Of a DNA stretch of 64,000 nt, positions 1 to 64,000 are shown piece after piece. The notes under the pieces are model-generated. The model saw only the letters and a list, made by a program, of their open reading frames with translations, did not search any database and had not been told where the DNA came from. Numbering within the stretch: position 1 is the first letter of the stretch; every line of letters begins with the position of its first letter. A program made the translations under genes and the position numbers. The DNA is from Ignavibacteriota bacterium (GTDB taxonomy: Bacteria > Bacteroidota > Ignavibacteria > Tepidaquicellales > Tepidaquicellaceae), in NCBI GenBank assembly GCA_026390735.1, contig JAPLFJ010000029.1, forward strand, positions 62,001-126,000, given 5' to 3'.

Positions 1-1
1 T

Positions 2-325
2 ATTGAAAAAGTGTCAACGTTTAATTTTGGCCCTGCAGACCTAAAAACATTTAATGTCCTGGAAATCGCAAAGATTTTAATATCCACATTTGATAAGAAC
101 ATTGACGAATTAATTGAAATTGAGAATCCTAAATATTATGAATCTGATTACCTGCAACTTGACAGTACAAAAGCTAATAAAGTATTGAAGTGGAATCCAT
201 TATTTGATATTGAGAAAAGCATAAAATCAACATCTGAATGGTATAAAGATTATTATTCAAGCAACAAACCGAAAGAAATAAGCATCAAGCATTTGAAAGA
301 ATACATAAAATTATTAAATATATGA
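2..325 (+). CDS. rfbG: CDP-glucose 4,6-dehydratase, C-terminal fragment (cut by window start)
   Basis: This is the last 107 codons of a short-chain dehydrogenase/reductase-type sugar-nucleotide dehydratase whose 5' part lies outside the window. The frame is open from base 2, so the GTG at 11 need not be the start. The visible part has the FNFGP segment, a LDSTKA motif, a KWNP motif and the TSEWYKDY end, a combination typical of the C-terminus of CDP-glucose 4,6-dehydratase. That enzyme makes CDP-4-keto-6-deoxyglucose, the entry to CDP-linked deoxy and amino sugars. It overlaps the next gene by four bases (ATGA), so the two are probably translationally coupled. The NAD-binding and catalytic parts cannot be checked here, so the substrate nucleotide is inferred from the C-terminal pattern. 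Confidence 0.75.
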   Translation: MEKVSTFNFGPADLKTFNVLEIAKILISTFDKNIDELIEIENPKYYESDYLQLDSTKANKVLKWNPLFDIEKSIKSTSEWYKDYYSSNKPKEISIKHLKEYIKLLNI

Positions 326-894
326 ATATAATAGAGAAAAAAATTAAAGGAGTTTTTGAAATATCATTGTCTCCACAGAATGATGAAAGAGGATTCTTTA
401 TGAGGGCTTATGATAACAAGATATTTGATTATTTTGGGATAGACAGAACCTGGGTTCAGGAGAACCATTCAAGGACAGACAAAAGGGGAGTTGTAAGGGG
501 ATTACACTTTCAACGTAGTCCATATGAAGAATCAAAATTAATAAGATGCATCAAAGGTTCAATTTACGATGTATATGTTGATCTGCGAAAAAAATCTCCT
601 ACATTCGGTAAATGGGATTCAGTTGAATTGTCGGAGCAGAACAGAAAAATGCTATTTCTTCCGAGAGGTTTTGCTCATGGATTTTGTACACTGAGCGAAG
701 TAAGTGAAGTTGTTTATAAAGTTGATAACTATTACAATAAAGATCATGAATCAGGATTAATTTGGAACGATAAAGATCTGCACATTTCCTGGCCTGTAGA
801 AGAACCAATACTTTCGGAAAAAGATAAGAAAAATTTAACTTTTGCTGAGTTTGTTTCAAAATCAACTAATGAGGTAGACGAAATATGTCTGTAA
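322..894 (+). CDS. RmlC-family dTDP/CDP-4-keto-sugar 3,5-epimerase
   Basis: This 190-residue cupin matches the dTDP-4-dehydrorhamnose 3,5-epimerase (RmlC) family in length and motifs: RGFFMRAY near residue 23, the catalytic-base His62 within RGLHFQ, YDVYVDLR, LPRGFAHGF, and a YKVDNYYNKDHE segment followed by GLIWND. The family epimerises C3 and/or C5 of NDP-4-keto-6-deoxyhexoses. Its partners are a CDP-glucose dehydratase upstream (4-base overlap) and a PLP aminotransferase downstream (10-base overlap), so a CDP-4-keto-6-deoxyglucose substrate is more likely than dTDP-rhamnose. No rmlA, rmlB or rmlD is visible in the window. The fold is secure; the substrate is inferred from context. Confidence 0.88.
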   Translation: MNIIEKKIKGVFEISLSPQNDERGFFMRAYDNKIFDYFGIDRTWVQENHSRTDKRGVVRGLHFQRSPYEESKLIRCIKGSIYDVYVDLRKKSPTFGKWDSVELSEQNRKMLFLPRGFAHGFCTLSEVSEVVYKVDNYYNKDHESGLIWNDKDLHISWPVEEPILSEKDKKNLTFAEFVSKSTNEVDEICL

Positions 895-2027
895 GATTAT
901 TTGCACCTTATCTCGGTGAAGATGAACTGAATGAGATAAGAGATTCGTTTGAGAAATCCTGGGTAGGATTAGGTGAAAAAGTATTTAAATTTGAAAATGC
1001 CTTCTCAGAATACTTAAAATGTAAAAACAGTATTGGTGTTAATTCTGCTACAGCTGGATTACATTTAGCACTTAACGCTTTTCGCTTCGAAAAAGGTAAA
1101 AAAGTTCTTGTCCCTGATATAACTTTTGCATCAACTGCTTTTGCACCTATATACAACGGTCTTGAACCTGTGTTTGTGGATGTTTGTGAAGATACAGTCA
1201 CAATGTCTGTGGAAGATTTGCAAAAGAAATACAATAAGGATTGTGTTGCTGTAATGCCAGTCCATTACGGTGGGCAGCCCGCAGTTATGGAAAAGATTAC
1301 TGATTTTGCAAAAGATCATAATCTTAAAATTGTAGAAGATTGTGCTCACACGATTGGAGCAAGTTATAAAGGAAAGAAATTAGGCCTTTGGGGGGACGTA
1401 GGCTGCTTTAGTTTTGAAGAAAAGAAAGCGATGACAACAGGTGACGGCGGAATGATTTGTACGAATGATACTGAAATTGCTGAAAGAATAAAATCTCCAA
1501 GATGGCTGGGTATAGATAAGGACACATACAAAAGAAGTTCGGGATATACATCAGTGGAAGAACTTGATGTTAAGCACTGGTATTATGACATTAATGAATT
1601 AGGGTTTAAGTACAATATGAATGATTTGTCGGCATCTATTGGATTGATTCAGTTGAAGAAGCTTAACTGGATGAATAACAGGAGGAGTGAAATCATAAGA
1701 AAATATCTTGATTCAATGAAAGACTTAAAGTATATAAGACCGATACTCCCGTTTGAACCGGAAAAATATTCGTACTGGTTGTTTGGTGTTAGATGCGGCA
1801 AGAGGGATGAATTAATTAAATCACTAAAGAGCAAGAAAATTGCAACAGGAGTTCATTACGTTCCACTAACACAGGTTAATTATTTCAAGAAATGGAAATC
1901 AGATTGTCCTGTAGCAGAGAAAATATGGAATGACTTTGTTACACTGCCATTGCACGTAATGTTAAGTGACAACGAAATTGAATTTGTCGTTGAGAGTTTG
2001 TATGAATATGAAAAGAATAACTATTAG
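885..2027 (+). CDS. DegT/DnrJ/EryC1/StrS-family sugar aminotransferase
   Basis: This 380-residue fold-type I PLP enzyme is of the sugar aminotransferase family. It has PDITFASTA near residue 78, EDCAHTIGA with the PLP-contacting Asp152, and CFSFEEKKAMTTGDGG, where Lys181 aligns with the PLP lysine. That lysine argues against a CDP-4-keto-6-deoxyglucose 3-dehydratase (RfbH/E1), which has histidine at the site, and for a true aminotransferase. With the upstream CDP-glucose dehydratase and epimerase, it would place an amino group at C4 (or C3) of a CDP-6-deoxyhexose. It starts ten bases inside the preceding gene and is followed after three bases by a glycosyltransferase. The position aminated cannot be read from sequence. 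Confidence 0.88.
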   Translation: MSVRLFAPYLGEDELNEIRDSFEKSWVGLGEKVFKFENAFSEYLKCKNSIGVNSATAGLHLALNAFRFEKGKKVLVPDITFASTAFAPIYNGLEPVFVDVCEDTVTMSVEDLQKKYNKDCVAVMPVHYGGQPAVMEKITDFAKDHNLKIVEDCAHTIGASYKGKKLGLWGDVGCFSFEEKKAMTTGDGGMICTNDTEIAERIKSPRWLGIDKDTYKRSSGYTSVEELDVKHWYYDINELGFKYNMNDLSASIGLIQLKKLNWMNNRRSEIIRKYLDSMKDLKYIRPILPFEPEKYSYWLFGVRCGKRDELIKSLKSKKIATGVHYVPLTQVNYFKKWKSDCPVAEKIWNDFVTLPLHVMLSDNEIEFVVESLYEYEKNNY

Positions 2028-2030
2028 AGT

Positions 2031-2957
2031 TTGAACTTTCCCAAGGTTATAGTATTAGTCCTGAGTTATAACGGAAAATATCTTTTAGAGGATGCACTAA
2101 ATTCTTATTTGAAAAATGATTATGCTAATTATCAGATTATGGTAATTGATAACGGCTCAGATGATGGAACTGTAGATTATGTTAATGAAAATTTTAAGAA
2201 TATCCTTGTAAGAAGAATTGAGAAAAATCAGGGATATTCGGGTGGATTCAATTTCGGACTTAACATAGCTTTTAATGAAATGAATGCGGACTATGCTTTG
2301 ATAACAAACAATGATGTTGTTGCAGATAAAGATATTATTTCAGAGCTGGTGAAAGTAGCTGTAACGGATGATAAGATTGGCTTTACGACTGGTAAAGTTT
2401 ATTTCAATGAAAAGAAAGACACATTACAGACAGTTGGTATGAGCTATGACCCGGTAAGGTTAAACGGCGGTCATATTGGAAATGCAGAAATTGATAAAGG
2501 ACAATACGATAAAGTTACTGAAAGATATTTTGCAGATGATGTATTTACGATGGTGAATAAAAATTTGTATAAGGAAATAGGCGGCTACGACCCTGAGTTT
2601 GTTCTCCAGGCAGAACAGTTTGACTGGCAGATGAGGGCAAAGGAGAAAGGTTATAAAATAATGTTCACACCACACGCAAAATTATGGCATAAGGAAAGTA
2701 TGACAATTGGGAAACACTCGCCTGCAAAACTTTATTTCGATGCAAGAAACCCAATGATAGTACTAATGAAGTATGTAGACGCTAAAGCATTTAAAAAATA
2801 CTTATGGCTGCACTTTAAAAAAGATACTTTGCGGGCTTCACTTGTGAACCTGAAGCATTTCTATTTCAGGATTGCATTAAACATCTGGCTTGGTTTCTTT
2901 TCCGGAATTATGTGGGGAATAAAGAATAAGAAATTAACTATGAAACATATTTTCTAA
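2031..2957 (+). CDS. Family 2 glycosyltransferase (rhamnosyltransferase-like)
   Basis: This 308-residue inverting GT-A glycosyltransferase begins with the VIVLVLSYNGKYLLEDAL nucleotide-binding strand, then VIDNGSDDGT near residue 38 and a DXD-equivalent ITNNDVV near residue 91. A GGYDPEFVLQAEQFDWQMRAKEKGY acceptor-side segment and a basic amphipathic C-terminus follow, resembling WbbL-type rhamnosyltransferases. It should transfer one sugar from a nucleotide donor to the undecaprenyl-linked repeat unit at the inner membrane face. The start is a TTG three bases after the previous stop; there is no in-frame ATG before the conserved first strand. Donor and acceptor are unknown. Confidence 0.88.
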   Translation: MNFPKVIVLVLSYNGKYLLEDALNSYLKNDYANYQIMVIDNGSDDGTVDYVNENFKNILVRRIEKNQGYSGGFNFGLNIAFNEMNADYALITNNDVVADKDIISELVKVAVTDDKIGFTTGKVYFNEKKDTLQTVGMSYDPVRLNGGHIGNAEIDKGQYDKVTERYFADDVFTMVNKNLYKEIGGYDPEFVLQAEQFDWQMRAKEKGYKIMFTPHAKLWHKESMTIGKHSPAKLYFDARNPMIVLMKYVDAKAFKKYLWLHFKKDTLRASLVNLKHFYFRIALNIWLGFFSGIMWGIKNKKLTMKHIF

Positions 2958-3523
2958 TGGGTATAGGGATAAGAAAATCGTTTTTTAAAATATATTCAGT
3001 CCTTAAGGTTACTGAATTTGGTGTAAGAAAATATCTCTTTGGTTTTGAAACAGCAAATCAAATGGTTTCACGCTTTGATAAGATTACCTTAGTAAAAGTT
3101 CTGAAAAAATATGGAGCAACGATAGGGGATGGTTGTGATATTGAATGTGGATTAACATTCCATAACTGTTTTGATTATATAGGGTTGAAAGTTGGTGCTA
3201 ATGTTCATATCGGAAAGAACTGCTTCTTTGATTTAGCAGATGAAGTCAGGATTGAATCTAACGTTGTAGTATCTATGAACACAAGTTTTATCACTCACAT
3301 AAATATGAAGAAGTCGCAACTGGAAAAAATATTTAAACCTAAAACTGAAAAATTAATTATAGGAAAGAATACATACGTTGGTGCAAATTGCTGTTTACTA
3401 ATGGGAGTTGAACTCGGAGAAAATTGTTTTGTCGCAGCGGGAAGTGTAGTTACAAAATCTTTTAATAGTGATTCGTTTATAGCGGGTGTACCGGCAGTAT
3501 TGAAAAGGATGATAACTAAATAA
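2957..3523 (+). CDS. Left-handed beta-helix acyltransferase (serine/maltose O-acetyltransferase type)
   Basis: This 188-residue protein has a helical N-terminus (about residues 1-50) followed by hexapeptide repeats. Visible turns include VGANVHIGKNCFF, IESNVVVSMNT, IGKNTYVGANCCLLMGVELGENCFVAAGSVVTKSF and the typical GVPAVLKR terminus. It belongs to the LbH acyltransferases that usually transfer acetyl from acetyl-CoA to a sugar hydroxyl or amine. A His in SFITHINMK near residue 114 could be the catalytic base. It overlaps genes on both sides by one base (TAATG), so it is part of the same transcript and probably O-acetylates a repeat-unit sugar. The acyl acceptor is not determinable. Confidence 0.85.
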   Translation: MGIGIRKSFFKIYSVLKVTEFGVRKYLFGFETANQMVSRFDKITLVKVLKKYGATIGDGCDIECGLTFHNCFDYIGLKVGANVHIGKNCFFDLADEVRIESNVVVSMNTSFITHINMKKSQLEKIFKPKTEKLIIGKNTYVGANCCLLMGVELGENCFVAAGSVVTKSFNSDSFIAGVPAVLKRMITK

Positions 3524-5013
3524 TGTTAGCCCAGAAATTAGCTTTAAGTTATTCGAGTAAGATTGCTGTTCAGGCTGTGCAAATGATTGCAATGTTTATC
3601 GTTGCAAGAATTGTAGGTCCTACAGTTCTTGGAACTCTTGCATTTGGCTTAGCATTCGTTTCGATGTTTCTCTTCATTGCTGATTTAGGTTTAGGTTCTG
3701 CACATATAAAGCTGATTTCCGAAGGGCAGGACGAAAGCAAATGCATAGGTACGTTTGCAGTTCTGAAATCTGGAATGATAATGGTGTTCTCTCTAACCGT
3801 TCTTGGATATTATGTTGTGCAGAAATATGTTTTACAGATACCGTTTGAAAGCAAGGAGCACGAATACGTTATACTGATTTATTTATTGATTACAACAATC
3901 GGTCAGTTCTTTTCTATAGCAAGTTCTACATTTGCAGCAAAGACAGAACAGGCAAAACAGGATATTCCAAACTTTATACAGATTACACTGTATCAGATTC
4001 TTCGGATTATTTTTGCCGTCTTGGGTGCAACTGCAATCGGTCTTGCGTTTTCAAATTTAGCGGCAGTAGTACTTGTGATTCCTTTGTACTTATATTTATT
4101 CAAAGATTATAAAGTAGGGAAGTTTGATAAAGAATTAGCGATGAAGTATTTTAAAATCTCGCTTCCGCTTCTGGTGATTACAATCGTACAAACAATTATA
4201 TATTCAACTGACAGAGTTATACTTCAATACCTGACAAATTCAGAAGAGGTCGGTTATTATTCTGCAGGTTTTTCGATAGGTCAGTTCATCAGACTTATAG
4301 AGGCTTCGGTTGGTTTGCTTTTCTTCCCGATGTTCTCGGCATTGATTGCAAAAGGAGAGTTTGGAACTATCAACAGCAGAATAAATAAGTATGAAAGGTT
4401 TAATTTAATATTTATTCTTCCGTTGGTTGCTGCAATTTCTATCTGTTCGGATTTAGTTGTGAAGTTAGCACTTGGACATAAATATCTGGAGACTATTCCT
4501 GTACTTGGTTTCATAAATATATCGATGTACGTTTCAGTTGTGACATTACCATATATGAATTTGATTTCCGGCAAGGGATTGTTCAAACAGTCCGCTTACA
4601 TATATTTATTCTCGCTGATTATTTATGCAGGTTTTGCTTTTGTACTTGTCTCGCCGAATGTTTTTAACCTTAAGGGTGTAGGCATTGCTGGCTCGCTGAT
4701 TGCTGTAAACTTATTCCTTGGGATTCTGTTTGCAATCTATTCAAAACGGAAAATGCCTGACGTGCATTTGTTTCAAAGCAAATTGATAATGATTTATGGA
4801 ATTGTCGTCAGCGTTTTATTTCTGGTTGTATATCTTTATATGGATACCCTGCTTTCCCACATACTGACGGCAGTGGGTTATTTACTTGTGTACTTTGGAA
4901 TAGGATTTCTTGCTAAGATGTTTAAGATAGAAGATGTGCGAATGGTGCTTGAATTATTGAACTCAAAAAAACTATTAGGTTATATAAACTCTGAAATGAA
5001 AAATAGGAAATAA
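3523..5013 (+). CDS. wzx: Wzx-type oligosaccharide flippase (MOP superfamily)
   Basis: This 496-residue polytopic membrane protein has about 12-14 hydrophobic segments. Its N-terminus (SSKIAVQAVQMIAMFIVARIVGP, then LGTLAFGLAFVSMFLFIADLGLGSAHIK) is typical of the polysaccharide_synt family. A cytoplasmic loop with TDRVILQYLTNSEEVGYYSAG near residue 230 is the usual mid-protein hallmark. It would flip undecaprenyl-diphosphate-linked repeat units to the periplasm in a Wzx/Wzy-type pathway. It is coupled to genes on both sides by TAATG overlaps. No clear Wzy polymerase is found in the same operon. Flippase identity is secure by fold; substrate preference is unknown. Confidence 0.9.
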   Translation: MLAQKLALSYSSKIAVQAVQMIAMFIVARIVGPTVLGTLAFGLAFVSMFLFIADLGLGSAHIKLISEGQDESKCIGTFAVLKSGMIMVFSLTVLGYYVVQKYVLQIPFESKEHEYVILIYLLITTIGQFFSIASSTFAAKTEQAKQDIPNFIQITLYQILRIIFAVLGATAIGLAFSNLAAVVLVIPLYLYLFKDYKVGKFDKELAMKYFKISLPLLVITIVQTIIYSTDRVILQYLTNSEEVGYYSAGFSIGQFIRLIEASVGLLFFPMFSALIAKGEFGTINSRINKYERFNLIFILPLVAAISICSDLVVKLALGHKYLETIPVLGFINISMYVSVVTLPYMNLISGKGLFKQSAYIYLFSLIIYAGFAFVLVSPNVFNLKGVGIAGSLIAVNLFLGILFAIYSKRKMPDVHLFQSKLIMIYGIVVSVLFLVVYLYMDTLLSHILTAVGYLLVYFGIGFLAKMFKIEDVRMVLELLNSKKLLGYINSEMKNRK

Positions 5014-5993
5014 TGGAATTAAAAGATAAAAGAGTATTGGTTATCGGCGGTTCCGGTTTTATCGGAAGTTACGTAGTTGGTGAATTGCTTAAAGAAGATG
5101 TGAAGGAAGTGATCATATACGATAACTTCACGCGCGGTAAGATGTCGAACATAGAAGAGCATCTGAAAGATAAAAGGTGTTATGTAAATCCCACCGGCGG
5201 CGACGTACGTGACGTTGATATTCTAAATCAGGCAATGGAAGGTATTGACTACGTCATTCATCTTGCGGCGATGTGGCTTCTGCATTGCAAAGATTTTCCG
5301 GGAACGGCATTCGACGTGAACATAAAAGGCACTTACAATGTACTCGATGCCTGCGTGAAGAATAAAGTGAAGAAACTAATCTATTCTTCCTCGGCTTCAG
5401 TTTACGGAGATGCTGTTGAAATTCCTATGAAGGAAAGCCATCCTTTCAACAATAAAAATTTTTATGGTGCAACAAAGATTTCCGGCGAGGCGATGTGCAC
5501 CGCCATTAACGACCGTTACGGACTTGAAGTCATCGGTCTGCGGTATATGAATGTCTACGGACCGAATCAGGACCAGAACGCCGCATACACGGGAGTGATT
5601 CCAATTATGCTGAACAAGATTTCAAAGAACGAAACACCTGTGATTAACGGTGACGGAAGTCAGGCATACGATTTTATTTACGTAGAAGATGTTGCGCGTG
5701 CAAACGTTCAGGCGATAAAGACGGATGTTGCGTTTGGATTTTACAACGTTGGCTCTGAAGTGCAGACAACCATCAAAGAGTTGTGCGATTTAATTTTAAA
5801 GATGAAAAGTTCCAAACTTAGCGTTACATATAAACCATATTCCGAAGACGATGCAAGACAGTTTGTGAAAAACAGAATCGGCTCGAAAGAGAAAGCAGAG
5901 AACGAAATCGGATTCAGGTATAAATATTCACTCGAAGAAGGTTTGCAAAAATTAATAGACTGGCGAATCAGTACGGGAGTTGACGAAAAATGA
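5013..5993 (+). CDS. NAD-dependent sugar-nucleotide epimerase/dehydratase (GalE-like extended SDR)
   Basis: This 326-residue extended SDR has the Rossmann motif GGSGFIG at residues 12-18, HLAAMW near 83, SSSASVYG from 125 and the catalytic pair Tyr151/Lys155 (YGATK). The LRYMNVYGPNQD segment near 177 and the GDGSQAYDFIYVEDVARA segment near 222 are typical of UDP-glucose 4-epimerase-like enzymes. It overlaps the next gene, an aminotransferase, by four bases, so the pair probably epimerises or oxidises a UDP-sugar and then aminates it. The DNA from about 5.1 kb is visibly richer in G/C at third positions than the preceding genes. Exact reaction unknown. Confidence 0.85.
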   Translation: MELKDKRVLVIGGSGFIGSYVVGELLKEDVKEVIIYDNFTRGKMSNIEEHLKDKRCYVNPTGGDVRDVDILNQAMEGIDYVIHLAAMWLLHCKDFPGTAFDVNIKGTYNVLDACVKNKVKKLIYSSSASVYGDAVEIPMKESHPFNNKNFYGATKISGEAMCTAINDRYGLEVIGLRYMNVYGPNQDQNAAYTGVIPIMLNKISKNETPVINGDGSQAYDFIYVEDVARANVQAIKTDVAFGFYNVGSEVQTTIKELCDLILKMKSSKLSVTYKPYSEDDARQFVKNRIGSKEKAENEIGFRYKYSLEEGLQKLIDWRISTGVDEK

Positions 5994-7156
5994 AAATACC
6001 AATAGCAAAAACATTATTCACCGAAGAAGACTACGACGGCGTAAGAAAAGTTCTTGAGTCGGGCTGGGTTGTGCAGGGTCCGCGCGTGAAGGAATTTGAA
6101 GACCTCTGGAACGAATTCACAGGCTCAAAAAATTCCGTTGCAGTAACAAGCTGTACAACAGCTTTGCATCTTGCGTTAATCACTGCGGGCATAAAAGCGG
6201 GGGAGGAAGTTATCGTTCCTGCATTCACTTGGGTTGCAACTGCAAACGCAGTCGAGTACACGGGCGCCGTGCCTGTATTCTGCGACGTAGATTTAAACAC
6301 TTTCAACATAGACGTTACAAAAATAGAAAGCCGCATCACGGAAAAAACAAAAGCAATCGTTCCCGTTCACCTTTTCGGACTGGCAGTTGAAATGGATGCC
6401 GTGATGGCAATCGCACGAAAGCATAACATAAAAGTTATAGAAGATGCTGCCTGCGGTTTCGGCGCATACTATAAAGAAGTTCACGCAGGAAACTTCGGCG
6501 ACTTCGGCTGTTTTTCTTTCCATCCGCGAAAAGCAATCACAACGGGCGAGGGCGGAATGATTACTACAAACAATTCCGAAGACGCAGAAACTTTGCGTTC
6601 TCTTCGCGACCACGGAGCATCGGTTTCCGACCTTATGCGTCACGAAGGACACAAGCCGTACCTGCTTCCCGAATTTCCGCATCTTGGTTATAACTACAGA
6701 ATGACTGACATTCAGGCATCGCTCGGGGTTTCGCAGATGAAACGCGCTCATGCAATTTGCGAACGCCGCAACGAAGTTGTAAAGATTTTATCGGACGGCT
6801 TGAAAAATATAGAATGGCTGAAGCTTCCCGTAGTCGGCAAAGATTTCAAACACGGGTATCAGTCGTACGTTTGTATGTTTGCCCCCGAAGAAATTACTGC
6901 GGTAAACGTAGGCGAAATAAATTCACGCAGAAACAAATTTATGGACTACCTGCTTGCGAACGGAATATCCACCCGTCCGGGCACACACGCAGTTCACAAC
7001 CTTGAGTATTACGCGAAGAAGTACAGCATAAAACCAACGGATTTCCTGAACTCGTACGTCGCCGATCAGTGCAGCATATCTTTACCCGTTTTCCCCGGCC
7101 TCACGGCAGAGGAAATAAATTATATAATAGAGAAGATTCAGAAGTATGATGTATAG
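5990..7156 (+). CDS. DegT/DnrJ/EryC1/StrS-family sugar aminotransferase
   Basis: This 388-residue PLP-dependent sugar aminotransferase has PAFTWVATANA near residue 77, EDAACGFGA with Asp152, and CFSFHPRKAITTGEGG with the Schiff-base Lys181. LGYNYRMTDIQASLG near 233 and the C-terminal TRPGTHAVH region are also typical. It closely resembles the perosamine/WbpE-like group and lies directly after an epimerase/dehydratase, so it probably transaminates that enzyme's keto product. Its stop codon is overlapped by a short frame at 7146-7280, and the accessory island begins just after. The GC-rich third positions match 5.1-7.28 kb and 11.3-12.4 kb, not the AT-rich island that separates them. Confidence 0.9.
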   Translation: MKIPIAKTLFTEEDYDGVRKVLESGWVVQGPRVKEFEDLWNEFTGSKNSVAVTSCTTALHLALITAGIKAGEEVIVPAFTWVATANAVEYTGAVPVFCDVDLNTFNIDVTKIESRITEKTKAIVPVHLFGLAVEMDAVMAIARKHNIKVIEDAACGFGAYYKEVHAGNFGDFGCFSFHPRKAITTGEGGMITTNNSEDAETLRSLRDHGASVSDLMRHEGHKPYLLPEFPHLGYNYRMTDIQASLGVSQMKRAHAICERRNEVVKILSDGLKNIEWLKLPVVGKDFKHGYQSYVCMFAPEEITAVNVGEINSRRNKFMDYLLANGISTRPGTHAVHNLEYYAKKYSIKPTDFLNSYVADQCSISLPVFPGLTAEEINYIIEKIQKYDV

Positions 7157-7280
7157 AAGTGAAAAATACACCGAAAAAGAAGTTCTGGTCAGCGAGCTTG
7201 GCGACCTCGGCTACAGCTACCTGAACGTAACAAACAAAGACAGCGCCAAATCCGGAAAATTCAGCGTAAAAATCATTTAG
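7146..7280 (+). pseudogene. 44-codon reading frame at island border, probably the remnant 5' end of a glycan-locus gene
   Basis: A frame starting ATGATG inside the aminotransferase stop region reads 44 codons (MMYRSEKYTEKEVLVSELGD, then about 24 more residues ending SVKII) and stops at TAG 7278-7280. The 11-base overlap with the upstream gene and its GC-rich codons are those of an operon member, but 44 residues form no recognisable domain. Immediately after the stop the sequence becomes AT-rich. The simplest reading is the truncated head of a gene interrupted by insertion of the 7.3-11.3 kb island. A genuine small protein is possible. I do not recognise the family. Confidence 0.45.
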
Positions 7281-7289
7281 AAGAAAATT

Positions 7290-7326
7290 ATCTTTCTCCT
7301 TTCCTGCGTCAGCAGGGAAGGAAGAT
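7290..7326. repeat. Imperfect stem-loop at left border of the accessory island
   Basis: ATCTTTCTCCTTTCCTGC (7290-7307) and GCAGGGAAGGAAGAT (7312-7326) can pair around a GTCA loop with a few mismatches, bulges and G-U pairs. There is no T-tract on the + side, so it is not a standard terminator for the upstream operon; read on the - strand it is followed by a T-rich stretch. The surrounding 127-nt gap (7281-7407) holds nothing else I can identify. It may be a boundary structure of the inserted DNA. Confidence 0.4.
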
Positions 7327-7407
7327 TAAAACAAATACCACTTAGGGAATAGAAACACATCTTGAAGAATTTCAAAATTAGTAACGGTTTTAAAATGTAA
7401 CGGCTAA

Positions 7408-7896
7408 ATGACATTGAACATAGTAAATATAAAAGAAGCCGCGAGAAAAAAATCACTTGGTGAATTGGGAGAATTATTTGCTTTAAAAGCATTTGTTGAT
7501 AAGAAGTTTGATAGAATTAGGAATATAAATGACCATGTTATGAATGAAACTTTTGCTGATATAACATGCGAAAAAGATGCTCAAAACTATGTTGTTAGTG
7601 TTAAAGCTAGAAATAAATTTCAGAAAAACGGAAAGCTAAATACGAGATACAATCTTGGAAAAGATGTTTATGAAAAAGCCTTATCTTCAGAGAAAAAGTA
7701 TAAAGCAAAAGCTTGCTGGATGGCAATACAATTTGACCGTAATTCATTTTCCGTTTATTTTGGTTATTTAAAAGATCTAAATGGCAGTAGAGCAATTCCA
7801 GTGGACAAATGTGAAAAAGGATTGTGTGGTGAAATATGGGTAAATAACAAACGTCACTATTTTGATTTTGATTATTATACTAACAGAGAAAGATAA
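7408..7896 (+). CDS. Putative PD-(D/E)XK-fold nuclease, partner of an HNH protein
   Basis: This 162-residue protein has the order of motifs expected in the PD-(D/E)XK nuclease fold: an N-terminal helix with GELGELFALKAF (Glu22), then FADITCEKD with Asp51, then a strand YVVSVKAR giving S64-x-K66. The usual acidic residue of the (D/E)xK motif is a serine here, so activity is uncertain. The basic, aromatic C-terminus shows no other domain. An HNH nuclease follows after six bases, so the two form a cassette. No modification methyltransferase is adjacent, which argues against a classic type II system; an anti-phage or modification-dependent nuclease pair is possible. Fold assignment is by motif order only. 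Confidence 0.5.
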   Translation: MTLNIVNIKEAARKKSLGELGELFALKAFVDKKFDRIRNINDHVMNETFADITCEKDAQNYVVSVKARNKFQKNGKLNTRYNLGKDVYEKALSSEKKYKAKACWMAIQFDRNSFSVYFGYLKDLNGSRAIPVDKCEKGLCGEIWVNNKRHYFDFDYYTNRER

Positions 7897-7902
7897 ATAA
7901 AA

Positions 7903-8259
7903 TTGGCTAATCGTTGGGGCATACCGAAAGAGGTAGAAGAATTGGTAAAGAGAAGCGATCTTAATTGTGTATACTGTGGGATTTCGTTTACTAATACAGT
8001 AGCAACTTATATGACAAGACCAACCTGGGAACACATAATTAACGACATTAGAATTAATGGTCCTGAAAAAATTGCTCTTTGCTGCGGTTCCTGTAACGCA
8101 AGTAAGGGAACAAAGCAATTAACTGACTGGCTAAATAGCAAATATTGCATAACGAAAGGTATTACAATAAATAGTGTTTCCTCGATAGTTAAAAAATATT
8201 TAGAAGGTCAAGTAAACAAACCTCTAACGCAGGTTTTGCATCAATCGGACTGTGAATAA
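7903..8259 (+). CDS. HNH endonuclease
   Basis: This 118-residue protein has a compact zinc-bound HNH domain. CVYC at residues 22-25 is the first zinc knuckle, TWEHIIND carries the catalytic His with the following Asn/Asp, and CCGSCNASKGTK is the second knuckle with the conserved CNxxKG. The family cuts DNA with a single divalent metal. The start is a TTG six bases after the PD-(D/E)XK-like gene. The C-terminal ~35 residues are low in features. Size and context suggest a stand-alone restriction or defence nuclease working with its neighbour, not a homing endonuclease. Confidence 0.82.
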   Translation: MANRWGIPKEVEELVKRSDLNCVYCGISFTNTVATYMTRPTWEHIINDIRINGPEKIALCCGSCNASKGTKQLTDWLNSKYCITKGITINSVSSIVKKYLEGQVNKPLTQVLHQSDCE

Positions 8260-8315
8260 ATATATATATAATATTGAAAGAACACCACTTAATATTTAAC
8301 AAAATTAATAAGCTA

Positions 8316-8336
8316 TTTAAAAATATAATGTCTGAC
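8316..8336 (+). repeat. Intergenic repeat copy A (matches 10245-10265)
   Basis: Positions 8316-8336 and 10245-10265 agree at 19 of 21 bases (tttaaRaatataatgtctKac). Both lie in the spacer upstream of an orphan gene in the island. The rest of this 159-nt spacer (8260-8418) holds a small hairpin, TGCAC/GTGCA (8375-8379 with 8387-8391), and an 8328-8405 frame of 25 codons too short to support as a gene. Confidence 0.55.
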
Positions 8337-8418
8337 CATAGTCGCACTAACACACACAATATTTGTTTGGCCTATGCACGAATTATGTGCAATTTTAACA
8401 ACTGACAACTAATCATTT

Positions 8419-9300
8419 ATGGAAATACCAAAATTTGACGAAACCTTTATTCCAATTCTGGAAGTTCTTAAAACAGGCAAAGTTTATAAGACACGAAAGC
8501 TAATTGAAGAAGTCAAGACACAGTTTTACTTTGGATTAACGGATGATCAACTTAAACAAGAAACAAAATCTGGTGACTTACTTATAGACAACAGAATTGC
8601 TTGGGGTAAATCATACCTAAAAAAAGGTGGTTACATCTTTTTCCCTCAACGTGGACAAGTCCAAATTACTGAAAAGGGTAAAAACCATAATTCGAATCTA
8701 TCGTTAAAGGATTTAGAAAATGAAAGCACCATGTTTGATTTTTATAAACAAGAGAAACAATCAAGTTCAGAAGATGATAAAAACAATGTTGTAATATCTT
8801 CACCTCAAGACTTAATTGATGAGGGCTTTAACAGGATTGAAAGCGATGTTAAAAATGAACTTTTGCAAAAACTGAAAAATATTGATCCCTACTTTTTTGA
8901 AAAAGTAGTTTTGAAGTTACTTAGAAAAATGGGGTATGGAGAATTTATTGAAACTTCAAAATCTGGAGATGGTGGAATTGATGGAATTATCAATGAAGAC
9001 AAACTTGGTTTAGATAAAATTATCATTCAAGCAAAACGCTTCAATGAAGGTAAGGTTAGGGAAAAAGATATTCGGAATTTTATAGGTGGAATGAGTGGAG
9101 ATACAAATAAGGGAGTATTTGTTACTACTTCAGATTTTGACGAAAAAGCACTAGAGAAAGCACGTACGGCACATCATAAAATAATTTGCATTGACGGACA
9201 AAAACTAGTAACGTTAATGCATGAATTTAATGTTGGTATTCAGGTTAAGATGACTTATGATATTAAACAAATAGACGAGGATTTCTTTGATGAGCAATAG
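8419..9300 (+). CDS. mrr: Mrr-type (type IV) restriction endonuclease
   Basis: This 293-residue protein has the two-domain layout of Mrr. An N-terminal winged-helix Mrr_N domain (about residues 1-92) contains LLIDNRIAWGKSYLKKGGY, followed by an acidic linker and a C-terminal PD-(D/E)XK domain (about 148-275). The catalytic set is visible: FFEKVVLKLLRKMGY with Glu161, SGDGGIDG with Asp188, and IIIQAKR with the Q204-x-K206 variant typical of Mrr. The family cuts modified foreign DNA without a cognate methylase. Length is close to E. coli Mrr (304). It sits alone in the AT-rich island with a 159-nt upstream spacer; its stop overlaps the start of the next gene. Confidence 0.9.
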   Translation: MEIPKFDETFIPILEVLKTGKVYKTRKLIEEVKTQFYFGLTDDQLKQETKSGDLLIDNRIAWGKSYLKKGGYIFFPQRGQVQITEKGKNHNSNLSLKDLENESTMFDFYKQEKQSSSEDDKNNVVISSPQDLIDEGFNRIESDVKNELLQKLKNIDPYFFEKVVLKLLRKMGYGEFIETSKSGDGGIDGIINEDKLGLDKIIIQAKRFNEGKVREKDIRNFIGGMSGDTNKGVFVTTSDFDEKALEKARTAHHKIICIDGQKLVTLMHEFNVGIQVKMTYDIKQIDEDFFDEQ

Positions 9301-10207
9301 AGAAACAGCACAAAACAAAGCAACGTATCATTTTAAAAAGAAATTTAACTTGAATAAAATCTTAATTAAATATACAATTTACTTCTTCATACTTTTGATG
9401 TGTTTTAATAACTCAAACGCGCAGGAGGTTTTGGTAAGAGATAATCCGTGGGGATTTTATAGTATTCAGTGGACGTTTGATTCCGACTTAATTAATGTGC
9501 AAAGAATTGATGTGCCTATAACGATTAATGAAGACGTACCCGATGAATATCAGTTGTTCGTTCAGGTCGCTCAGGGGTCAACGACTGATGATAGAGAATT
9601 TTATGGGGGCATTCAAACGAACCTTATGGATAAGGGCAATGGTGCAGTCTTTAGCAGATGGGCAAAAAATGACGGTAAGAAAAATAAAGAGATACTAAGC
9701 ATTGCAGATGTTTCCGATTATGAATTTTATGAAATAGACGATTATGAAGGCAACTTTTGTTCTGTGAGAAGAAGGTTTCCGTTTGAAAAAGGAAATTACA
9801 CGATGTCGTTCGTAAAAAACGGTACGTGGATAAGCTATGAAGTGAACGGTGTTTTAATCGGCAAAATCAATTTCAAAGAAGAACAGTGGAACCTGAAAAC
9901 GGAACTTGCAGCATTCCTGGAAATCTATGGCGGCGGGAATAACAAGAACAGTAATATTGAATCGAATGAAATTCCGTACATTAACATAACATTCGGCAGA
10001 CCGGTTGTATCAATCGTAAATAATATTAAATTAAAACCGGGTCAGGCATACGTCATTGATTACGGCAAGAATGAATCTAACGGCAAGTACGCTAACATAA
10101 CTACATCATTAAAAAGTAAAGATGGGATAAACGTAATTGTTGATTGGAAGAAATTAAAGTATTCATCCAGAATGGTGGAAGAACGGTTTGAATTCAAGAC
10201 GGAATAA
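9290..10207 (+). CDS. Exported protein of unknown function
   Basis: This protein of about 305 residues begins with a polar N-terminus, then KKKFNLNKILIKYTIYFF and a hydrophobic run ending in NSNAQ, a typical Sec signal peptide and cleavage site. The mature part is rich in beta-type residues, with WGFYSIQWTFDSD near the start and a RDNPW motif after the cleavage site, and no domain I recognise. The ATG at 9290 is preferred over a TTG three bases earlier. It overlaps the end of mrr by 11 bases. Its codon use is less AT-biased than mrr. Probably periplasmic or surface located; function unknown. Confidence 0.65.
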   Translation: MSNRETAQNKATYHFKKKFNLNKILIKYTIYFFILLMCFNNSNAQEVLVRDNPWGFYSIQWTFDSDLINVQRIDVPITINEDVPDEYQLFVQVAQGSTTDDREFYGGIQTNLMDKGNGAVFSRWAKNDGKKNKEILSIADVSDYEFYEIDDYEGNFCSVRRRFPFEKGNYTMSFVKNGTWISYEVNGVLIGKINFKEEQWNLKTELAAFLEIYGGGNNKNSNIESNEIPYINITFGRPVVSIVNNIKLKPGQAYVIDYGKNESNGKYANITTSLKSKDGINVIVDWKKLKYSSRMVEERFEFKTE

Positions 10208-10212
10208 ACAGC

Positions 10213-10252
10213 AAATCAAAATTATTATTAAAACATAAACAGAATTTAAGAA
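10213..10252 (+). repeat. Intergenic repeat, roughly 40 nt (second copy 10859-10896)
   Basis: The stretch beginning aaatcaaaat and running to aagaat at 10252 recurs at 10859-10896 with about four of five bases identical, allowing one small gap. In both places it follows the stop of an orphan gene and precedes the next orphan gene. Together with the 21-nt repeat that overlaps its right end, it shows that the island spacers share an origin. Confidence 0.5.
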
Positions 10253-10269
10253 TATAATGTCTTACACTA

Positions 10270-10336
10270 GTCTAACCTATACAATAAATTATAAATGTAA
10301 TGTCTCATTTCTTAGACATATATGTAAACGTTGGAC
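10270..10336 (+). mobile_element. attC-like recombination site candidate in island spacer
   Basis: The spacer contains GTCTAAC (10270-10276), fitting the attC R'' consensus RYYYAAC, and GTTGGAC (10330-10336), fitting the R' consensus GTTRRRY. The two boxes pair with one mismatch over a 67-bp element. The centre holds an inverted repeat ATGTCT/AGACAT (10300-10305 with 10314-10319). The site sits upstream of a short orphan gene, as integron cassette junctions do. There is no integrase in the window and the L boxes are not clear, so this is only a candidate. Confidence 0.35.
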
Positions 10337-10368
10337 GTAGCTTTTAACAACATCATAAAAACAATAAA

Positions 10369-10803
10369 ATGATTCAACTTGGACATTGGACGGGACAATA
10401 TCGTTTCGAAAACGAGAAGCTTAATAAAATACGAGGCTTCGAAAAAACCTTCTTTGAGGTTGAAATATTGACTGTAAATGACAAAACATTTACCGGAAGA
10501 ATTTGGGATGACCTCGCTACTGGTGGTACAGAAGGAGTTGGAGAAATTTTAGGTAAGATAATGGGAGACAGAATTGATTTTGTAAAGTTTATGCCAGTAA
10601 TGAATATAATTGTTGACAGCAAAGGAACAATCGAAACATATAATAGAAAGCATCGTCCAATATATTATACTGGACAATTTTCAAGTGACGGAGAAACGGT
10701 TTCGGGGACTTGGCGATTTAAGCTTGGTATTATTTGGGTTAGGATGCTACCGTCTATTGTTTTACCGTTAAGAGGGTTTTGGTCAATGACAAGAAAGAAA
10801 TGA
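10369..10803 (+). CDS. Small beta-rich protein of unknown function
   Basis: This 144-residue protein has no signal peptide. Alternating patterns such as WTGQYRFENEKL, FFEVEILTVNDKTFTGRIWDD and YTGQFSSDGETVSGTWRFK resemble small lipocalin-like beta-barrels, in which a terminal SGTWRF strand is common. The C-terminus has a short hydrophobic stretch (IVLPLRGFW). I do not recognise a family with certainty. It stands alone between repeated AT-rich spacers in the island, with the attC-like site just upstream. Confidence 0.6.
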   Translation: MIQLGHWTGQYRFENEKLNKIRGFEKTFFEVEILTVNDKTFTGRIWDDLATGGTEGVGEILGKIMGDRIDFVKFMPVMNIIVDSKGTIETYNRKHRPIYYTGQFSSDGETVSGTWRFKLGIIWVRMLPSIVLPLRGFWSMTRKK

Positions 10804-10858
10804 AAGCAACCTTAATAAAAATTCAATTTATCCTTCTTGTTAGGGCCGAATAATAAGT

Positions 10859-10896
10859 AAATCAAAATATTTATTAAACTATAAATCAATTAAAGA
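10859..10896 (+). repeat. Intergenic repeat, second copy of 10213-10252
   Basis: This copy ends exactly at the start codon of the next gene (10897) and has the same order of blocks as the first: aaatcaaaat, ttattaaa, then taaag/taaga before aat. The whole spacer 10804-10896 is AT-rich, and GTTAGGG at about 10839 is the only other motif-like sequence. Confidence 0.45.
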
Positions 10897-11295
10897 ATGA
10901 AAAATCTAACAGCACTTTTTGTATTGGCTCTGCTGATACTTGTTTCATCAATTGCAACATCACAAACTAAAGTTGAATGGAAAGAGAAAGATAATTTCCA
11001 CGGTATTATGAGCGAAACTTTTCATCCTGCTGAAGAAGGCAATTTTACTCCTATCCGTACACGCTGCGGGGAGATGGTTGAGAAGGCAATTGCCTGGCAG
11101 AAATCTGCAATACCTGCTGACTTTGCAAACGTTGCCGGTATTCAGGAAAACTTAAGCAAGTTAGTGGCGGGCAGCGAAGCTTTGAACACAAAGATTAAAG
11201 CAAACTGCACTGACGCTGAAATATTAACTAACTTAACTGCCTTACACGACATCTTCCATAGTGTTGTGGGGCTTTGCAAAACAAACGATAAATAA
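10897..11295 (+). CDS. Small exported helical His/Cys protein, possibly metal binding
   Basis: This 132-residue protein has a clear signal peptide (MKNLTALFVLALLILVSSIA, then TSQ). The mature ~108 residues look all-helical and carry paired potential metal ligands: FHGIMSETFHP (His35, Met38, His43) near the N-terminus and LHDIFHSVVGLC (His117, His121, Cys127) near the C-terminus, with Cys57 between. This layout recalls four-helix metal or haem binders such as cytochrome b562-like proteins, but no CxxCH is present and I cannot name the family. It is the last gene of the accessory island; DNA becomes GC-richer at the next gene. Confidence 0.65.
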   Translation: MKNLTALFVLALLILVSSIATSQTKVEWKEKDNFHGIMSETFHPAEEGNFTPIRTRCGEMVEKAIAWQKSAIPADFANVAGIQENLSKLVAGSEALNTKIKANCTDAEILTNLTALHDIFHSVVGLCKTNDK

Positions 11296-11310
11296 TTTTA
11301 AACATATTTT

Positions 11311-12252
11311 ATGTCAGCGATAAAAAGATTAGGAATAAAGTTGGAGAAGAATAAAACTCTGGAATATACAGACGAACAGGCACAGACCGGAAGTGCATTC
11401 GGGTATCAATGGTCGAGGCGCGACACATACGAATCGGATGCATCGAAGAAGGCAATGAAGGACTGGCTGATAGAAAGATACTGCGATAACAAGCACGAAG
11501 TTGTGAAAGACTGGCTGAAGGGCGGCGATAAAATAATTCTTGATGCGGGATGCGGCGGTGCATTTTCGGCTCTGCTTCTTTTCGGCGAGGAACTGAACAA
11601 GAACGACTACCTTGGAGTTGATATTTCCGATGCGGTTTACGTTGCGAGGGAAAGGTTCAAGGATGCGGGCATCAAAGGAGATTTTCTGCAGGCGAGCATA
11701 CTGGATTTACCCGTAGAAGATGAAAGCGTTGACGTGATTTTTTCCGAAGGTGTGATGCATCATACGGACAGCACAGAAAGAGCACTGAAATACCTTGCGA
11801 AGAAAATCAAGAGCGGGGGAATGTTTCTGTTCTACGTTTATGCAAAGAAAGCAGTGATAAGGGAATTTGTGGACGACCACGTAAGACTGGAGCTGAATAA
11901 ATTTTCGGATGAAGAGGCGTGGGAACAGCTTAAACCGCTCACGAAGCTCGGCATCGAACTCGGAAAGATAAAAGAAAAGATTGAAGTGCCCGAAGACATT
12001 CCATACCTCGGGATTAAAAAAGGTACTTACGACCTTCAGAGATTTTTCTACTGGAATATTTTTAAAGCATACTACAGAGAAGAATACACACTTGAAGAAA
12101 TGAATCATCTGAATTTCGACTGGTACAGACCTTTGAACTGCCAGAGACACACAAAAGAAGAGATACTGCAATACTGCGAGGAAGCAGGACTCGATATTGA
12201 ACATATGAACACACAGGAAGCAGGTTTCACAATCGTAGCGAGAAAAAGATAG
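11311..12252 (+). CDS. Class I SAM-dependent methyltransferase
   Basis: This 313-residue protein has a Rossmann methyltransferase core. Motif I is ILDAGCGGA (about residues 75-83), an acidic strand end lies in YLGVDIS near 96, and a VDVIFSEGVMHHTDS segment near 146 fits motif IV of the Methyltransf_11 type. A long C-terminal helical region (200-300) is typical of sugar or lipid-linked enzymes in glycan loci. It is followed directly, with no gap, by an asparagine-synthase gene, so the two are co-translated. GC-rich codon use matches 5.1-7.28 kb and suggests it was originally close to the aminotransferase at 5990. Confidence 0.85.
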   Translation: MSAIKRLGIKLEKNKTLEYTDEQAQTGSAFGYQWSRRDTYESDASKKAMKDWLIERYCDNKHEVVKDWLKGGDKIILDAGCGGAFSALLLFGEELNKNDYLGVDISDAVYVARERFKDAGIKGDFLQASILDLPVEDESVDVIFSEGVMHHTDSTERALKYLAKKIKSGGMFLFYVYAKKAVIREFVDDHVRLELNKFSDEEAWEQLKPLTKLGIELGKIKEKIEVPEDIPYLGIKKGTYDLQRFFYWNIFKAYYREEYTLEEMNHLNFDWYRPLNCQRHTKEEILQYCEEAGLDIEHMNTQEAGFTIVARKR

Positions 12253-14154
12253 ATGTGCGGGTTTGCAGGAATACTGAACCTCGATAAAAAGGCTGTGAAC
12301 AGGAACGTCGTGCTTGAAATGACGAACCAGTTGAGCCACAGAGGTCCCGACAGCGAAGGCTACTACGTTAAGGAAAACGTCGGACTGGGGCATAAGCGGC
12401 TTTCGATTCTGGATTTATCGGAAAACGGAAATCAGCCGATGATTTCGAAAGACGGAAAATATGTGATTGTATATAATGGGTGCGTTTATAATTTCAAAGA
12501 GCTGCGAGCTGAACTGGAAAAAGAATCGGTTGTGTTTAAATCGGGCAGCGATACGGAAGTGATTCTGGAAGGAATGGCAAAGTATGGATTTGGATTTGTT
12601 GAGAGACTAAACGGAATGTTTGCTTTTGCATTCTGGAACGTCGAAGAGAAAAAGCTAACTATTGTAAGGGACAGGTTTGGAGTGAAACCATTGTATTACT
12701 GGAATAATGGTAAGTCGTTTGTGTTTGCGTCCGAGATAAAGGGAATCCTTAAGCATCCTGACTATAAAATATCACTCAATAAAAATGCTTTAAACGAGTA
12801 CTTCACTTTTCAGAATTTATTTTCTGATAACACATTGTTCAGTGACATAAAACTTCTTCCAGCTGGTTACAGCATATTTATAAATTCGAACACTGGTGAC
12901 ATACAGGAAAAAAGATGGTGGGATTTTAATTTTTCAGAACCTGATGAAAAACTTTCATTTGAAGATGCTAAGGAAGAGACTATGAACGGATTAAGAAATG
13001 CCGTTACAGGTCAGCTTGTTTCGGATGTTCCACTTGGCGCATATCTGTCGGGGGGAATGGATTCCGGTTCAATCACTGCTATTGCATCGGCGCAAATGAA
13101 CAGGTTGTACACTTTTACGTGCGGGTTTGATATGTCTGCAGTGACGGGTGTGGAAACTAATTACGATGAGAGGAAAGATGCAGAATTAATTGCAAATCAT
13201 TTCAAAACAGAGCAGTATGAACTTGTAATCAATGCAGGTGATTTGAAGTGGTCATTGCCAAAAGTTGTATGGCATCTGGAAGACTTAAGAGTGGGTATGT
13301 CTTACCCGAATTATTATATATCAAAGTTGGCGTCGAAGTTCGTAAAGGTATGTCTCCAGGGTACTGGTGGTGATGAATTGTTTGGCGGTTATCCGTGGAG
13401 GTATTACAGAGTATTCCATTCGCTTTCTAAAGATGAATTCTTTGAAAATTATTATTCATACTGGCAAAGGCTTGTACCCGATGGTGACAAATCAAATTTG
13501 TTTCAGGAAAATGTTTTAAAGAATATAGATATAAATTCTCCGAAGGAAATTTTTAAAAGTGTGTTCGATGGAAATGATAAATTGAGTTATGATTCTCCCG
13601 AACAGCACATACAGAATTCATTGTACTTTGAGATAAAAACATTTCTTAACGGCTTGCTGATTGTTGGTGATAAGTTATCAATGGCGCATAGTCTGGAAGA
13701 GAGGTATCCTTTCCTCGATAATAATTTAGTAGATGTTGCACAAAGAATACCTGTAAGACATAAGCTCAACAATCTTGATAAAGAAATTTCAAAAATAAAC
13801 GAGAATGCATTAAAGGATAAGAAGAGAACATTGTCTTATAAACTTCACGATGACGGGAAGAATGTGTTGCGCAAGGCAATGACTGATTTTGTACCCGAAA
13901 ATATTCTTAACAGGAAAAAGCAGGGTTTCTCTGCGCCCGATGAAAGCTGGTACAGAGGCGAGAATGCAAACTACGTAAAGGAATTGCTGCTGAATAAAAA
14001 TGCAGTATTGTTTGAGTTTATTGACAGAAAATACGTTGAAAGAATTATAGATGAGCATATGAATAATAAAATTAACTATCGTTTACTAATCTGGTCATTC
14101 ATGAATTTTGAATGGTGGTGCAGAATATTTTTGAATGGGGAGAAGGTAGATTAA
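12253..14154 (+). CDS. Glutamine-dependent asparagine synthase-type amidotransferase (first copy)
   Basis: This 633-residue protein has a class II glutamine amidotransferase domain starting MCGFAGIL (nucleophile Cys2, exposed after Met removal), with RGPDSEGYY near 35 and YNGCVYNF near 75. The C-terminal synthetase domain has the PP-loop SGGMDSG near 271 and GTGGDELFGG near 373. The family forms amides from carboxylates using ATP and glutamine. In surface-polysaccharide loci such proteins convert hexuronic acids to uronamides, as proposed for WbpS, which fits a GDP-mannose dehydrogenase in the same operon. Base composition drops from GC-richer to AT-rich inside the gene at about 12.45-12.7 kb, a possible recombination joint. 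Confidence 0.9.
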   Translation: MCGFAGILNLDKKAVNRNVVLEMTNQLSHRGPDSEGYYVKENVGLGHKRLSILDLSENGNQPMISKDGKYVIVYNGCVYNFKELRAELEKESVVFKSGSDTEVILEGMAKYGFGFVERLNGMFAFAFWNVEEKKLTIVRDRFGVKPLYYWNNGKSFVFASEIKGILKHPDYKISLNKNALNEYFTFQNLFSDNTLFSDIKLLPAGYSIFINSNTGDIQEKRWWDFNFSEPDEKLSFEDAKEETMNGLRNAVTGQLVSDVPLGAYLSGGMDSGSITAIASAQMNRLYTFTCGFDMSAVTGVETNYDERKDAELIANHFKTEQYELVINAGDLKWSLPKVVWHLEDLRVGMSYPNYYISKLASKFVKVCLQGTGGDELFGGYPWRYYRVFHSLSKDEFFENYYSYWQRLVPDGDKSNLFQENVLKNIDINSPKEIFKSVFDGNDKLSYDSPEQHIQNSLYFEIKTFLNGLLIVGDKLSMAHSLEERYPFLDNNLVDVAQRIPVRHKLNNLDKEISKINENALKDKKRTLSYKLHDDGKNVLRKAMTDFVPENILNRKKQGFSAPDESWYRGENANYVKELLLNKNAVLFEFIDRKYVERIIDEHMNNKINYRLLIWSFMNFEWWCRIFLNGEKVD

Positions 14155-14155
14155 T

Positions 14156-15325
14156 ATGGCATATCAGGGCAGGGATTTAGTTAATAGCGAAAGAGTAATC
14201 TGCACGAAGTGCATTTATGATGATAGTATACCGGGCATTATATTCGATGAAAAAGGCGTTTGTAATTATTGCAAGATGGTTGATAGTTTTATGGATGAAT
14301 ATAAGACAGGTAAGCCGGAAGGTATTGCAGAGTTTGAAAAAATTGTAGAGAAGGTTAAGAAGGCAGGGAAGAATCAGAAGTATGATGTTGCAGTTGGAGT
14401 AAGTGGAGGTACAGATTCCTCCTATATGCTCTATCTTGCTAAACAATACGGGCTAAGTCCTCTTGCAGTGCATTATGATAACACGTGGAATTCTGCCACT
14501 GCGACCGAGAACATTAAGAAGGTTACAAAGGCTTTGAATGTTGACCTTTTCACATACGTCGTTGACAATAAGGAAATGGATGATGTATTCGGTTCGTTTT
14601 TCCGTGCAGGTGTGCCTGAGCTTGATGCTGCAACGGATTTGGCATTTCCTGAAATAATGTACAGAGCCTGCAGGAAGCATAAGATAAAATATTCATTCGA
14701 AGGGCATTCTTACGTTGAAGAAGGAGTATCTCCGATTGGTTATTTCTATTTCGATGGTGGTTATATAAGTGATATTCATGAACGTTTCGGAAAGATGAAG
14801 ATGAAAAGTTATCCGAATATGACTTTTATGAAATTTTTGTACTGGACAATATTTTTAAGGATAAAAAGAATCAGACCATTCTGGTATTTATCATATTCCA
14901 AGGAAGATGCAAAAGCATTTTTAATGAAAAATTACGGGTGGGAATACTATGGCGGTCATCATCTTGAGAACAGAATAACTGCATTTCATCATAGTTATTA
15001 TAATCCAATCAAATTCGGAATTGACCAGCGGAATAACAGCCTTGGTGCACTTGTCAGAAAAGGGGACTTAACAAGAGAAGAAGCATATAAGATATATTCT
15101 GAACCACCTTACTTAGAACCAGAACTGCTTGAGTATTTTCAAAAGAGACTGGATTTATCCGATGAAGAATTTGACAGGATAATGAAAGAGAAGCCAAGGA
15201 CGCACAAAGAGTTTAAGAACTATAAGAAATTGTTCAGATTATTCAGACCGCTGTTCTTTGTATTGTATAAGCTGAACATTGTTTACAAAAGTTTTTATGT
15301 GAAATATTGCGTTATTAAAAATTAG
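14156..15325 (+). CDS. wbpG: N-acetyl sugar amidotransferase (WbpG/PseA-type, acetamidino-forming)
   Basis: This 389-residue ATP-pyrophosphatase has an N-terminal zinc-knuckle-like cysteine set (Cys16, Cys19, Cys36, Cys39 in ICTKC and VCNYC), then the PP-loop SGGTDSS at residues 83-89 and LAVHYDNTWNS near 104. A long C-terminus contains YWTIFLRIKRIRPFWY. This is the family that replaces the acetamido oxygen of an N-acetyl sugar with ammonia to give an acetamidino group. HisH- and HisF-like genes follow within nine and three bases, the arrangement seen in Pseudomonas aeruginosa wbpG-hisH2-hisF2. Ammonia would come from that pair. Substrate sugar unknown. Confidence 0.9.
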   Translation: MAYQGRDLVNSERVICTKCIYDDSIPGIIFDEKGVCNYCKMVDSFMDEYKTGKPEGIAEFEKIVEKVKKAGKNQKYDVAVGVSGGTDSSYMLYLAKQYGLSPLAVHYDNTWNSATATENIKKVTKALNVDLFTYVVDNKEMDDVFGSFFRAGVPELDAATDLAFPEIMYRACRKHKIKYSFEGHSYVEEGVSPIGYFYFDGGYISDIHERFGKMKMKSYPNMTFMKFLYWTIFLRIKRIRPFWYLSYSKEDAKAFLMKNYGWEYYGGHHLENRITAFHHSYYNPIKFGIDQRNNSLGALVRKGDLTREEAYKIYSEPPYLEPELLEYFQKRLDLSDEEFDRIMKEKPRTHKEFKNYKKLFRLFRPLFFVLYKLNIVYKSFYVKYCVIKN

Positions 15326-15333
15326 AATGCAGG

Positions 15334-15942
15334 ATGATAGTAATCGTTAATTATGGTTTAGGTAATTTAGGCTCGATTCAAAATATGTTTAAGAAGATAG
15401 GAGTTGAAAGCACTATATCTTCCGAGCATAGTGTGATTATGGCAGCAGATAAATTGATATTACCGGGTGTCGGGAATTTTGGCAAAGGTATGCAGGAGCT
15501 GGAGAAATCAGGTTTAAAAGAAATATTAACGAAGAAAGCATTAGTTGAAAAAACACCGATACTTGGGATTTGCTTGGGAATGCAGTTGATGACGGACGAG
15601 AGCGAAGAATCGGAACTTAAAGGTCTTGGATGGATAAAAGCGAAAACACTGAAGTTCAATTTTGATAATGTGACAATGAAGGTTCCTCATATGGGCTGGA
15701 ATACAGTTGAAGTAAGCAATGAAAATAAGCTCATAGTGAAATCACCGGACGAGATTAGATATTACTTTGTTCATTCTTATTACGTGAGGGTCGCTGATGA
15801 AAGTAATTCAATTGCTAAGACTCAGTACGGTGTGTCTTTTGATTCTGCTTTCCATAAGGATAATATTTACGGTGTTCAGTTCCATCCCGAAAAAAGTCAT
15901 AAGTTCGGAATGAATTTATTAAGAAACTTTTCCACTTTATAG
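15334..15942 (+). CDS. hisH: HisH-like glutaminase subunit for sugar amidination
   Basis: This 202-residue class I glutamine amidotransferase has Gly-rich ILPGVGNFGKGM near 42, nucleophile Cys80 in GICLGMQL, and His184/Glu186 in GVQFHPEKSH, so the catalytic triad is complete. It matches imidazole glycerol phosphate synthase subunit HisH. The flanking WbpG-type amidotransferase and HisF-like gene, and the absence of other his genes, mean its job is supplying ammonia for acetamidino-sugar synthesis rather than histidine. The ATG at 15334 is nine bases after the previous stop, with an AGG just upstream. Confidence 0.9.
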   Translation: MIVIVNYGLGNLGSIQNMFKKIGVESTISSEHSVIMAADKLILPGVGNFGKGMQELEKSGLKEILTKKALVEKTPILGICLGMQLMTDESEESELKGLGWIKAKTLKFNFDNVTMKVPHMGWNTVEVSNENKLIVKSPDEIRYYFVHSYYVRVADESNSIAKTQYGVSFDSAFHKDNIYGVQFHPEKSHKFGMNLLRNFSTL

Positions 15943-15944
15943 AA

Positions 15945-16703
15945 TTGCTTAAAGTCAGAATAATACCGTGTTTACTTCTTAAAGATACAGGTTTAGTAAA
16001 GACGATAAGTTTTAGCAAGTTTAATTATGTCGGGGACCCTATAAATACATGCAGGATATTCAATGAACTTGAAGTGGATGAGTTAACTTTTCTTGATATT
16101 AGTGCTACGGTTGAAAATAAGGAGCCAAATTATAAAGTATTGCAGGAGATATCTGCTGAATGTTTTATGCCGGTTTCATATGGTGGTGGAATCAGGAATT
16201 TACAGCAGGTAGAAAAGATTTTAAGTATTGGGTTTGAAAAAGTAATAATTAATACTACGGCACTTGAAAACAGAAAGATAATAGCCGAGATTGCTGATAA
16301 CTTTGGAAGTCAGAGTTTAATTATATCTGTAGATTACAGGAAAAATATGTTTGGGAAATATCAGGTATTTGGAAATTCGGGAAATAAGAATTACAAAATG
16401 CATCCTGTTGAATGGGCTTCTGAAGTGATGAATCTAGGCGCAGGCGAAATATTGCTGACATCAATTGATAGAGAAGGCACGTGGAAAGGATTCGATGTTG
16501 AATTAACAAAGCTGGTAACCGACAAAGTGAAATTACCTGTAATAGCTAACGGAGGTGCAGGAAGTATTGACGATATCTCTGATGTGGTGAATATTGGAGG
16601 TGCATCTGCAGTAGCTTTGGGAAGTATGGTTGTTTATCAGGCAAAAGATATGGGAGTTTTAATCAATTTTCCGGACAGGGAATTAATATCAGGTAAATTA
16701 TGA
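15945..16703 (+). CDS. hisF: HisF-like subunit of the sugar amidination complex
   Basis: This 252-residue TIM barrel of the HisF family starts MLKVRIIPCLLLKD. In histidine-pathway HisF the segment reads CLDVKDG, with catalytic Asp11; here position 11 is leucine, while the second Asp (ISVDYRK, near 129) remains. FLDISATVENKE near 54 and VSYGGGIRN near 81 are conserved. Loss of Asp11 suggests that it no longer performs the cyclase reaction and only channels ammonia from HisH to the WbpG-type enzyme; similar HisF paralogues in O-antigen loci carry CLLL. The start is a TTG three bases after hisH; it overlaps the next gene by four bases. Confidence 0.9.
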   Translation: MLKVRIIPCLLLKDTGLVKTISFSKFNYVGDPINTCRIFNELEVDELTFLDISATVENKEPNYKVLQEISAECFMPVSYGGGIRNLQQVEKILSIGFEKVIINTTALENRKIIAEIADNFGSQSLIISVDYRKNMFGKYQVFGNSGNKNYKMHPVEWASEVMNLGAGEILLTSIDREGTWKGFDVELTKLVTDKVKLPVIANGGAGSIDDISDVVNIGGASAVALGSMVVYQAKDMGVLINFPDRELISGKL

Positions 16704-17992
16704 AGAGAAAAAAGATTATACATCTCTTAAGCGTTGAACCGCCTGATCATTTTTTCAACTATGAACCGGAATTTTTCAATAGTAACTTTTCTTCAATCGA
16801 ATATACAAAGATTGGTACTTTTCCATATTGGGTTGGATTTTTCAGAGCTGACCATCATGCTGTGGCAGCAAAAGAAATTATTAAGCTGCATCCTGAATAC
16901 GAAGTTGAATGCTGGAGACCGTATGGAAATCATATAACTAAAGTTTATGAGAAATCAGTAGATGGTATTACTCATAAAGTATTTCCTTCCAAAGTACTTC
17001 ATATTCCGCAGATAGGTCACTTTACATGGTCGCCTGAAGTCCTTAAGGAGTTAGAAAAAGAATCAAAGGAAAATGAAATACTTCTGAATATTAGCGTTGG
17101 GCATCTCTGGTTTCATATGTGGCTTCTTTATAAACTTAAGAAAAGAAATTTCCCAATCCTGTGCGTTCATAGAAGCGGAGGCTTTAAGAAGTATTATTAT
17201 CTAAGATTATCTCTTTTGAAGAAATTGATAAAGCCTTATTATTTATTAGAAAATAAAGTGGAAATTAATTCGCTGAAGAATACCGACTATTATTATTCAG
17301 GTTCAATGGTCGAAAAGGAATACATGAAAAGTGAACTGAAGATTAAAAATGTTGATTTCTTTATGGACGGTTGCGACTTTCAATATTTTAAACCGGGTGG
17401 GGATAAAAACCTTTTACGTGAAAAATTAGGATTACCAAAAGATAAGAAAATATTAATGGCAATTGGGAATTTCAGAAGTAGTGATTATGGATATGATAAA
17501 CTGGTAAATTGCTATAAAAAGGTTAAAGAACAGGATCCCGAAATACAGCTTGTAATGATAGGTGGTTACAAAAGTGAAGATGTATATCAAATGGGTATAG
17601 ATGCCGGCTGTATTATGGTTGAAAGAGTTTCTAAAGATGTTTTACTGGACTACTACAGGGCATCAGATTATTTCACTCAGTCACTTTTTAATCCTTTGGT
17701 GATTGAAAATGGGGGATTCGGCTCTGCAATGATTGAAGCTTTAGCTTGCGGTTTGCCAGTAATTAGTAATAATATAATACATTATCCTGGGACAAAAGAG
17801 GAAAGAGCTGGTATTGGTATAGATATGCAAACAGAAGATGATTTGGTGAAGAATATTATTTATGTGAAAAACAATTTAGATAAATATAGGAATTGCAGAG
17901 AGCTTGCGCAAAAGTACTTCGATATTAATGATACAAGAAAAGTACTGGCAGGAAAATATGAAGATTTATTCAAAAAATATTATGCGGATTAG
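16700..17992 (+). CDS. Family 4-type (GT-B) glycosyltransferase
   Basis: This 430-residue protein has a Glycos_transf_1-type C-terminal domain. ILMAIGNFRSSDYGYDKL near 251 starts the donor-binding half, and GFGSAMIEALACGLPVISNN near 336 carries the retaining-GT E-x7-E-like helix. The N-terminal acceptor domain contains FHMWLLYKLKKRNFPILCVHRSGG. There is no signal peptide or membrane span, so it should work at the cytoplasmic face. The ATG overlaps the hisF-like stop (ATGA) and its own stop is three bases from an asparagine-synthase gene. Sugar specificity cannot be read. Confidence 0.83.
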   Translation: MKRKKIIHLLSVEPPDHFFNYEPEFFNSNFSSIEYTKIGTFPYWVGFFRADHHAVAAKEIIKLHPEYEVECWRPYGNHITKVYEKSVDGITHKVFPSKVLHIPQIGHFTWSPEVLKELEKESKENEILLNISVGHLWFHMWLLYKLKKRNFPILCVHRSGGFKKYYYLRLSLLKKLIKPYYLLENKVEINSLKNTDYYYSGSMVEKEYMKSELKIKNVDFFMDGCDFQYFKPGGDKNLLREKLGLPKDKKILMAIGNFRSSDYGYDKLVNCYKKVKEQDPEIQLVMIGGYKSEDVYQMGIDAGCIMVERVSKDVLLDYYRASDYFTQSLFNPLVIENGGFGSAMIEALACGLPVISNNIIHYPGTKEERAGIGIDMQTEDDLVKNIIYVKNNLDKYRNCRELAQKYFDINDTRKVLAGKYEDLFKKYYAD

Positions 17993-17995
17993 TCT

Positions 17996-19975
17996 ATGTG
18001 TGGGATAGTAGGATTATTCAGCACTAATGGAAATATTTCTGTTAAAGATTTAATTTCTTCAGCCGAGATGGTGAAATATCGTGGCCCTGATGATGAAGGT
18101 TATATGTTCGTTAGAAATGACGATAGAATATTAAATATTAAAACCAGGAATGAAGCAGAGGCTGTAAAAGGTGATAATATTAAAGGTGGATTTGCATTCC
18201 GTAGGCTATCAATTTTAGACTTATCTGAATCAGGACATCAGCCGATGAGTGATGATACAGAAAATTTCTGGATTATTTATAACGGCGAGATTTATAACTA
18301 TCTTGAATTGAGATCAGAACTTCAGTCTTTAGGATATCATTTCAAATCTATGACCGATACTGAAGTAATAATTTATTCGTTTATAGAGTGGGGAAGTAAA
18401 TGTTTAGAGAAATTCAACGGGATGTGGTCTTTTGCTTTATATGATAAGTCCAAAAGACGGTTGTTCTGCAGCGTTGATAGGTTTGGAATTAAGCCACTTT
18501 ATTACAATTTAACACAAAGTACATTTGCATTTGCATCAGAAATTAAACAGGTAATAAATGTTTCCAATCTGAAACCAAGGGTGAATGATAAAGTTCTATT
18601 TGATTATCTGTCAGCAGGTTCTTATGGTAACGAAACAAAGGAGACTTTTTTTAAGGATATAATAAAGTTGCTCCCTGGAACATATTTAGAAGTTACTCTA
18701 TCAGAATCAGGAATCAAATGTTCGGAAAAAGAGTGGTGGAAACTTGAAGTTAAAGACGAATTTTACAAAGAAAATGATATTAATACAATCTCCGGGAATA
18801 TAAAAGAGTTATTTTATGATAGTGTAAGAATAAGGTTAAGAAGTGATGTTGAAATTGGGACATGTTTATCGGGTGGTCTTGATTCTTCCGGGATAGTTTG
18901 TGTAACGAATGATATAACTAACGGGCAAGAGGGAAATAAGTTATTTACAATTGTTTCAGGTGAAAGTGAAAATCTTGATTACAAGTATTCCAAGGTAATC
19001 GCTGATTATGTTAAGGGTAATCATATTATACGCAGGATTGACAAAGATGAGAGTTATTCTGACCTCAGGAAATTTATATGGCATAACGATGAGCCATTAA
19101 TTAAGGCCAGTATGTTTGGAGGGTATAAAGTTTATCAACTTGCAAAGGAAAATAATGTTAAAGTTGTTTTTGATGGCCAGGGGCTGGACGAATATGCAGG
19201 CGGTTATTACCAATTGCCTTACATTGAGTATATGAATTATCTTAAGAAGAATAAGTCGCGGAATCAATTTAAAAATCATATCGATTACTTAATTAAAGAG
19301 GAAAATTACACTGAACAGTCTTTAACAAAAGCCCTTAATATGTATAATCTTAAGAAGGCACTTCATAAATTTACGAGTAAGAGATTGAGACTGAATTTAT
19401 TGAAATCAGTTAAGGGTTGGTTCAACAGGGATTTTCTTGTTGAAAACATTCGGCAATCACAGTTGTATAATTCTCCTGATATAGAAGATGCAAGAATTTC
19501 AAAAGACGATGTAAAACTGAAAAATTTTAAATTATTTAAACACATAAATTTGCCAGGAATATTGAGGCAAGTTGATAGAAATTCAATGGCTTTTTCAGTT
19601 GAAGCCCGGGTTCCTTTCCTTGACCATAGATTAGTAGAATATATATTTTCCCTCAAATCAGAATACATACTGCATAATGGATACACAAAGTATGCATACA
19701 GAGAAGCAATGAAAGGAGTTATTCCTGAAGAGGTAAGGAACCGTCGTGATAAAGTTGGTTTTTATATAGATGAATATAGTCTGGTAAATTCTATGAAAGA
19801 CAATTTCAGAGAAATGCTTGCAGATGTTGGAGACGGAGATAAATATTACAATAGGAATTATATAATTAAAAAGCTTGATGAAAATTCTCTTAACGTACAA
19901 AATTATGATAATATATTATGGCGGATTATGAATGCATTAACCTGGAAAAGAGAATTTAATATTAATCATATTTAA
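17996..19975 (+). CDS. Glutamine-dependent asparagine synthase-type amidotransferase (second copy)
   Basis: This 659-residue protein has MCGIVGLF with nucleophile Cys2, RGPDDEGY near 34, YNGEIYNYLELR near 98, the PP-loop SGGLDSSG near 299 and FDGQGLDEYAGGYY near 393. The RLVEYIFSL and GYTKYAYREAMKG motifs lie in the C-terminal half. It is somewhat longer than AsnB because of an insertion near 50-60. It sits directly upstream of an LbH acyltransferase and a GDP-mannose 6-dehydrogenase, so amidation of a mannuronate or related uronate is a reasonable inference. A different carboxylate, for example an amino-acid substituent, remains possible. Confidence 0.9.
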   Translation: MCGIVGLFSTNGNISVKDLISSAEMVKYRGPDDEGYMFVRNDDRILNIKTRNEAEAVKGDNIKGGFAFRRLSILDLSESGHQPMSDDTENFWIIYNGEIYNYLELRSELQSLGYHFKSMTDTEVIIYSFIEWGSKCLEKFNGMWSFALYDKSKRRLFCSVDRFGIKPLYYNLTQSTFAFASEIKQVINVSNLKPRVNDKVLFDYLSAGSYGNETKETFFKDIIKLLPGTYLEVTLSESGIKCSEKEWWKLEVKDEFYKENDINTISGNIKELFYDSVRIRLRSDVEIGTCLSGGLDSSGIVCVTNDITNGQEGNKLFTIVSGESENLDYKYSKVIADYVKGNHIIRRIDKDESYSDLRKFIWHNDEPLIKASMFGGYKVYQLAKENNVKVVFDGQGLDEYAGGYYQLPYIEYMNYLKKNKSRNQFKNHIDYLIKEENYTEQSLTKALNMYNLKKALHKFTSKRLRLNLLKSVKGWFNRDFLVENIRQSQLYNSPDIEDARISKDDVKLKNFKLFKHINLPGILRQVDRNSMAFSVEARVPFLDHRLVEYIFSLKSEYILHNGYTKYAYREAMKGVIPEEVRNRRDKVGFYIDEYSLVNSMKDNFREMLADVGDGDKYYNRNYIIKKLDENSLNVQNYDNILWRIMNALTWKREFNINHI

Positions 19976-19979
19976 AACA

Positions 19980-20498
19980 TTGGATAGTACATACAAAAAG
20001 TTACTGGAAATATTTCACCACCTTCGTAAAGAGAAAAAGGAAAAATTTAACAGAGTTTTGCCTTTTGGTGATAACTTTGTCGACAGAACTGAAAAGGCAG
20101 AGTTTTTAGGGTTTGGAAAAGGAACAACCGTTTATGACAATGTTGTGGTTCTGGGTGACGTTAAAGTTGGTGAAAATACGTGGATAGGGCCAAATGTAGT
20201 ATTAGACGGTAGCGGAGGACTGGAAATTGGTTCAAGTTGTTCCATTTCGGCAGGTGTGCAAATATATTCACATGATAGTGTTAATTGGGCTTTGAGCGGC
20301 GGAAAAGATAAGTATGGTTATTCGAAAACATCGATAAATGATAATTGTTACATTGGTCCTAATGTTATAATTGAGAAAGGAATATCTATAGGAAAGGGCT
20401 GTATTATTGGTGCTAATAGTTTTGTCAATCAGGATATTCCTGATAATTCAAAAGCCTATGGATCTCCTGTAAAAATAAGCCGAATTGAGAAAATATAA
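19980..20498 (+). CDS. Left-handed beta-helix acyltransferase
   Basis: This 172-residue protein has a charged N-terminal helix (KEKKEKFNRVLPFGD) and then hexapeptide turns: VVVLGDVKVGENTWIGPNVVLDG, LEIGSSCSISAGVQIYSHDS with a likely catalytic His, and CYIGPNVIIEKGISIGKGCIIGANS. It ends with the YGSPVKIS cap. It resembles galactoside/maltose O-acetyltransferases. The start is a TTG four bases after the asparagine-synthase stop. It probably acetylates a sugar hydroxyl of the repeat unit. The gap to the next gene is twelve bases. Confidence 0.85.
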   Translation: MDSTYKKLLEIFHHLRKEKKEKFNRVLPFGDNFVDRTEKAEFLGFGKGTTVYDNVVVLGDVKVGENTWIGPNVVLDGSGGLEIGSSCSISAGVQIYSHDSVNWALSGGKDKYGYSKTSINDNCYIGPNVIIEKGISIGKGCIIGANSFVNQDIPDNSKAYGSPVKISRIEKI

Positions 20499-20510
20499 AA
20501 TAATAAAGAA

Positions 20511-21818
20511 ATGAAAATAAGCGTATTTGGTCTTGGGTATGTCGGTTGTGTAAGTATTGGTTGTCTTGCAAAAATGGGGCATAAGATAATTGGTGTTGAT
20601 GTCAGCGAGACAAAAGTGAAGTTAATAAATACAGGAAAACCTACAATTGTTGAGAAAAGTATTGGCCAGCTAATTAAATCAGGATATGAATCTAAAAGAA
20701 TAAGTGCGACAACTGATTATAAAAAAGCAGTGAAAGAAAGTGATGTATCTTTTATATGTGTCGGCACTCCAAATTCTGTATCAGGACATTTGAACATGAA
20801 TTTTATCAAAAGTGTTTCTGAGGAAATTGCGGAAGGACTTAAAGGTAAAGAGAAATTCCATACAATTGTAATCAGAAGTACTGTTCTACCCGGAACAAAC
20901 AAAGAAGTATCTCAGATTATAGAAAAAATCAGTTCAAAGAAAAATTTAGTAGATTATTGCGTAGTATCCAATCCTGAATTTCTGAGAGAAGGAAATGCAG
21001 TTGATGATTACTTTAACCCAAGTATCACAGTAGTAGCTTCTGAATCTACTAAAGGTATTAAAGAGATAAAGAAAGTTTACAAAAAGATAAAAGCACCTGT
21101 TGCACAGGTAAGTGTTGGATTAGCTGAAATGCTAAAGTTTGTTAATAATACATTTCATGCACTGAAAATCTCTTTCGCCAATGAAATAGGGAATGTGTGC
21201 AAAAAGCTTGGCATAGATTCTGTTGAATTAATGACACTCTTTGCTCTGGATGATAAATTAAATATATCAAAAGCTTACCTGAGACCGGGTTTCGCTTATG
21301 GAGGTTCATGCTTGCCTAAAGATCTGAGAGCACTCAATACAATCGCTCATGACCATTATCTGGAAATACCAATTATAGGGAATATTGAAAGATCAAATTA
21401 TCTACAGAAGAAATATTTGTTTGATGAGCTGAATAACTCAGGTAAGAAAAAAATAGGTGTACTCGGCATTAGTTTTAAAGAGGGAACGGACGATTTGAGA
21501 GAAAGCCCTATTCTGGATGTGGTTGAAAGACTTATCGGAAAAGGTTATAAGGTCAATGTTTATGATGAAAATGTTAATATGTCAAACATCATAGGGGCAA
21601 ACAAGAATTTTATTATGAATAAATTACCCCATATATCAAGTTTATTGTACCTTGATATAAAGAAATTTATTGCTGATTCGGAAGTAATAATAATAAATGC
21701 GAATAATCCTAAACTTGTAAAGTTACTAAAGGCATCTAAGTCTGATAAAATAATTTATGATTTAGTATATTCGAATGAACTCAAAAAATTTAAAAACTAC
21801 AGAGGAATAAACTGGTAA
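20511..21818 (+). CDS. algD: GDP-mannose 6-dehydrogenase (AlgD-like)
   Basis: This 435-residue UDP-glucose/GDP-mannose dehydrogenase family protein has the NAD site GLGYVG at residues 7-12, SFICVGTP near 80, VIRSTVLPGT near 120 and NPEFLREG near 154. AEMLKFVNNTFHALKISFANEIGN near 205 carries the substrate-site Lys, catalytic Cys267 lies in YGGSCLPKD, and GISFKEGTDDLRESP follows near 318. The pattern, including the NTFHALKISFANE segment and the aromatic INW end, is closer to AlgD than to UDP-glucose dehydrogenases. The product would be GDP-mannuronate for the polymer, a likely substrate of the neighbouring amidotransferases. It overlaps the next gene by one base. Confidence 0.9.
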   Translation: MKISVFGLGYVGCVSIGCLAKMGHKIIGVDVSETKVKLINTGKPTIVEKSIGQLIKSGYESKRISATTDYKKAVKESDVSFICVGTPNSVSGHLNMNFIKSVSEEIAEGLKGKEKFHTIVIRSTVLPGTNKEVSQIIEKISSKKNLVDYCVVSNPEFLREGNAVDDYFNPSITVVASESTKGIKEIKKVYKKIKAPVAQVSVGLAEMLKFVNNTFHALKISFANEIGNVCKKLGIDSVELMTLFALDDKLNISKAYLRPGFAYGGSCLPKDLRALNTIAHDHYLEIPIIGNIERSNYLQKKYLFDELNNSGKKKIGVLGISFKEGTDDLRESPILDVVERLIGKGYKVNVYDENVNMSNIIGANKNFIMNKLPHISSLLYLDIKKFIADSEVIIINANNPKLVKLLKASKSDKIIYDLVYSNELKKFKNYRGINW

Positions 21819-23023
21819 TGAAAGTATTAATTATTGCATTTGGAAATCCTGATAATGTTCTGTCTCTTTCAAAACATTTAGGAGAAAAAACAGACTTAAC
21901 GGTTATGTATGTTGTAAGCGGTGATAAATTCAAACAGGGTATATTTGACCTTGATATACGCAGTTTGCCGAATGGGTTAACTATTGATGAAAATGAAGTT
22001 AAAAAGTTTTTGCCAAAAGAAATTGTGAGTTACATAGGTGATACTTTTAAGTTCCGTTTCCTGAAAACACCGAGCAGAAAATTTATTCACAAAAAGGAAG
22101 GACTTTTGAATTATAAAATCATAAAAGAGTCTTCCAGGTTTATAAATGATGAGAAGTATGATATAATACATTTTAACGGGACTTCCGGATTCCTTTTGTA
22201 TTTATTAAAACACTTGAAAGCTGATAAAAGGGTATGGACTTTGCATGATTATAAATCACATTCCGGCGAGGAAAATTACTCAGGTGATTTACTTAATAAA
22301 ATATATACCAAATTTAATATCCATCATGTTCAGCATTATTATCATTTGAAAAAAGAGTTTATTAAGCACTTTGAAGTAAATGATAATACTGTCGATAATG
22401 TATATTCAGGTGTTTTTGATGTTTATAATTCATTTGTTCCCAGGAAAATTAAGCTGCCTGAGAAATATGTTCTGTTTTTTGGCAGGATGTCAAAATACAA
22501 GGGGCTTGATGTTTTAATGAATGCTTTTGACAAGGTAAAGTATGAATTGGACGACCATTATCTTGTTGTTGCAGGAGAAGGCAGTATTCCAAAAGAATTA
22601 GAGGGGAAGGAAAAAGTGATATATATCAATAAGTATTTGTCACCATCTGAATTAGTATATCTGGTAAAGAATTGTAAGTTTGTGATTGCTCCTTATACCG
22701 ATTCAACTCATAGCGGTGTTATAATGACAGCATATAATTTTAATAAACCTGTTATTGCGTCAATGGTCGGAGGAATGTCTGAAGTAGTCTTAAACAATAA
22801 AACCGGTCTTCTTTTCACAAACGGTGATGTTGATGAACTTGCAGACCAATTGTATTATTTGTGCCATGATTCAGCGAAGCTCAACGAATTATCAGAGAAT
22901 GTTAAAGAGTTTTGCACTTTAGGAAAAATCAATTGGGATTCAAATGTAAACAAACAGCTTGAAGTTTACCAGAAAGAAATCAATATTGAAGAAGACAAAA
23001 TAGAAAAATCTCCTGACCAGTAA
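21818..23023 (+). CDS. Family 4-type (GT-B) glycosyltransferase
   Basis: This 401-residue protein has an N-terminal acceptor domain (IIHFNGTSGFLLYLLKHLK, then VWTLHDYKSHSGEENY) and a C-terminal donor domain with YVLFFGRMSKYKGLDVLMNAF near 219. APYTDSTHSGVIMTAYNFNKPVIAS near 289 sits at the E-x7-E position, with Ser/Gly variation instead of the first Glu. It follows the AlgD-like gene with a one-base overlap and could transfer mannuronate, but this is inference from position only. Its tail contains a charged KEINIEEDKIEKSPDQ extension. Confidence 0.83.
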   Translation: MKVLIIAFGNPDNVLSLSKHLGEKTDLTVMYVVSGDKFKQGIFDLDIRSLPNGLTIDENEVKKFLPKEIVSYIGDTFKFRFLKTPSRKFIHKKEGLLNYKIIKESSRFINDEKYDIIHFNGTSGFLLYLLKHLKADKRVWTLHDYKSHSGEENYSGDLLNKIYTKFNIHHVQHYYHLKKEFIKHFEVNDNTVDNVYSGVFDVYNSFVPRKIKLPEKYVLFFGRMSKYKGLDVLMNAFDKVKYELDDHYLVVAGEGSIPKELEGKEKVIYINKYLSPSELVYLVKNCKFVIAPYTDSTHSGVIMTAYNFNKPVIASMVGGMSEVVLNNKTGLLFTNGDVDELADQLYYLCHDSAKLNELSENVKEFCTLGKINWDSNVNKQLEVYQKEINIEEDKIEKSPDQ

Positions 23024-23024
23024 A

Positions 23025-24080
23025 ATTAAAATACTTTATGCTACTGACGGATTGGGTAATGGTGGCAAGGAAAGACAATTGGTAGAAGCTATCAGGAATT
23101 TGGATCTGAATATGTTTAGAATAGGTTTGATTACTTTTAATTTAAATCAGTATTATTCCGAGCTGGCGAAGCGAATTTCTGAATATTTCTCAGTGTTAAC
23201 AAAAGATAAAAGTGTCTTAGAGCCATTTGTCACTGTATTTGAAGCATTTGAACAATTCAAGCCGGATATTGTGCACTCTTATGACTTATTATCTTCAATG
23301 TATACTTATTTCCCTTCAAAGATGTATAATACAAAGATAATTAATGCGTCGATTCAGGATTCAGGTCTGGATAAAGGATGGCAATATAAAGTGAAAAAGA
23401 GACTATTATCTGTTTCTAATATTAATATAAGTAATTCAATGAAGGGGTTTTCTTATTACAAAACTCACGGAGAAGTATTGTATAATTTTATTGATAGCCA
23501 AAGGTTTAGTGAAGAGAAGAATAATATTGGCTTTAATGTTGCTATGGTCGCTAATTTTACTGAATATAAAGATTATCTGTCTTATTTCAGAGTTGTTAAT
23601 GAGTTAATAAAGTTAAATCTGATAGATAAAGCTTATGCAGTTGGCTCAGGTAAGTATCTGAGTAAATATCAAATGGAAATCGACGCTGATGAAAATCTAA
23701 AGGATAAGGTTATTTTTACGGGTAATACTGAAAACGTAGAGAAATTTCTTAGTAATGTATCAATTGGTTTTCTCTTTTCAACTGAGGAATATGGGGAAGG
23801 GATATCAAACTCTGTATTGGAGTACATGGCTTCCGGAGTTATTCCTGTAGTTTCTGATATCGGTGCGTCATCAGAAATTATTGATAATGGGGTTGATGGA
23901 TTTTTAGTAAACAAATATGATACTATGGCTATAGTTGAAATAGTCTCAAAATTAAGAAAAGACGAACGAATTCGTCATCAGATAATTGAAAATGCTAAGA
24001 AGAAAATATCAGATAGGTTTGAGCTGAAAAGAAATATTAAGCAATTACAGGATATTTATTCCAGAATTTGTAAAAATTGA
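23025..24080 (+). CDS. Family 4-type glycosyltransferase, probable ATT start
   Basis: The conserved GT4 first strand KILYATDGLGNGGKERQL is encoded from 23025 (ATT AAA ATA CTT ...). A TTG at 23052 would delete this strand and part of the glycine-rich loop, so it is a poor start. The only in-frame candidates after the upstream TAG are CTG 23013, ATT 23025 and ATA 23031. ATT just after the previous stop gives the family's usual M-K-I-L-Y head. The donor half contains NVAMVANFTEYKDY near 180 and the EEYGEGISNSVLEYMASGVIPVVSD segment with both glutamates. About 351 residues. A missed base is an alternative explanation for the odd start. Confidence 0.8.
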   Translation: MKILYATDGLGNGGKERQLVEAIRNLDLNMFRIGLITFNLNQYYSELAKRISEYFSVLTKDKSVLEPFVTVFEAFEQFKPDIVHSYDLLSSMYTYFPSKMYNTKIINASIQDSGLDKGWQYKVKKRLLSVSNINISNSMKGFSYYKTHGEVLYNFIDSQRFSEEKNNIGFNVAMVANFTEYKDYLSYFRVVNELIKLNLIDKAYAVGSGKYLSKYQMEIDADENLKDKVIFTGNTENVEKFLSNVSIGFLFSTEEYGEGISNSVLEYMASGVIPVVSDIGASSEIIDNGVDGFLVNKYDTMAIVEIVSKLRKDERIRHQIIENAKKKISDRFELKRNIKQLQDIYSRICKN

Positions 24081-25060
24081 AACACTTTTTAAATAAGATA
24101 AAGTTCGGACTTGGTTTAGATCCGAAAATAGAAAAGAGAGAGGATTACAAGCGCTATATTCCTGATGGCTATAAATCAGTTTTGATTTTATATGCTGACT
24201 TTGAACTTGCTTGGGCATGGAGATTCTCGAAAGGAATTGAAAATAGATTTGACTACAGCGAAAAATTGGGCAGAAAGGAAAGAGAAAACTTACCGGATAT
24301 ATTGAGCGTTTGTGAGTCTTATGGTATTCCAATTACCTGGGCAACTGTCGGACATTTATTTCTCAGCAACTGCGAAAGAAAAGGTGCAAAAGCACATCCA
24401 AATATATTGAGACCCGATTACTTCGATAATAAATTCTGGAAGTATAATGAAGGTGATTGGTTTGATGCTGATCCATGTTCTGGTCTAAAAGACAACAACA
24501 ACTGGTATTGCCCTGATTTAATCAATATGATATTAAACCAGAAAGTTAAACATGAGATTGGTTGTCATACATTCTCTCATCTTGATTGTACAGATGCCAA
24601 TTGTCCTCCTGAAGTATTCAATTCGGACATTACTGCATGCAAAGATGCAGCAAAAGGCTTTAATGTTAATCTGACATCATTCGTTCATCCTGCCCACACT
24701 ATCGGTAATCTTGATGGACTTATTGATAACGGATTTACTTCCTACAGAACAGACTACGATAATATACTCGGATATCCAAATTTATATAAGAATAAATTAT
24801 GGGAAATGAAAAGTACATGGGAATTTGTAAGCTTTGATGACTGGAGTATCAACTATCACATTAAAAGATATAGTGAAATTATTAAAAGAGCTAAACAAAA
24901 TAATTCTGTTTGCGTGTTGTGGTTTCACCCCTCAATAGATTTACGCTTCATTCATGATATTATGCCTTCAGTATTTAATGAACTTAATAATATGAGAGAC
25001 GAAGTGTTTGTTGCAACCGCTTCTGAATATGTTAATTTTCTGAATAAGAATGCAATTTAG
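24077..25060 (+). CDS. Polysaccharide deacetylase-family (NodB-like) protein
   Basis: This 327-residue protein has the NodB fold pattern: a first strand ending LYADFE with candidate base/metal Asp41, and metal-binding His164 and His168 in GCHTFSHLDC. LTSFVHPAHTIG near 208 resembles motif 3 and VLWFHPS near 300 corresponds to the final His motif. An insertion around 100-150 is rich in Cys/Trp/Asp (NCERKGAKAH, FDADPCSG, NNWYCPD). It has no signal peptide, so it would act on a cytoplasmic nucleotide- or lipid-linked sugar. It overlaps the ATP-grasp gene by eleven bases and starts a four-gene set with ligase-like enzymes. TTG start. Confidence 0.82.
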   Translation: MKHFLNKIKFGLGLDPKIEKREDYKRYIPDGYKSVLILYADFELAWAWRFSKGIENRFDYSEKLGRKERENLPDILSVCESYGIPITWATVGHLFLSNCERKGAKAHPNILRPDYFDNKFWKYNEGDWFDADPCSGLKDNNNWYCPDLINMILNQKVKHEIGCHTFSHLDCTDANCPPEVFNSDITACKDAAKGFNVNLTSFVHPAHTIGNLDGLIDNGFTSYRTDYDNILGYPNLYKNKLWEMKSTWEFVSFDDWSINYHIKRYSEIIKRAKQNNSVCVLWFHPSIDLRFIHDIMPSVFNELNNMRDEVFVATASEYVNFLNKNAI

Positions 25061-26225
25061 TCAAAACAATCCTGCATTTGTTTTTGGAATGTTTGAAACG
25101 GGTCTGGGGATAAGCAGAAGTTTAGGAAGAAATGGAATACAAGTTAATGGATTCGATTATAAAAAAGATATCGGGTCGTACTCCAGATATATCAAATTTT
25201 CTTTATGCCCAAATCCAATTAAAGACGAAGGCAGGTTTGTAGAATATGTAATTGATATTGCAAAATCATTTGAGCATAAACCTGTAATATTTATTGCGGC
25301 AGATGATTTTCTTGAAGTGTTTTCCCGGAACAGGCTTGTCCTGCAGAAATATCTCTTGATGAATTTACCCGAAGAAGAAACACTTAAATTAGCTTTTAAT
25401 AAGGGCCTGCTGTACGAGAAATGCGGGAACCTTGGAATCGATTGTCCAAAAACTTATACTGAATCGGCAAACTTCATATTCCCGTTAATTATAAAAGCAA
25501 AAAATGTAAATGCCTGGCGGAATAAGTTTAGCGGTAATGATAAGGTTATTATTGTAAATAACCATAATGAACTGGAAAAGCATCGCAAAATTCTGGATGA
25601 GTTAAACATTGGATATGTTTTACAGGAAATAGTACCAGGAAATGATGACAGGTTTTTTAAATATAATACATACATAGGAAAAGATGGTGAAATCCTTGCT
25701 GAATTTATGCTTCAAAAATTAAGGCAGAATCCTGTAAGGTATGGTGTTGGCTCGTTGGTGAAAAGCATTTATGACGAAGAGATAAGGGATATTGGCAGAA
25801 CAGTATTTGAACTGATTGAATATAAAGGCGTTGGTTCCGCAGAATTTAAGTATGATGAACGTGACAATAAGTATAAACTTATTGAAATTAATTCCCGTTA
25901 CTGGCAGCAAAATATTCTCCCAACTAAATGTGGGGTTAATTTCCCGTTGATTGAATATTTGTATCTTAGCAATTCAAGAAGCCTAATGTCTTACTCAAAC
26001 TACGATAAAGGTGTTAAATGGATCAATATGTATATGGACTTTACATCTTTTCTATATTATAGAAAAGAAGGCAAAATGGAATTAATGGACTGGGTTGATG
26101 ATATAAAAGGAGAAAAAGTGTTTTCCGATTTTGCAGGTGATGATTTGATTCCGGGGTTTTATGAGCTATTTCTATCTAATAAGCTAAAACGTCTTCCCAA
26201 ATATTTTAAAAAGAATATAAATTGA
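25050..26225 (+). CDS. ATP-grasp-family ligase
   Basis: This 391-residue protein starts with a preATP-grasp region (PAFVFGMFETGLGISRSLGRNGI), the carbamoyl-phosphate-synthase-like type often found in glycan loci. The ATP-grasp core follows with FPLIIKAKN near 144, YVLQEIVPGNDDRFFKYNTYI near 189 and a metal-site segment FKYDERDNKYKLIEINSRYWQQ near 267. The family joins a carboxylate (as acyl phosphate) to an amine or similar nucleophile. It lies between a deacetylase-like gene and a D-2-hydroxyacid dehydrogenase, which suggests coupling of a hydroxy or amino acid to a freed amino sugar. Substrates are unknown. Confidence 0.82.
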   Translation: MQFSQNNPAFVFGMFETGLGISRSLGRNGIQVNGFDYKKDIGSYSRYIKFSLCPNPIKDEGRFVEYVIDIAKSFEHKPVIFIAADDFLEVFSRNRLVLQKYLLMNLPEEETLKLAFNKGLLYEKCGNLGIDCPKTYTESANFIFPLIIKAKNVNAWRNKFSGNDKVIIVNNHNELEKHRKILDELNIGYVLQEIVPGNDDRFFKYNTYIGKDGEILAEFMLQKLRQNPVRYGVGSLVKSIYDEEIRDIGRTVFELIEYKGVGSAEFKYDERDNKYKLIEINSRYWQQNILPTKCGVNFPLIEYLYLSNSRSLMSYSNYDKGVKWINMYMDFTSFLYYRKEGKMELMDWVDDIKGEKVFSDFAGDDLIPGFYELFLSNKLKRLPKYFKKNIN

Positions 26226-27193
26226 GTAAATTACTCTATAAAATACGTTCCTGGATGATTAAAAGCCATTGGACAACAACTGATAAGATAAAAGTTCTTA
26301 TTGATACCAATAAATATTTTACTAAAGAAGCGTGGGGAGGAATATTAAATAAAACAATTAACTCTGCTAAAGTTGAAGTAATGTTTTATACGAATAAATA
26401 TGAAGGGTATAAATTAATTAAAGATGCACAAGTAATGTTTTCATTCGGAGATAATAATTATTACAACAAAAGTAAATTAGAACTGCAATACTATGGTATC
26501 TCACAGCCGGATAATTCGACTAATTCAGCCGCAAATGTATATTACGCAAAAGGAATCTCAAGTTCATCTGTCGCAGAATATTGTCTGGCTTATGCGTTAA
26601 TTGCATTAAATAATTTTGGTAAGTACTTCAGATATCAGCATCAGAATAAATGGCAACAGGAAATAAAATCTTCGGAAAGCTCAACGTTATCAGGCAAATC
26701 AATTGGAGTGTTGGGATTAGGCAACAATGGCAGGAAAATAGCAGAAATATTCAGAAAATTAGGCTGTCAGGTTTATGGTTATGATATAATGAATGATGCC
26801 GAAAAAGATGTTGATGTATTCTGCGGATGTATTGGTGAATTTCTTGAATCAAGTGATATTGTTATTTGTTCAGTTAACTTAACTCAAGATACCCAAAATC
26901 TTTTTAATAAGGATTCCTTCCTGAAGATGAAAGAGAATGCAATTCTGATTAATGTTTCTCGTGGAGGAGTAATTAACGAAAGCGATTTATACCTTGTTTT
27001 GAAAAATAAAGGAATAGCAGGTGCTGTTCTTGATGTAACAGTAAATGAACCATTATCAAGATATAGCAAGTTATGGAGTCTCGATAATTTGATTATTACT
27101 CCACATATTTCTGGTAATATTAATAAATATAGTTCAGAGGTAATGGAAGATTTTGCAGGAAAACTAAATCAATTTATCGATACTTATGTATGA
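26222..27193 (+). CDS. D-isomer-specific 2-hydroxyacid dehydrogenase
   Basis: This 323-residue NAD-dependent dehydrogenase has the Rossmann motif GVLGLGNNG ending at residue 170 and the complete Arg247/Glu276/His295 catalytic set (NVSRGGVINE, DVTVNEPL, TPHISGN). A SSSSVAEYCLAYALIALNN segment near 113 is typical of the family. Reaction: 2-keto acid to D-2-hydroxy acid or the reverse. It lies between an ATP-grasp ligase (4-base overlap) and a divergent asparagine-synthase-like protein (8-base overlap). Supplying a D-hydroxy acid as a glycan substituent is therefore a good inference, though not proven. TTG start. Confidence 0.87.
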   Translation: MSKLLYKIRSWMIKSHWTTTDKIKVLIDTNKYFTKEAWGGILNKTINSAKVEVMFYTNKYEGYKLIKDAQVMFSFGDNNYYNKSKLELQYYGISQPDNSTNSAANVYYAKGISSSSVAEYCLAYALIALNNFGKYFRYQHQNKWQQEIKSSESSTLSGKSIGVLGLGNNGRKIAEIFRKLGCQVYGYDIMNDAEKDVDVFCGCIGEFLESSDIVICSVNLTQDTQNLFNKDSFLKMKENAILINVSRGGVINESDLYLVLKNKGIAGAVLDVTVNEPLSRYSKLWSLDNLIITPHISGNINKYSSEVMEDFAGKLNQFIDTYV

Positions 27194-28964
27194 TTTTCTT
27201 CTGCAAATAAACTCAAAGTCATTTCATTCTCCTTATAAAGAAAATAATTATTTTGAGAGGAAAGATACTGAAAACATTGATGCAAATGATAGCTGGTTCA
27301 GACTTAATGGCTTAAGCAGCAAAAATAAGTATTACCACTCAGATTCAAATAATCTATTATGGATTTATGGGAATATATTTCTAAGGAATGGCTATGAAGA
27401 TATTTATTACAGGGAAATAACTGCGGATAATGTATTGACTGATTTGCTTAACCATCAGGATATTCATCATAAATATAAAGGCAATTACTGTATATTCAGG
27501 ATAGATAAGAAAACAAGGAGTATTCAAATTGTTAACAGTCAGTTAGGTATATGTCATGTTTATTACTACCATAATTCGGATATGTTAATTGTCAGTAATA
27601 ATCTTAACCATTTTAAGCATCTGAATCTGAAATATGATAATACTGCCATATACCAGAAAATGATGTTTACATATGAATTAGCTGATAATACATCATTTAT
27701 TGGTGTAAAAAGGGTAAATCCAGGAGAAATAATTAGCTTTGAAAATAGCAGTATCAAATGTTCGTTAGGGAGCACTGTAAAGAGTTTATTCGAAACCGAA
27801 GATTACGGAAAATTTGATGTTGAAAAGTATATATCTCTTTTCAATTCATCAGTTAGGGAAAGAGCCTTATGTGATGATAATGTTAATGTTTCATTCACTG
27901 GTGGATTTGATGGAAGGACAATTGTTTCGTCACTTTTAAATCAAGGGCTATCTGCCAATGCATATTCTTTTGGGAAATTTAACGGAGAAAATACCAGGGT
28001 TCCGTTGGCTATAAGTAAGGAAATTGGGGTTAATTATAACCCGGTTTACCTTGAAGAGGATTATGAAAAGAGTTATGTAAATGACGCCAGGAAAGTTATT
28101 TATTTCTCTGATGGTATGTCCTTCAATGAACGGGCAAATTATATTTATGCTTTCAGGAAATTAGCAGAAAAAAGCAGGTATGTGATTTCTGGGTTAATTG
28201 GTGGTGAAACATTAAGGCCGGTTCATTTGAGAACCGACTATCTTAATGAGAACTATTATCAATTGTTCTATATGAATAATCCAGATTTGATTGATAGTTA
28301 TTTCAAATGTAAACTTGTTAAGGAATCCATTAATTACCTGGACCATGATGCTGTAAGTGAATTAAAAGAAATAATTTATGAAAAGCAGAGTGAGATAAGT
28401 AATTTCCGGAACAAAGAAAATGGTTTTTTGTACTACCTGCACGATTTAATGCAGACCGGTTTCAGGATGTATTACGGAACTGAAATTCACTTTGAAAGAC
28501 AGTATTGTAATAATTTAACTCCTTTCTATGATATAGATCTGCTTCAGTATTTACTTTCCACAGACTATGTGGAAATATTCAAGCAGGCTTTTAAACCTGG
28601 AAAAATACACAGGTGGAGCGGGCAAAAAATTTATGCAAGGATTATAGAGAAGAACTTCGGGATATTAAATAAATATTCTGTTGACAGAGGTTATCCCCCT
28701 GGTTATTTGCTTAATCCAATGAAATTACTATTAATTCCATACTTGTATTATAAAAGAAAGAATAACAGAAAGCATTCCATAGATTTTGACGAAAATAAAT
28801 GGAGTAATCTATTCCTAGAAGATTTTATTGTTTCTGAATATAAGAATGAATTAGTGTTTAATCAGACTGCATTAAAGGAGAGAGCGGTGTCAAATCTTAA
28901 GACCGGAATACACTCTTCGGAATTTAACAGGATTCTATCACTTCAAACCTGGTTTAATCAATAG
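27186..28964 (+). CDS. Divergent asparagine-synthase-like protein without glutaminase cysteine
   Basis: This 592-residue protein has the two-domain outline of AsnB but an altered active site. It begins MYDFLLQIN, so nucleophile Cys2 is absent and the N-terminal domain cannot act as a normal glutaminase. The PP-loop is TGGFDGR (residues 238-244) in place of SGGLDSS; Asp242 is kept, the serines are lost. A TRVPLAISKEIG segment near 269 and IHRWSGQKIYARII near 494 match the synthetase domain. This resembles AsnB-derived ATP-dependent ligases such as beta-lactam synthetase in losing glutamine use. It may adenylate a carboxylate in the deacetylase/ATP-grasp/hydroxyacid module. Confidence 0.75.
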   Translation: MYDFLLQINSKSFHSPYKENNYFERKDTENIDANDSWFRLNGLSSKNKYYHSDSNNLLWIYGNIFLRNGYEDIYYREITADNVLTDLLNHQDIHHKYKGNYCIFRIDKKTRSIQIVNSQLGICHVYYYHNSDMLIVSNNLNHFKHLNLKYDNTAIYQKMMFTYELADNTSFIGVKRVNPGEIISFENSSIKCSLGSTVKSLFETEDYGKFDVEKYISLFNSSVRERALCDDNVNVSFTGGFDGRTIVSSLLNQGLSANAYSFGKFNGENTRVPLAISKEIGVNYNPVYLEEDYEKSYVNDARKVIYFSDGMSFNERANYIYAFRKLAEKSRYVISGLIGGETLRPVHLRTDYLNENYYQLFYMNNPDLIDSYFKCKLVKESINYLDHDAVSELKEIIYEKQSEISNFRNKENGFLYYLHDLMQTGFRMYYGTEIHFERQYCNNLTPFYDIDLLQYLLSTDYVEIFKQAFKPGKIHRWSGQKIYARIIEKNFGILNKYSVDRGYPPGYLLNPMKLLLIPYLYYKRKNNRKHSIDFDENKWSNLFLEDFIVSEYKNELVFNQTALKERAVSNLKTGIHSSEFNRILSLQTWFNQ

Positions 28965-28965
28965 A

Positions 28966-29964
28966 TTGAATAGAGTACTTATTGTTGCAAATATAAGAAA
29001 GAGCCAAGGGGGCATCACAACTCAGGTAATGGAATTAAAGAATTCTTTACTTTTGGAAGGGTTGGATGTTGAAGTTGTATCTACTCATGGAATTTTAAAA
29101 GATAGAATTCAGGGGGCTTATACTGCATTTAAAAGAGCAAAAGAGTGTGATATAATTCTTGGTGTCGGATGTGCTTATATGGGCTTTATCCCAATGTTTG
29201 TAGCTTATTTTATATCTAATATAAGAAATAAACCGGTTGTATTTAATTTTCATGATGGCCAGATAAAAGAATTCCTGAGTAGTTATTCCGGATTAGTGAA
29301 AATCGTTTTAAAGAATAATAATATCATAGTCGCAACAAAATACCTGCATGATGTATTTCATAGATTCGGCTTTAATCCAATTCTGATTCAGAATCATTTT
29401 AATAATCTGGAGACAACTAAAACAGAGTTAAAGAGATCAGAGACAATAAAGATTATGTGGGCCCGTAGTTTTGAAAAACTATACAGAGTAGATTTGGCAT
29501 TAGATGCTGCAATTCATTTTTCCTTGAAAAATAATGTTGAATTCCATTTTTATGGTGGTGGCTCAGAGTACAATTATTACTACGAAAAGTATAAAAACGC
29601 AAATATATTTTTCCATGGATTTATGAAAAGAGAGGATTTGCTTGAGGAATACAAAAAATATGATCTTTTTCTGAATACAACTGATTATGATAATTTCCCT
29701 ATGAGTATTGTTGAAGCAGGTTTAAATAATATGATAGTTGTCTCATCAAAGGTAGGAGGACTAGAGACCCTGTATGGCGAAGTGGAAATAGTTTTCTTCC
29801 AACCAGGCAGTATTGAAAGTTTAATAGAAACCTTGAGCGCTTTACTATCCGATATTACAAAATACAATACATACTCAGTTAATCTGGCGAAGAAAGTTGT
29901 GTCTTTTAATTGGGCAAACGTAAGAGATAAATGGATGAATTCATTAAATACTAAAACACAATGA
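28966..29964 (+). CDS. Family 4-type (GT-B) glycosyltransferase
   Basis: This 332-residue protein opens with RVLIVANIRKSQGGITTQVMEL, the GT4 nucleotide-sugar acceptor-domain start with its GG motif. The donor half has IKIMWARSFEKLYRVDLALDA near 163, HFYGGGSEYNYY near 191 and LFLNTTDYDNFPMSIVEAGLNN near 234, the retaining-GT Glu region. It is slightly shorter than typical GT4 proteins (350-400) but complete. The start is a TTG one base after the previous stop; the end overlaps the nucleotidyltransferase by four bases. Sugar unknown. Confidence 0.83.
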   Translation: MNRVLIVANIRKSQGGITTQVMELKNSLLLEGLDVEVVSTHGILKDRIQGAYTAFKRAKECDIILGVGCAYMGFIPMFVAYFISNIRNKPVVFNFHDGQIKEFLSSYSGLVKIVLKNNNIIVATKYLHDVFHRFGFNPILIQNHFNNLETTKTELKRSETIKIMWARSFEKLYRVDLALDAAIHFSLKNNVEFHFYGGGSEYNYYYEKYKNANIFFHGFMKREDLLEEYKKYDLFLNTTDYDNFPMSIVEAGLNNMIVVSSKVGGLETLYGEVEIVFFQPGSIESLIETLSALLSDITKYNTYSVNLAKKVVSFNWANVRDKWMNSLNTKTQ

Positions 29965-30656
29965 AAGCAGTCATATTAGCCGGAGGTTTGGGGAGTCGTT
30001 TAAAGCCTTTCACGGAGATTATCCCAAAACCGCTTCTTCCGATTGGAGAAAAATCAATTCTCGAAATACAAATAGACAGGTTAAGGGCTTCCGGGTTTAA
30101 TGAAATTATATTGGCGACAAATTATAAATCAGACTATATTGAGAATTATTTAGGGGACGGTAGCAGATATGGTGTGAAGATATCAATTAGCAAAGAAACT
30201 GTGCCGCTTGGTACTGCAGGCCCTTTAACTTTGCTGAAAGGCAAGTTTGAAAAACCTTTTGTGGTCATTAATGGTGATATTCTTACTTCAATCGATTTTA
30301 ATAAATTATACGATTTTGCAAAGAATAAAAATGAGCTTTTAACATTAGCAATAAAGAAGGAAATTCTTCCTTTCGCTTTTGGGAATATATCTTTTAATGA
30401 TGATTATGTAACAAATGTCGAAGAAAAACCGGATATTGTTACATACATTCTTGCAGGGATTTATGTAATGAAGCCTGAGATAATTGATATTATACCGGAG
30501 AATACATATTATGGAATAGATACTCTTATAAAAGATATGCTCAAAGCGAATATGAAAATTGTTAAATATGAAATGGGAGAATACTGGCTTGATATCGGCA
30601 GACTGAATGACTACGAAGAGGCTCAGAACATATATCAAAAACATTTTAAGAAATAG
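29961..30656 (+). CDS. Sugar-1-phosphate nucleotidyltransferase
   Basis: This 231-residue NTP_transferase has the signature LAGGLGSRLKPFTEIIPKPL at residues 6-25, VINGDILTS near 98 with the metal-binding Asp, EEKPD near 154 and GEYWLDIGRLNDYEEAQ at the end. It is of the mannose-1-phosphate/glucosamine-1-phosphate guanylyltransferase-like group without a C-terminal beta-helix. The following genes encode a LegB-like dehydratase, aminotransferase and acetyltransferase, so it likely activates the sugar for that route, as PtmE does in the legionaminate pathway. Whether it uses GTP, CTP or UTP cannot be told from sequence. Confidence 0.87.
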   Translation: MKAVILAGGLGSRLKPFTEIIPKPLLPIGEKSILEIQIDRLRASGFNEIILATNYKSDYIENYLGDGSRYGVKISISKETVPLGTAGPLTLLKGKFEKPFVVINGDILTSIDFNKLYDFAKNKNELLTLAIKKEILPFAFGNISFNDDYVTNVEEKPDIVTYILAGIYVMKPEIIDIIPENTYYGIDTLIKDMLKANMKIVKYEMGEYWLDIGRLNDYEEAQNIYQKHFKK

Positions 30657-30659
30657 TTT

Positions 30660-31637
30660 ATGAAAGAGAAAATATTCGTAACAGGTGCAGGTGGTTTTAT
30701 AGGTTCCCATTTAGTGGAAAACCTGCTCCAAAAAGGAAATTCTATAAAGGCTTTTGTCCGATACAATTCAAAGAATAACTGGGGATGGCTTGAAGGTTTA
30801 ATGAATACTAAAAATCTTGAAGTCGTTACAGGTGATATAAGAGATTATGATTCTGTATTGAATTCAATGAAAGGTTGTAAATCAGTTTTTCATCTTGCTG
30901 CCTTAATAGGAATACCTTATTCATATATCTCACCTCTGGCATATATAAGAACTAATATTGAAGGGACGTATAATGTCATTGAGGCTTCAAGAAATTTGAA
31001 TATTGACAATGTGGTAGTAACTTCAACAAGTGAAACTTATGGCTCTGCTCAATACACACCAATTGATGAAAAACATCCATTAGTAGGGCAGTCTCCTTAT
31101 TCTGCTTCGAAAATATCTGCTGACGAAATAGCGTTAAGCTATTACAGATCCTTTGATTTACCGGTGAAAATAGTAAGACCATTTAATACCTATGGTCCAA
31201 GGCAGTCAGCAAGAGCAATTATTCCAAGCATTATTATTCAACTTATGAGCAAAAGCAGGAAAATTAATCTTGGAAATATAAACACGGTAAGAGATTTAAC
31301 TTACATTGATGATACAGTAAATGGATTTATTGAAATATTTAAATCTGATAAAAATAAAGGAGAAGTTACTAATATTGGTTCAGGTGCAGGAATCAGCATT
31401 AAGGACCTATACCATCTTATTTGTGATTTAATGAAAATTAAAGCGGAAATCAGTATAGACGATGAAAGAGTAAGGCCTGAGAAAAGTGAAGTGCAGAAAT
31501 TGGTTTGCAATAATTCTAAATTGAAAGAGTGCACAAACTGGAAAAATGTATATTCGCTTGAGGATGGATTAAGCAGGACTATAGAATGGATAAAGAATAA
31601 CAGAAATTATTTCAAAGATAATATTTATAACGTATAA
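30660..31637 (+). CDS. NAD-dependent sugar-nucleotide 4,6-dehydratase (LegB-like)
   Basis: This 325-residue extended SDR has GAGGFIG at residues 9-15, RYNSKNNWGWLEGL near 34, VFHLAALIGIPYSYISP near 76, TSTSETYGSA from 121, catalytic Tyr147/Lys151 (YSASK) and RPFNTYGPRQSARAIIP near 168. This series is characteristic of LegB-type NDP-HexNAc 4,6-dehydratases. It would make an NDP-4-keto-6-deoxyhexose, feeding the aminotransferase that starts at its last base. The nonulosonate genes of the legionaminate pathway are absent from the window, so the end product is probably a 4-amino-4,6-dideoxyhexose. Confidence 0.88.
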   Translation: MKEKIFVTGAGGFIGSHLVENLLQKGNSIKAFVRYNSKNNWGWLEGLMNTKNLEVVTGDIRDYDSVLNSMKGCKSVFHLAALIGIPYSYISPLAYIRTNIEGTYNVIEASRNLNIDNVVVTSTSETYGSAQYTPIDEKHPLVGQSPYSASKISADEIALSYYRSFDLPVKIVRPFNTYGPRQSARAIIPSIIIQLMSKSRKINLGNINTVRDLTYIDDTVNGFIEIFKSDKNKGEVTNIGSGAGISIKDLYHLICDLMKIKAEISIDDERVRPEKSEVQKLVCNNSKLKECTNWKNVYSLEDGLSRTIEWIKNNRNYFKDNIYNV

Positions 31638-32755
31638 TGGCCAGGTTTAAAATACCTTTATTTAAGCTTAACTTCGATAAAAAAGAAGAAATCGCTATAA
31701 TAAAAACAATAAGAAGCAGGTGGATTTCTTCAGGACCAAAAGTGGGTGAACTTGAAAAGAAATTCGCAAAGTTAATAGGAACCAAATATTCACTCGCCAC
31801 TTCAAATTGTACTGCTTCTCTTCATCTTGCAATGTTAACAGCAGGAATAAAGGAAGGGGATGAAGTGTTATGCCCATCTTTAACTTTTGTTGCAACAGTT
31901 AATGCTATAAGGTATGTTGGAGCAATTCCTGTATTTTGTGATGTCACAAGTGAAGATGATTTAACCATTTCTCCTGAGGATATTGAAAGAAAAATAACAA
32001 AGAAGACTAAAGCAATAATTATAATGCATTATGCAGGTTTCTCATGTGAAATGAGTAAAATCATGAAAATCTCCAGAAAGTATAAATTGAAAGTTATTGA
32101 GGATGCCTGTCATGCACCACTATCTGAATATAAAGGGAAGAAATTAGGGACTTTTGGGGTTGCAAGCTGTTATAGTTTCTTTTCCAACAAAAATATATCA
32201 ACAGGCGAGGGTGGAATGTATTCCACAAACAGCAGCAAAAATTATACATTGGCAAAATTGCTAAGGTCACATGGTATGACAACGGCTTCTTTTGAGAGAT
32301 CGAATAAATCATCAATAATGTATGAGGTGCTTGAAACCGGATACAATTACCGAATGGACGATATACGGGCAAGTATAGCACTGGTTCAGATAGCAAAGCT
32401 GAGAAAAGATATCCTTCAAAGAGAGAAAATCAGAAAACTATACATAAAATATCTTAAAGATATTAAAGGTATTAGCATCCCATTCAGCAATTTTAAGGGG
32501 AAAAGCTCAAACTATATTTTCCCGATTTTGGCAGATAACAGAGATGAGATAAGGAATCTTCTTGTTAAAAAGGGGATACAGACAAGCATTCACTATCAGC
32601 CTGTACACAGGTTTAAAATATACAGAAAATACTACAGGAAATTGCTTCTAACAGACATAGTTACAGGCAAATTATTGACATTACCAATGTATTCATCATT
32701 GAAGGAAGAAGAAATTAAATTTATTGCAAAATGTTTATCACAAATTGTAAAATAA
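31637..32755 (+). CDS. DegT/DnrJ/EryC1/StrS-family 4-aminotransferase
   Basis: This 372-residue PLP enzyme has ISSGPKVGELEKKFA near 30, CPSLTFVATVNA near 79, EDACHAPLSEY with Asp156 and YSFFSNKNISTGEGG with the Schiff-base Lys185. ETGYNYRMDDIRASIALVQ near 234 and TSIHYQPVHRF near 314 are also typical. It resembles PseC/ArnB-like enzymes that aminate C4 of NDP-4-keto sugars. It has a one-base overlap with the LegB-like dehydratase and one base to the acetyltransferase, consistent with a three-step route to an N-acetylated 4-amino-4,6-dideoxy sugar. Confidence 0.9.
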   Translation: MARFKIPLFKLNFDKKEEIAIIKTIRSRWISSGPKVGELEKKFAKLIGTKYSLATSNCTASLHLAMLTAGIKEGDEVLCPSLTFVATVNAIRYVGAIPVFCDVTSEDDLTISPEDIERKITKKTKAIIIMHYAGFSCEMSKIMKISRKYKLKVIEDACHAPLSEYKGKKLGTFGVASCYSFFSNKNISTGEGGMYSTNSSKNYTLAKLLRSHGMTTASFERSNKSSIMYEVLETGYNYRMDDIRASIALVQIAKLRKDILQREKIRKLYIKYLKDIKGISIPFSNFKGKSSNYIFPILADNRDEIRNLLVKKGIQTSIHYQPVHRFKIYRKYYRKLLLTDIVTGKLLTLPMYSSLKEEEIKFIAKCLSQIVK

Positions 32756-32756
32756 T

Positions 32757-33320
32757 ATGAAGAAAGTACTTTTGTACGGTGCCGGCGATTTCGGAACATT
32801 AGTTAAGAATATGCTCAAGTATACTGAGTATTCATTCGCTGGTTTTATTAGTGATATTGTAAAGGGAGAAGAAATCCTGGGTGATTATCAGTATTTGTTG
32901 AACAATTTTGATAAGAGAGAGTATGGTTTAGTTTTAACTGTAGGTTATACTGATTTACCTAACAGATATAAATTGTATGAGAATATACTGAAATCTGGTT
33001 TTAGTTTACCCAATATAATCCATAGCAACTCAAGAATAGATGATACTGTTAACAAAGGGAAGGGTAATATAATAATGGCGAGTACAGATATAGATTACAA
33101 TGCTGCTATTTCTGATGTCTCGGTTATCTGGCCTGGCGTAGTCATAAGTCATGATGTACAAATTTCTTCTAATGTTTTCCTGTCTCCAAATTGTACAGTA
33201 TGCGGATATGCAAAGATTGGAAAGAATACCTTTCTTGGGGCAGGAAGTACAATCGTTGACAGATGTACGGTTAAAGAAGATTTTTTTATAAAAGCAGGAT
33301 TAGTATTTAAAGGTCATTAA
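32757..33320 (+). CDS. NeuD/PglD-family sugar N- or O-acetyltransferase
   Basis: This 187-residue protein has the two-part NeuD/PglD structure: an N-terminal Rossmann-like nucleotide-sugar binding domain (KVLLYGAGDFGTLVKNML, then GFISD) and a C-terminal left-handed beta-helix. The catalytic His is probably in VVISHDVQISSNVFLSPNC, followed by YAKIGKNTFLGAGSTI. PglD acetylates the 4-amino group of UDP-4-amino-sugars. Here it directly follows a 4-aminotransferase, so N-acetylation of the 4-amino sugar is the natural reading. Slightly shorter than usual (about 200-210 residues). Confidence 0.88.
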   Translation: MKKVLLYGAGDFGTLVKNMLKYTEYSFAGFISDIVKGEEILGDYQYLLNNFDKREYGLVLTVGYTDLPNRYKLYENILKSGFSLPNIIHSNSRIDDTVNKGKGNIIMASTDIDYNAAISDVSVIWPGVVISHDVQISSNVFLSPNCTVCGYAKIGKNTFLGAGSTIVDRCTVKEDFFIKAGLVFKGH

Positions 33321-33321
33321 T

Positions 33322-34053
33322 TTGAGAATATTAATATCAATAATAGCGTTTAACGAAGAAAATAGTATACCAGATGTTATTCGTGATTTGAATGAACATA
33401 ATTTTGGATATGATATTATTGTAATAGACAATGCTTCTTCTGACAAAACAAAATCTGTTTGTAAGGGATTGAATGTCAGAACAATTTCTCATTGTGTTAA
33501 TAGTGACATAAACGGTACCTGGAAAACATACCTGAATTATGCATACAGAAACGGGTATGATATTGTTTGCCAGTTCGACGGTGATGGTCAGCATCTGGCA
33601 AAAGAACTACCCAAAATAATAGAACCTATTATTCGGAAAGAAGCTAATCAGGTGATTGGTTCTCGTTTCCTCGGTAACAAAACATTCCAGTCTTCATTTG
33701 TAAGGCGTATCGGTATCAGGTTATTCTCATTTATATTGTCAGCAATATTCAAATATAAAATTAAAGATGTAACATCGGGTTTTATTGCCTTTGACAGAAG
33801 GGTTATTGAGTTTTTTGCAAAATACTATAAGGCGGAAATTAATGATCCCAATCAGACTCATCTGCTTAGTTTCTTCAGCGGAGCAAAAATTACAGAAGTC
33901 CCTGTTGAGATGAATCTGAGGCAGCACGGTACATCTTTATTTAACTGGCTTAATTCAATCATATATCCTTTTAATGGTTTATTTAATATTGTAGGCTGTA
34001 TGCTTTTAAAGAAAGAAATAATTAAAGACTGGACAAAGAATTATGAATCTTAA
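33322..34053 (+). CDS. Family 2 glycosyltransferase, DPM1-like
   Basis: This 243-residue GT-A protein starts RILISIIAFNEENSIPDVI, with VIDNASSDKT near 36, the metal-binding CQFDGDGQHL near 89 and VTSGFIAFDRRVI near 150. A C-terminal EVPVEMNLRQHGTS segment is typical of dolichol-phosphate-mannose-synthase-like enzymes. It overlaps a DUF2304 membrane protein by eleven bases, a common pairing that supplies polyprenyl-phosphate sugar or anchors the transferase at the membrane. The membrane GT39-like gene next to it may use the polyprenyl-phosphate sugar. TTG start. Confidence 0.88.
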   Translation: MRILISIIAFNEENSIPDVIRDLNEHNFGYDIIVIDNASSDKTKSVCKGLNVRTISHCVNSDINGTWKTYLNYAYRNGYDIVCQFDGDGQHLAKELPKIIEPIIRKEANQVIGSRFLGNKTFQSSFVRRIGIRLFSFILSAIFKYKIKDVTSGFIAFDRRVIEFFAKYYKAEINDPNQTHLLSFFSGAKITEVPVEMNLRQHGTSLFNWLNSIIYPFNGLFNIVGCMLLKKEIIKDWTKNYES

Positions 34054-34393
34054 CCTTCAAATATTATCGTTAATTCTTGGAATACTCTTCTTACTTGTGA
34101 TTCTTTATAACATCCGAAGAAAGAAACTAAGCCCTTCCTACTCTGTTCTATGGATTGTTCTGGCTTTATTCCTGATTCTAATACCTGTTTTCCAGTCAGT
34201 ATTCATTTCTATCGCAAGGTTCTTCGGAGTTTATGCGGAGAATCTGATATACATACTTCTGATAGGTTTTTTGCTTATATATGTACTTTATATAACATCA
34301 AAGGTTGTCAGGCTAAATAATCAGGTTAAAGAACTTATAAGTAATTCTGCTATTCTGGAAGATGAGTTGAACCAGCTTAAAAAGAAGCAATAG
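34043..34393 (+). CDS. DUF2304 small membrane protein
   Basis: This 116-residue protein has three hydrophobic segments (LQILSLILGILFLLVILY, then VLWIVLALFLILIPVF, then YILLIGFLLIYVLYI) and a C-terminal coiled-coil-like tail (RLNNQVKELISNSAILEDEL). The RRKKLSPSYSVLWI motif after the first span is the DUF2304 hallmark. These proteins sit next to DPM1-like GT2 enzymes, as here. A role as membrane partner of that transferase is inferred from repeated co-occurrence; no biochemical activity is assigned. Confidence 0.88.
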   Translation: MNLNLQILSLILGILFLLVILYNIRRKKLSPSYSVLWIVLALFLILIPVFQSVFISIARFFGVYAENLIYILLIGFLLIYVLYITSKVVRLNNQVKELISNSAILEDELNQLKKKQ

Positions 34394-34398
34394 TCTTA

Positions 34399-35694
34399 AT
34401 GAATTCGAATATCATCAGCAAATATCCCGTAAGAAAACTTATAATCCTGTTATTTGTAATTTCTTTTATAGTAAGGTTAAGTTATGGCCTGTATTATTTT
34501 CTTAAATATGGGTCTTCAAATTTTTCTGATGACTGGGCTTACATAAAGTTTGCTGAAGAAATGCTGAAACAGGGGGTATTTGTTCCAGATATATCTGGGC
34601 TAACTCAGACAAAAGCAGGGATTACTCCTTTTTACCCATTAGTTATTTATCTTTCGTTCAAAGCTTTTGGTATAAACTACCTGCCTTTAGTTATTCTTAA
34701 CGCGGTTTTCTCATCTTCTATAACCATCTTAATATATTACATTGGCATGTATTCTTTTAATAACACAGTAGGATTATTGTCATCAGCATGGTCAATTCTT
34801 TACATTAATTATATAAGATGGGTACCGAACCTGCTTAAAGAAAACCTGGTACAGTTTTTATTTGCACTGCTAATCCTGTTATTGTTAATTTATCTGCTAA
34901 AAGATCAAGGCTACTTAATTCTGGCGATGATATCTATTGTCTTTACTGTCTTAATACATACAGATGAAAGGTATATGATATATTACCTGGTATTAGTAGC
35001 GGTTCTTTTTTTAACCGGGCAAGTAAGCATCAGAAGTAAAGTGCTGTCCTTTATCTTCCTAAATGCAGTAATTTTTACTTTCATGCTGCCCTGGTTAATT
35101 AGAAATTATGAAGTTTACCATAGACCGGTAATCCTTTCAGAGAGAACTGCTTTTATTACGGATAGATTATTAGGGTATAAAAATGAGAATTATTATTCGC
35201 AGGAGATTCAGTTAAGTGATGCTACTCTTGATTCTATCGTGAAAGGCCAGTCAATTTATGATATGACGATGTATAATATTATTCAAAGAGGTATATCATA
35301 TGGCACATATCCCAAAAGATACTCAAGAGGGGAAAAAATGTATATTGATTTTAAGGAACTGTGGAGGCCTTTCAGATTTTCAAATATGTGGGTTAGTGAA
35401 GGATTCAGGCCTGAAGGCAAGTGGTCAATGTCACATAATCTGTCACTGATATTAAGTTATGGAATATTACTGCCGTTTTTCCTGACAGGTATATATTTTA
35501 GTATAAAAACCAGGAATGTTACATGGCCTGTCATGCTCAGTATAGTACTTTTGCATACAATAATTCATATAACTTTTGTCTTATCCCAAAACAGGTACAG
35601 AATTCCTATTGATGTAATAATAATTGTAACAGCATTTTATGGCTTAACGAGTATTTATGAAAACTATCGGTTTAAAAGAAAATTAGTTATATGA
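34399..35694 (+). CDS. GT39-like (PMT/ArnT-type) membrane glycosyltransferase
   Basis: This 431-residue integral membrane protein has about ten hydrophobic spans. The first periplasmic loop holds SSNFSDDWAYIKFAEEMLKQG with the acidic pair expected for GT-C enzymes, followed by KAGITPFYPLVIYLSFKAFG, a PMT_2-like second segment. HTDERYMIYY near 195 lies in the mid-protein. Such enzymes take sugar from polyprenyl phosphate outside the membrane and add it to a glycan or lipid. The preceding DPM1-like/DUF2304 pair could make that donor. It is not a recognisable Wzy polymerase, but a polymerase role cannot be excluded. Confidence 0.78.
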   Translation: MNSNIISKYPVRKLIILLFVISFIVRLSYGLYYFLKYGSSNFSDDWAYIKFAEEMLKQGVFVPDISGLTQTKAGITPFYPLVIYLSFKAFGINYLPLVILNAVFSSSITILIYYIGMYSFNNTVGLLSSAWSILYINYIRWVPNLLKENLVQFLFALLILLLLIYLLKDQGYLILAMISIVFTVLIHTDERYMIYYLVLVAVLFLTGQVSIRSKVLSFIFLNAVIFTFMLPWLIRNYEVYHRPVILSERTAFITDRLLGYKNENYYSQEIQLSDATLDSIVKGQSIYDMTMYNIIQRGISYGTYPKRYSRGEKMYIDFKELWRPFRFSNMWVSEGFRPEGKWSMSHNLSLILSYGILLPFFLTGIYFSIKTRNVTWPVMLSIVLLHTIIHITFVLSQNRYRIPIDVIIIVTAFYGLTSIYENYRFKRKLVI

Positions 35695-36542
35695 ATACCG
35701 ATAAGAAATATGGTGGTACAGAGAATCCTTATTTGAAGGGCAAATATGAGAATGTTTTCCCTAAAGATCAAATATTCTCAGTTGAAGGTTCGTTAGACTC
35801 TCTGATTCCCTGGCTTGATTATTATTATCCTATTCGGGATAAGAAAATACTGGTATTCGGTACAGGATTAGGCGGAACAACTGTTGCCTGTTCTTTAAAT
35901 ATTGGAAATGGGTTGGTTTATGGAGTTGATATCAGTGAAGATGCTATTGAGAAAACATATCTCAGGGCAGAAGCTTATGATGTAAGTGATAAAGTAGAAC
36001 TTACGTATTTAAAAGATACATATCCGCTTCCGTTTATGGATAATTGTTTTGATGCTGTTTTTATTACTGATGTTATTGAGCATATTGTTGACGACAGAAG
36101 AAAATACGTACGAGAAGCTTACAGGGTACTCAAAAAGGATGGATTGTTTTTTATTACAGGTACACCAAACCTGTTGTATGCAAAGGACAGGCACACTACC
36201 GGCCTTTATTTTGTTCCGTGGATGAGTAAGGCCATGGCTTATAAGTATTCAATATTTCGAAAAAAATGGACAGAAGGGAAAAATCTCGACTATGCAGGAC
36301 GGAAAGGAACTACTTACTGGCATATTAAAAGCTGGCTGAAAGGCTTTAGTTATGATGTTTTAAACTTAAAAGCAAATTTCACATCAGATTATTTAAAAAG
36401 TAATAACAGACTTCATACGACTAAAAGAAAAATATATTTCTTCCCTTACAGGATTCTTGAGAAAGTATCAACTTCAGTTTTTAAAATACCGATTACAGCT
36501 TTTATGCCATACATCAATCATTTATTTATCATCAAAAAATAA
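35691..36542 (+). CDS. Class I SAM-dependent methyltransferase
   Basis: This 283-residue methyltransferase has motif I ILVFGTGLGGTT near residue 54 (a variant of ExGxGxG), YGVDISEDAIEK near 79, and DAVFITDVIEHIVDDRRKY near 120 with the Methyltransf_11 post-II segment. The C-terminus (KIYFFPYRILEKV) is basic and hydrophobic, consistent with membrane association. It overlaps the GT39-like gene by four bases and the third asparagine synthase by one base. It probably methylates a sugar hydroxyl or carboxyl of the repeat unit; the target is unknown. Confidence 0.85.
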   Translation: MNTDKKYGGTENPYLKGKYENVFPKDQIFSVEGSLDSLIPWLDYYYPIRDKKILVFGTGLGGTTVACSLNIGNGLVYGVDISEDAIEKTYLRAEAYDVSDKVELTYLKDTYPLPFMDNCFDAVFITDVIEHIVDDRRKYVREAYRVLKKDGLFFITGTPNLLYAKDRHTTGLYFVPWMSKAMAYKYSIFRKKWTEGKNLDYAGRKGTTYWHIKSWLKGFSYDVLNLKANFTSDYLKSNNRLHTTKRKIYFFPYRILEKVSTSVFKIPITAFMPYINHLFIIKK

Positions 36543-38362
36543 TGTGCGGCATTTGCGGAATATATAGTTTTAATGATTCATTACCGGATGCCAATAAGGT
36601 ACAGTCAATGATGTCAGTGATGAAGCATCGTGGGCCGGATAATGAAGCTATCTGGAATGATGATAAAGCTTGTGTAGGCTTTGTCAGACTCAGCGTTATC
36701 GATTTAAGTCCAGAGGCTAACCAGCCAATGGCTGATGATACAGGCAGGTATGTAATAACATTCAACGGAGAAATTTACAATTACATTGAATTAAAGGAAG
36801 AATTAATATTAAAAGGACATAGTTTCAAAACAAAGACTGATTCTGAAGTACTTTTGAAAGGGTATATTGAATGGGGGGCAGATGTTTTAAATAAATCTAA
36901 TGGAATGTTTGCGTTCGTCATTTATGATACAAATGAAAAGAAATTATTTGCCGCTCGTGACAGATATGGAGTTAAACCTTTTTATTACCACTTTGACAAT
37001 AATCGATTTATTTTTTCCTCAGAAATTAATCCTATCGTAACTATCTTTCCTGAGTTAAATGGTGTTAACGACGAAAGTGTATATAATTATCTGGTATTTA
37101 ACAGAACTGACTATAATGATGATACTTTCTATTCAGGAATTAAGAGATTACCACATGGCTCTTACATGGTAGTTGATAAAAATGTGAATATTTTAAAATG
37201 GTATAACCTTAAAGACAGGATTATAAACATTACTTCTGATTATCATATAACTGAACTCCTTGAATCTTCAATTAAGTTAAGATTAAGAAGTGATGTCCCA
37301 ATAGGATTGTGTCTTAGCGGTGGCCTGGATTCATCTGCAATTGCTTCAATTCTTATTAATAAATTTAATAATACGGGAATCAGCACCTTCTCAGCCGTAT
37401 ACCCTAATTACATCAATGATGAAAGTAATTATATCAATGAATACAGTAATGTTTTAAAGAATATGTTTTATGTTACGCCAGATGCTCAAAGTCTGTTTGC
37501 AGATAAAGAGAATTTTGTAAAGGCCCAGGGTGAACCACTTCCGTCAACTTCTCCATATGCACAATACAAAGTGATGCAGCTGGCTTCCGGGAAAGTGAAG
37601 GTTACTCTGGACGGTCAGGGGGCCGATGAAGAATTAGCGGGATATCATTACTTCTTTGGCAATTACTACAAAGAACTATTTGGCAGGTTTAAATACTTAA
37701 AATTGCTTAAAGAACTTCTGTATTATTTTAGAAATCACAAATCTCTTTACGGCTTTAAAACTTTTATTTTCTTTCTCTTGTCATCGGAGCGGCAAACCCA
37801 GCTTCGTGTTAACAAATACGGCTATCTGAGTGAGCATCTGAATAATACTTACAGTAAGAATAATTTTATTACATCAAATTTATACTCATCTACTGATCTG
37901 AATGAAGCGCTATATAATCATTTCGAATATAAACTTGAACATTTGCTCAAGTGGGAAGATAGGAACTCTATGAATTTCTCGATTGAAGCAAGATTACCAT
38001 TTCTGGATTTCAGACTGGTGGAATATGTACTTGGTTTACCTTCTGATCAGAAAATCAGCAACGGACAGACGAAATATATCCTAAGGGAAGAAATGAAAGG
38101 CATATTACCTGAGAATATAAGAAAAAGGCAGAGTAAGGTTGGCTTTGATACACCTGAAGACGAATGGTTCAGAGAGCCATATTTTAAGGAATATATATCA
38201 GATATTATTTCTTCTTCTGAATTTAAAAACTTAAATTATTTTAACATTGAGCAAGTTAGGAGGCTGTATAAAAAGCATCTTAATAATGAGATTAATGCTT
38301 CAAAAGAAATATGGAAATGGATAAATATGTATATCTGGATGAATAACAATCAATTGCGCTGA
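36542..38362 (+). CDS. Glutamine-dependent asparagine synthase-type amidotransferase (third copy)
   Basis: This 606-residue protein has MCGICGIY with nucleophile Cys2, KHRGPDNEA near 29, FNGEIYNYIELKE near 75, the PP-loop SGGLDSSA near 259 and DGQGADEELAGYHYF near 358. QTKYILREEMKG and RQSKVGFDTPEDEWF in the last third are typical of AsnB proteins. It is intact by all motifs. One base separates coupling with genes on both sides (TAATG and TGATG). Like the copies at 12253 and 17996 it probably amidates a uronic acid or acyl carboxylate; three copies suggest three different carboxyl groups or glycosyl contexts. Confidence 0.9.
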   Translation: MCGICGIYSFNDSLPDANKVQSMMSVMKHRGPDNEAIWNDDKACVGFVRLSVIDLSPEANQPMADDTGRYVITFNGEIYNYIELKEELILKGHSFKTKTDSEVLLKGYIEWGADVLNKSNGMFAFVIYDTNEKKLFAARDRYGVKPFYYHFDNNRFIFSSEINPIVTIFPELNGVNDESVYNYLVFNRTDYNDDTFYSGIKRLPHGSYMVVDKNVNILKWYNLKDRIINITSDYHITELLESSIKLRLRSDVPIGLCLSGGLDSSAIASILINKFNNTGISTFSAVYPNYINDESNYINEYSNVLKNMFYVTPDAQSLFADKENFVKAQGEPLPSTSPYAQYKVMQLASGKVKVTLDGQGADEELAGYHYFFGNYYKELFGRFKYLKLLKELLYYFRNHKSLYGFKTFIFFLLSSERQTQLRVNKYGYLSEHLNNTYSKNNFITSNLYSSTDLNEALYNHFEYKLEHLLKWEDRNSMNFSIEARLPFLDFRLVEYVLGLPSDQKISNGQTKYILREEMKGILPENIRKRQSKVGFDTPEDEWFREPYFKEYISDIISSSEFKNLNYFNIEQVRRLYKKHLNNEINASKEIWKWINMYIWMNNNQLR

Positions 38363-39363
38363 TGGAAATAAAATTATTGGAAAGTAAGTCAGATATATAT
38401 AATATTTATTCAGGTATATCGGGACTTCCTGATTTTAATGTATTTCAATCGAGCTTTTATTATGATGTACTTGCATATACAAACAAAACTAATCCTTCAG
38501 TTCTCATAGCAATGGAGCATGGAGTGCTTAAAGGATTTATTTTAATTCAGGTTCAGAATTATTTCAGCCGCTTACTTAAGTCATTTGCAACCAGAGCAGT
38601 TATCTCAGGGGGGCCTCTTTTTAATGATGACGAAAATGTCCTTTCAGAAATGCTTGAAAAGTATAATACAATATTTAATAGTAAGTTAGTGTACACTCAA
38701 ATCAGGAATATTCATAACGTGGATAAATACTATCATGTCTTTGAAAAACACAATTTCAAAAGAAATGACCACCTTAATTATATTATTGACTTAAATGCAG
38801 GTATTGATAAAATCTGGGAAAATGTTTATTCAAAAAGAAAAAACGAAATCCGCAAAGGTATCAAGGAAGATATAATAGTAAAAGAGATAGCCTACAATTC
38901 CGAACTTCGTTCAGCTTATGAAATTCTTGAAGGGATTTATAGAAAAGCAAAACTTCCTTTACCTAAATATAATTATTTCGAGAATGCATTAAAAGTACAG
39001 GGTACGGAGAATGTTTTGAGAATAATGGGTGGCTATTTTGACTCAACATTAGTTGGAATCATGTTTTTGCTTTGTTTTGAGGGTAGGGTATATAACTGGT
39101 ATGCTGCTGCAAAACCTGATTATTACAGGAAATATCCGAATGATGTAATTACCTGGGAAGTAGTTAAGTGGGCATCTGAAAATGGTTTTAATATATTTGA
39201 TTTTGGTGGTGCGGGAAATCCTGCTAAAGATTATGGAGTGAGGGATTTTAAGAAAAAATTTGGCGGGTTGGAAGTTAACTACGGCAGGTATGAATGTATT
39301 CATAAACCTACCGTTATGAAACTTTCTGAATATGGGTTTAAATTATGGCAAAAACTTAACTGA
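38362..39363 (+). CDS. FemAB/GNAT-fold protein
   Basis: This 333-residue protein matches the FemAB-like GNAT family. A KSFATRAVISGGPLFND segment lies near 74, IWENVYSKRKNEIRKGIKE near 151 is the conserved arginine/lysine-rich helix, and DSTLVGIMFLLCFEGRVYNWYAAAKPDYYRKYPNDVITWEVVKWA near 223 is the second GNAT core. FDFGGAGNPAKDYGVRDFKKKFGG near 286 is diagnostic of these proteins. FemAB proteins transfer amino acids from aminoacyl-tRNA to cell-wall precursors. In exopolysaccharide loci related proteins occur with unproven roles; here aminoacylation of an amino sugar is a hypothesis. Confidence 0.82.
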   Translation: MEIKLLESKSDIYNIYSGISGLPDFNVFQSSFYYDVLAYTNKTNPSVLIAMEHGVLKGFILIQVQNYFSRLLKSFATRAVISGGPLFNDDENVLSEMLEKYNTIFNSKLVYTQIRNIHNVDKYYHVFEKHNFKRNDHLNYIIDLNAGIDKIWENVYSKRKNEIRKGIKEDIIVKEIAYNSELRSAYEILEGIYRKAKLPLPKYNYFENALKVQGTENVLRIMGGYFDSTLVGIMFLLCFEGRVYNWYAAAKPDYYRKYPNDVITWEVVKWASENGFNIFDFGGAGNPAKDYGVRDFKKKFGGLEVNYGRYECIHKPTVMKLSEYGFKLWQKLN

Positions 39364-39370
39364 TTATGGA

Positions 39371-40393
39371 ATGAATATTGTAATAGACATCGCCCATCCT
39401 GCCCATGTAAATTTCTTTAAACATACTGCAAAACGTCTTGTTTCCGAAGATCATAATGTTAATATAATTTGTTTAAACAGGGGGAAACTATCAAAGATTG
39501 TGGAGAAAGAATTTCCCGGGTTCCATATTGAAGTTATCGGAAATCATAGAGGTTCGAAATTCTCAGTAATAGTTGACGCCAACATAAAGAGGTTTTTTCA
39601 GTTAATAAGTTCTATAAGGCATTTAAATGTAGATGTCGGTTTAGGTGTCGGCAGTTTTAATTTTGGAGGTGTTTTAAAATTATTGAACCGGCCCAATATT
39701 CAGTTTGATGATGATCCGGAAAGAGGGGTAAATACTATTCTGGAGAAACTTACTGCTACAAAGTTATTCTTTCCTCCGATTATAGAAAGTTATGGCAACA
39801 TAAGTAATTTTAATGCATTAAAGGAATGGGCCTATTTATCACCTGATTATTTCACTCCTGATTCCAGTATTCTCAGTGAGTATGGTCTTAAAGAAAAAGA
39901 ATATATATTCATAAGGGAAATCAGCACAGGTTCTTTAAATTATACAAACCAGAAAGCTAATATCCTGGCTTCAATATCAAAGGAGTTTGATAAAAATATA
40001 AAGGTATTATTGTCATTAGAGAACAAGAAAAAGCTTGGCTACTATCCTGATAACTGGATTCTTTTAAAAGAACCTGTTGATGACATTCACAGCATCCTTT
40101 ATTATAGTAAATGCGTTATCTCATCAGGCGACAGTATGGCCAGAGAGGGGAGTTTGCTTGGTGTTCCCAGTGTCTATTGCGGATTCAGAGAAATGAAGGC
40201 GAATAAAATCCTTGAAGATAAAAATATATTGTTTCATTTAAACCCAAATGATGTTGTGTCATTTATGAACCGTATTTATAAAGATGATTCTTATTTGCTT
40301 GATCAGGAAGCATTTAGATATGAGCTCTTACATGAGTGGGTTGACGTCAATCAGTTTATCTATGATGAAGTATTTAAAATATTAACAAATTAA
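39371..40393 (+). CDS. DUF354 family protein (GT-B-like), first copy
   Basis: I take the ATG at 39371, giving MNIVIDIAHPAHVNFFKH, the family's usual start; an earlier in-frame ATG inside the FemAB gene adds 13 residues lacking conservation. The 340-residue protein has DVGLGVGSFNFGGVLK near 91, IQFDDDPERG near 112 and VISSGDSMAREGSLLGVPSVY near 252. The last of these corresponds to the nucleotide-sugar-binding end of GT-B folds. DUF354 proteins are common in archaeal and bacterial glycan loci and are related to UDP-GlcNAc 2-epimerase/MurG-like proteins. A paralogue lies two genes downstream (41196). The reaction is unknown. Confidence 0.83.
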   Translation: MNIVIDIAHPAHVNFFKHTAKRLVSEDHNVNIICLNRGKLSKIVEKEFPGFHIEVIGNHRGSKFSVIVDANIKRFFQLISSIRHLNVDVGLGVGSFNFGGVLKLLNRPNIQFDDDPERGVNTILEKLTATKLFFPPIIESYGNISNFNALKEWAYLSPDYFTPDSSILSEYGLKEKEYIFIREISTGSLNYTNQKANILASISKEFDKNIKVLLSLENKKKLGYYPDNWILLKEPVDDIHSILYYSKCVISSGDSMAREGSLLGVPSVYCGFREMKANKILEDKNILFHLNPNDVVSFMNRIYKDDSYLLDQEAFRYELLHEWVDVNQFIYDEVFKILTN

Positions 40394-40398
40394 TGTAA

Positions 40399-41196
40399 TT
40401 GGAAGAGAGGACTAAACATTATTTCCAGAAACTAATTGTTCGTAAACTTGCAGGGAGAAAATATTATCGAAAAATAAAATTCTTTAAGATATATTTAAAA
40501 GCAAAAACAGGGGCTGATTATGAAATATCCCGTATTTTGCTTGGTATTCTGAAAGAGGATGATGTATTTTTTGATGTAGGTGCTAACCTTGGGCAATATA
40601 TAATCAGAATTAAAAATAAGTTCAAGTCCGGAGTAAAAATCTATGCTTTTGAACCCGTGATAAGTAATTATGAAATACTGTCAAAATACATTAAAAGGAA
40701 ATGTCAAAATGTGTTACTCGAAAATTATGCGGTTAGTGATACTGATGGTACTGATGTATTGTATATCCCATTAATAAATAATATTGAGGTTGATACTCAG
40801 GCTTCAATTGATTATGAAAACAGAAAAATGTATTATAACGATTTTGCAAAGCAGGAAATCCGAAAAGTAACTATCGATAATTATGTAACTGCTAATTCTA
40901 TTCATAGAATAGATTATTTGAAAATTGATACTGAGGGAAATGATGTGAGAGTGATTAATGGTGCCTGGAAATCAATTTCTGAATTTAAACCTGTTATATT
41001 CTGTGAAGATATGGAAAACATTGAAACTCTTGGAGTACTTAATAGATTAGATTATAAGCGATATTTACTGACAAAAGATTACAAACTATCAGGCTTTACC
41101 GATTCAAAATCTCCGAACGTATTCAATGATCTAATAATCTTCATACCTGAAAACAGGGTATATGTTTTTGAGAAATATATAACAGGCCGGAATTAA
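40399..41196 (+). CDS. FkbM-family methyltransferase
   Basis: This 265-residue protein has the FkbM SAM-binding start DDVFFDVGANLGQYIIRI near 55, YAFEPVISNYEILSKYIK near 81, ENYAVSDTDGTDVLYIP near 110 and YLKIDTEGNDVRVINGA near 173. That last segment, with the IDTEG motif, is characteristic of the family. FkbM enzymes O-methylate sugars or polyketides, and in glycan loci they usually methylate a sugar hydroxyl. The start is a TTG six bases after the first DUF354 gene; it overlaps the second by one base, so it is flanked by a paralogous pair. Confidence 0.87.
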   Translation: MEERTKHYFQKLIVRKLAGRKYYRKIKFFKIYLKAKTGADYEISRILLGILKEDDVFFDVGANLGQYIIRIKNKFKSGVKIYAFEPVISNYEILSKYIKRKCQNVLLENYAVSDTDGTDVLYIPLINNIEVDTQASIDYENRKMYYNDFAKQEIRKVTIDNYVTANSIHRIDYLKIDTEGNDVRVINGAWKSISEFKPVIFCEDMENIETLGVLNRLDYKRYLLTKDYKLSGFTDSKSPNVFNDLIIFIPENRVYVFEKYITGRN

Positions 41197-42287
41197 TGAA
41201 TATTCTTATTGACATATGCCATCCGGCGCACGTTCATCTTTTCAGAAACTTCATCAGGATAATGAAGGAAAAGGGGCATTATGTATATGTTACAGTAAAG
41301 GATATACCCGCGGCAAAAGAACTTTTAGAACTATACAATATCAGGTATATTGATTATGGCTCGAAATCAGATTCGTTGATTGGAAAAACTTTTAAGCAGA
41401 TGAAATATGACTGGGATATAAAAAATATAGTTAAAGAACTTAGTATTGATATAGGAATCGGAACATCCATTACCATTTCTCACGTTTCAAAAATATCCAG
41501 GATGATTTCATTTGTTCTTGATGATGATGATTCAGATGTAGAACCGCTTTTTGCAAAATTCGCACATCCTTTTGCAGACTATTTGCTCTCTCCGGATGTT
41601 TTGAAACACGAAAGACTAAAAAAGACACATCTTTTGTATCCCGGCTATCATGAATTATCATATCTGCATCCTAATAGATTTACACCGGATGAATCTGTGC
41701 TCAAAAAACTCGGTATAAAACTTGGTGATAAATTCTTCGTTTTAAGGTTCAACGCATTCAAAGCACATCATGATATAGGGGCGAAAGGATTGAGCAATGC
41801 ACAAAAAAATCAGCTGATTTCCCTGTTAAACCAGCATGGTAAAGTTATCATAACAACTGAGGGTTCTGTTAATCCTGAATATAAGAAATATAAGTTTAAT
41901 ATCTCACCAACTGAAATATTCTCTGCACTTGCTTTTGCTACTCTGTTTATTGGTGATAGTCAGACAATGACTAATGAAGCTGCTGTATTAGGAACACCTG
42001 CACTAAGATTGAATTCTTTTGTTGGAAGAATATCATACTTAAAAGAGCAGGAGGATAAATATAACCTTGCTTTTGGGTTCAGACCAAATGAGTTTAATAA
42101 TCTCTTAAGTAAAGTTAAAGAACTGCTCAGTGATGATAATATTAAAGAAAAGTGGAAGTTTAAGAAAGAGACTATGCTTTCAGATAAAATAGACGTAACC
42201 AGTTATTTAGTCAGTCTTATAGATAATTATCCGCAGAGTTTAAAGGATATGAAAAATGACAGTGATTACTTCATGAAATTTAAATAA
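41196..42287 (+). CDS. DUF354 family protein (GT-B-like), second copy
   Basis: This 363-residue protein starts MNILIDICHPAHVHLFRNF, closely parallel to the copy at 39371. It has IDIGIGTSITISHVSKI near 86, FVLDDDDSDVEP near 106, DKFFVLRFNAFKAHHD near 178 and FIGDSQTMTNEAAVLGTPALRLN near 254. The second half matches the GT-B donor domain. The two copies differ in length and in the FDDDP versus LDDDD motif, so they probably act on different substrates. A 32-base gap follows, one of the longer gaps inside the glycan operon. Function unproven. Confidence 0.83.
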   Translation: MNILIDICHPAHVHLFRNFIRIMKEKGHYVYVTVKDIPAAKELLELYNIRYIDYGSKSDSLIGKTFKQMKYDWDIKNIVKELSIDIGIGTSITISHVSKISRMISFVLDDDDSDVEPLFAKFAHPFADYLLSPDVLKHERLKKTHLLYPGYHELSYLHPNRFTPDESVLKKLGIKLGDKFFVLRFNAFKAHHDIGAKGLSNAQKNQLISLLNQHGKVIITTEGSVNPEYKKYKFNISPTEIFSALAFATLFIGDSQTMTNEAAVLGTPALRLNSFVGRISYLKEQEDKYNLAFGFRPNEFNNLLSKVKELLSDDNIKEKWKFKKETMLSDKIDVTSYLVSLIDNYPQSLKDMKNDSDYFMKFK

Positions 42288-42319
42288 ATTATATGTGTTT
42301 AAGATATTAAGGTCAAAGA

Positions 42320-43378
42320 ATGTTTAAGTCAATATTTGAATACAGAGAAAAGCAGAAGCCCCTGCAGCACATTGAGGAGCCCGTGCTTGAATATATAATA
42401 AAATTTATTAATCCTTTTCAAAGCCAGACAAGGATTTTAGATACATCTACTATATTCAATATTGAGACGATAAATGAGCCGATTGAAAATTTTATTAACC
42501 TCAGGAAGTTAAATTATATTACAGATCTTAATGGACTATTGTATACGGTTAATGAAAAATTGTTTATGGATGGGTATTTCGTGGGCTGCGTCGAATTGTA
42601 CCAGCAGAGGAAAGCCCGTATATATTCCCGTTTCCCTTCACCGATAGCATTCCCTGTTTATATTATTGATTTCGTGTTAAACCGTATGTTTCCCAAACTA
42701 TATCTGACTCAAAACATACGAATAAAGAAATTAAGATCTACAAACCGTGCTTTATCCAAAACTGAAATATTCGGAAGACTTTATGCTTCTGGGTTTGATG
42801 TAATCGATTTTAAAAATATAAATTGTTTAACTTATTTTGTCGCCAGGAAAAGGGATAAAGCTAAAAAAGTTGAGGAGTACAAATACGGTATACTGTACAA
42901 GATGAAGAGGATAGGCAAAAAAGGAAAAGTAATTAATGTATACAAAATCAGAACTATGAACCCATACTCTGAGTATTTACAGAATTACGTATACGATAAA
43001 TATAACCTTAAAGAAGGTGGCAAATTTAAGAATGATTTCAGAATAACTCCATGGGGGAAATTATTAAGAAAATACTGGCTCGATGAACTGCCTATGATAC
43101 TAAATCTGATTAAAGGTGATTTAAAATTAGTCGGCGTCAGACCTTTATCCAAACAGTATTTTGATTTGTATGACGAAGATTTAAAGAATTTAAGGTATAA
43201 GCATAAGCCGGGTCTTATCCCTCCTTATTATGCAGATTTACCAAATACCATTGAGGAAATTATAGAGTCAGAGAAGAAGTATCTTCTGGCTTACGAGAAA
43301 AAGAAGTTCAAAACCGATATAACTTACCTGTTCAAAGCACTGAAAAACATTTTATTTAAAAACGCAAGAAGCTCATAA
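42320..43378 (+). CDS. Initiating sugar transferase (polyprenyl-phosphate glycosylphosphotransferase)
   Basis: This 352-residue protein ends in a bacterial sugar transferase domain: KMKRIGKKGKVINVYKIRTM near 198, FRITPWGKLLRKYWLDELPM near 242, and LIKGDLKLVGVRPLSKQYFDLY near 266. HKPGLIPPYYADLP follows near 298. It transfers a sugar-1-phosphate onto undecaprenyl phosphate to begin repeat-unit synthesis. The first 180 residues are not a five-span WcaJ-like membrane domain; they include SKTEIFGRLYASGFDVIDF and a hydrophobic PSPIAFPVYIIDFVL stretch that probably forms the membrane contact. This extension is familiar from Bacteroidota homologues. It overlaps the Wzi-like gene by one base. Confidence 0.9.
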   Translation: MFKSIFEYREKQKPLQHIEEPVLEYIIKFINPFQSQTRILDTSTIFNIETINEPIENFINLRKLNYITDLNGLLYTVNEKLFMDGYFVGCVELYQQRKARIYSRFPSPIAFPVYIIDFVLNRMFPKLYLTQNIRIKKLRSTNRALSKTEIFGRLYASGFDVIDFKNINCLTYFVARKRDKAKKVEEYKYGILYKMKRIGKKGKVINVYKIRTMNPYSEYLQNYVYDKYNLKEGGKFKNDFRITPWGKLLRKYWLDELPMILNLIKGDLKLVGVRPLSKQYFDLYDEDLKNLRYKHKPGLIPPYYADLPNTIEEIIESEKKYLLAYEKKKFKTDITYLFKALKNILFKNARSS

Positions 43379-45063
43379 TGAAAAAAATATTACTGATTGT
43401 ATTTATTATACTCCTTTCCTCACAGTTATATTCTCAATTGGAATATGCCCCTGTAAGCCATCCGGTTTATGATTATCTGAAAAGGATGAGCCTGAAGGGT
43501 GTCATTCAGGATTATAATTCCGCAGCATTGCCGCTTTCGAGGCAAAAAATATCAGAATATTTAGTGATTATTGAATCTGCAAAAAGTAAACTTGGTAAAA
43601 CAGATAATAAAATATTAAATGATTATCTTGTAGAATTTTCTTATGATATAAACAATAACCTTAAAAAGAGTTATTCACTCTTCTCTGATTTTAAATCTTT
43701 CTCAGTATTCGATAATGACAGACAGAAGTATCTTTATGCTTTCAATGATTCAAATGTTTCTTTCTTCTGGGATGCAACAGGTTTTGTCTCGCAGAGAAGT
43801 TCAAAGGGAGATTCTCTGGGGAATAATTCAATACTTCTCGGTGAGATTGGTACACGATTCAGAGGTACATTATTTAATTCAGTAGGGTATTATTTAAGGA
43901 TGTCTAACGGGCAGAAAATTAAAGGTAACCAGAAAGATATAGATTTTGCAATTGCTACAAACCCCAAGTTTAAAGCTAATACAAAATTTACTTATGAGAA
44001 CAGCAATTTTGATACTTACGAAGGGTATCTGAAATACAGTACTCCAAATGAATGGTTGTCAATTATCGCAGGTAAGGAAGCACTGACTTACGGATTTGGA
44101 TACATAGATAAATTGTTCCTCTCAACAAATACAGTCCCATTCAGTTTTCTTAAATTAGACCTTGCTTATAAATCAATAAAATATTCATTCCTGTATGGAA
44201 GTTTAAAAGGTGATTCACTCGGCAGGGATATCGCTAATAAAAACATCGCAACACACAGATTAGATGTCAGGGCTTCAAATAAACTGCGTTTCGGATTCTG
44301 GGAAAGTTTGATTATAGCTGACAATGCTTTTAATTTCACTTACCTGAATCCTTTAAGTTTCCTCAGGTCCGCTGACTATAATGCGGGTGAGAACAAGCCT
44401 GTGAATAAAAACAATGCCCTGATGGGTTTTGATTTCGAATACCAGCCAATATCCAACGTATCATTTCAATCATCGCTGTTAATTGACGACCTGAATTTTG
44501 CTACTATCTTTGATAATAATAAGGATGGAAATCCCGGTAACGATAACCGTTTCGGTTATCAGATTGGAGCTATGTGGACAGATGCATTTACTATACCGAA
44601 CCTGACTGCTTCACTTGAATACACTAAGTTAGACCCGTTTGTCTATACTCACAGAACGAACAAAAGCCAGTATACAAACTGGACATTACCATTAGGTCAC
44701 CATCTGTCTCCAAATTCTGATGAGATAGCTGTTAAATTAGCTGCTAACATCTATAACCGTTTAAATGCAAGTTTAACTTACCAGCATCAGAGAACTGCCA
44801 GCAAGATTGTTATGAGCGGGGATACTCTTATCGCAAACTATGGCGGTGATATTAACAGGGGAGACGGTGATGTTATACGTTCCAATCAGTTCCTTGATGG
44901 AAACAGGGTTGATAAAGATGTATTTATGTTTGCCTTCACATTCGAGCCTATAAGACAGTTCTTTATAGACTTTGAATATCAGTTTACTTTCTACGATTTA
45001 ATCTACAGTTCACGAAAATTAAAGGATAATTATTTCTTCGGTACAATAAGAGTCGATTTCTGA
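43378..45063 (+). CDS. Outer-membrane beta-barrel protein, Wzi capsule-assembly-like
   Basis: This 561-residue protein has a signal peptide (KKILLIVFIILLSSQLYSQ). An N-terminal helical part contains PVSHPVYDYLKRMSLKG, and a C-terminal region of about 400 residues of alternating beta strands is rich in aromatic girdle residues, ending RVDF as barrel proteins do. NEWLSIIAGKEALTYGFGY near 222 and ADNAFNFTYLNPLSFLRSADY near 317 resemble Wzi-type barrels. Wzi binds capsule at the cell surface. The gene is joined to the sugar transferase by a TAATG overlap, so it belongs to the polysaccharide transcript. The assignment rests on pattern and position. Confidence 0.7.
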   Translation: MKKILLIVFIILLSSQLYSQLEYAPVSHPVYDYLKRMSLKGVIQDYNSAALPLSRQKISEYLVIIESAKSKLGKTDNKILNDYLVEFSYDINNNLKKSYSLFSDFKSFSVFDNDRQKYLYAFNDSNVSFFWDATGFVSQRSSKGDSLGNNSILLGEIGTRFRGTLFNSVGYYLRMSNGQKIKGNQKDIDFAIATNPKFKANTKFTYENSNFDTYEGYLKYSTPNEWLSIIAGKEALTYGFGYIDKLFLSTNTVPFSFLKLDLAYKSIKYSFLYGSLKGDSLGRDIANKNIATHRLDVRASNKLRFGFWESLIIADNAFNFTYLNPLSFLRSADYNAGENKPVNKNNALMGFDFEYQPISNVSFQSSLLIDDLNFATIFDNNKDGNPGNDNRFGYQIGAMWTDAFTIPNLTASLEYTKLDPFVYTHRTNKSQYTNWTLPLGHHLSPNSDEIAVKLAANIYNRLNASLTYQHQRTASKIVMSGDTLIANYGGDINRGDGDVIRSNQFLDGNRVDKDVFMFAFTFEPIRQFFIDFEYQFTFYDLIYSSRKLKDNYFFGTIRVDF

Positions 45064-46554
45064 TTGAACACAAGCCCGATTATAGAATTTAAAAACATCA
45101 GCAAAAAGTTTGGTGATTTCTTCGCTAACGAGGAAATCACTTTTTCTATTTTACCCAATACAGTCCACTCATTAATAGGGGAAAATGGTGCAGGTAAAAC
45201 TACTCTGATGAAAATCCTGTTCGGTATTTACAAACAGGATTCGGGGCATATATACATTAACGGTAATCCTGTATCATTCAAAAATCCTTTAGACGCAATA
45301 ATGAATAATATCGGTATGGTGCACCAGCACTTCGAACTGATAGACGATTTTACTGCTCTTGAAAACATTGTTCTTGGAGATGAAGAATCTGACTATGGTT
45401 TCCTTAATCTGAATAAGTCCAGAAAAGTGCTTATAGATATTATAGCGAAGTATAACCTTGGTATAAATCTGGATGAAAAAGTCTGCAACATCAGCATCAG
45501 TGAGAAGCAGAAGATTGAATTGCTTAAACTCCTGTACCGTAAGTCCGAAATCCTGATATTCGATGAACCCACAGCAGTACTCTCTCCTATTGAAGTTGAA
45601 GAGTTCTTTAAGATTATAAGAAAGTTCAAGGAAGAAGGAAAGACGATATTACTTATCACACACAAACTGAATGAGATTAAAGAGTTATCAGACAGTGTAA
45701 CTGTTCTCAGGAAGGGGAAAGTTGTTTACGAAGTCGGAAGTGATGCTTTGGATATTTCAGTTCTCAGCAGGGAAATTGTAGGTGAACTTGAGACAGTAAT
45801 CGATTTGAATATCAGGGGTGATGTTAAAAGCGAAGAGCCATACATTGAACTTAATAATATTGTGTATAAGCATGAAAAGGCCTCTGCTTTAAACGGTGTT
45901 AATTTATCTGTGTATGGCGGTCAGATTTATTCGATATGCGGTGTTGAAGGAAACGGACAAAGTGAAATAGTTGATTTGATTGCAGGAATAACACGGAAAT
46001 CTTCAGGTAGTATTCAAATGAAATACGATGGTATTTCTCTTGTCCCTGATGACAGGCTTGAAAAGGGAATGGTCAAAGAGTTTAATACAGGCGAGAATGT
46101 TTTGCTCAGGAATAATAAATCTAAATACATTTCATCCTCCAAAATCTATGATACTGCAAAAGCGGTTGTGGATAAATACGATGTCAGGCTTCCTGCGCTG
46201 AATGCACCACTTGAATCTTTATCGGGAGGGAATCAACAGAAAGTAATCTTTGGAAGAGAGATAGAACTGGATAATAACATTATGGTATTTGTCCATCCTA
46301 CAAGAGGTGTAGACATAAATGCTACAGCATATATACATAAGATAATACTTGAACAAAGGAATAAAGGTAAAGCAGTATTGCTTGTTACATCAGACCTTGA
46401 TGAAGCGTTAAAACTATCGGATAAAATTGGTATTATATATAAAGGTTTAATAGGGAAAGAATTTACAAGAAATGAATTTGACGAAAGTACAGATAAGAGA
46501 AACAGAGTCCTGCAGAATATCGGTAAGGCAATGATTGGAGTTAACAGTGACTAA
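45064..46554 (+). CDS. ABC transporter ATPase, double-domain (nucleoside/simple-sugar type)
   Basis: This 496-residue protein has two fused nucleotide-binding domains. The first has Walker A GENGAGKTT at 39-47, a Q-loop VHQHFEL, signature SISEKQKIEL and Walker B ILIFDEPTAV. The second has a degenerate Walker A (GVEGNGQSE), signature LSGGNQQKV and MVFVHPTRGVD, where the usual acidic Walker B Asp-Glu pair is His-Pro as in several RbsA/NupA-like proteins. The HQHFELIDDFTALENIVLG segment is typical of BmpA-linked nucleoside transporters. Two permeases follow. The start is a TTG directly after the barrel gene stop. Confidence 0.88.
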   Translation: MNTSPIIEFKNISKKFGDFFANEEITFSILPNTVHSLIGENGAGKTTLMKILFGIYKQDSGHIYINGNPVSFKNPLDAIMNNIGMVHQHFELIDDFTALENIVLGDEESDYGFLNLNKSRKVLIDIIAKYNLGINLDEKVCNISISEKQKIELLKLLYRKSEILIFDEPTAVLSPIEVEEFFKIIRKFKEEGKTILLITHKLNEIKELSDSVTVLRKGKVVYEVGSDALDISVLSREIVGELETVIDLNIRGDVKSEEPYIELNNIVYKHEKASALNGVNLSVYGGQIYSICGVEGNGQSEIVDLIAGITRKSSGSIQMKYDGISLVPDDRLEKGMVKEFNTGENVLLRNNKSKYISSSKIYDTAKAVVDKYDVRLPALNAPLESLSGGNQQKVIFGREIELDNNIMVFVHPTRGVDINATAYIHKIILEQRNKGKAVLLVTSDLDEALKLSDKIGIIYKGLIGKEFTRNEFDESTDKRNRVLQNIGKAMIGVNSD

Positions 46555-47584
46555 GAAGGTAAAGGCAAATATACTCTCAACTTCTATATCTCTTGTAGCT
46601 ACGATTATTATTCTTTTTGTATTTCTTTATCTTGTAGGTAAAGACCCGTTTGAGGTTATGCAGAAGATGTTAACTGAAGTATTCGGGACAGGGTACGGAA
46701 TCGGCCAGGCAATATTCAAAGCAACTCCTCTCATCATCTGCGGATGTGGACTCGCATTCTGTTTCCAGGCATCATTGTTTAACATCGGTGCAGAGGGGCA
46801 GTTAAACCTTGGAGTTTTCGTAATGAGTATTGTGGCCTACATGTTCGATGATTATCTTGGAATATTTATACTTCCTATTGCTGTTGCTATAGGGTTTGCT
46901 GTTTCTGCTTTCTGGGGATTCATACCTGCATACATTAAGATAAAAAGAGGTGTGAGTGAAGTTATCACAACAATAATGATGAACTTCATATCTCTTGCAC
47001 TGATTAATTATTTCCTGATTGAGTTTCTTGCAGTTAAGTCCACTGTCAGGACTGAAAAGATACTTGACGTTATAAGTATTCCCAAACTTTCAGTATTCTC
47101 AGACTACTTTGAAGGCTCATCCGCAAACTTAACATTCTTCTTTGCTATTGCTCTTGCAGCTGCGACATATTTCATATTCTACAAGACAAGTTTTGGGTAC
47201 AAACTGCGTGCTGTAGGGCTTAACCCCAAAGCATCAAGGTACCTTGGGATTAATACTAATAAGATGACTGTAATAGCATTTATGATTGGAGCAGGCATTA
47301 CTTCATTAGTCGGTTTAAATTTTGTGTTCGGTTACAAAGGATACTATGAGTATGGCTTCTCGAATAATCTCGGTTTTACTGCCATTGCTGTTACACTGCT
47401 CGCAAAGAACAATCCGATTGGTATCATATTCACTGCATTGCTGTTTGGAATAATGGACTACGGCGGGCTGTCGGTGAATACATTAGTACCAAAAGAAATT
47501 ATGCTTGTGTTTCAGGCATTGGTTATTCTTTCAATTCTATCGTTTGACCGTATCATTAAAATATATTATCTGAAAGAGAAATAA
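46547..47584 (+). CDS. ABC transporter permease (nucleoside/simple-sugar type), first subunit
   Basis: I choose the GTG at 46547 because a clear GGAG (46537-46540) lies six bases upstream; a TTG at 46535 is in frame but overlaps that site. The ~345-residue BPD_transp_2 permease has about nine hydrophobic spans, with CGCGLAFCFQASLFNIGAEGQLNLG near 70. A loop TSFGYKLRAVGLNPKASRYLGIN near 225 is the EAA-like contact for the ATPase. It pairs with the next permease to form a heterodimeric channel. It overlaps the ATPase gene by eight bases. Confidence 0.88.
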   Translation: MTKKVKANILSTSISLVATIIILFVFLYLVGKDPFEVMQKMLTEVFGTGYGIGQAIFKATPLIICGCGLAFCFQASLFNIGAEGQLNLGVFVMSIVAYMFDDYLGIFILPIAVAIGFAVSAFWGFIPAYIKIKRGVSEVITTIMMNFISLALINYFLIEFLAVKSTVRTEKILDVISIPKLSVFSDYFEGSSANLTFFFAIALAAATYFIFYKTSFGYKLRAVGLNPKASRYLGINTNKMTVIAFMIGAGITSLVGLNFVFGYKGYYEYGFSNNLGFTAIAVTLLAKNNPIGIIFTALLFGIMDYGGLSVNTLVPKEIMLVFQALVILSILSFDRIIKIYYLKEK

Positions 47585-48487
47585 ATGTTAGAGAGCATAA
47601 TCACATATTCATTCTTCATGCAGGTCTTCAGGATGTTCACGCCGTATTATCTTGGAGCAAGTGCAGCAACCTTCTCAGAAAGAAGCGGAGTTGTGAACAT
47701 CGCAATTGAAGGGTTTATGATTATTTCTGCTTTCTCTTATGCTGCCATAACCATAGCAACACAGAACCCATATTTAGGATTAATTGGAGGATTAATAATC
47801 GGCATTTTATTCAGTCTTTTCTTTTCCTTGTTTACGATAAAGTTAAAGATAAATCAAATCGTTATCGGTGTAGGGTTTAACCTTTTAATGGCAGGGCTTG
47901 CCAAGTTCTTAATGCTTTTATTCTTCCATAGTTCGAGCAATACACCCGGGTATCCGCATATCCCAAGACTTCCGTTCTTAAAATCAATTCCGATGATTGG
48001 CGATTTAACGGGGGATTCAATCATCATCTTTGCATTGTTGCTTGTGTTTATTTCTCAGACAGTACTGTTTAAAACACGTTTCGGTTTGCGTCTGCGTTCG
48101 GTAGGAGAAAATCCCGAAGCAGCAGAAACACTCGGTATAAAAGTCAGACTGTATAAATCAGGCGGAGTGATTATCTGCGGATTGTTAGCATCGCTGGGTG
48201 GAATATGGCTTGCATCAAATCAGGGTTCGTTCAGTGACGGTATGGTTGCAGGCAGGGGATACATTGCAATTGCTGCTATGATAATAGGTAAATGGAAACC
48301 TATGAATATATTCTTCGCGTGTCTGATGTTTGCATTCTTTGAGAGTCTTGAAATAGCACTACAGATTTCAGGTTCGGGAATACCGTCCCAGTTTGTACAG
48401 ATGCTTCCTTACCTTATTACTATACTTGTTCTGATTGGATTTGTGGGCAAAACCAAACCGCCTGCGGCTGACGGAATACCTTATTAA
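47585..48487 (+). CDS. ABC transporter permease (nucleoside/simple-sugar type), second subunit
   Basis: This 300-residue BPD_transp_2 permease has a GASAATFSERSGVVNIAIEGFMI start near 23, IGVGFNLLMAGLAKFLMLLFF near 95, TRFGLRLRSVGENPEAAETLGIKV near 165 (EAA-like loop) and GRGYIAIAAMIIGKWKP near 224. This set is diagnostic of the YufQ/NupQ subfamily of purine-nucleoside-type transporters. It begins one base after the first permease. Its stop lies two bases from the stop of the convergent NAD kinase gene, so no terminator fits between them. No substrate-binding lipoprotein is found in the window. Confidence 0.88.
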   Translation: MLESIITYSFFMQVFRMFTPYYLGASAATFSERSGVVNIAIEGFMIISAFSYAAITIATQNPYLGLIGGLIIGILFSLFFSLFTIKLKINQIVIGVGFNLLMAGLAKFLMLLFFHSSSNTPGYPHIPRLPFLKSIPMIGDLTGDSIIIFALLLVFISQTVLFKTRFGLRLRSVGENPEAAETLGIKVRLYKSGGVIICGLLASLGGIWLASNQGSFSDGMVAGRGYIAIAAMIIGKWKPMNIFFACLMFAFFESLEIALQISGSGIPSQFVQMLPYLITILVLIGFVGKTKPPAADGIPY

Positions 48488-48489
48488 TC

Positions 48490-49356
48490 TTATCTCTTAC
48501 CTTTCCTTATATCTTCACCCCAGAGCAATTTTTCATTCAGCGTATTAAAGAAAGACCAGTTATGTTTCTTTATTGCTTTTAAAGAATACTCAGTCTTTTC
48601 AATTATAATTTCAAGCGGTGCTTTTCTGATTATTCCATTAAACCCGTCAGGTGTTATTCTCACTTTCTCTTTGTTGTAAGATTTAATCATTATCGTACCT
48701 GAATCAGGAACAATAACAGGTCTGAAATTAAGCGAATGCGGGCAGATAGGAGTGATTATAAATACTTTACTGAACGGAGTTATGATTGGTCCGCCTGAAC
48801 TAAGCGAATAGCCTGTGGAGCCTGTTGGTGTTGAAACCAGCACACCATCTGCATAAAACCTTCCGACAAATTCCTTATTGTAAAATATCCCAAGTTCAAC
48901 CATCTTTATGGAATCGCACTTGTCTATTACAATCTCATTCAATGCACTGAATACATACTTCTTGTTCAGTGTACACTTCGTAAGGCATAAATCTATAGTC
49001 TTGTATTTTCCCTTTATTACATCGTTAAAGAAAGTCTTAATCTCAGACGGCATAACATCCGACATAAATCCGAGAGTACCAAGGTTAATTCCTATTATAG
49101 GTTTGTTTGAATCATTGATGTGTCTTGTAGAATTAAGAAATGTACCGTCTCCACCGATTGATACGATTATATCAGATTTCTTAATCAGGGAATCTATAGG
49201 AAATAAATTGTGCTTCAGGTTCAAAGGACGGAGTTCTTCCTTCAAATCTGAATCTATATAAAAGGGGATATTCTTGTCGCTAAAGTACTTGATGATTGTC
49301 TTTAGTACTTTATCAATCCCTTTCTTGCCTTTATTTCCTATAATCCCGAATATCAT
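48490..49356 (-). CDS. nadK: NAD kinase
   Basis: This 288-residue NAD kinase has the GGDG motif with catalytic Asp70 (SIGGDGTFLNS), GINLGTLGFM near 92, SALNEIVIDK near 137 (NE/D motif), and STPTGSTGYSLSSGGPI near 181, the Gly-rich conserved region. It phosphorylates NAD to NADP. It is the last gene of the - strand operon with the DUF1844, ligase, MsbA and WaaE-like genes, an association with cell-envelope genes by position only. Length is standard for bacterial enzymes (about 290). Confidence 0.93.
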   Translation of the reverse strand: MIFGIIGNKGKKGIDKVLKTIIKYFSDKNIPFYIDSDLKEELRPLNLKHNLFPIDSLIKKSDIIVSIGGDGTFLNSTRHINDSNKPIIGINLGTLGFMSDVMPSEIKTFFNDVIKGKYKTIDLCLTKCTLNKKYVFSALNEIVIDKCDSIKMVELGIFYNKEFVGRFYADGVLVSTPTGSTGYSLSSGGPIITPFSKVFIITPICPHSLNFRPVIVPDSGTIMIKSYNKEKVRITPDGFNGIIRKAPLEIIIEKTEYSLKAIKKHNWSFFNTLNEKLLWGEDIRKGKR

Positions 49357-49358
49357 AA

Positions 49359-49634
49359 TTATTCCTTATCCAGTTCTTTACCGGATTCATTAACGTAGTT
49401 TAATCTGAGGTCAGAAACTATATGTTCGAGTACTTTTGTTTCTTCTTCAGTGAAACCTTCTTTAGCTTTGTTCAAAAGCATATCAACCATATCTATCGAT
49501 ACAGAAGCTGCTTCAAGGTTCTTTTCTATGACTTCGGTCATAGGGTTTTTAATCTTTCCGAGATTCATCATTGCCTGCATCTGCAGGGAATATACGAGTG
49601 CTACAAAAAGTTCAGAGGATTTGTCTTTGTCCAT
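49359..49634 (-). CDS. DUF1844 family protein
   Basis: This 91-residue protein matches DUF1844: ELFVALVYSLQMQAMMNLGK near 8, a Pro-containing turn KNPMTEVIEKNLEAASVSIDMVDML, and a Glu/Lys-rich helix ending TKVLEHIVSDLRLNYVNE. It looks all-helical and soluble. The family is conserved in several phyla with no assigned biochemical function. It overlaps the O-antigen ligase-like gene by 23 bases and is two bases from nadK, so it is a firm member of the operon. I see no motif beyond the domain pattern. Confidence 0.88.
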   Translation of the reverse strand: MDKDKSSELFVALVYSLQMQAMMNLGKIKNPMTEVIEKNLEAASVSIDMVDMLLNKAKEGFTEEETKVLEHIVSDLRLNYVNESGKELDKE

Positions 49635-50853
49635 CGTTTTTAATCTTATTTAAGTTAATATTTTTTAATACGAAAACTAATGATATAAAATAGAATAATA
49701 ATGTGGCAACTTCCCAGTCACCGAAATTCCATTCAAAAATACCTGAAATATGGAAAGAAATCATAGATAAAATTATTCCCCATAATAATGTCCTGTCAAA
49801 TTCATCAGTGGCATTCCTGAAATCCCTTATAGAATAGTAAAACAGTGAAATCCAGAACAACAAATAGAATATTAAACCAGCAATACCTGTAGTCACGAGT
49901 ATCATCACTAAATTACTGTGAAAGTGCGAACCCTCTCCGTGAAATTCAGGTGTCTTATAAAGCTTATAAACTTTGGTTATCTCGTTGTCGCCTACACCTA
50001 ATACAGGGTGGTCTTTAAATACCTGCACACCCACGCCCCACATAACCAGCCTTGATTTATTACTCGGATGGTTTGCATCGAATATGCTCTTAGTTCTTTC
50101 CTTTACTGATACAGGAGAAACAACCCAGACGATGCTTATAAACAGTATAAACGAAACGAGGAACTTCCAGTTCCTGAAGACACCATAAATAACCAGTGAT
50201 ACAAATACGGCTAAATATACATTCCTTGATTGCGTAAGGAACAGCGAAAGTATTATAGGTATTAATGTAATTGCGAGATATTTCTTCTTTACGTTGTAAG
50301 TTTTCTTTGTGATTAAGAACGGAAGTGTCGTCATCATCAGCAGCATTTTCATCTCACCGTTTGTGATGGGATAAGTGAAGTAATCAATTCTTATCTCTGC
50401 AAAACTGGCCGTGAGTAAGTTAGCAGTTAAATTAATTGCAAACTTATAAAGTTCTACACAGGAAAGCAGTGAAAAGACTGCGAGTATTATCATCAGGTAT
50501 TTCAGAATAGTCTCTCTGGATTTGATAATTCCGGGATTTGCAAAGAACACTAATAAAAGTAAATATCTTTTAATACCTACAACTGCTTCGTCAGGGAATA
50601 CTGCAAATATTCTTGAAAGTAGTTCTATAAATACAAAGGCCGTGATAGTTATTAATACATATTTATACTCTTTAAAAAGTAGTCTGAAAGAAGATGCGTC
50701 CTTTTCCCTGTAGAGTTTATATCCCCAGAGTACCACCCAGGTTGCAAGTGAGACAGATGAAAGTGCCATAAAGAAACCTATGGTCGCCATCTGCAGAATG
50801 ATGAAAAATGCGATTATGTTATTAAGGTCTATCTTTTTACTGTATATTCTCAA
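49612..50853 (-). CDS. waaL: O-antigen ligase/polymerase-family membrane protein
   Basis: This 413-residue integral membrane protein has about eleven hydrophobic spans. The largest periplasmic loop contains GVGVQFKVFKDHPVLGVGDNEI-type sequence near 260 and GSHFHSNLVMILVTTG near 303, the Wzy_C signature with its conserved His. Between adjacent MsbA-like and WaaE-like genes, a WaaL ligase joining O-antigen to lipid A-core is more likely than a Wzy polymerase, but the families cannot be separated by sequence alone. It starts two bases after the MsbA-like stop. Confidence 0.82.
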   Translation of the reverse strand: MRIYSKKIDLNNIIAFFIILQMATIGFFMALSSVSLATWVVLWGYKLYREKDASSFRLLFKEYKYVLITITAFVFIELLSRIFAVFPDEAVVGIKRYLLLLVFFANPGIIKSRETILKYLMIILAVFSLLSCVELYKFAINLTANLLTASFAEIRIDYFTYPITNGEMKMLLMMTTLPFLITKKTYNVKKKYLAITLIPIILSLFLTQSRNVYLAVFVSLVIYGVFRNWKFLVSFILFISIVWVVSPVSVKERTKSIFDANHPSNKSRLVMWGVGVQVFKDHPVLGVGDNEITKVYKLYKTPEFHGEGSHFHSNLVMILVTTGIAGLIFYLLFWISLFYYSIRDFRNATDEFDRTLLWGIILSMISFHISGIFEWNFGDWEVATLLFYFISLVFVLKNINLNKIKNDGQRQIL

Positions 50854-50855
50854 TC

Positions 50856-52682
50856 TTATTCCTCTGTAGGTTTAAACTGTATCTCGTAAAGTTTCTTGTA
50901 CAGTCCTTTATTGTCAACTATCAATTCCTCATGCATACCGCACTGAACTATCCTGTTCTCATCAATCACAATTATCTTATTGGCATTCTTTATCGTTGAA
51001 AGTCTGTGTGCTATAACTATGGATGTCCTGTTCACCATCAGGTTGTCTATTGCAGCCTGTACGATGCTCTCAGACTCAGTATCGAGTGATGATGTGGCTT
51101 CATCAAGTATTAGTATCTGAGGGTTCCTCAGTAGTGCTCTTGCTATTGCGATTCTCTGTTTCTGTCCGCCTGAAAGTTTCAATCCTCTTTCGCCGACAAC
51201 CGAATCAAACCCCTGTTGAAGATTATCTATGAACTCGAGTGCGTTAGCATTCTTTGCAGCAGATAAAAGTTGTTCATCTGTTACATTCTCCAGTCCGAAC
51301 ACGATATTGTTCCTGACAGTGTCATTGAATAATATTGTCTCCTGCGGAACAATACCTATCAGACTTCTGAAGTCTTCAACCTTTATATCTTTTATGTTTA
51401 TTCCGTCTATTAAAATCTCTCCCGAGGTAACATCGTAAAACCTTGCAATTAAATCTACAAAGGTTGATTTGCCTGAACCCGAAGGCCCTACGACAGCAAG
51501 TATTTCCGATTTGTTAATCTTCAGGTTTATGTCTTTTAATATATAATTATCTTTGTCGTAGTAGAATGAAGCGGCTTTTATTTCTATTGAGTTCCTGAAT
51601 GTGGTGAACGGCACTGCATTAGCAGACTCATTCACTTCTACGGGATAGTCGAGTATTTCAAATATCCTTTGACCTGATGCTGCCGATTCCTGTATCCTGT
51701 TGGACACAGTGGAAAGGTTCTTAATTGGAACTACCAGTTGAAACAGTATGAACAGAAATCCGAGAAACTCTTCGGGTCTCAGAGTATTATAAATTAAAAT
51801 CTCTCTTCCTCCGAACCAGATGATTACCACACCCGCAAGTATTGTAAGAAACTCAGTGATAGGGGAGGCAAGTTCACTCGTGATGGATGTCTTCATCAGC
51901 AAACCATAGTGCTTATCGTTTTCCTGTCTGAATACATTATTCCTGTATTTCTCTGCCTTAAAAGAACGTATAATCTTTGCACCGTATATAGTCTCATTAA
52001 TCACAGACAGTATCTCAGATAGTTTCTCCTGCACTCTCTGGCTTCTTCTGCGGAGTGACGAACCAATCTTTGCTACTATCAGAATAGTTACAGGAAACAC
52101 TGCAAACGACATCAGTGTCATCTGCCAGCTTATAGATAATGAAAGTATTAAATATATTAATATTAAAAGCGGGTCTTTTATAAGGTTCGAAAACGCAGCC
52201 GAGATTCCTGACTGTATAGCATTAATATCGTTGGTCATTCTTGAAATCAGGTTGCCTGTCTTTTCCTGTGTGAAATACCTTATGGAAAGTTTATTAACCT
52301 TCTCATACATCTCGTACCTGATGTCCCTCAGTACACCTTTCTCAACGTACTGCATAAACACTGACTGGAAAAATCCTGTTACGTTCTTCAGCAGGAATGC
52401 TACCAGTACAAGAAGTGAAATCTTGAGTATAGCGGATTCTTTTGAACCGCTCAGAATATACTCTTCAAATACTTTCTGAATGCTCTGATAGAAACCTGTT
52501 ATGTTACCCGGTGCAGGAATATCTGTCTGTTGTCCGCCTGTGAATAATGTTTTCAGCAGTGGTATGGTTAAGTAAATTGACAGGGCACTGAATATCGAAA
52601 AGAGAAGCGACATTACTATCGAGTAATAAATATACTTATTGTACTTCTTGATATAGCGGATTATTCTTATGTATATTTTCAA
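50856..52682 (-). CDS. msbA: MsbA-like ABC exporter (fused membrane and ATPase domains)
   Basis: This 608-residue half-transporter has an N-terminal six-span ABC membrane domain (about 1-320) with YFTQEKTGNLISRMTNDI near 134 as coupling region. The C-terminal ATPase domain (about 355-605) has Walker A GPSGSGKST, IGIVPQETILFNDTVRNNI (Q-loop), signature LSGGQKQR, Walker B ILILDEATSSLD and the switch His in VIAHRLST. It fits the lipid A-core flippase family. Co-localisation with a WaaE-like transferase and ligase strengthens that view; a generic lipid or drug exporter is the alternative. It overlaps the GT2 gene upstream by four bases. Confidence 0.88.
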   Translation of the reverse strand: MKIYIRIIRYIKKYNKYIYYSIVMSLLFSIFSALSIYLTIPLLKTLFTGGQQTDIPAPGNITGFYQSIQKVFEEYILSGSKESAILKISLLVLVAFLLKNVTGFFQSVFMQYVEKGVLRDIRYEMYEKVNKLSIRYFTQEKTGNLISRMTNDINAIQSGISAAFSNLIKDPLLILIYLILSLSISWQMTLMSFAVFPVTILIVAKIGSSLRRRSQRVQEKLSEILSVINETIYGAKIIRSFKAEKYRNNVFRQENDKHYGLLMKTSITSELASPITEFLTILAGVVIIWFGGREILIYNTLRPEEFLGFLFILFQLVVPIKNLSTVSNRIQESAASGQRIFEILDYPVEVNESANAVPFTTFRNSIEIKAASFYYDKDNYILKDINLKINKSEILAVVGPSGSGKSTFVDLIARFYDVTSGEILIDGINIKDIKVEDFRSLIGIVPQETILFNDTVRNNIVFGLENVTDEQLLSAAKNANALEFIDNLQQGFDSVVGERGLKLSGGQKQRIAIARALLRNPQILILDEATSSLDTESESIVQAAIDNLMVNRTSIVIAHRLSTIKNANKIIVIDENRIVQCGMHEELIVDNKGLYKKLYEIQFKPTEE

Positions 52683-53428
52683 TTCTTTTCCTTATTCTGT
52701 AATTCCCAGATTTTCATGTAAGTAAGCATATTGGTAATAACGTCAAAGTTTGCTACCATTAATCCGTGTATGCCGTCCCTGAACCCTCTTCTGATTAAAA
52801 ACTGTATGTAAAATGCCGCTAATGGTCTGAACAATATATCCCTGAACTTAACAACTCTTCGGTACCGTTTTTCTTCTGCCTGTAGCGTGGAATACCCGTT
52901 AACTTTGGACATAAATTCGGAAACAGACTGAACCGTATAATGAATAATATCGCTTTTCATAGTCCCGATTTCGCCATCAATAACGTATCCCTCGTGAACA
53001 AGTCTGTCGGATACAGTAGTACAATCCCTTCTGAAAAGCCTGAACTGGTACCCTGGATACCACCCACCGTGCTTAATCCATTTACCAAGAAAGAAGTTTC
53101 GTCTTGGAAGTTTAAAACCCTTAAAAACAAGGTCGTTAGACTTCAGGCTTGAAAGTATTTCATCCTTTAATTCTGGGGAGCACCTTTCATCTGCATCAAG
53201 AACAAGCACCCAGTCCTTGGTTGATTTGGCGAGTGCAAAACTCCTTTGCTTCGCAAAACCTTCCCATTTATTGGTGAATACCTTCTCAGTGTATCTTTTT
53301 GCAATTTCAACCGTGTTATCGTTGCTTTCGCCGTCGACAACTACAATCTCATCTGCCCATAGTACACTTTTCAGGCAATCCTCTACGTTCTTTTCTTCGT
53401 TCTTGCAAATAATGTTTACTGATACCAA
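52679..53428 (-). CDS. Family 2 glycosyltransferase, WaaE/KdtX-like
   Basis: This 249-residue GT-A protein starts VSVNIICKNEEKNVEDCLKS, then WADEIVVVDGESNDNTVEIA near 25, FAKQRSFALAKSTKDWVLVLDADE near 57 with the metal-binding DADE, and KHGGWYPGYQFRLFRRD near 112. The KHGGWYPxxxxRLF pattern is a hallmark of the WaaE/KdtX lipopolysaccharide core glycosyltransferases (beta-1,4-glucosyl type in enterics). It is the first gene of the - strand envelope operon, 76 bases downstream of a histidine kinase gene. TTG start. Confidence 0.9.
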   Translation of the reverse strand: MVSVNIICKNEEKNVEDCLKSVLWADEIVVVDGESNDNTVEIAKRYTEKVFTNKWEGFAKQRSFALAKSTKDWVLVLDADERCSPELKDEILSSLKSNDLVFKGFKLPRRNFFLGKWIKHGGWYPGYQFRLFRRDCTTVSDRLVHEGYVIDGEIGTMKSDIIHYTVQSVSEFMSKVNGYSTLQAEEKRYRRVVKFRDILFRPLAAFYIQFLIRRGFRDGIHGLMVANFDVITNMLTYMKIWELQNKEKN

Positions 53429-53504
53429 AGTATATATTTATTGTCAGGTAATTTACGCAAAGGCAGGCAAATATGTAATTGAAAAATAAATGGTTAAACG
53501 GGAC

Positions 53505-55325
53505 TTAGTTCAGGTTTTGTTCTTTCATAAGTGTGAAGAAGAATCTGCTTCCTGTTTTCCCGTCGCTTTCAGCCCATATCTTTCCGTTGTTCTTTTCAAC
53601 AAAATCTTTGCAGAGCAGAAGTCCGAGCCCTGTGCTTGGTTCTTTTTCGGTACCCGGTCTCTGAAAATCAGAATTTAACCTGAAGATACTTTCAAGCATA
53701 TCATTGTTTATACCTATTCCGCTGTCACAAACACATACCTTTACCATGTTATCGGTCGTCTCTTTTGCTGAAATCTTAATACTGCCATTCCTATTCGTGA
53801 ACTTCACTGCATTAGTTAAAAGGTTTCTGATTGTTGATTCTATCATATGCATATCCGCAAAAACAGTAAGACTTTTGTCTATGTCTGTTTCAAGCAGAAT
53901 CTCTTTTCCGCTGATAAGGTGTTTCTCGTTTGTGATACAATCACTGATGCTTTTGTTTAATGAAAAACTAACGGGATTGTATGTGGATAAGTTTCTTTGC
54001 ATCATAGACCATTCAAGGAGGTTAGAAAGAAGGCCGTACAATTTCTGAGCAGAAGAACTAAGTTTCTCTGACATCTTCTGTAATTCCGGGATTGAGTATG
54101 TATTAATTCCTTTCACCATCAAATCTGTCAGTCCAAGCAAAGCAGTGAACGGGCTTCGCAGGTCGTGAGCAATAACAGAGAAGAACTTATCTTTTTCTGA
54201 GTTAAGGAGTCTGAGGTTTTCCTCACTTTCACGTACAATCATTTCTACATTCTTCCTTGCAGTAATATCAATACACTCAGTCAGTAACAGTTTTTCTTCC
54301 CCTATGTAAATAACTTCACCTGAGAACAGTCCCACTTTTTCCTCACCCGACTTTGTTACAATCACCACTTCAAAATTCTTAAAGAAACCTTTGCTGAGAA
54401 TCTCTTCCACAGCTTTCTGCCGCAGTTCAGGGTCTTTGAAAGCACCAACAGATGCCGCAGTATTCCCTATAATATCTTCCATCTCATATCCCATCAATTC
54501 AAGGAATGCCTCGTTAACGTCAATGAATTTATTGTCCTCAATGGAAGTGACAGCCATTGCCGCAACGTTTCTGTGGAATGCCGTAGAGAATTTCTCTTCA
54601 GACTGCTTTAATAAAGTAATATCCTTGCTCACTCCGTAAATTGCAGGTGCACCGTTCCATTCTCCCATTGAAACGTACGTTTCAACAGATATAAGTTCGC
54701 CGCCTTTTGTCTGCAGAGGAACGAAACAGGCCCTGGTATCACCTGTCAGCATCTTTGCAACTGTTTCTACTGCTTCTGTTCTTCTGTCTTCGGGATGTAC
54801 AAAAAGCACTGACTTCCCAATAAGTTCTTCTTCCTGGTATCCGAGTCTGTTAACAACAGACTTATTAACGTGGAGTATATTCCCTTTATTGTCGAGAACG
54901 AACAGATATTCATCTACAGTATTAAAGAAGAGTTCAAAGTTTTCCTTGCTTTGTTTCAGTTCCTGCTCGAGCATCTGGTTACCGCAAAAACAACTATCGA
55001 GTCTTAAAATGCTAACAAGATTATTCTTATCATCAAAGACAGGGGAGTAGTTAGAGTTTATAAGGCAGGGTTTGCCGGATTTGTTTGTTAACATCAGTTC
55101 AGTGAATACATTCTTACCTGTTCCTAAGGTATCAAGCAGGTTCGGAGTTTCAGGGCTTTGATTCAACAATGTATAGATGTTTTTGCCTGTCGCTTCTTCA
55201 CTCTTCCATTCGTAGAGTTCTTCTGAAGCTTTGTTCCAGAAAACAATCGTTCCGTCTGTTTTGTAAGATATAACAGCATAACCAACCGATTCAAAAAGTT
55301 TCAGACTGTCGTTAGTATTATTCAT
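53505..55325 (-). CDS. Soluble multi-PAS sensor histidine kinase
   Basis: This 606-residue kinase has no signal peptide or membrane span. Three PAS domains are visible at about 10-115, 125-238 and 242-356, the last two with the typical GVSKDIT/ECIDIT ends. HisKA begins near 377 with the phospho-acceptor His387 in VIAHDLRSPFTALLGL. The HATPase has NLLTNAVKF (N box), VCDSGIGI (G1) and TGLGLLLCKDFV (G2). It is probably a cytosolic sensor. A paralogous kinase lies upstream but broken. No response regulator is adjacent. An 8-bp inverted repeat lies 20 bases upstream of its ATG, and the GT2 envelope operon follows 76 bases downstream. Confidence 0.9.
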   Translation of the reverse strand: MNNTNDSLKLFESVGYAVISYKTDGTIVFWNKASEELYEWKSEEATGKNIYTLLNQSPETPNLLDTLGTGKNVFTELMLTNKSGKPCLINSNYSPVFDDKNNLVSILRLDSCFCGNQMLEQELKQSKENFELFFNTVDEYLFVLDNKGNILHVNKSVVNRLGYQEEELIGKSVLFVHPEDRRTEAVETVAKMLTGDTRACFVPLQTKGGELISVETYVSMGEWNGAPAIYGVSKDITLLKQSEEKFSTAFHRNVAAMAVTSIEDNKFIDVNEAFLELMGYEMEDIIGNTAASVGAFKDPELRQKAVEEILSKGFFKNFEVVIVTKSGEEKVGLFSGEVIYIGEEKLLLTECIDITARKNVEMIVRESEENLRLLNSEKDKFFSVIAHDLRSPFTALLGLTDLMVKGINTYSIPELQKMSEKLSSSAQKLYGLLSNLLEWSMMQRNLSTYNPVSFSLNKSISDCITNEKHLISGKEILLETDIDKSLTVFADMHMIESTIRNLLTNAVKFTNRNGSIKISAKETTDNMVKVCVCDSGIGINNDMLESIFRLNSDFQRPGTEKEPSTGLGLLLCKDFVEKNNGKIWAESDGKTGSRFFFTLMKEQNLN

Positions 55326-55344
55326 AGACTTCTATAAAACCTGA

Positions 55345-55380
55345 ATGCTTTGCGTTAATTTGTGTGATGAAACAAAGCAT
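55345..55380. promoter_or_regulatory. Perfect 8-bp inverted repeat upstream of the histidine kinase
   Basis: ATGCTTTG (55345-55352) is repeated inverted as CAAAGCAT (55373-55380) with a 20-nt spacer, 20 nt before the ATG of the kinase read on the - strand. Flanking CTG/CAG bases extend the symmetry with a one-base bulge. It could be a dimeric operator or a 5' leader hairpin. No promoter boxes are clear, so function is only suggested by position. Confidence 0.4.
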
Positions 55381-55513
55381 CAGAATTATTCATAATCATA
55401 AAAGGTAACACAAACGAGCAGCAAATTCAATTCGCTATTGAATCTTGAATGATGAATGCAACCACATCTGTCCAGAATACTATGATAATATTTACAAATG
55501 TATTTATCTCTAA

Positions 55514-55582
55514 AAACCCCGAAGGGGTTTAATATGAATAACCCCCGGCGAAACACGAAGTGTTCGCTCTTTCACCCGGGGG
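55514..55582. repeat. REP-like double palindrome
   Basis: Two GC-rich hairpins stand out in AT-rich spacer. The first, AAACCCC-GAA-GGGGTTT (55514-55530), is perfect. The second has an outer stem CCCCCGG/CCGGGGG (55542-55548 with 55576-55582) and an inner stem made from cgaaacac/gtgttcg around GAA. This fits a repeated extragenic palindromic element. The rest of the 452-nt gap between the two kinase genes (55326-55777) shows no gene or other element apart from the inverted repeat at 55345. Confidence 0.6.
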
Positions 55583-55777
55583 AAAGCACAAATATGCATT
55601 CAGAATATTACAATAATTGAGATGAACCTTTCCAAGGGGTTGATTATTGAAACTCTGAATCTTCAATTAGGGTTATTTAATATTTGCCTTATTATTAATG
55701 TTTATTTTAGACTTTAAAATATTTTGGACAGCTGTGGGAATGCAATAATTTGCACAGAAATAATCTGCTTTGATTCC

Positions 55778-58626
55778 TCAGTCCTTCACTTCAATGTCGG
55801 GTCTTTTCGGGATGTCAAAAGTGAAAGTGCTCCCTGTTGAAACATCACTTTCCACGTGCAATTCCCCGTTATGCTTTTCAACAAACTCCTTGCAGAGCAG
55901 TAGACCGAGTCCTGTACCTTTTTCCTTCTGAGTTCCGGGAGTAGTGTGGTTAACGTCTAAGCGGAAAAGGTTGTTAATGTCTTCGGGACTGATACCGACC
56001 CCGTTATCTTTAACAGACACTGAAACACTGAGTTCGTTCTCTTCTGCTTTAATAACTATTGAACCGTTAATGTTCGAGAACTTAATGGCGTTCGAGATAA
56101 GGTTTCGAAGTATAATATCAATCATAGGCTTATCAGCAATGACAGGAATATTGGGCTGCATAACTTTTTGAATCACAATAGATTTCTGAACGGCAATATC
56201 TGTATAAAGGTCAACTATTTCATTGATAATGAACGCAAGGTCGAAGTATTCGGGTCAAACTTTATCTTGCCGGTCTGTGAACGAGACCAGTCAAGAAGGT
56301 TTGAGAGCAGGTTCATAGCACGTCTGGAAGCGGTGTTAATAAACTTAGAGTATTCCTCGATACCTCCATAATCCTTTTCTTTCATCTGATCTTCCAGAAG
56401 TTCGCTGAAACCCATAATAGCGTTGAAAGGACTTCTTAAATCGTGTGCGATGATGTTAAAGAACTTATCTTTTGTAGCAACCATTTCCTTCAACTTTGCT
56501 TCGCTTTCTTTCAGTTCCTCATCTTTCATTTTAAACTCTGTTATATCCCATGCCATCTCGGCGAGCAGGGAAACAGTTTCCACGTCCTTTTCATTATAGT
56601 CATAAGGTTTATTTCCTACACCGAGGATTGCTTTGATTTTATTATTACGTAAAACTGGTACTACGATTTCTCTAATCACTTCAGCGTGGTCCTTTGGCAG
56701 ACCTTTGCGGTGCGGAAGCGACTTATAATCGTTATGAATAACGGGCTTCCTTGTCTTCGTACAGTCAACCCAAACACCTGCTTCATTGATAGGGTAGTGA
56801 GAACCTTTTCCTTCTGCCTTGCAGAACATTTCCTTTGTTCTTGGAGACCAGTTCTGGAGTGTAAGGCTTTTCTGGTCATCGTGAACAAAATGGTAAAAGC
56901 CGATTAAACTTCCTGTAAGTTTTTCAGTTTCATTCATTGTTTCTTCAAGCAATTCATCAAGAGAGTGTGTTAATGCAAACTGTGTAAGGTGGAGTTTGGA
57001 TTCGATTACAGCGGATAAGCGTTTACTTTCAGTTATATCCTCAATAAGTGAAAGTATACACTTTTTGCCATCGATTTCAATAATCTCAAGAGTAGATTTC
57101 CAGGTGCTGATACTGCCGGACTTAGTTCTGAAATCAGTTTCAACAGAGCGCAATATCCCGTGTTTCTGAAGAGCACTTGCAACTTCATCTCGTGATTCTT
57201 CTCTTATGAATAAATTCAGATCAAACGAAGTACGTCCGATAACTTCATCTCTGTTGTAACCGGTAAGTCCAAGGTATTTATCATTAACTTCAATCAATCT
57301 TCCTGAATCTAACTCTGAGATAGAAATTGCAAGCGGGCTTGAAAGAAATACTTTTGAGAATCTTTCTTCGCTCTGGCGTAGTTCTTCGATTGATTCTTTG
57401 AGTTCGGTAATATCGTTAAACTGACCAAGAAGACATTTCTGACCGTCTATTTCAATCAATTCAGAGGAGAAAAGTCCATCCCTCACTTTACCTGTTTTTG
57501 TTTTAATCTGAACTTCAAAATTAACGGCTCTTCCGTCTTTTTTTAATAAATACAAGAGATCATCTCTTTTTTTATTATCGAAGAAAATACCAAGTTCTTT
57601 TGAAGATGTGCCAATCACTTCACTGCGTGTATATCCAAGCAGTTTACAGAAATTATCATTTACGTCTATGTACTTACCTTCGGATAAAGTAGTAATGCCA
57701 ACAATTCCCGGGTGTGAAGCAAAAGCCTTCCTGAAACTTTCCTCAGAATTTTTAAGCTTCCTTTCAGCAGCTTTCCGCTTGCTTATATCTTTAAAAACAA
57801 CCTGGAAGGCATTTCTCCCTTTGTACATCAACGGAGCAGCAGTAACTTCAACATCAACCTCTTTCCCGTCGAGCCTTATTATTCTATCTTCATTGGCGGG
57901 CAGACTATTTCCTGAGGAAGCGATAATTTCCATACGCTTAAAAATCATCTGGTGGTTTTCAGTCGGGAAGAAGTCGAAAGGATTTCTGCCAAGAAGTTCT
58001 TCTTCGCTTTTAGCACCGAAGATTTTAACTCCCGCAGGATTTATGTAAACAATCTTCTTATCCTGGTCAATGAAAATAGCATCCTGAGATGCTTCCACAA
58101 GCGCACGGTATTTTTCCTCGCTTTCGAGTAATGCGAGTTCATATTGTTTCTTTTCCGAAATATCCTTAAAGGCACCCTGAACCTTTACGATATTACCATT
58201 ATTATCTTTTAAAGCTTCGCCAATGGTGTTGACCCAAACGCGTCTGCCTTTTGAGGTTATGATTTGAACTTCTAAAGCGAAAGGGATGCCTGACTTTGCA
58301 CAGTCGGTGAATATTTTGGTAATAGCATCTCTGTATTCAGGTGCAAAGAAATTAAAGCCTTCGCTGATTACCGGAGTATAGCCCCTTGGCATTTCGTGAA
58401 TATCGCAAACTTCATCAGACCAGTAAACGATGTCGGAGATTAAGTCTACGCTCCATCCGCCGAACTTAGCCGCTTTCCCTGCGATGCCAATAAGAGACAA
58501 GTTAGTTGGGAACTTTTGTTTTGCGGTCTTATCTGAGATAATAAAAGTAGTAACAGAATGCTGTGCTTCAGAATTTACTGAAATACCGGAACCGGTTTTT
58601 CTTTGAATCTTATTCTCTTTTTTCAT
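55778..58626 (-). pseudogene. Multi-PAS/GAF sensor histidine kinase broken by a one-base frameshift
   Basis: Two adjacent frames are one gene. The 803-codon part (58626-56215) has serial PAS domains (five or so, up to about residue 540), a GAF-like domain near 550-700 and HisKA with phospho-acceptor His728 (IIAHDLRSPFNAIMGF), then turns into STLRSLSMK and stops. The missing continuation is encoded in another frame: after KFDPNT the DNA reads F-DLAFIINEIVDLYTDIAVQ if one T is restored at about 56244-56246. It then runs through NLISNAIKF, KDNGVGI and TGLGLLLCKEF to 55778, so the HATPase domain is intact but out of frame. Restored length is about 949 residues. Either a real mutation or a sequencing error in the short T run. 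Confidence 0.85.
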
Positions 58627-59086
58627 AGTAAAGAATTTATCTTTTTAAGGAAATAATATTCAGAGTCCTTTGTTAAACAACCTAAATCGATGATGGCAGA
58701 ACTTAAAATATTATACTATACTCGACGACAAACAGTCTATGTTGTAAATTAAAATAAAATACAATAAAATCAAATGAAATATTCAGTGCAAAAAAATAAA
58801 TGTAGATACGTATATAAGCGATATGGTATAACAGACTCTACTCAGACAGGAGCAGAAGATATGGATGACTAAGTTTTTGGAGGTGTATTAATAAGCAAGA
58901 GCCGTAATTGAATTTGTGAAGACAGATAAGCGGTAAAAACTGAAAGAATAATTCGTTATATATCTATCCCTAATGTTTATCTTTAAATTTGATTTTAATG
59001 TTTCTATATTTATATGTTATCTTATGCATAGCATGGGATACAAAAACACAGAGAGTATTAAACTTAATTTAATCTCAATACTATAT
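58627..59086. other. Divergent intergenic region (460 nt), no gene seen
   Basis: This AT-rich stretch separates the broken kinase (- strand) from the amidohydrolase (+ strand) and must contain both promoters. I see no convincing promoter boxes, tRNA or terminator. A 38-codon in-frame extension of the amidohydrolase lies at 58973-59086 but is not conserved in character and precedes a proper signal peptide, so I treat it as leader. Confidence 0.6.
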
Positions 59087-60790
59087 ATGAAAATCTTAAA
59101 CTTTCTACTTATTGCAATCTTTATCACAGCAATAAACCTTTACAGCCAGACCGAAACCGCAGACGTTATATATTACGGCGGTGATATACTTACTATGGAA
59201 GGGGATTCACCCGTTTACGCAGATGCAGTTGCTACCAAAGGTGACAAAATTATATTTGCGGGAAAGAAATCCGAAGCCGAAAAGCACAAGGGCGCTAACA
59301 CGGTGATGTACGACCTCAAGGGTAAGACAATGATGCCCGGGTTCATAGAACCGCACGTCCATCCTTCGATAGCGGCAACTATGCTTCCGAACGAAATCAT
59401 CGCAGCGAATGACTGGGTGCTTCCGCACGTTACCAAGAAAGCAGTAGTGGGACACGATGCATACATACAGAGAGTTACTGAATCCATAAACGCTAACGCA
59501 AAGACAGGCGTGCCTTACATCATCTGGGGATACCACCAGTTATGGCACGGAGAACTTTCGCGCGACATACTTAACAAGATAGCACCAACACAGCCCGTTG
59601 GAATAATACACCGTTCGTTTCACGAGATTTATATGAATGATGCATTTATGAATTACTTCAACCTGAAAGAAGAAGACTTCAAAGGAAACCCGCAGGTGGA
59701 ATGGGCAAAGGGACACTTCTTCGAAGGCGGATGGCTTGCACTCGCACCGAAGATAGGCGGAATGTTTTTCAAACCCGATACTTACGGAGCGGGGCTTGAG
59801 ATAATGAGCCAGATAATTCATATGAACGGAATCACAACTGTATGTGAACCGGGATTCCCGAGTTCGAGTTTCGAAATGGAATATGCATTCCTGAAGAAAG
59901 AAATGGATAAGACACAGCCGTACGAAGTTTACCTTATACCGAACGGAACACAGTTGAACGGAATGAAGGGCGGCAACGACAAGGCATACGATTTTATACA
60001 GACTCTTTCGCAGTACAACACACCGAACATAACATTCCTCCCGAACCAGATAAAGTTCTTCTGCGACGGTGCGATATATTCACAGTTAATGCAGATGGTA
60101 GACGGATACACGGACGGACATCAGGGACAGTGGATGACCCCGACTGATTTATTAAAGGAACAAATATCTATGTACTGGAAACTCGGATACAAGATACACG
60201 TACACGCGAACGGTGACAAGGGAATACAATCGTTAATAGATGACGTGAAATCCGACCAGCAGACAAACCCAAGAACAGACCACCGATTCACGCTTCACCA
60301 TATGGGATACTTTTCAGTGGAGCAGGCAAAGGAAATGTCGGAACTCGGAATGGAAGCATCCGTGAACCCTTATTATCTCTGGGCACTTGCGGATATGTAC
60401 AGCCAGTACGGGCTCGGAAAGGAAAGAGGGGAATCGCTCGTAAGGATAAAGTCACTGCTTGATAATAATATACCCGTATCGTTCCACTCGGACTTTTCAA
60501 TGGCGCCGATGGAACCACTGACACTTGCGTGGACATCTGTAAACAGAGTGACTTCAGAGAACAGCAAGTTTTCACAGGACCAGAGAATTGACGCCTACTC
60601 AGCGATGAAGGCAATCACAATCACGGCAGCGAGGACAATCAACCTGGAGAACGTGATGGGCTCAATCAAGGCGGGCAAGGTAGCAAACTTCACCATACTC
60701 GCAGAGAATCCTCTGAAGGTAAAACCAATGACGATAAAAGATATAAAGATAATAGAGACGGTATTTAAAGGAATATCGTATCCGATTTAG
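59087..60790 (+). CDS. Exported amidohydrolase (YtcJ-like, amidohydrolase_3 family)
   Basis: The ATG at 59087 is chosen over an in-frame ATG at 58973 because it opens a signal peptide (MKILNFLLIAIFITAINLYSQ) followed at once by ADVIYYGGDILTMEGDSPV, the family's usual first strands. The 567-residue protein has metal-binding His90 and His92 (FIEPHVHPS), VHANGDKGIQSLID and DHRFTLHHMGY in mid-barrel, and a late SFHSDFSMAPMEPL with the metal-site Asp. The family hydrolyses amides of unknown substrates. Location is probably periplasmic. The nearest terminator is 60819-60854. GC-rich codons resemble the T9SS gene downstream. Confidence 0.88.
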   Translation: MKILNFLLIAIFITAINLYSQTETADVIYYGGDILTMEGDSPVYADAVATKGDKIIFAGKKSEAEKHKGANTVMYDLKGKTMMPGFIEPHVHPSIAATMLPNEIIAANDWVLPHVTKKAVVGHDAYIQRVTESINANAKTGVPYIIWGYHQLWHGELSRDILNKIAPTQPVGIIHRSFHEIYMNDAFMNYFNLKEEDFKGNPQVEWAKGHFFEGGWLALAPKIGGMFFKPDTYGAGLEIMSQIIHMNGITTVCEPGFPSSSFEMEYAFLKKEMDKTQPYEVYLIPNGTQLNGMKGGNDKAYDFIQTLSQYNTPNITFLPNQIKFFCDGAIYSQLMQMVDGYTDGHQGQWMTPTDLLKEQISMYWKLGYKIHVHANGDKGIQSLIDDVKSDQQTNPRTDHRFTLHHMGYFSVEQAKEMSELGMEASVNPYYLWALADMYSQYGLGKERGESLVRIKSLLDNNIPVSFHSDFSMAPMEPLTLAWTSVNRVTSENSKFSQDQRIDAYSAMKAITITAARTINLENVMGSIKAGKVANFTILAENPLKVKPMTIKDIKIIETVFKGISYPI

Positions 60791-60818
60791 ATTATAGCAC
60801 AGGCTATGAAAACACAGA

Positions 60819-60854
60819 ACCCGCAGGTGGAGAAATCTGACTGCGGGTTTTTTA
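60819..60854 (+). terminator. Rho-independent terminator after the amidohydrolase gene
   Basis: ACCCGCAG (60819-60826) pairs perfectly with CTGCGGGT (60841-60848) around a 14-nt loop and is followed by a run of T, 29 nt after the amidohydrolase stop. Confidence 0.88.
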
Positions 60855-60915
60855 TTTGCAAAAATCAGGCAGACATATCAACTAACTTCCATTTTGTTAA
60901 TCCCGTAGTCCAATA

Positions 60916-60929
60916 TCCGCCGTGGCGGA
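60916..60929. repeat. Short palindromic hairpin TCCGCC-GT-GGCGGA
   Basis: A perfect 6-bp GC-rich stem with a two-base loop lies in the AT-rich spacer between the amidohydrolase terminator and the type IX-secreted protein. It may be a REP-like element or a factor site. The rest of the 60855-61058 spacer shows no other element except the ribosome-binding site of the next gene. Confidence 0.4.
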
Positions 60930-61058
60930 AGATTGCATATCTGTACATTATACATACACATCGTCCTGTTACGAATTAAAAATATGCTCAATCCCGGTTG
61001 TATTAATTGCAAATAAGAATATATATATTACTACAGCAAATCTAATCAGGAGTGAATA

Positions 61059-63479
61059 ATGCTAAAGAAAATATTCTTTACGGCACTTGTCGGACTGCTT
61101 TGTTACACAAACATCGAAGCACAGTTCAGCAAAGAAGAAATTGATTTCATCAACACACCATTTAAAGTACAACTTGTCGGCGATGCACTAAAGGGTGTTC
61201 GTACAGACGGCAAACCAAACTCATTCGGACTTCCATCGTTAAAAGCATTCCTGCAGAAATTCAGGAGCAAGGATAATTCTAAGAATAATCTTGCTGTATC
61301 CCTTGTGCAAACTGGCGGAACGACTATCTACGACCTTTGCTCAAACGGCACTCCTGTTACGATTTGGCAGGACCCTAATATGCCCGATTATGTACACGCT
61401 GTTTATGCCGCGGCACCCCTTGGCGACGGACAGACTTTCCCTAACAGAAAGTCGAAGTACTTATTCTCAACAGACAAAGGTGCTACATGGGCATTTCTTG
61501 CAGATGTACCATACCTCAGAAGCGGATTCCCTTCGATAACAGGTTTCTCAGACGGCACTGCATTAATAGTTAATCAAAGCACAGACGGAGGCGGTGTAGC
61601 AAGGTGTCAGGCATACAAAGATGCTTATCCCGGGCTTGGTTCGTTTACACGGCTTGACGCTCCAGGGAACAATGCATACGTCTGGCCGAGAGCAGTTGCA
61701 ACTGGCAGTCTTTCGCTTACTAACAAATTTATAATCCTTGCATCAATAAGCGGAAACGACACAACAAAATATAATATAAATACTAATTTTAATTCAACCC
61801 CGGGCAACTGGTTAGGGTGGACGGCAATACCTGCGGAACAGGCTGAAGCATACACGATAGCGAGAGGCTCGGGCGGCAGAATAGGCATAGCGTTTATAAA
61901 CGATAACAACAGGTATCCCGCTTCATTCGGCGATGTATGGTTTATGGAATCCACTAATAACGGAACCAGTTTTTCATCACCGCTGAAAATCTTTGCGTCA
62001 AACATTTCGCCCTCGGGTGACAGTCTTGCAGGATTAAGGGGAATAAGCATTGCATACCAGGGAAGTTATCCTTCAGTGGTGTTCGAAACAGTGAAGCAGG
62101 CAAGAGACGGTTCATATTTTCCAGCGGCACCATCAAAGATAAGGTTCTGGTCGCCTTTGCTTACGGGAACAGACCCGAACAGAAGCAAAGTAATAGTGGA
62201 TACGAACACAATCGGCTATATTCCTTACGTAGGCGTGAACGACGTGATGGCATCAATCTGCAGACCGAGCATAGGTGTATCTGCAAACGGGAATGTATTA
62301 TTCGTTGCATACAACACTGCATCCGCTAATACTGGCGGAACGGTTACACCCACATCATTTATGGACATCAGGCTTATGCTTTCAAGTGATTGCGGAGCAA
62401 CGTGGACCAATATAGTTCAAAAGTTAAACCCGGCAGCGCCTGTGAAAGACTGGCGTTACGTCAACATATCACCGACAAACGATTTCACGGGAACGACTTA
62501 TTCCTGTAATATGATTGCATTACGCGGTCACATACCGGGCTCATACGTACTTGGTTTTGAAAACGGAGAATCGCTCGAAGAAATATGGTCAATCAGGTAC
62601 ACTACAGCAATATATGCTTCATACTCTCCGCCTCCGTCTTTAAACCTTCCATTAAACAATGCAGTAGTATCCATCACACCGTTTCTTTTATGGAACGATT
62701 CCGCATCAGGAAGTTTCACGCTTCAGGTCTCGGCAAACACAGGATTTACAACTAACATAATAGATACCTCGGGAGTGACGACTCCGTATTACCAGGTACC
62801 CGCAGGTAAATTTCAGCAGGGAACAACTTATTACTGGAGAGTTAAAAGCAGTTCATCAAACTGGTCTGCAGTCTGGACATTTACGACGCTCGGAGTTCCT
62901 CCTGTTCCTTATTTATTAAGTCCTCCGAACGGTGCAGACATATACACAACAATGCCAGTCTGCGACTGGAGCGACGTGCCGAATGCAGTATCGTACACGT
63001 TTCAGGCATCGGCAGATTCAACATTCGCAGCAACGATAGTAAACACAGGCACGGGAATCTCGCAATACTCATTCGCCTCGGGAGTACTTTTCGGAAACAT
63101 AAGATATTTCTGGCGCGTAAGGGCAGTGAACGGCTCAGGAAACGGTCCCTGGTCTGCAGTATGGAACTTCACCGCAAGACCTACGGGAATAAACCCGTAC
63201 ACATCGGAAATACCGAAGGAGTTCAAACTGTACAACAACTATCCGAACCCGTTTAATCCTGTAACGAGATTAAAGTTTGATATACCAAAAGCATCAGAAG
63301 TGAAAATTGCCGTATACGATATATCGGGAAAAGAAACAGATGTGATAGTAAATGAGAGGCTTCAGGCAGGGAAGTATCAGGCATACTGGAACGGAAGCAA
63401 CTATTCCAGCGGAGTATATTTCTATAAAATAACGGCAGGAAACTTTACTGAAACACGGAAAATGATACTCGTGAAATAG
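61059..63479 (+). CDS. Type IX-secreted BNR/fibronectin-type protein with C-terminal sorting domain
   Basis: This 806-residue protein has a signal peptide (LKKIFFTALVGLLCYTNIEAQ) and a region with BNR/sialidase-like repeats (STDKGATWAFL near 144, SSDCGATWTNI near 448) interleaved with beta-propeller-like strands. Two fibronectin-III-like modules follow at about 525-618 and 620-708, each with a TYYWRVKS/YFWRVRA and WSAVWTF/WSAVWNF core. The last ~90 residues form a type IX sorting domain: KLYNNYPNPFNPVTRLKFDIP, then ISGKE and ending FTETRKMILVK. It should be exported across the outer membrane and attached or released. An AGGAG (61048-61052) six bases upstream is the clearest ribosome-binding site seen. 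A terminator follows. Confidence 0.9.
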   Translation: MLKKIFFTALVGLLCYTNIEAQFSKEEIDFINTPFKVQLVGDALKGVRTDGKPNSFGLPSLKAFLQKFRSKDNSKNNLAVSLVQTGGTTIYDLCSNGTPVTIWQDPNMPDYVHAVYAAAPLGDGQTFPNRKSKYLFSTDKGATWAFLADVPYLRSGFPSITGFSDGTALIVNQSTDGGGVARCQAYKDAYPGLGSFTRLDAPGNNAYVWPRAVATGSLSLTNKFIILASISGNDTTKYNINTNFNSTPGNWLGWTAIPAEQAEAYTIARGSGGRIGIAFINDNNRYPASFGDVWFMESTNNGTSFSSPLKIFASNISPSGDSLAGLRGISIAYQGSYPSVVFETVKQARDGSYFPAAPSKIRFWSPLLTGTDPNRSKVIVDTNTIGYIPYVGVNDVMASICRPSIGVSANGNVLFVAYNTASANTGGTVTPTSFMDIRLMLSSDCGATWTNIVQKLNPAAPVKDWRYVNISPTNDFTGTTYSCNMIALRGHIPGSYVLGFENGESLEEIWSIRYTTAIYASYSPPPSLNLPLNNAVVSITPFLLWNDSASGSFTLQVSANTGFTTNIIDTSGVTTPYYQVPAGKFQQGTTYYWRVKSSSSNWSAVWTFTTLGVPPVPYLLSPPNGADIYTTMPVCDWSDVPNAVSYTFQASADSTFAATIVNTGTGISQYSFASGVLFGNIRYFWRVRAVNGSGNGPWSAVWNFTARPTGINPYTSEIPKEFKLYNNYPNPFNPVTRLKFDIPKASEVKIAVYDISGKETDVIVNERLQAGKYQAYWNGSNYSSGVYFYKITAGNFTETRKMILVK

Positions 63480-63532
63480 TTGTTCGTTGATAGTTGTTCC
63501 TTGATAGATTTCATTTCTCAGAAAGATAACAG

Positions 63533-63559
63533 CCCTCGCAGAGATGCGGGGGTTTTTTT
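63533..63559 (+). terminator. Rho-independent terminator after the type IX-secreted protein
   Basis: CCCTCGCA (63533-63540) pairs with TGCGGGGG (63545-63552) with one G-U pair around a GAGA loop, followed by seven T. A 14-nt near-tandem repeat (agttgttcgttgat, agttgttccttgat) precedes it at about 63478-63505. Confidence 0.85.
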
Positions 63560-63623
63560 ATTGGTTGAATATATATTCGGGAATTAATATTTTGTAATGG
63601 GTCAGGAAAATAAGATGGCAATT

Positions 63624-63678
63624 AGGGTCATGGGTTAAACAAACGAGGTATCGGATGTTAATCTATGACCCTTTTTAT
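63624..63678 (+). terminator. Long hairpin with T-tract, terminator-like
   Basis: AGGGTCATGGGTTAA (63624-63638) can pair with TTAATCTATGACCCT (63658-63672) over 15 positions with two G-U pairs, around a 19-nt loop, and is followed by TTTTATTT. It lies 70 nt after a good terminator and has no gene between, so it may be a second terminator or the remains of a small transcribed element. The 63560-63805 spacer otherwise looks empty. Confidence 0.5.
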
Positions 63679-63805
63679 TTGCGGTAAATATCGTTTTCAA
63701 AAATATAAATTTACAAAAGGATTAACTTCCATTCCGTTGCTTTGCAGGTTTGGAGTAATAGTAAATACTGTATAAATATTATTAATAATTAACGGAATAA
63801 ATTTT

Positions 63806-64000
63806 ATGGTGGCACACAAAATATTTTTCAACGTAATATATTTTAGGGAACATCTTAAAAAATTCAAGAATGATATAGAAAAATTAGAATATCTAAAGTA
63901 TGTTAAAAATGAATACACAGACCTTTATTACCATTATAATGATGCAGAATTAGGTATATACTTGAAAGAGCATAAAATGGATGACAAAGTCGAGATAAAT
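63806..64000 (+). CDS. Hypothetical protein, 3' end cut by window
   Basis: An open frame starts at ATG 63806 and runs 65 codons to the window end without a stop: MVAHKIFFNVIYFREHLKKF, then helical, Lys/Glu/Tyr-rich sequence (KYVKNEYTDLYYHYNDAELG). No domain is recognisable in this part. The codon use is AT-rich but reads as coding, in contrast with the opposite strand. I cannot identify the product. Confidence 0.55.
   Translation, partial: MVAHKIFFNVIYFREHLKKFKNDIEKLEYLKYVKNEYTDLYYHYNDAELGIYLKEHKMDDKVEIN

Follow-up and report, generated by a model that had tools for sequence, protein, structure and literature searches.

A conserved ATP-grasp and AsnB-like ligase pair in an exchangeable cassette behind a polysaccharide deacetylase, possibly acting in glycan N-acyl exchange

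Analysis of a 64,000-nucleotide stretch of an Ignavibacteriota genome (contig JAPLFJ010000029.1, positions 62,001 to 126,000; hereafter the window) pointed to a ligase pair, consisting of an ATP-grasp protein and an AsnB-like protein without the N-terminal cysteine, as the conserved core of a gene set that recurs across several phyla. We give a probability of about one half to the reading that this cassette and the polysaccharide deacetylase in front of it form a glycan N-acyl-exchange system, for which we infer the acyl group, the order of the steps and the acceptor. The relevant features of the window are:

20511-21818: nucleotide-sugar dehydrogenase of the glycan locus
23052-24080, + strand: glycosyltransferase (GT4-like; Glycos_transf_1), directly 5' of the deacetylase
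24077-25060, + strand: polysaccharide deacetylase (NodB fold), 327 aa, resident in the locus
25050-26225, + strand: ATP-grasp carboxylate-amine ligase-like protein, 391 aa, core cassette gene
26222-27193, + strand: D-2-hydroxyacid dehydrogenase, 323 aa, variable cassette slot
27186-28964, + strand: AsnB-like ligase without Cys2, loop TGGFDGR, 592 aa, core cassette gene
28966-29964, + strand: glycosyltransferase, directly 3' of the AsnB-like gene, bounding the exchangeable cassette on the right

The four ORFs between 24077 and 28964, all on the + strand, overlap successively by 11, 4 and 8 nt and are translationally coupled. The 5' glycosyltransferase overlaps the deacetylase ORF by 4 nt and the 3' glycosyltransferase begins 1 nt past the AsnB-like stop codon. 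The set, flanked by glycosyltransferases on either side, lies in a large glycan locus which also includes the nucleotide-sugar dehydrogenase, a Wzx-like flippase, Wzi-like and FemAB-like proteins, acetamidino-sugar genes and three ordinary AsnB amidotransferases with Cys2. The region 14156-16703, which encodes a PP-loop protein and an AglZ/HisF2-type protein (above the NCBIfam cutoff) that are separated by a 202-aa ORF, looks like an acetamidino-sugar gene set; the FemAB-like protein at 38362-39363 (cluster of 32 loci) recurs in glycan loci carrying the AsnB-like protein. The nearest relative genome, G004, belongs to the same genus as the window genome, and a search of plasmids found no relative.

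The product of 24077-25060 matched PF01522 with 26.7 bits, above the family cutoff. Its motif-1 acids (D41 and E43, in the form DFE, not TFDD), the HxxxH pair H164/H168 and the C-terminal H284 are invariant among 14 homologues, and the protein has, as judged by these acids, the HxxxH metal site and the C-terminal histidine, the predicted make-up of a NodB-type polysaccharide deacetylase. The homologue in L109 matched the NodB model weakly (E 1e-4).

Family HMMs recognized the product of 25050-26225 weakly (CPSase_L_D2 under cutoff; PRK12767-like, E 5e-12). Its AlphaFold model (pLDDT 90) matched 2pn1 with a Z score of 27.9 and PurK, PylC and L-amino-acid ligase with scores of 24-25, and the Mg/ATP residues E279-x-N281, R283, K165 and R225 are conserved (E279 in 21/21 sequences, N281 in 20/21). 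The model thus places the protein in the ATP-grasp fold with a Mg-binding E-x-N motif; its amide ligase activity is predicted. The product of 26222-27193 carries the NAD-binding domain 2-Hacid_dh_C (PF02826, E 3e-49) and the catalytic set R247, E276 and H295, as expected of a putative D-2-hydroxyacid dehydrogenase, the N-terminal part being divergent and without a Pfam match. In the L103 homologue (4143-5156) a serine replaces the catalytic arginine.

For the AsnB-like protein all Pfam matches were under cutoff. A PDB sequence search with the single protein as query gave no match, and matches were found when a profile of the family was used. The structural model (pLDDT 89.8) matched TsnB9 with a Z score of 24.0, AsnB with 22.6 and the beta-lactam and carbapenam synthetases with about 21, over 415-492 residues; the predicted fold is that of the asparagine synthetase/beta-lactam synthetase superfamily, with an Ntn-like and a PP-loop synthetase domain. 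Both marks of glutamine-dependent AsnB are missing: residue 2 is a tyrosine, with cysteine at this position in 0/44 homologues, and the PP-loop reads TGGFDGR, the ordinary SGGxDSS being absent.

These results bear out what the first-pass annotation had read from the sequence alone, namely overlapping or nearly touching genes (the overlaps measuring 4-11 nt), intact deacetylase metal-site histidines, an ATP-grasp core, a complete Arg/Glu/His set in the dehydrogenase, and an AsnB-like protein that has lost Cys2 and has a TGGFDGR loop.

When about 85,000 species genomes were scanned, the AsnB-like protein was located in 49 loci, the majority from Ignavibacteriota and Bacteroidota and a few others from WOR-3 and Cloacimonetes. 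Among 44 aligned sequences, most of which had been picked by the loop motif itself, the loop follows T-G-G-[FMN]-D-[GS]-R, with the T, GG, D and R invariant in 44/44; T238, G239, G240, D242, R244 and R476 are invariant, and 41/44 have Lys or Arg at position 501, which aligns with the KxGF lysine in ordinary AsnB. Five relatives recovered without the motif have the loops TGGNDSR, TGGMDSR, TGGFDCR, TGGMDTR and TGGGDTR, so that TGGxDxR is a trait of the family. Comparison with the nearest relative (66% identity) gave a dN/dS of about 0.11 (an approximate value, dS being saturated), and purifying selection also acts on the other cassette genes. The view of the protein as an inactive relic with unconstrained sequence, which the earlier annotation had named as fatal to its proposal, is disfavoured by this selection and by the invariant loop residues. 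The altered loop, DGR in place of DSS, could nevertheless mean weakened catalysis. In the same genus, a relative directly behind a deacetylase in L082 (3791-5008, the contig ending inside the gene) has the loop SGGFKGR, with lysine for the loop aspartate.

Partners were counted within six genes of the AsnB-like gene in the 36 loci with enough flanking DNA, which span Ignavibacteriota, Bacteroidota, WOR-3 and Cloacimonetes. An ATP-grasp gene was present in 34/36, none being detected in the available flanks of the two exceptions (L108 and L142); a polysaccharide deacetylase was present in 25/36, with none detected near the AsnB-like gene in the other 11, and an SDR or hydroxyacid dehydrogenase in 8/36. 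In 30 loci centred on ordinary AsnB genes of relatives, taken as controls, the same ATP-grasp, deacetylase and hydroxyacid dehydrogenase families were found in 0/30, and glycosyltransferases of the same kind in 13/30. Fisher's test gave p 9e-17 against all controls and 4e-10 against the glycosyltransferase-bearing ones, values to be read with the facts that the loci are not fully independent, some being closely related, and that the partner HMMs were derived from the AsnB-like loci themselves. An ATP-grasp neighbour also stands beside all five relatives recovered without the motif (5/5). Two ATP-grasp clades (PRK12767-like and RimK/LysX-like) and two deacetylase clades (the window type and a PgaB-like type) pair with the AsnB-like protein, and these functions have therefore become associated more than once.

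The order glycosyltransferase, deacetylase, ligase cassette, glycosyltransferase recurs across genomes, and the upstream GT4-like type is the usual neighbour in most of the loci. Since the four-gene order itself recurs in other genomes it is not due to chance, and a chance neighbourhood is rejected by the control loci together with this recurrence. The neighbourhood counts thus identify the putative ATP-grasp/AsnB-like ligase pair as the conserved core across several phyla.

The order deacetylase, ATP-grasp, dehydrogenase, AsnB-like was found in the window, in L081 of the same genus and in L102 and L103 of Bacteroidota; in L110 (Melioribacter) the three cassette genes stand in this order and the deacetylase lies three genes downstream. 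The D-2-hydroxyacid dehydrogenase is the slot gene in five loci; in the others the slot holds an SDR or a GNAT-like protein, or has no clear occupant. An SDR occupies the dehydrogenase position in L149 and the slot in L104, whose short contig holds no deacetylase; in L125, L127 and L134 a GNAT-like protein sits between deacetylase and ATP-grasp genes. The dehydrogenase thus does not belong to the core and fills a variable slot. An alanine dehydrogenase/transhydrogenase-like gene, right after the AsnB-like gene in L147 (9570-10508) and L148 (9113-10045), is a candidate for a further slot enzyme. A fixed four-gene operon is rejected, since variation in the dehydrogenase and in the deacetylase does not follow the two ligases.

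The search of genomes for co-occurrence of these families, proposed by the first-pass annotation, thus upheld the pairing of the two ATP-dependent ligases (34/36 loci against 0/30 controls) and the deacetylase as a frequent partner (25/36, two clades). Its four-gene module stands in part: the genes are a set and the ligases a conserved pair, but the dehydrogenase is not core and the deacetylase belongs to the locus.

In the deacetylase tree the window protein groups with those of L086, L091 and L082 of the same genus (support 100/99), and L086 and L091 carry no cassette: there, the counterpart of the glycosyltransferase at 28966 follows the deacetylase after 20 and 3 nt, respectively. In the AsnB-like tree, the window and L081 group with L102 and L103 of Bacteroidota (100/100), far from the other proteins of the same genus. 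In L089 and L107 the same position behind the deacetylase holds MBOAT, SGNH-like, SDR, ATP-grasp and AsnB-like genes. The empty sites in the same genus and the conflicting trees show 25050-28964 to be an exchangeable unit, a three-gene cassette swapped behind a resident deacetylase that is itself a locus gene outside the cassette.

Sets with a membrane-anchored SGNH-like protein of 315 aa, SDR, ATP-grasp and AsnB-like proteins occur in L083, L085, L087 and L089, preceded by an MBOAT gene in L083, L085 (DltB-like) and L089 and followed by a YbaK-type Cys-tRNA(Pro) deacylase in L083 and L087. These sets lie partly outside glycan loci. Since those of L083, L085 and L087 stand near MBOAT or SGNH-like genes and partly in non-glycan surroundings, a deacetylated sugar is not necessarily the acceptor, which may differ between loci.

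For the window we infer the following chemistry, including which acid is used, which of the two ligases acts first and that the deacetylated sugar is the acceptor. The resident cytoplasmic deacetylase would N-deacetylate an amino sugar on which the adjoining glycosyltransferases act, and the dehydrogenase would convert a 2-oxo acid to a 2-hydroxy acid. The ATP-grasp enzyme would activate a carboxylate as acyl phosphate and join it to an amine, probably that of an amino acid; the AsnB-like protein would adenylate the resulting acid and transfer it to the freed sugar amine. Since the protein cannot obtain ammonia from glutamine, its nucleophile should be an amine of another kind. Beta-lactam and carbapenam synthetases lack the glutaminase cysteine yet are active, with such an amine as nucleophile. 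In a fungal pathway an acid is first coupled to an amino acid by an ATP-grasp enzyme, and an adenylating ligase then attaches the product to an amine (PMC12568646); bacterial glycans are known to contain amino sugars bearing N-acetylalanyl, hydroxybutyryl and malyl groups (PMC3210612).

It seems improbable that the AsnB-like protein lacks a catalytic role, serving as a scaffold or to bind substrate, and that the ATP-grasp enzyme makes the bond alone. The missing glutaminase cysteine, the replaced PP-loop serines and the lysine in the loop of the L082 homologue would suit such a role; the invariant T238, G239, G240, D242, R244 and R476, the Lys/Arg at 501, the complete fold, the low dN/dS (with dS saturated) and the activity of beta-lactam and carbapenam synthetases without this cysteine speak against it. 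Uronic-acid amidation, in which the cassette would activate the carboxylate of a sugar acid produced by the nucleotide-sugar dehydrogenase (20511-21818) and couple it to an amine or an amino acid, with the deacetylase as a mere neighbour, would fit a locus with that dehydrogenase and three ordinary AsnB amidotransferases, and amino-acid amides of uronic acids do occur in bacterial glycans (PMC3210612). We consider it unlikely: it does not predict deacetylases of two clades beside the AsnB-like protein, and ordinary Cys2 AsnB proteins are already there for simple uronamides.

Finally, a D-hydroxy acid might be linked through its hydroxyl as an ester, by VanH/VanA-like depsipeptide or O-acyl chemistry, and the product exported and passed on to a wall polymer or glycan. 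VanH models are among the many that the dehydrogenase matches, D-Ala-D-lactate ligases belong to the ATP-grasp ligases and sister cassettes adjoin MBOAT and SGNH-like proteins. This chemistry leaves the deacetylase without a role, the dehydrogenase is missing from most cassettes and no MBOAT gene adjoins the cassette of the window, all of which makes it very improbable.

Odd N-acyl groups, such as hydroxy acids and N-acylated amino acids, are common in bacterial glycans. If N-acyl exchange by deacetylase and cassette is true, the cassette is a genomic signature for unusual N-acyl groups, and it includes an amide ligase type that requires neither glutamine nor a carrier protein. Related bacteria would then alter their surface chemistry by swapping three genes. 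More tentatively, and in our judgement less likely than not, the AsnB-like proteins may be a widespread class of glutamine-independent amide ligases (loop TGGxDxR) which, with the ATP-grasp enzymes, attach tailor-made acyl groups to deacetylated amino sugars; the slot enzyme (hydroxyacid dehydrogenase, SDR or GNAT-like protein) would set the acyl group, and a swap of cassettes would alter the surface glycan.

The first-pass annotation knew of no described system with exactly this order, and the open-access papers searched gave no description of the pairing of an ATP-grasp protein with a Cys-less TGGxDxR AsnB-like protein or of the full set. The N-acetylglutaminylglutamine amide (NAGGN) pathway consists of an AsnO-type amidotransferase and a GNAT/ATP-grasp dipeptide synthetase. 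It shares AsnB-like and ATP-grasp ligases with the cassette, and a GNAT-like protein with L125, L127 and L134; unlike the cassette, it has no deacetylase, its AsnO uses glutamine (Cys2), and its product is a free osmolyte, not part of a glycan. Against TIGR03104, the NAGGN amidotransferase model, the AsnB-like protein scored 22.4 bits, below the cutoff of 570.1. In Nod-factor synthesis the NodB-fold deacetylase frees an amine and a second enzyme, NodA, re-acylates it, as proposed here; NodA draws on acyl carrier protein, whereas here two ATP-dependent ligases would substitute. Beta-lactam synthetase, carbapenam synthetase (CarA) and TsnB9 share the fold of the AsnB-like protein (Z 21-24), and the first two also lack the glutaminase cysteine; CarA and TsnB9 retain the SGGxDS loop, and all three act on small molecules, unlike the acceptor proposed here. 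In the E-64 pathway, too, an ATP-grasp enzyme links acid and amino acid before an adenylating ligase brings in an amine (PMC12568646), but this ligase belongs to the ANL family, is not AsnB-like and makes a fungal small molecule. Each enzyme fold is already known; what the open-access papers searched do not describe is the conserved pairing of the ATP-grasp and AsnB-like proteins, commonly behind a deacetylase, with an exchangeable slot.
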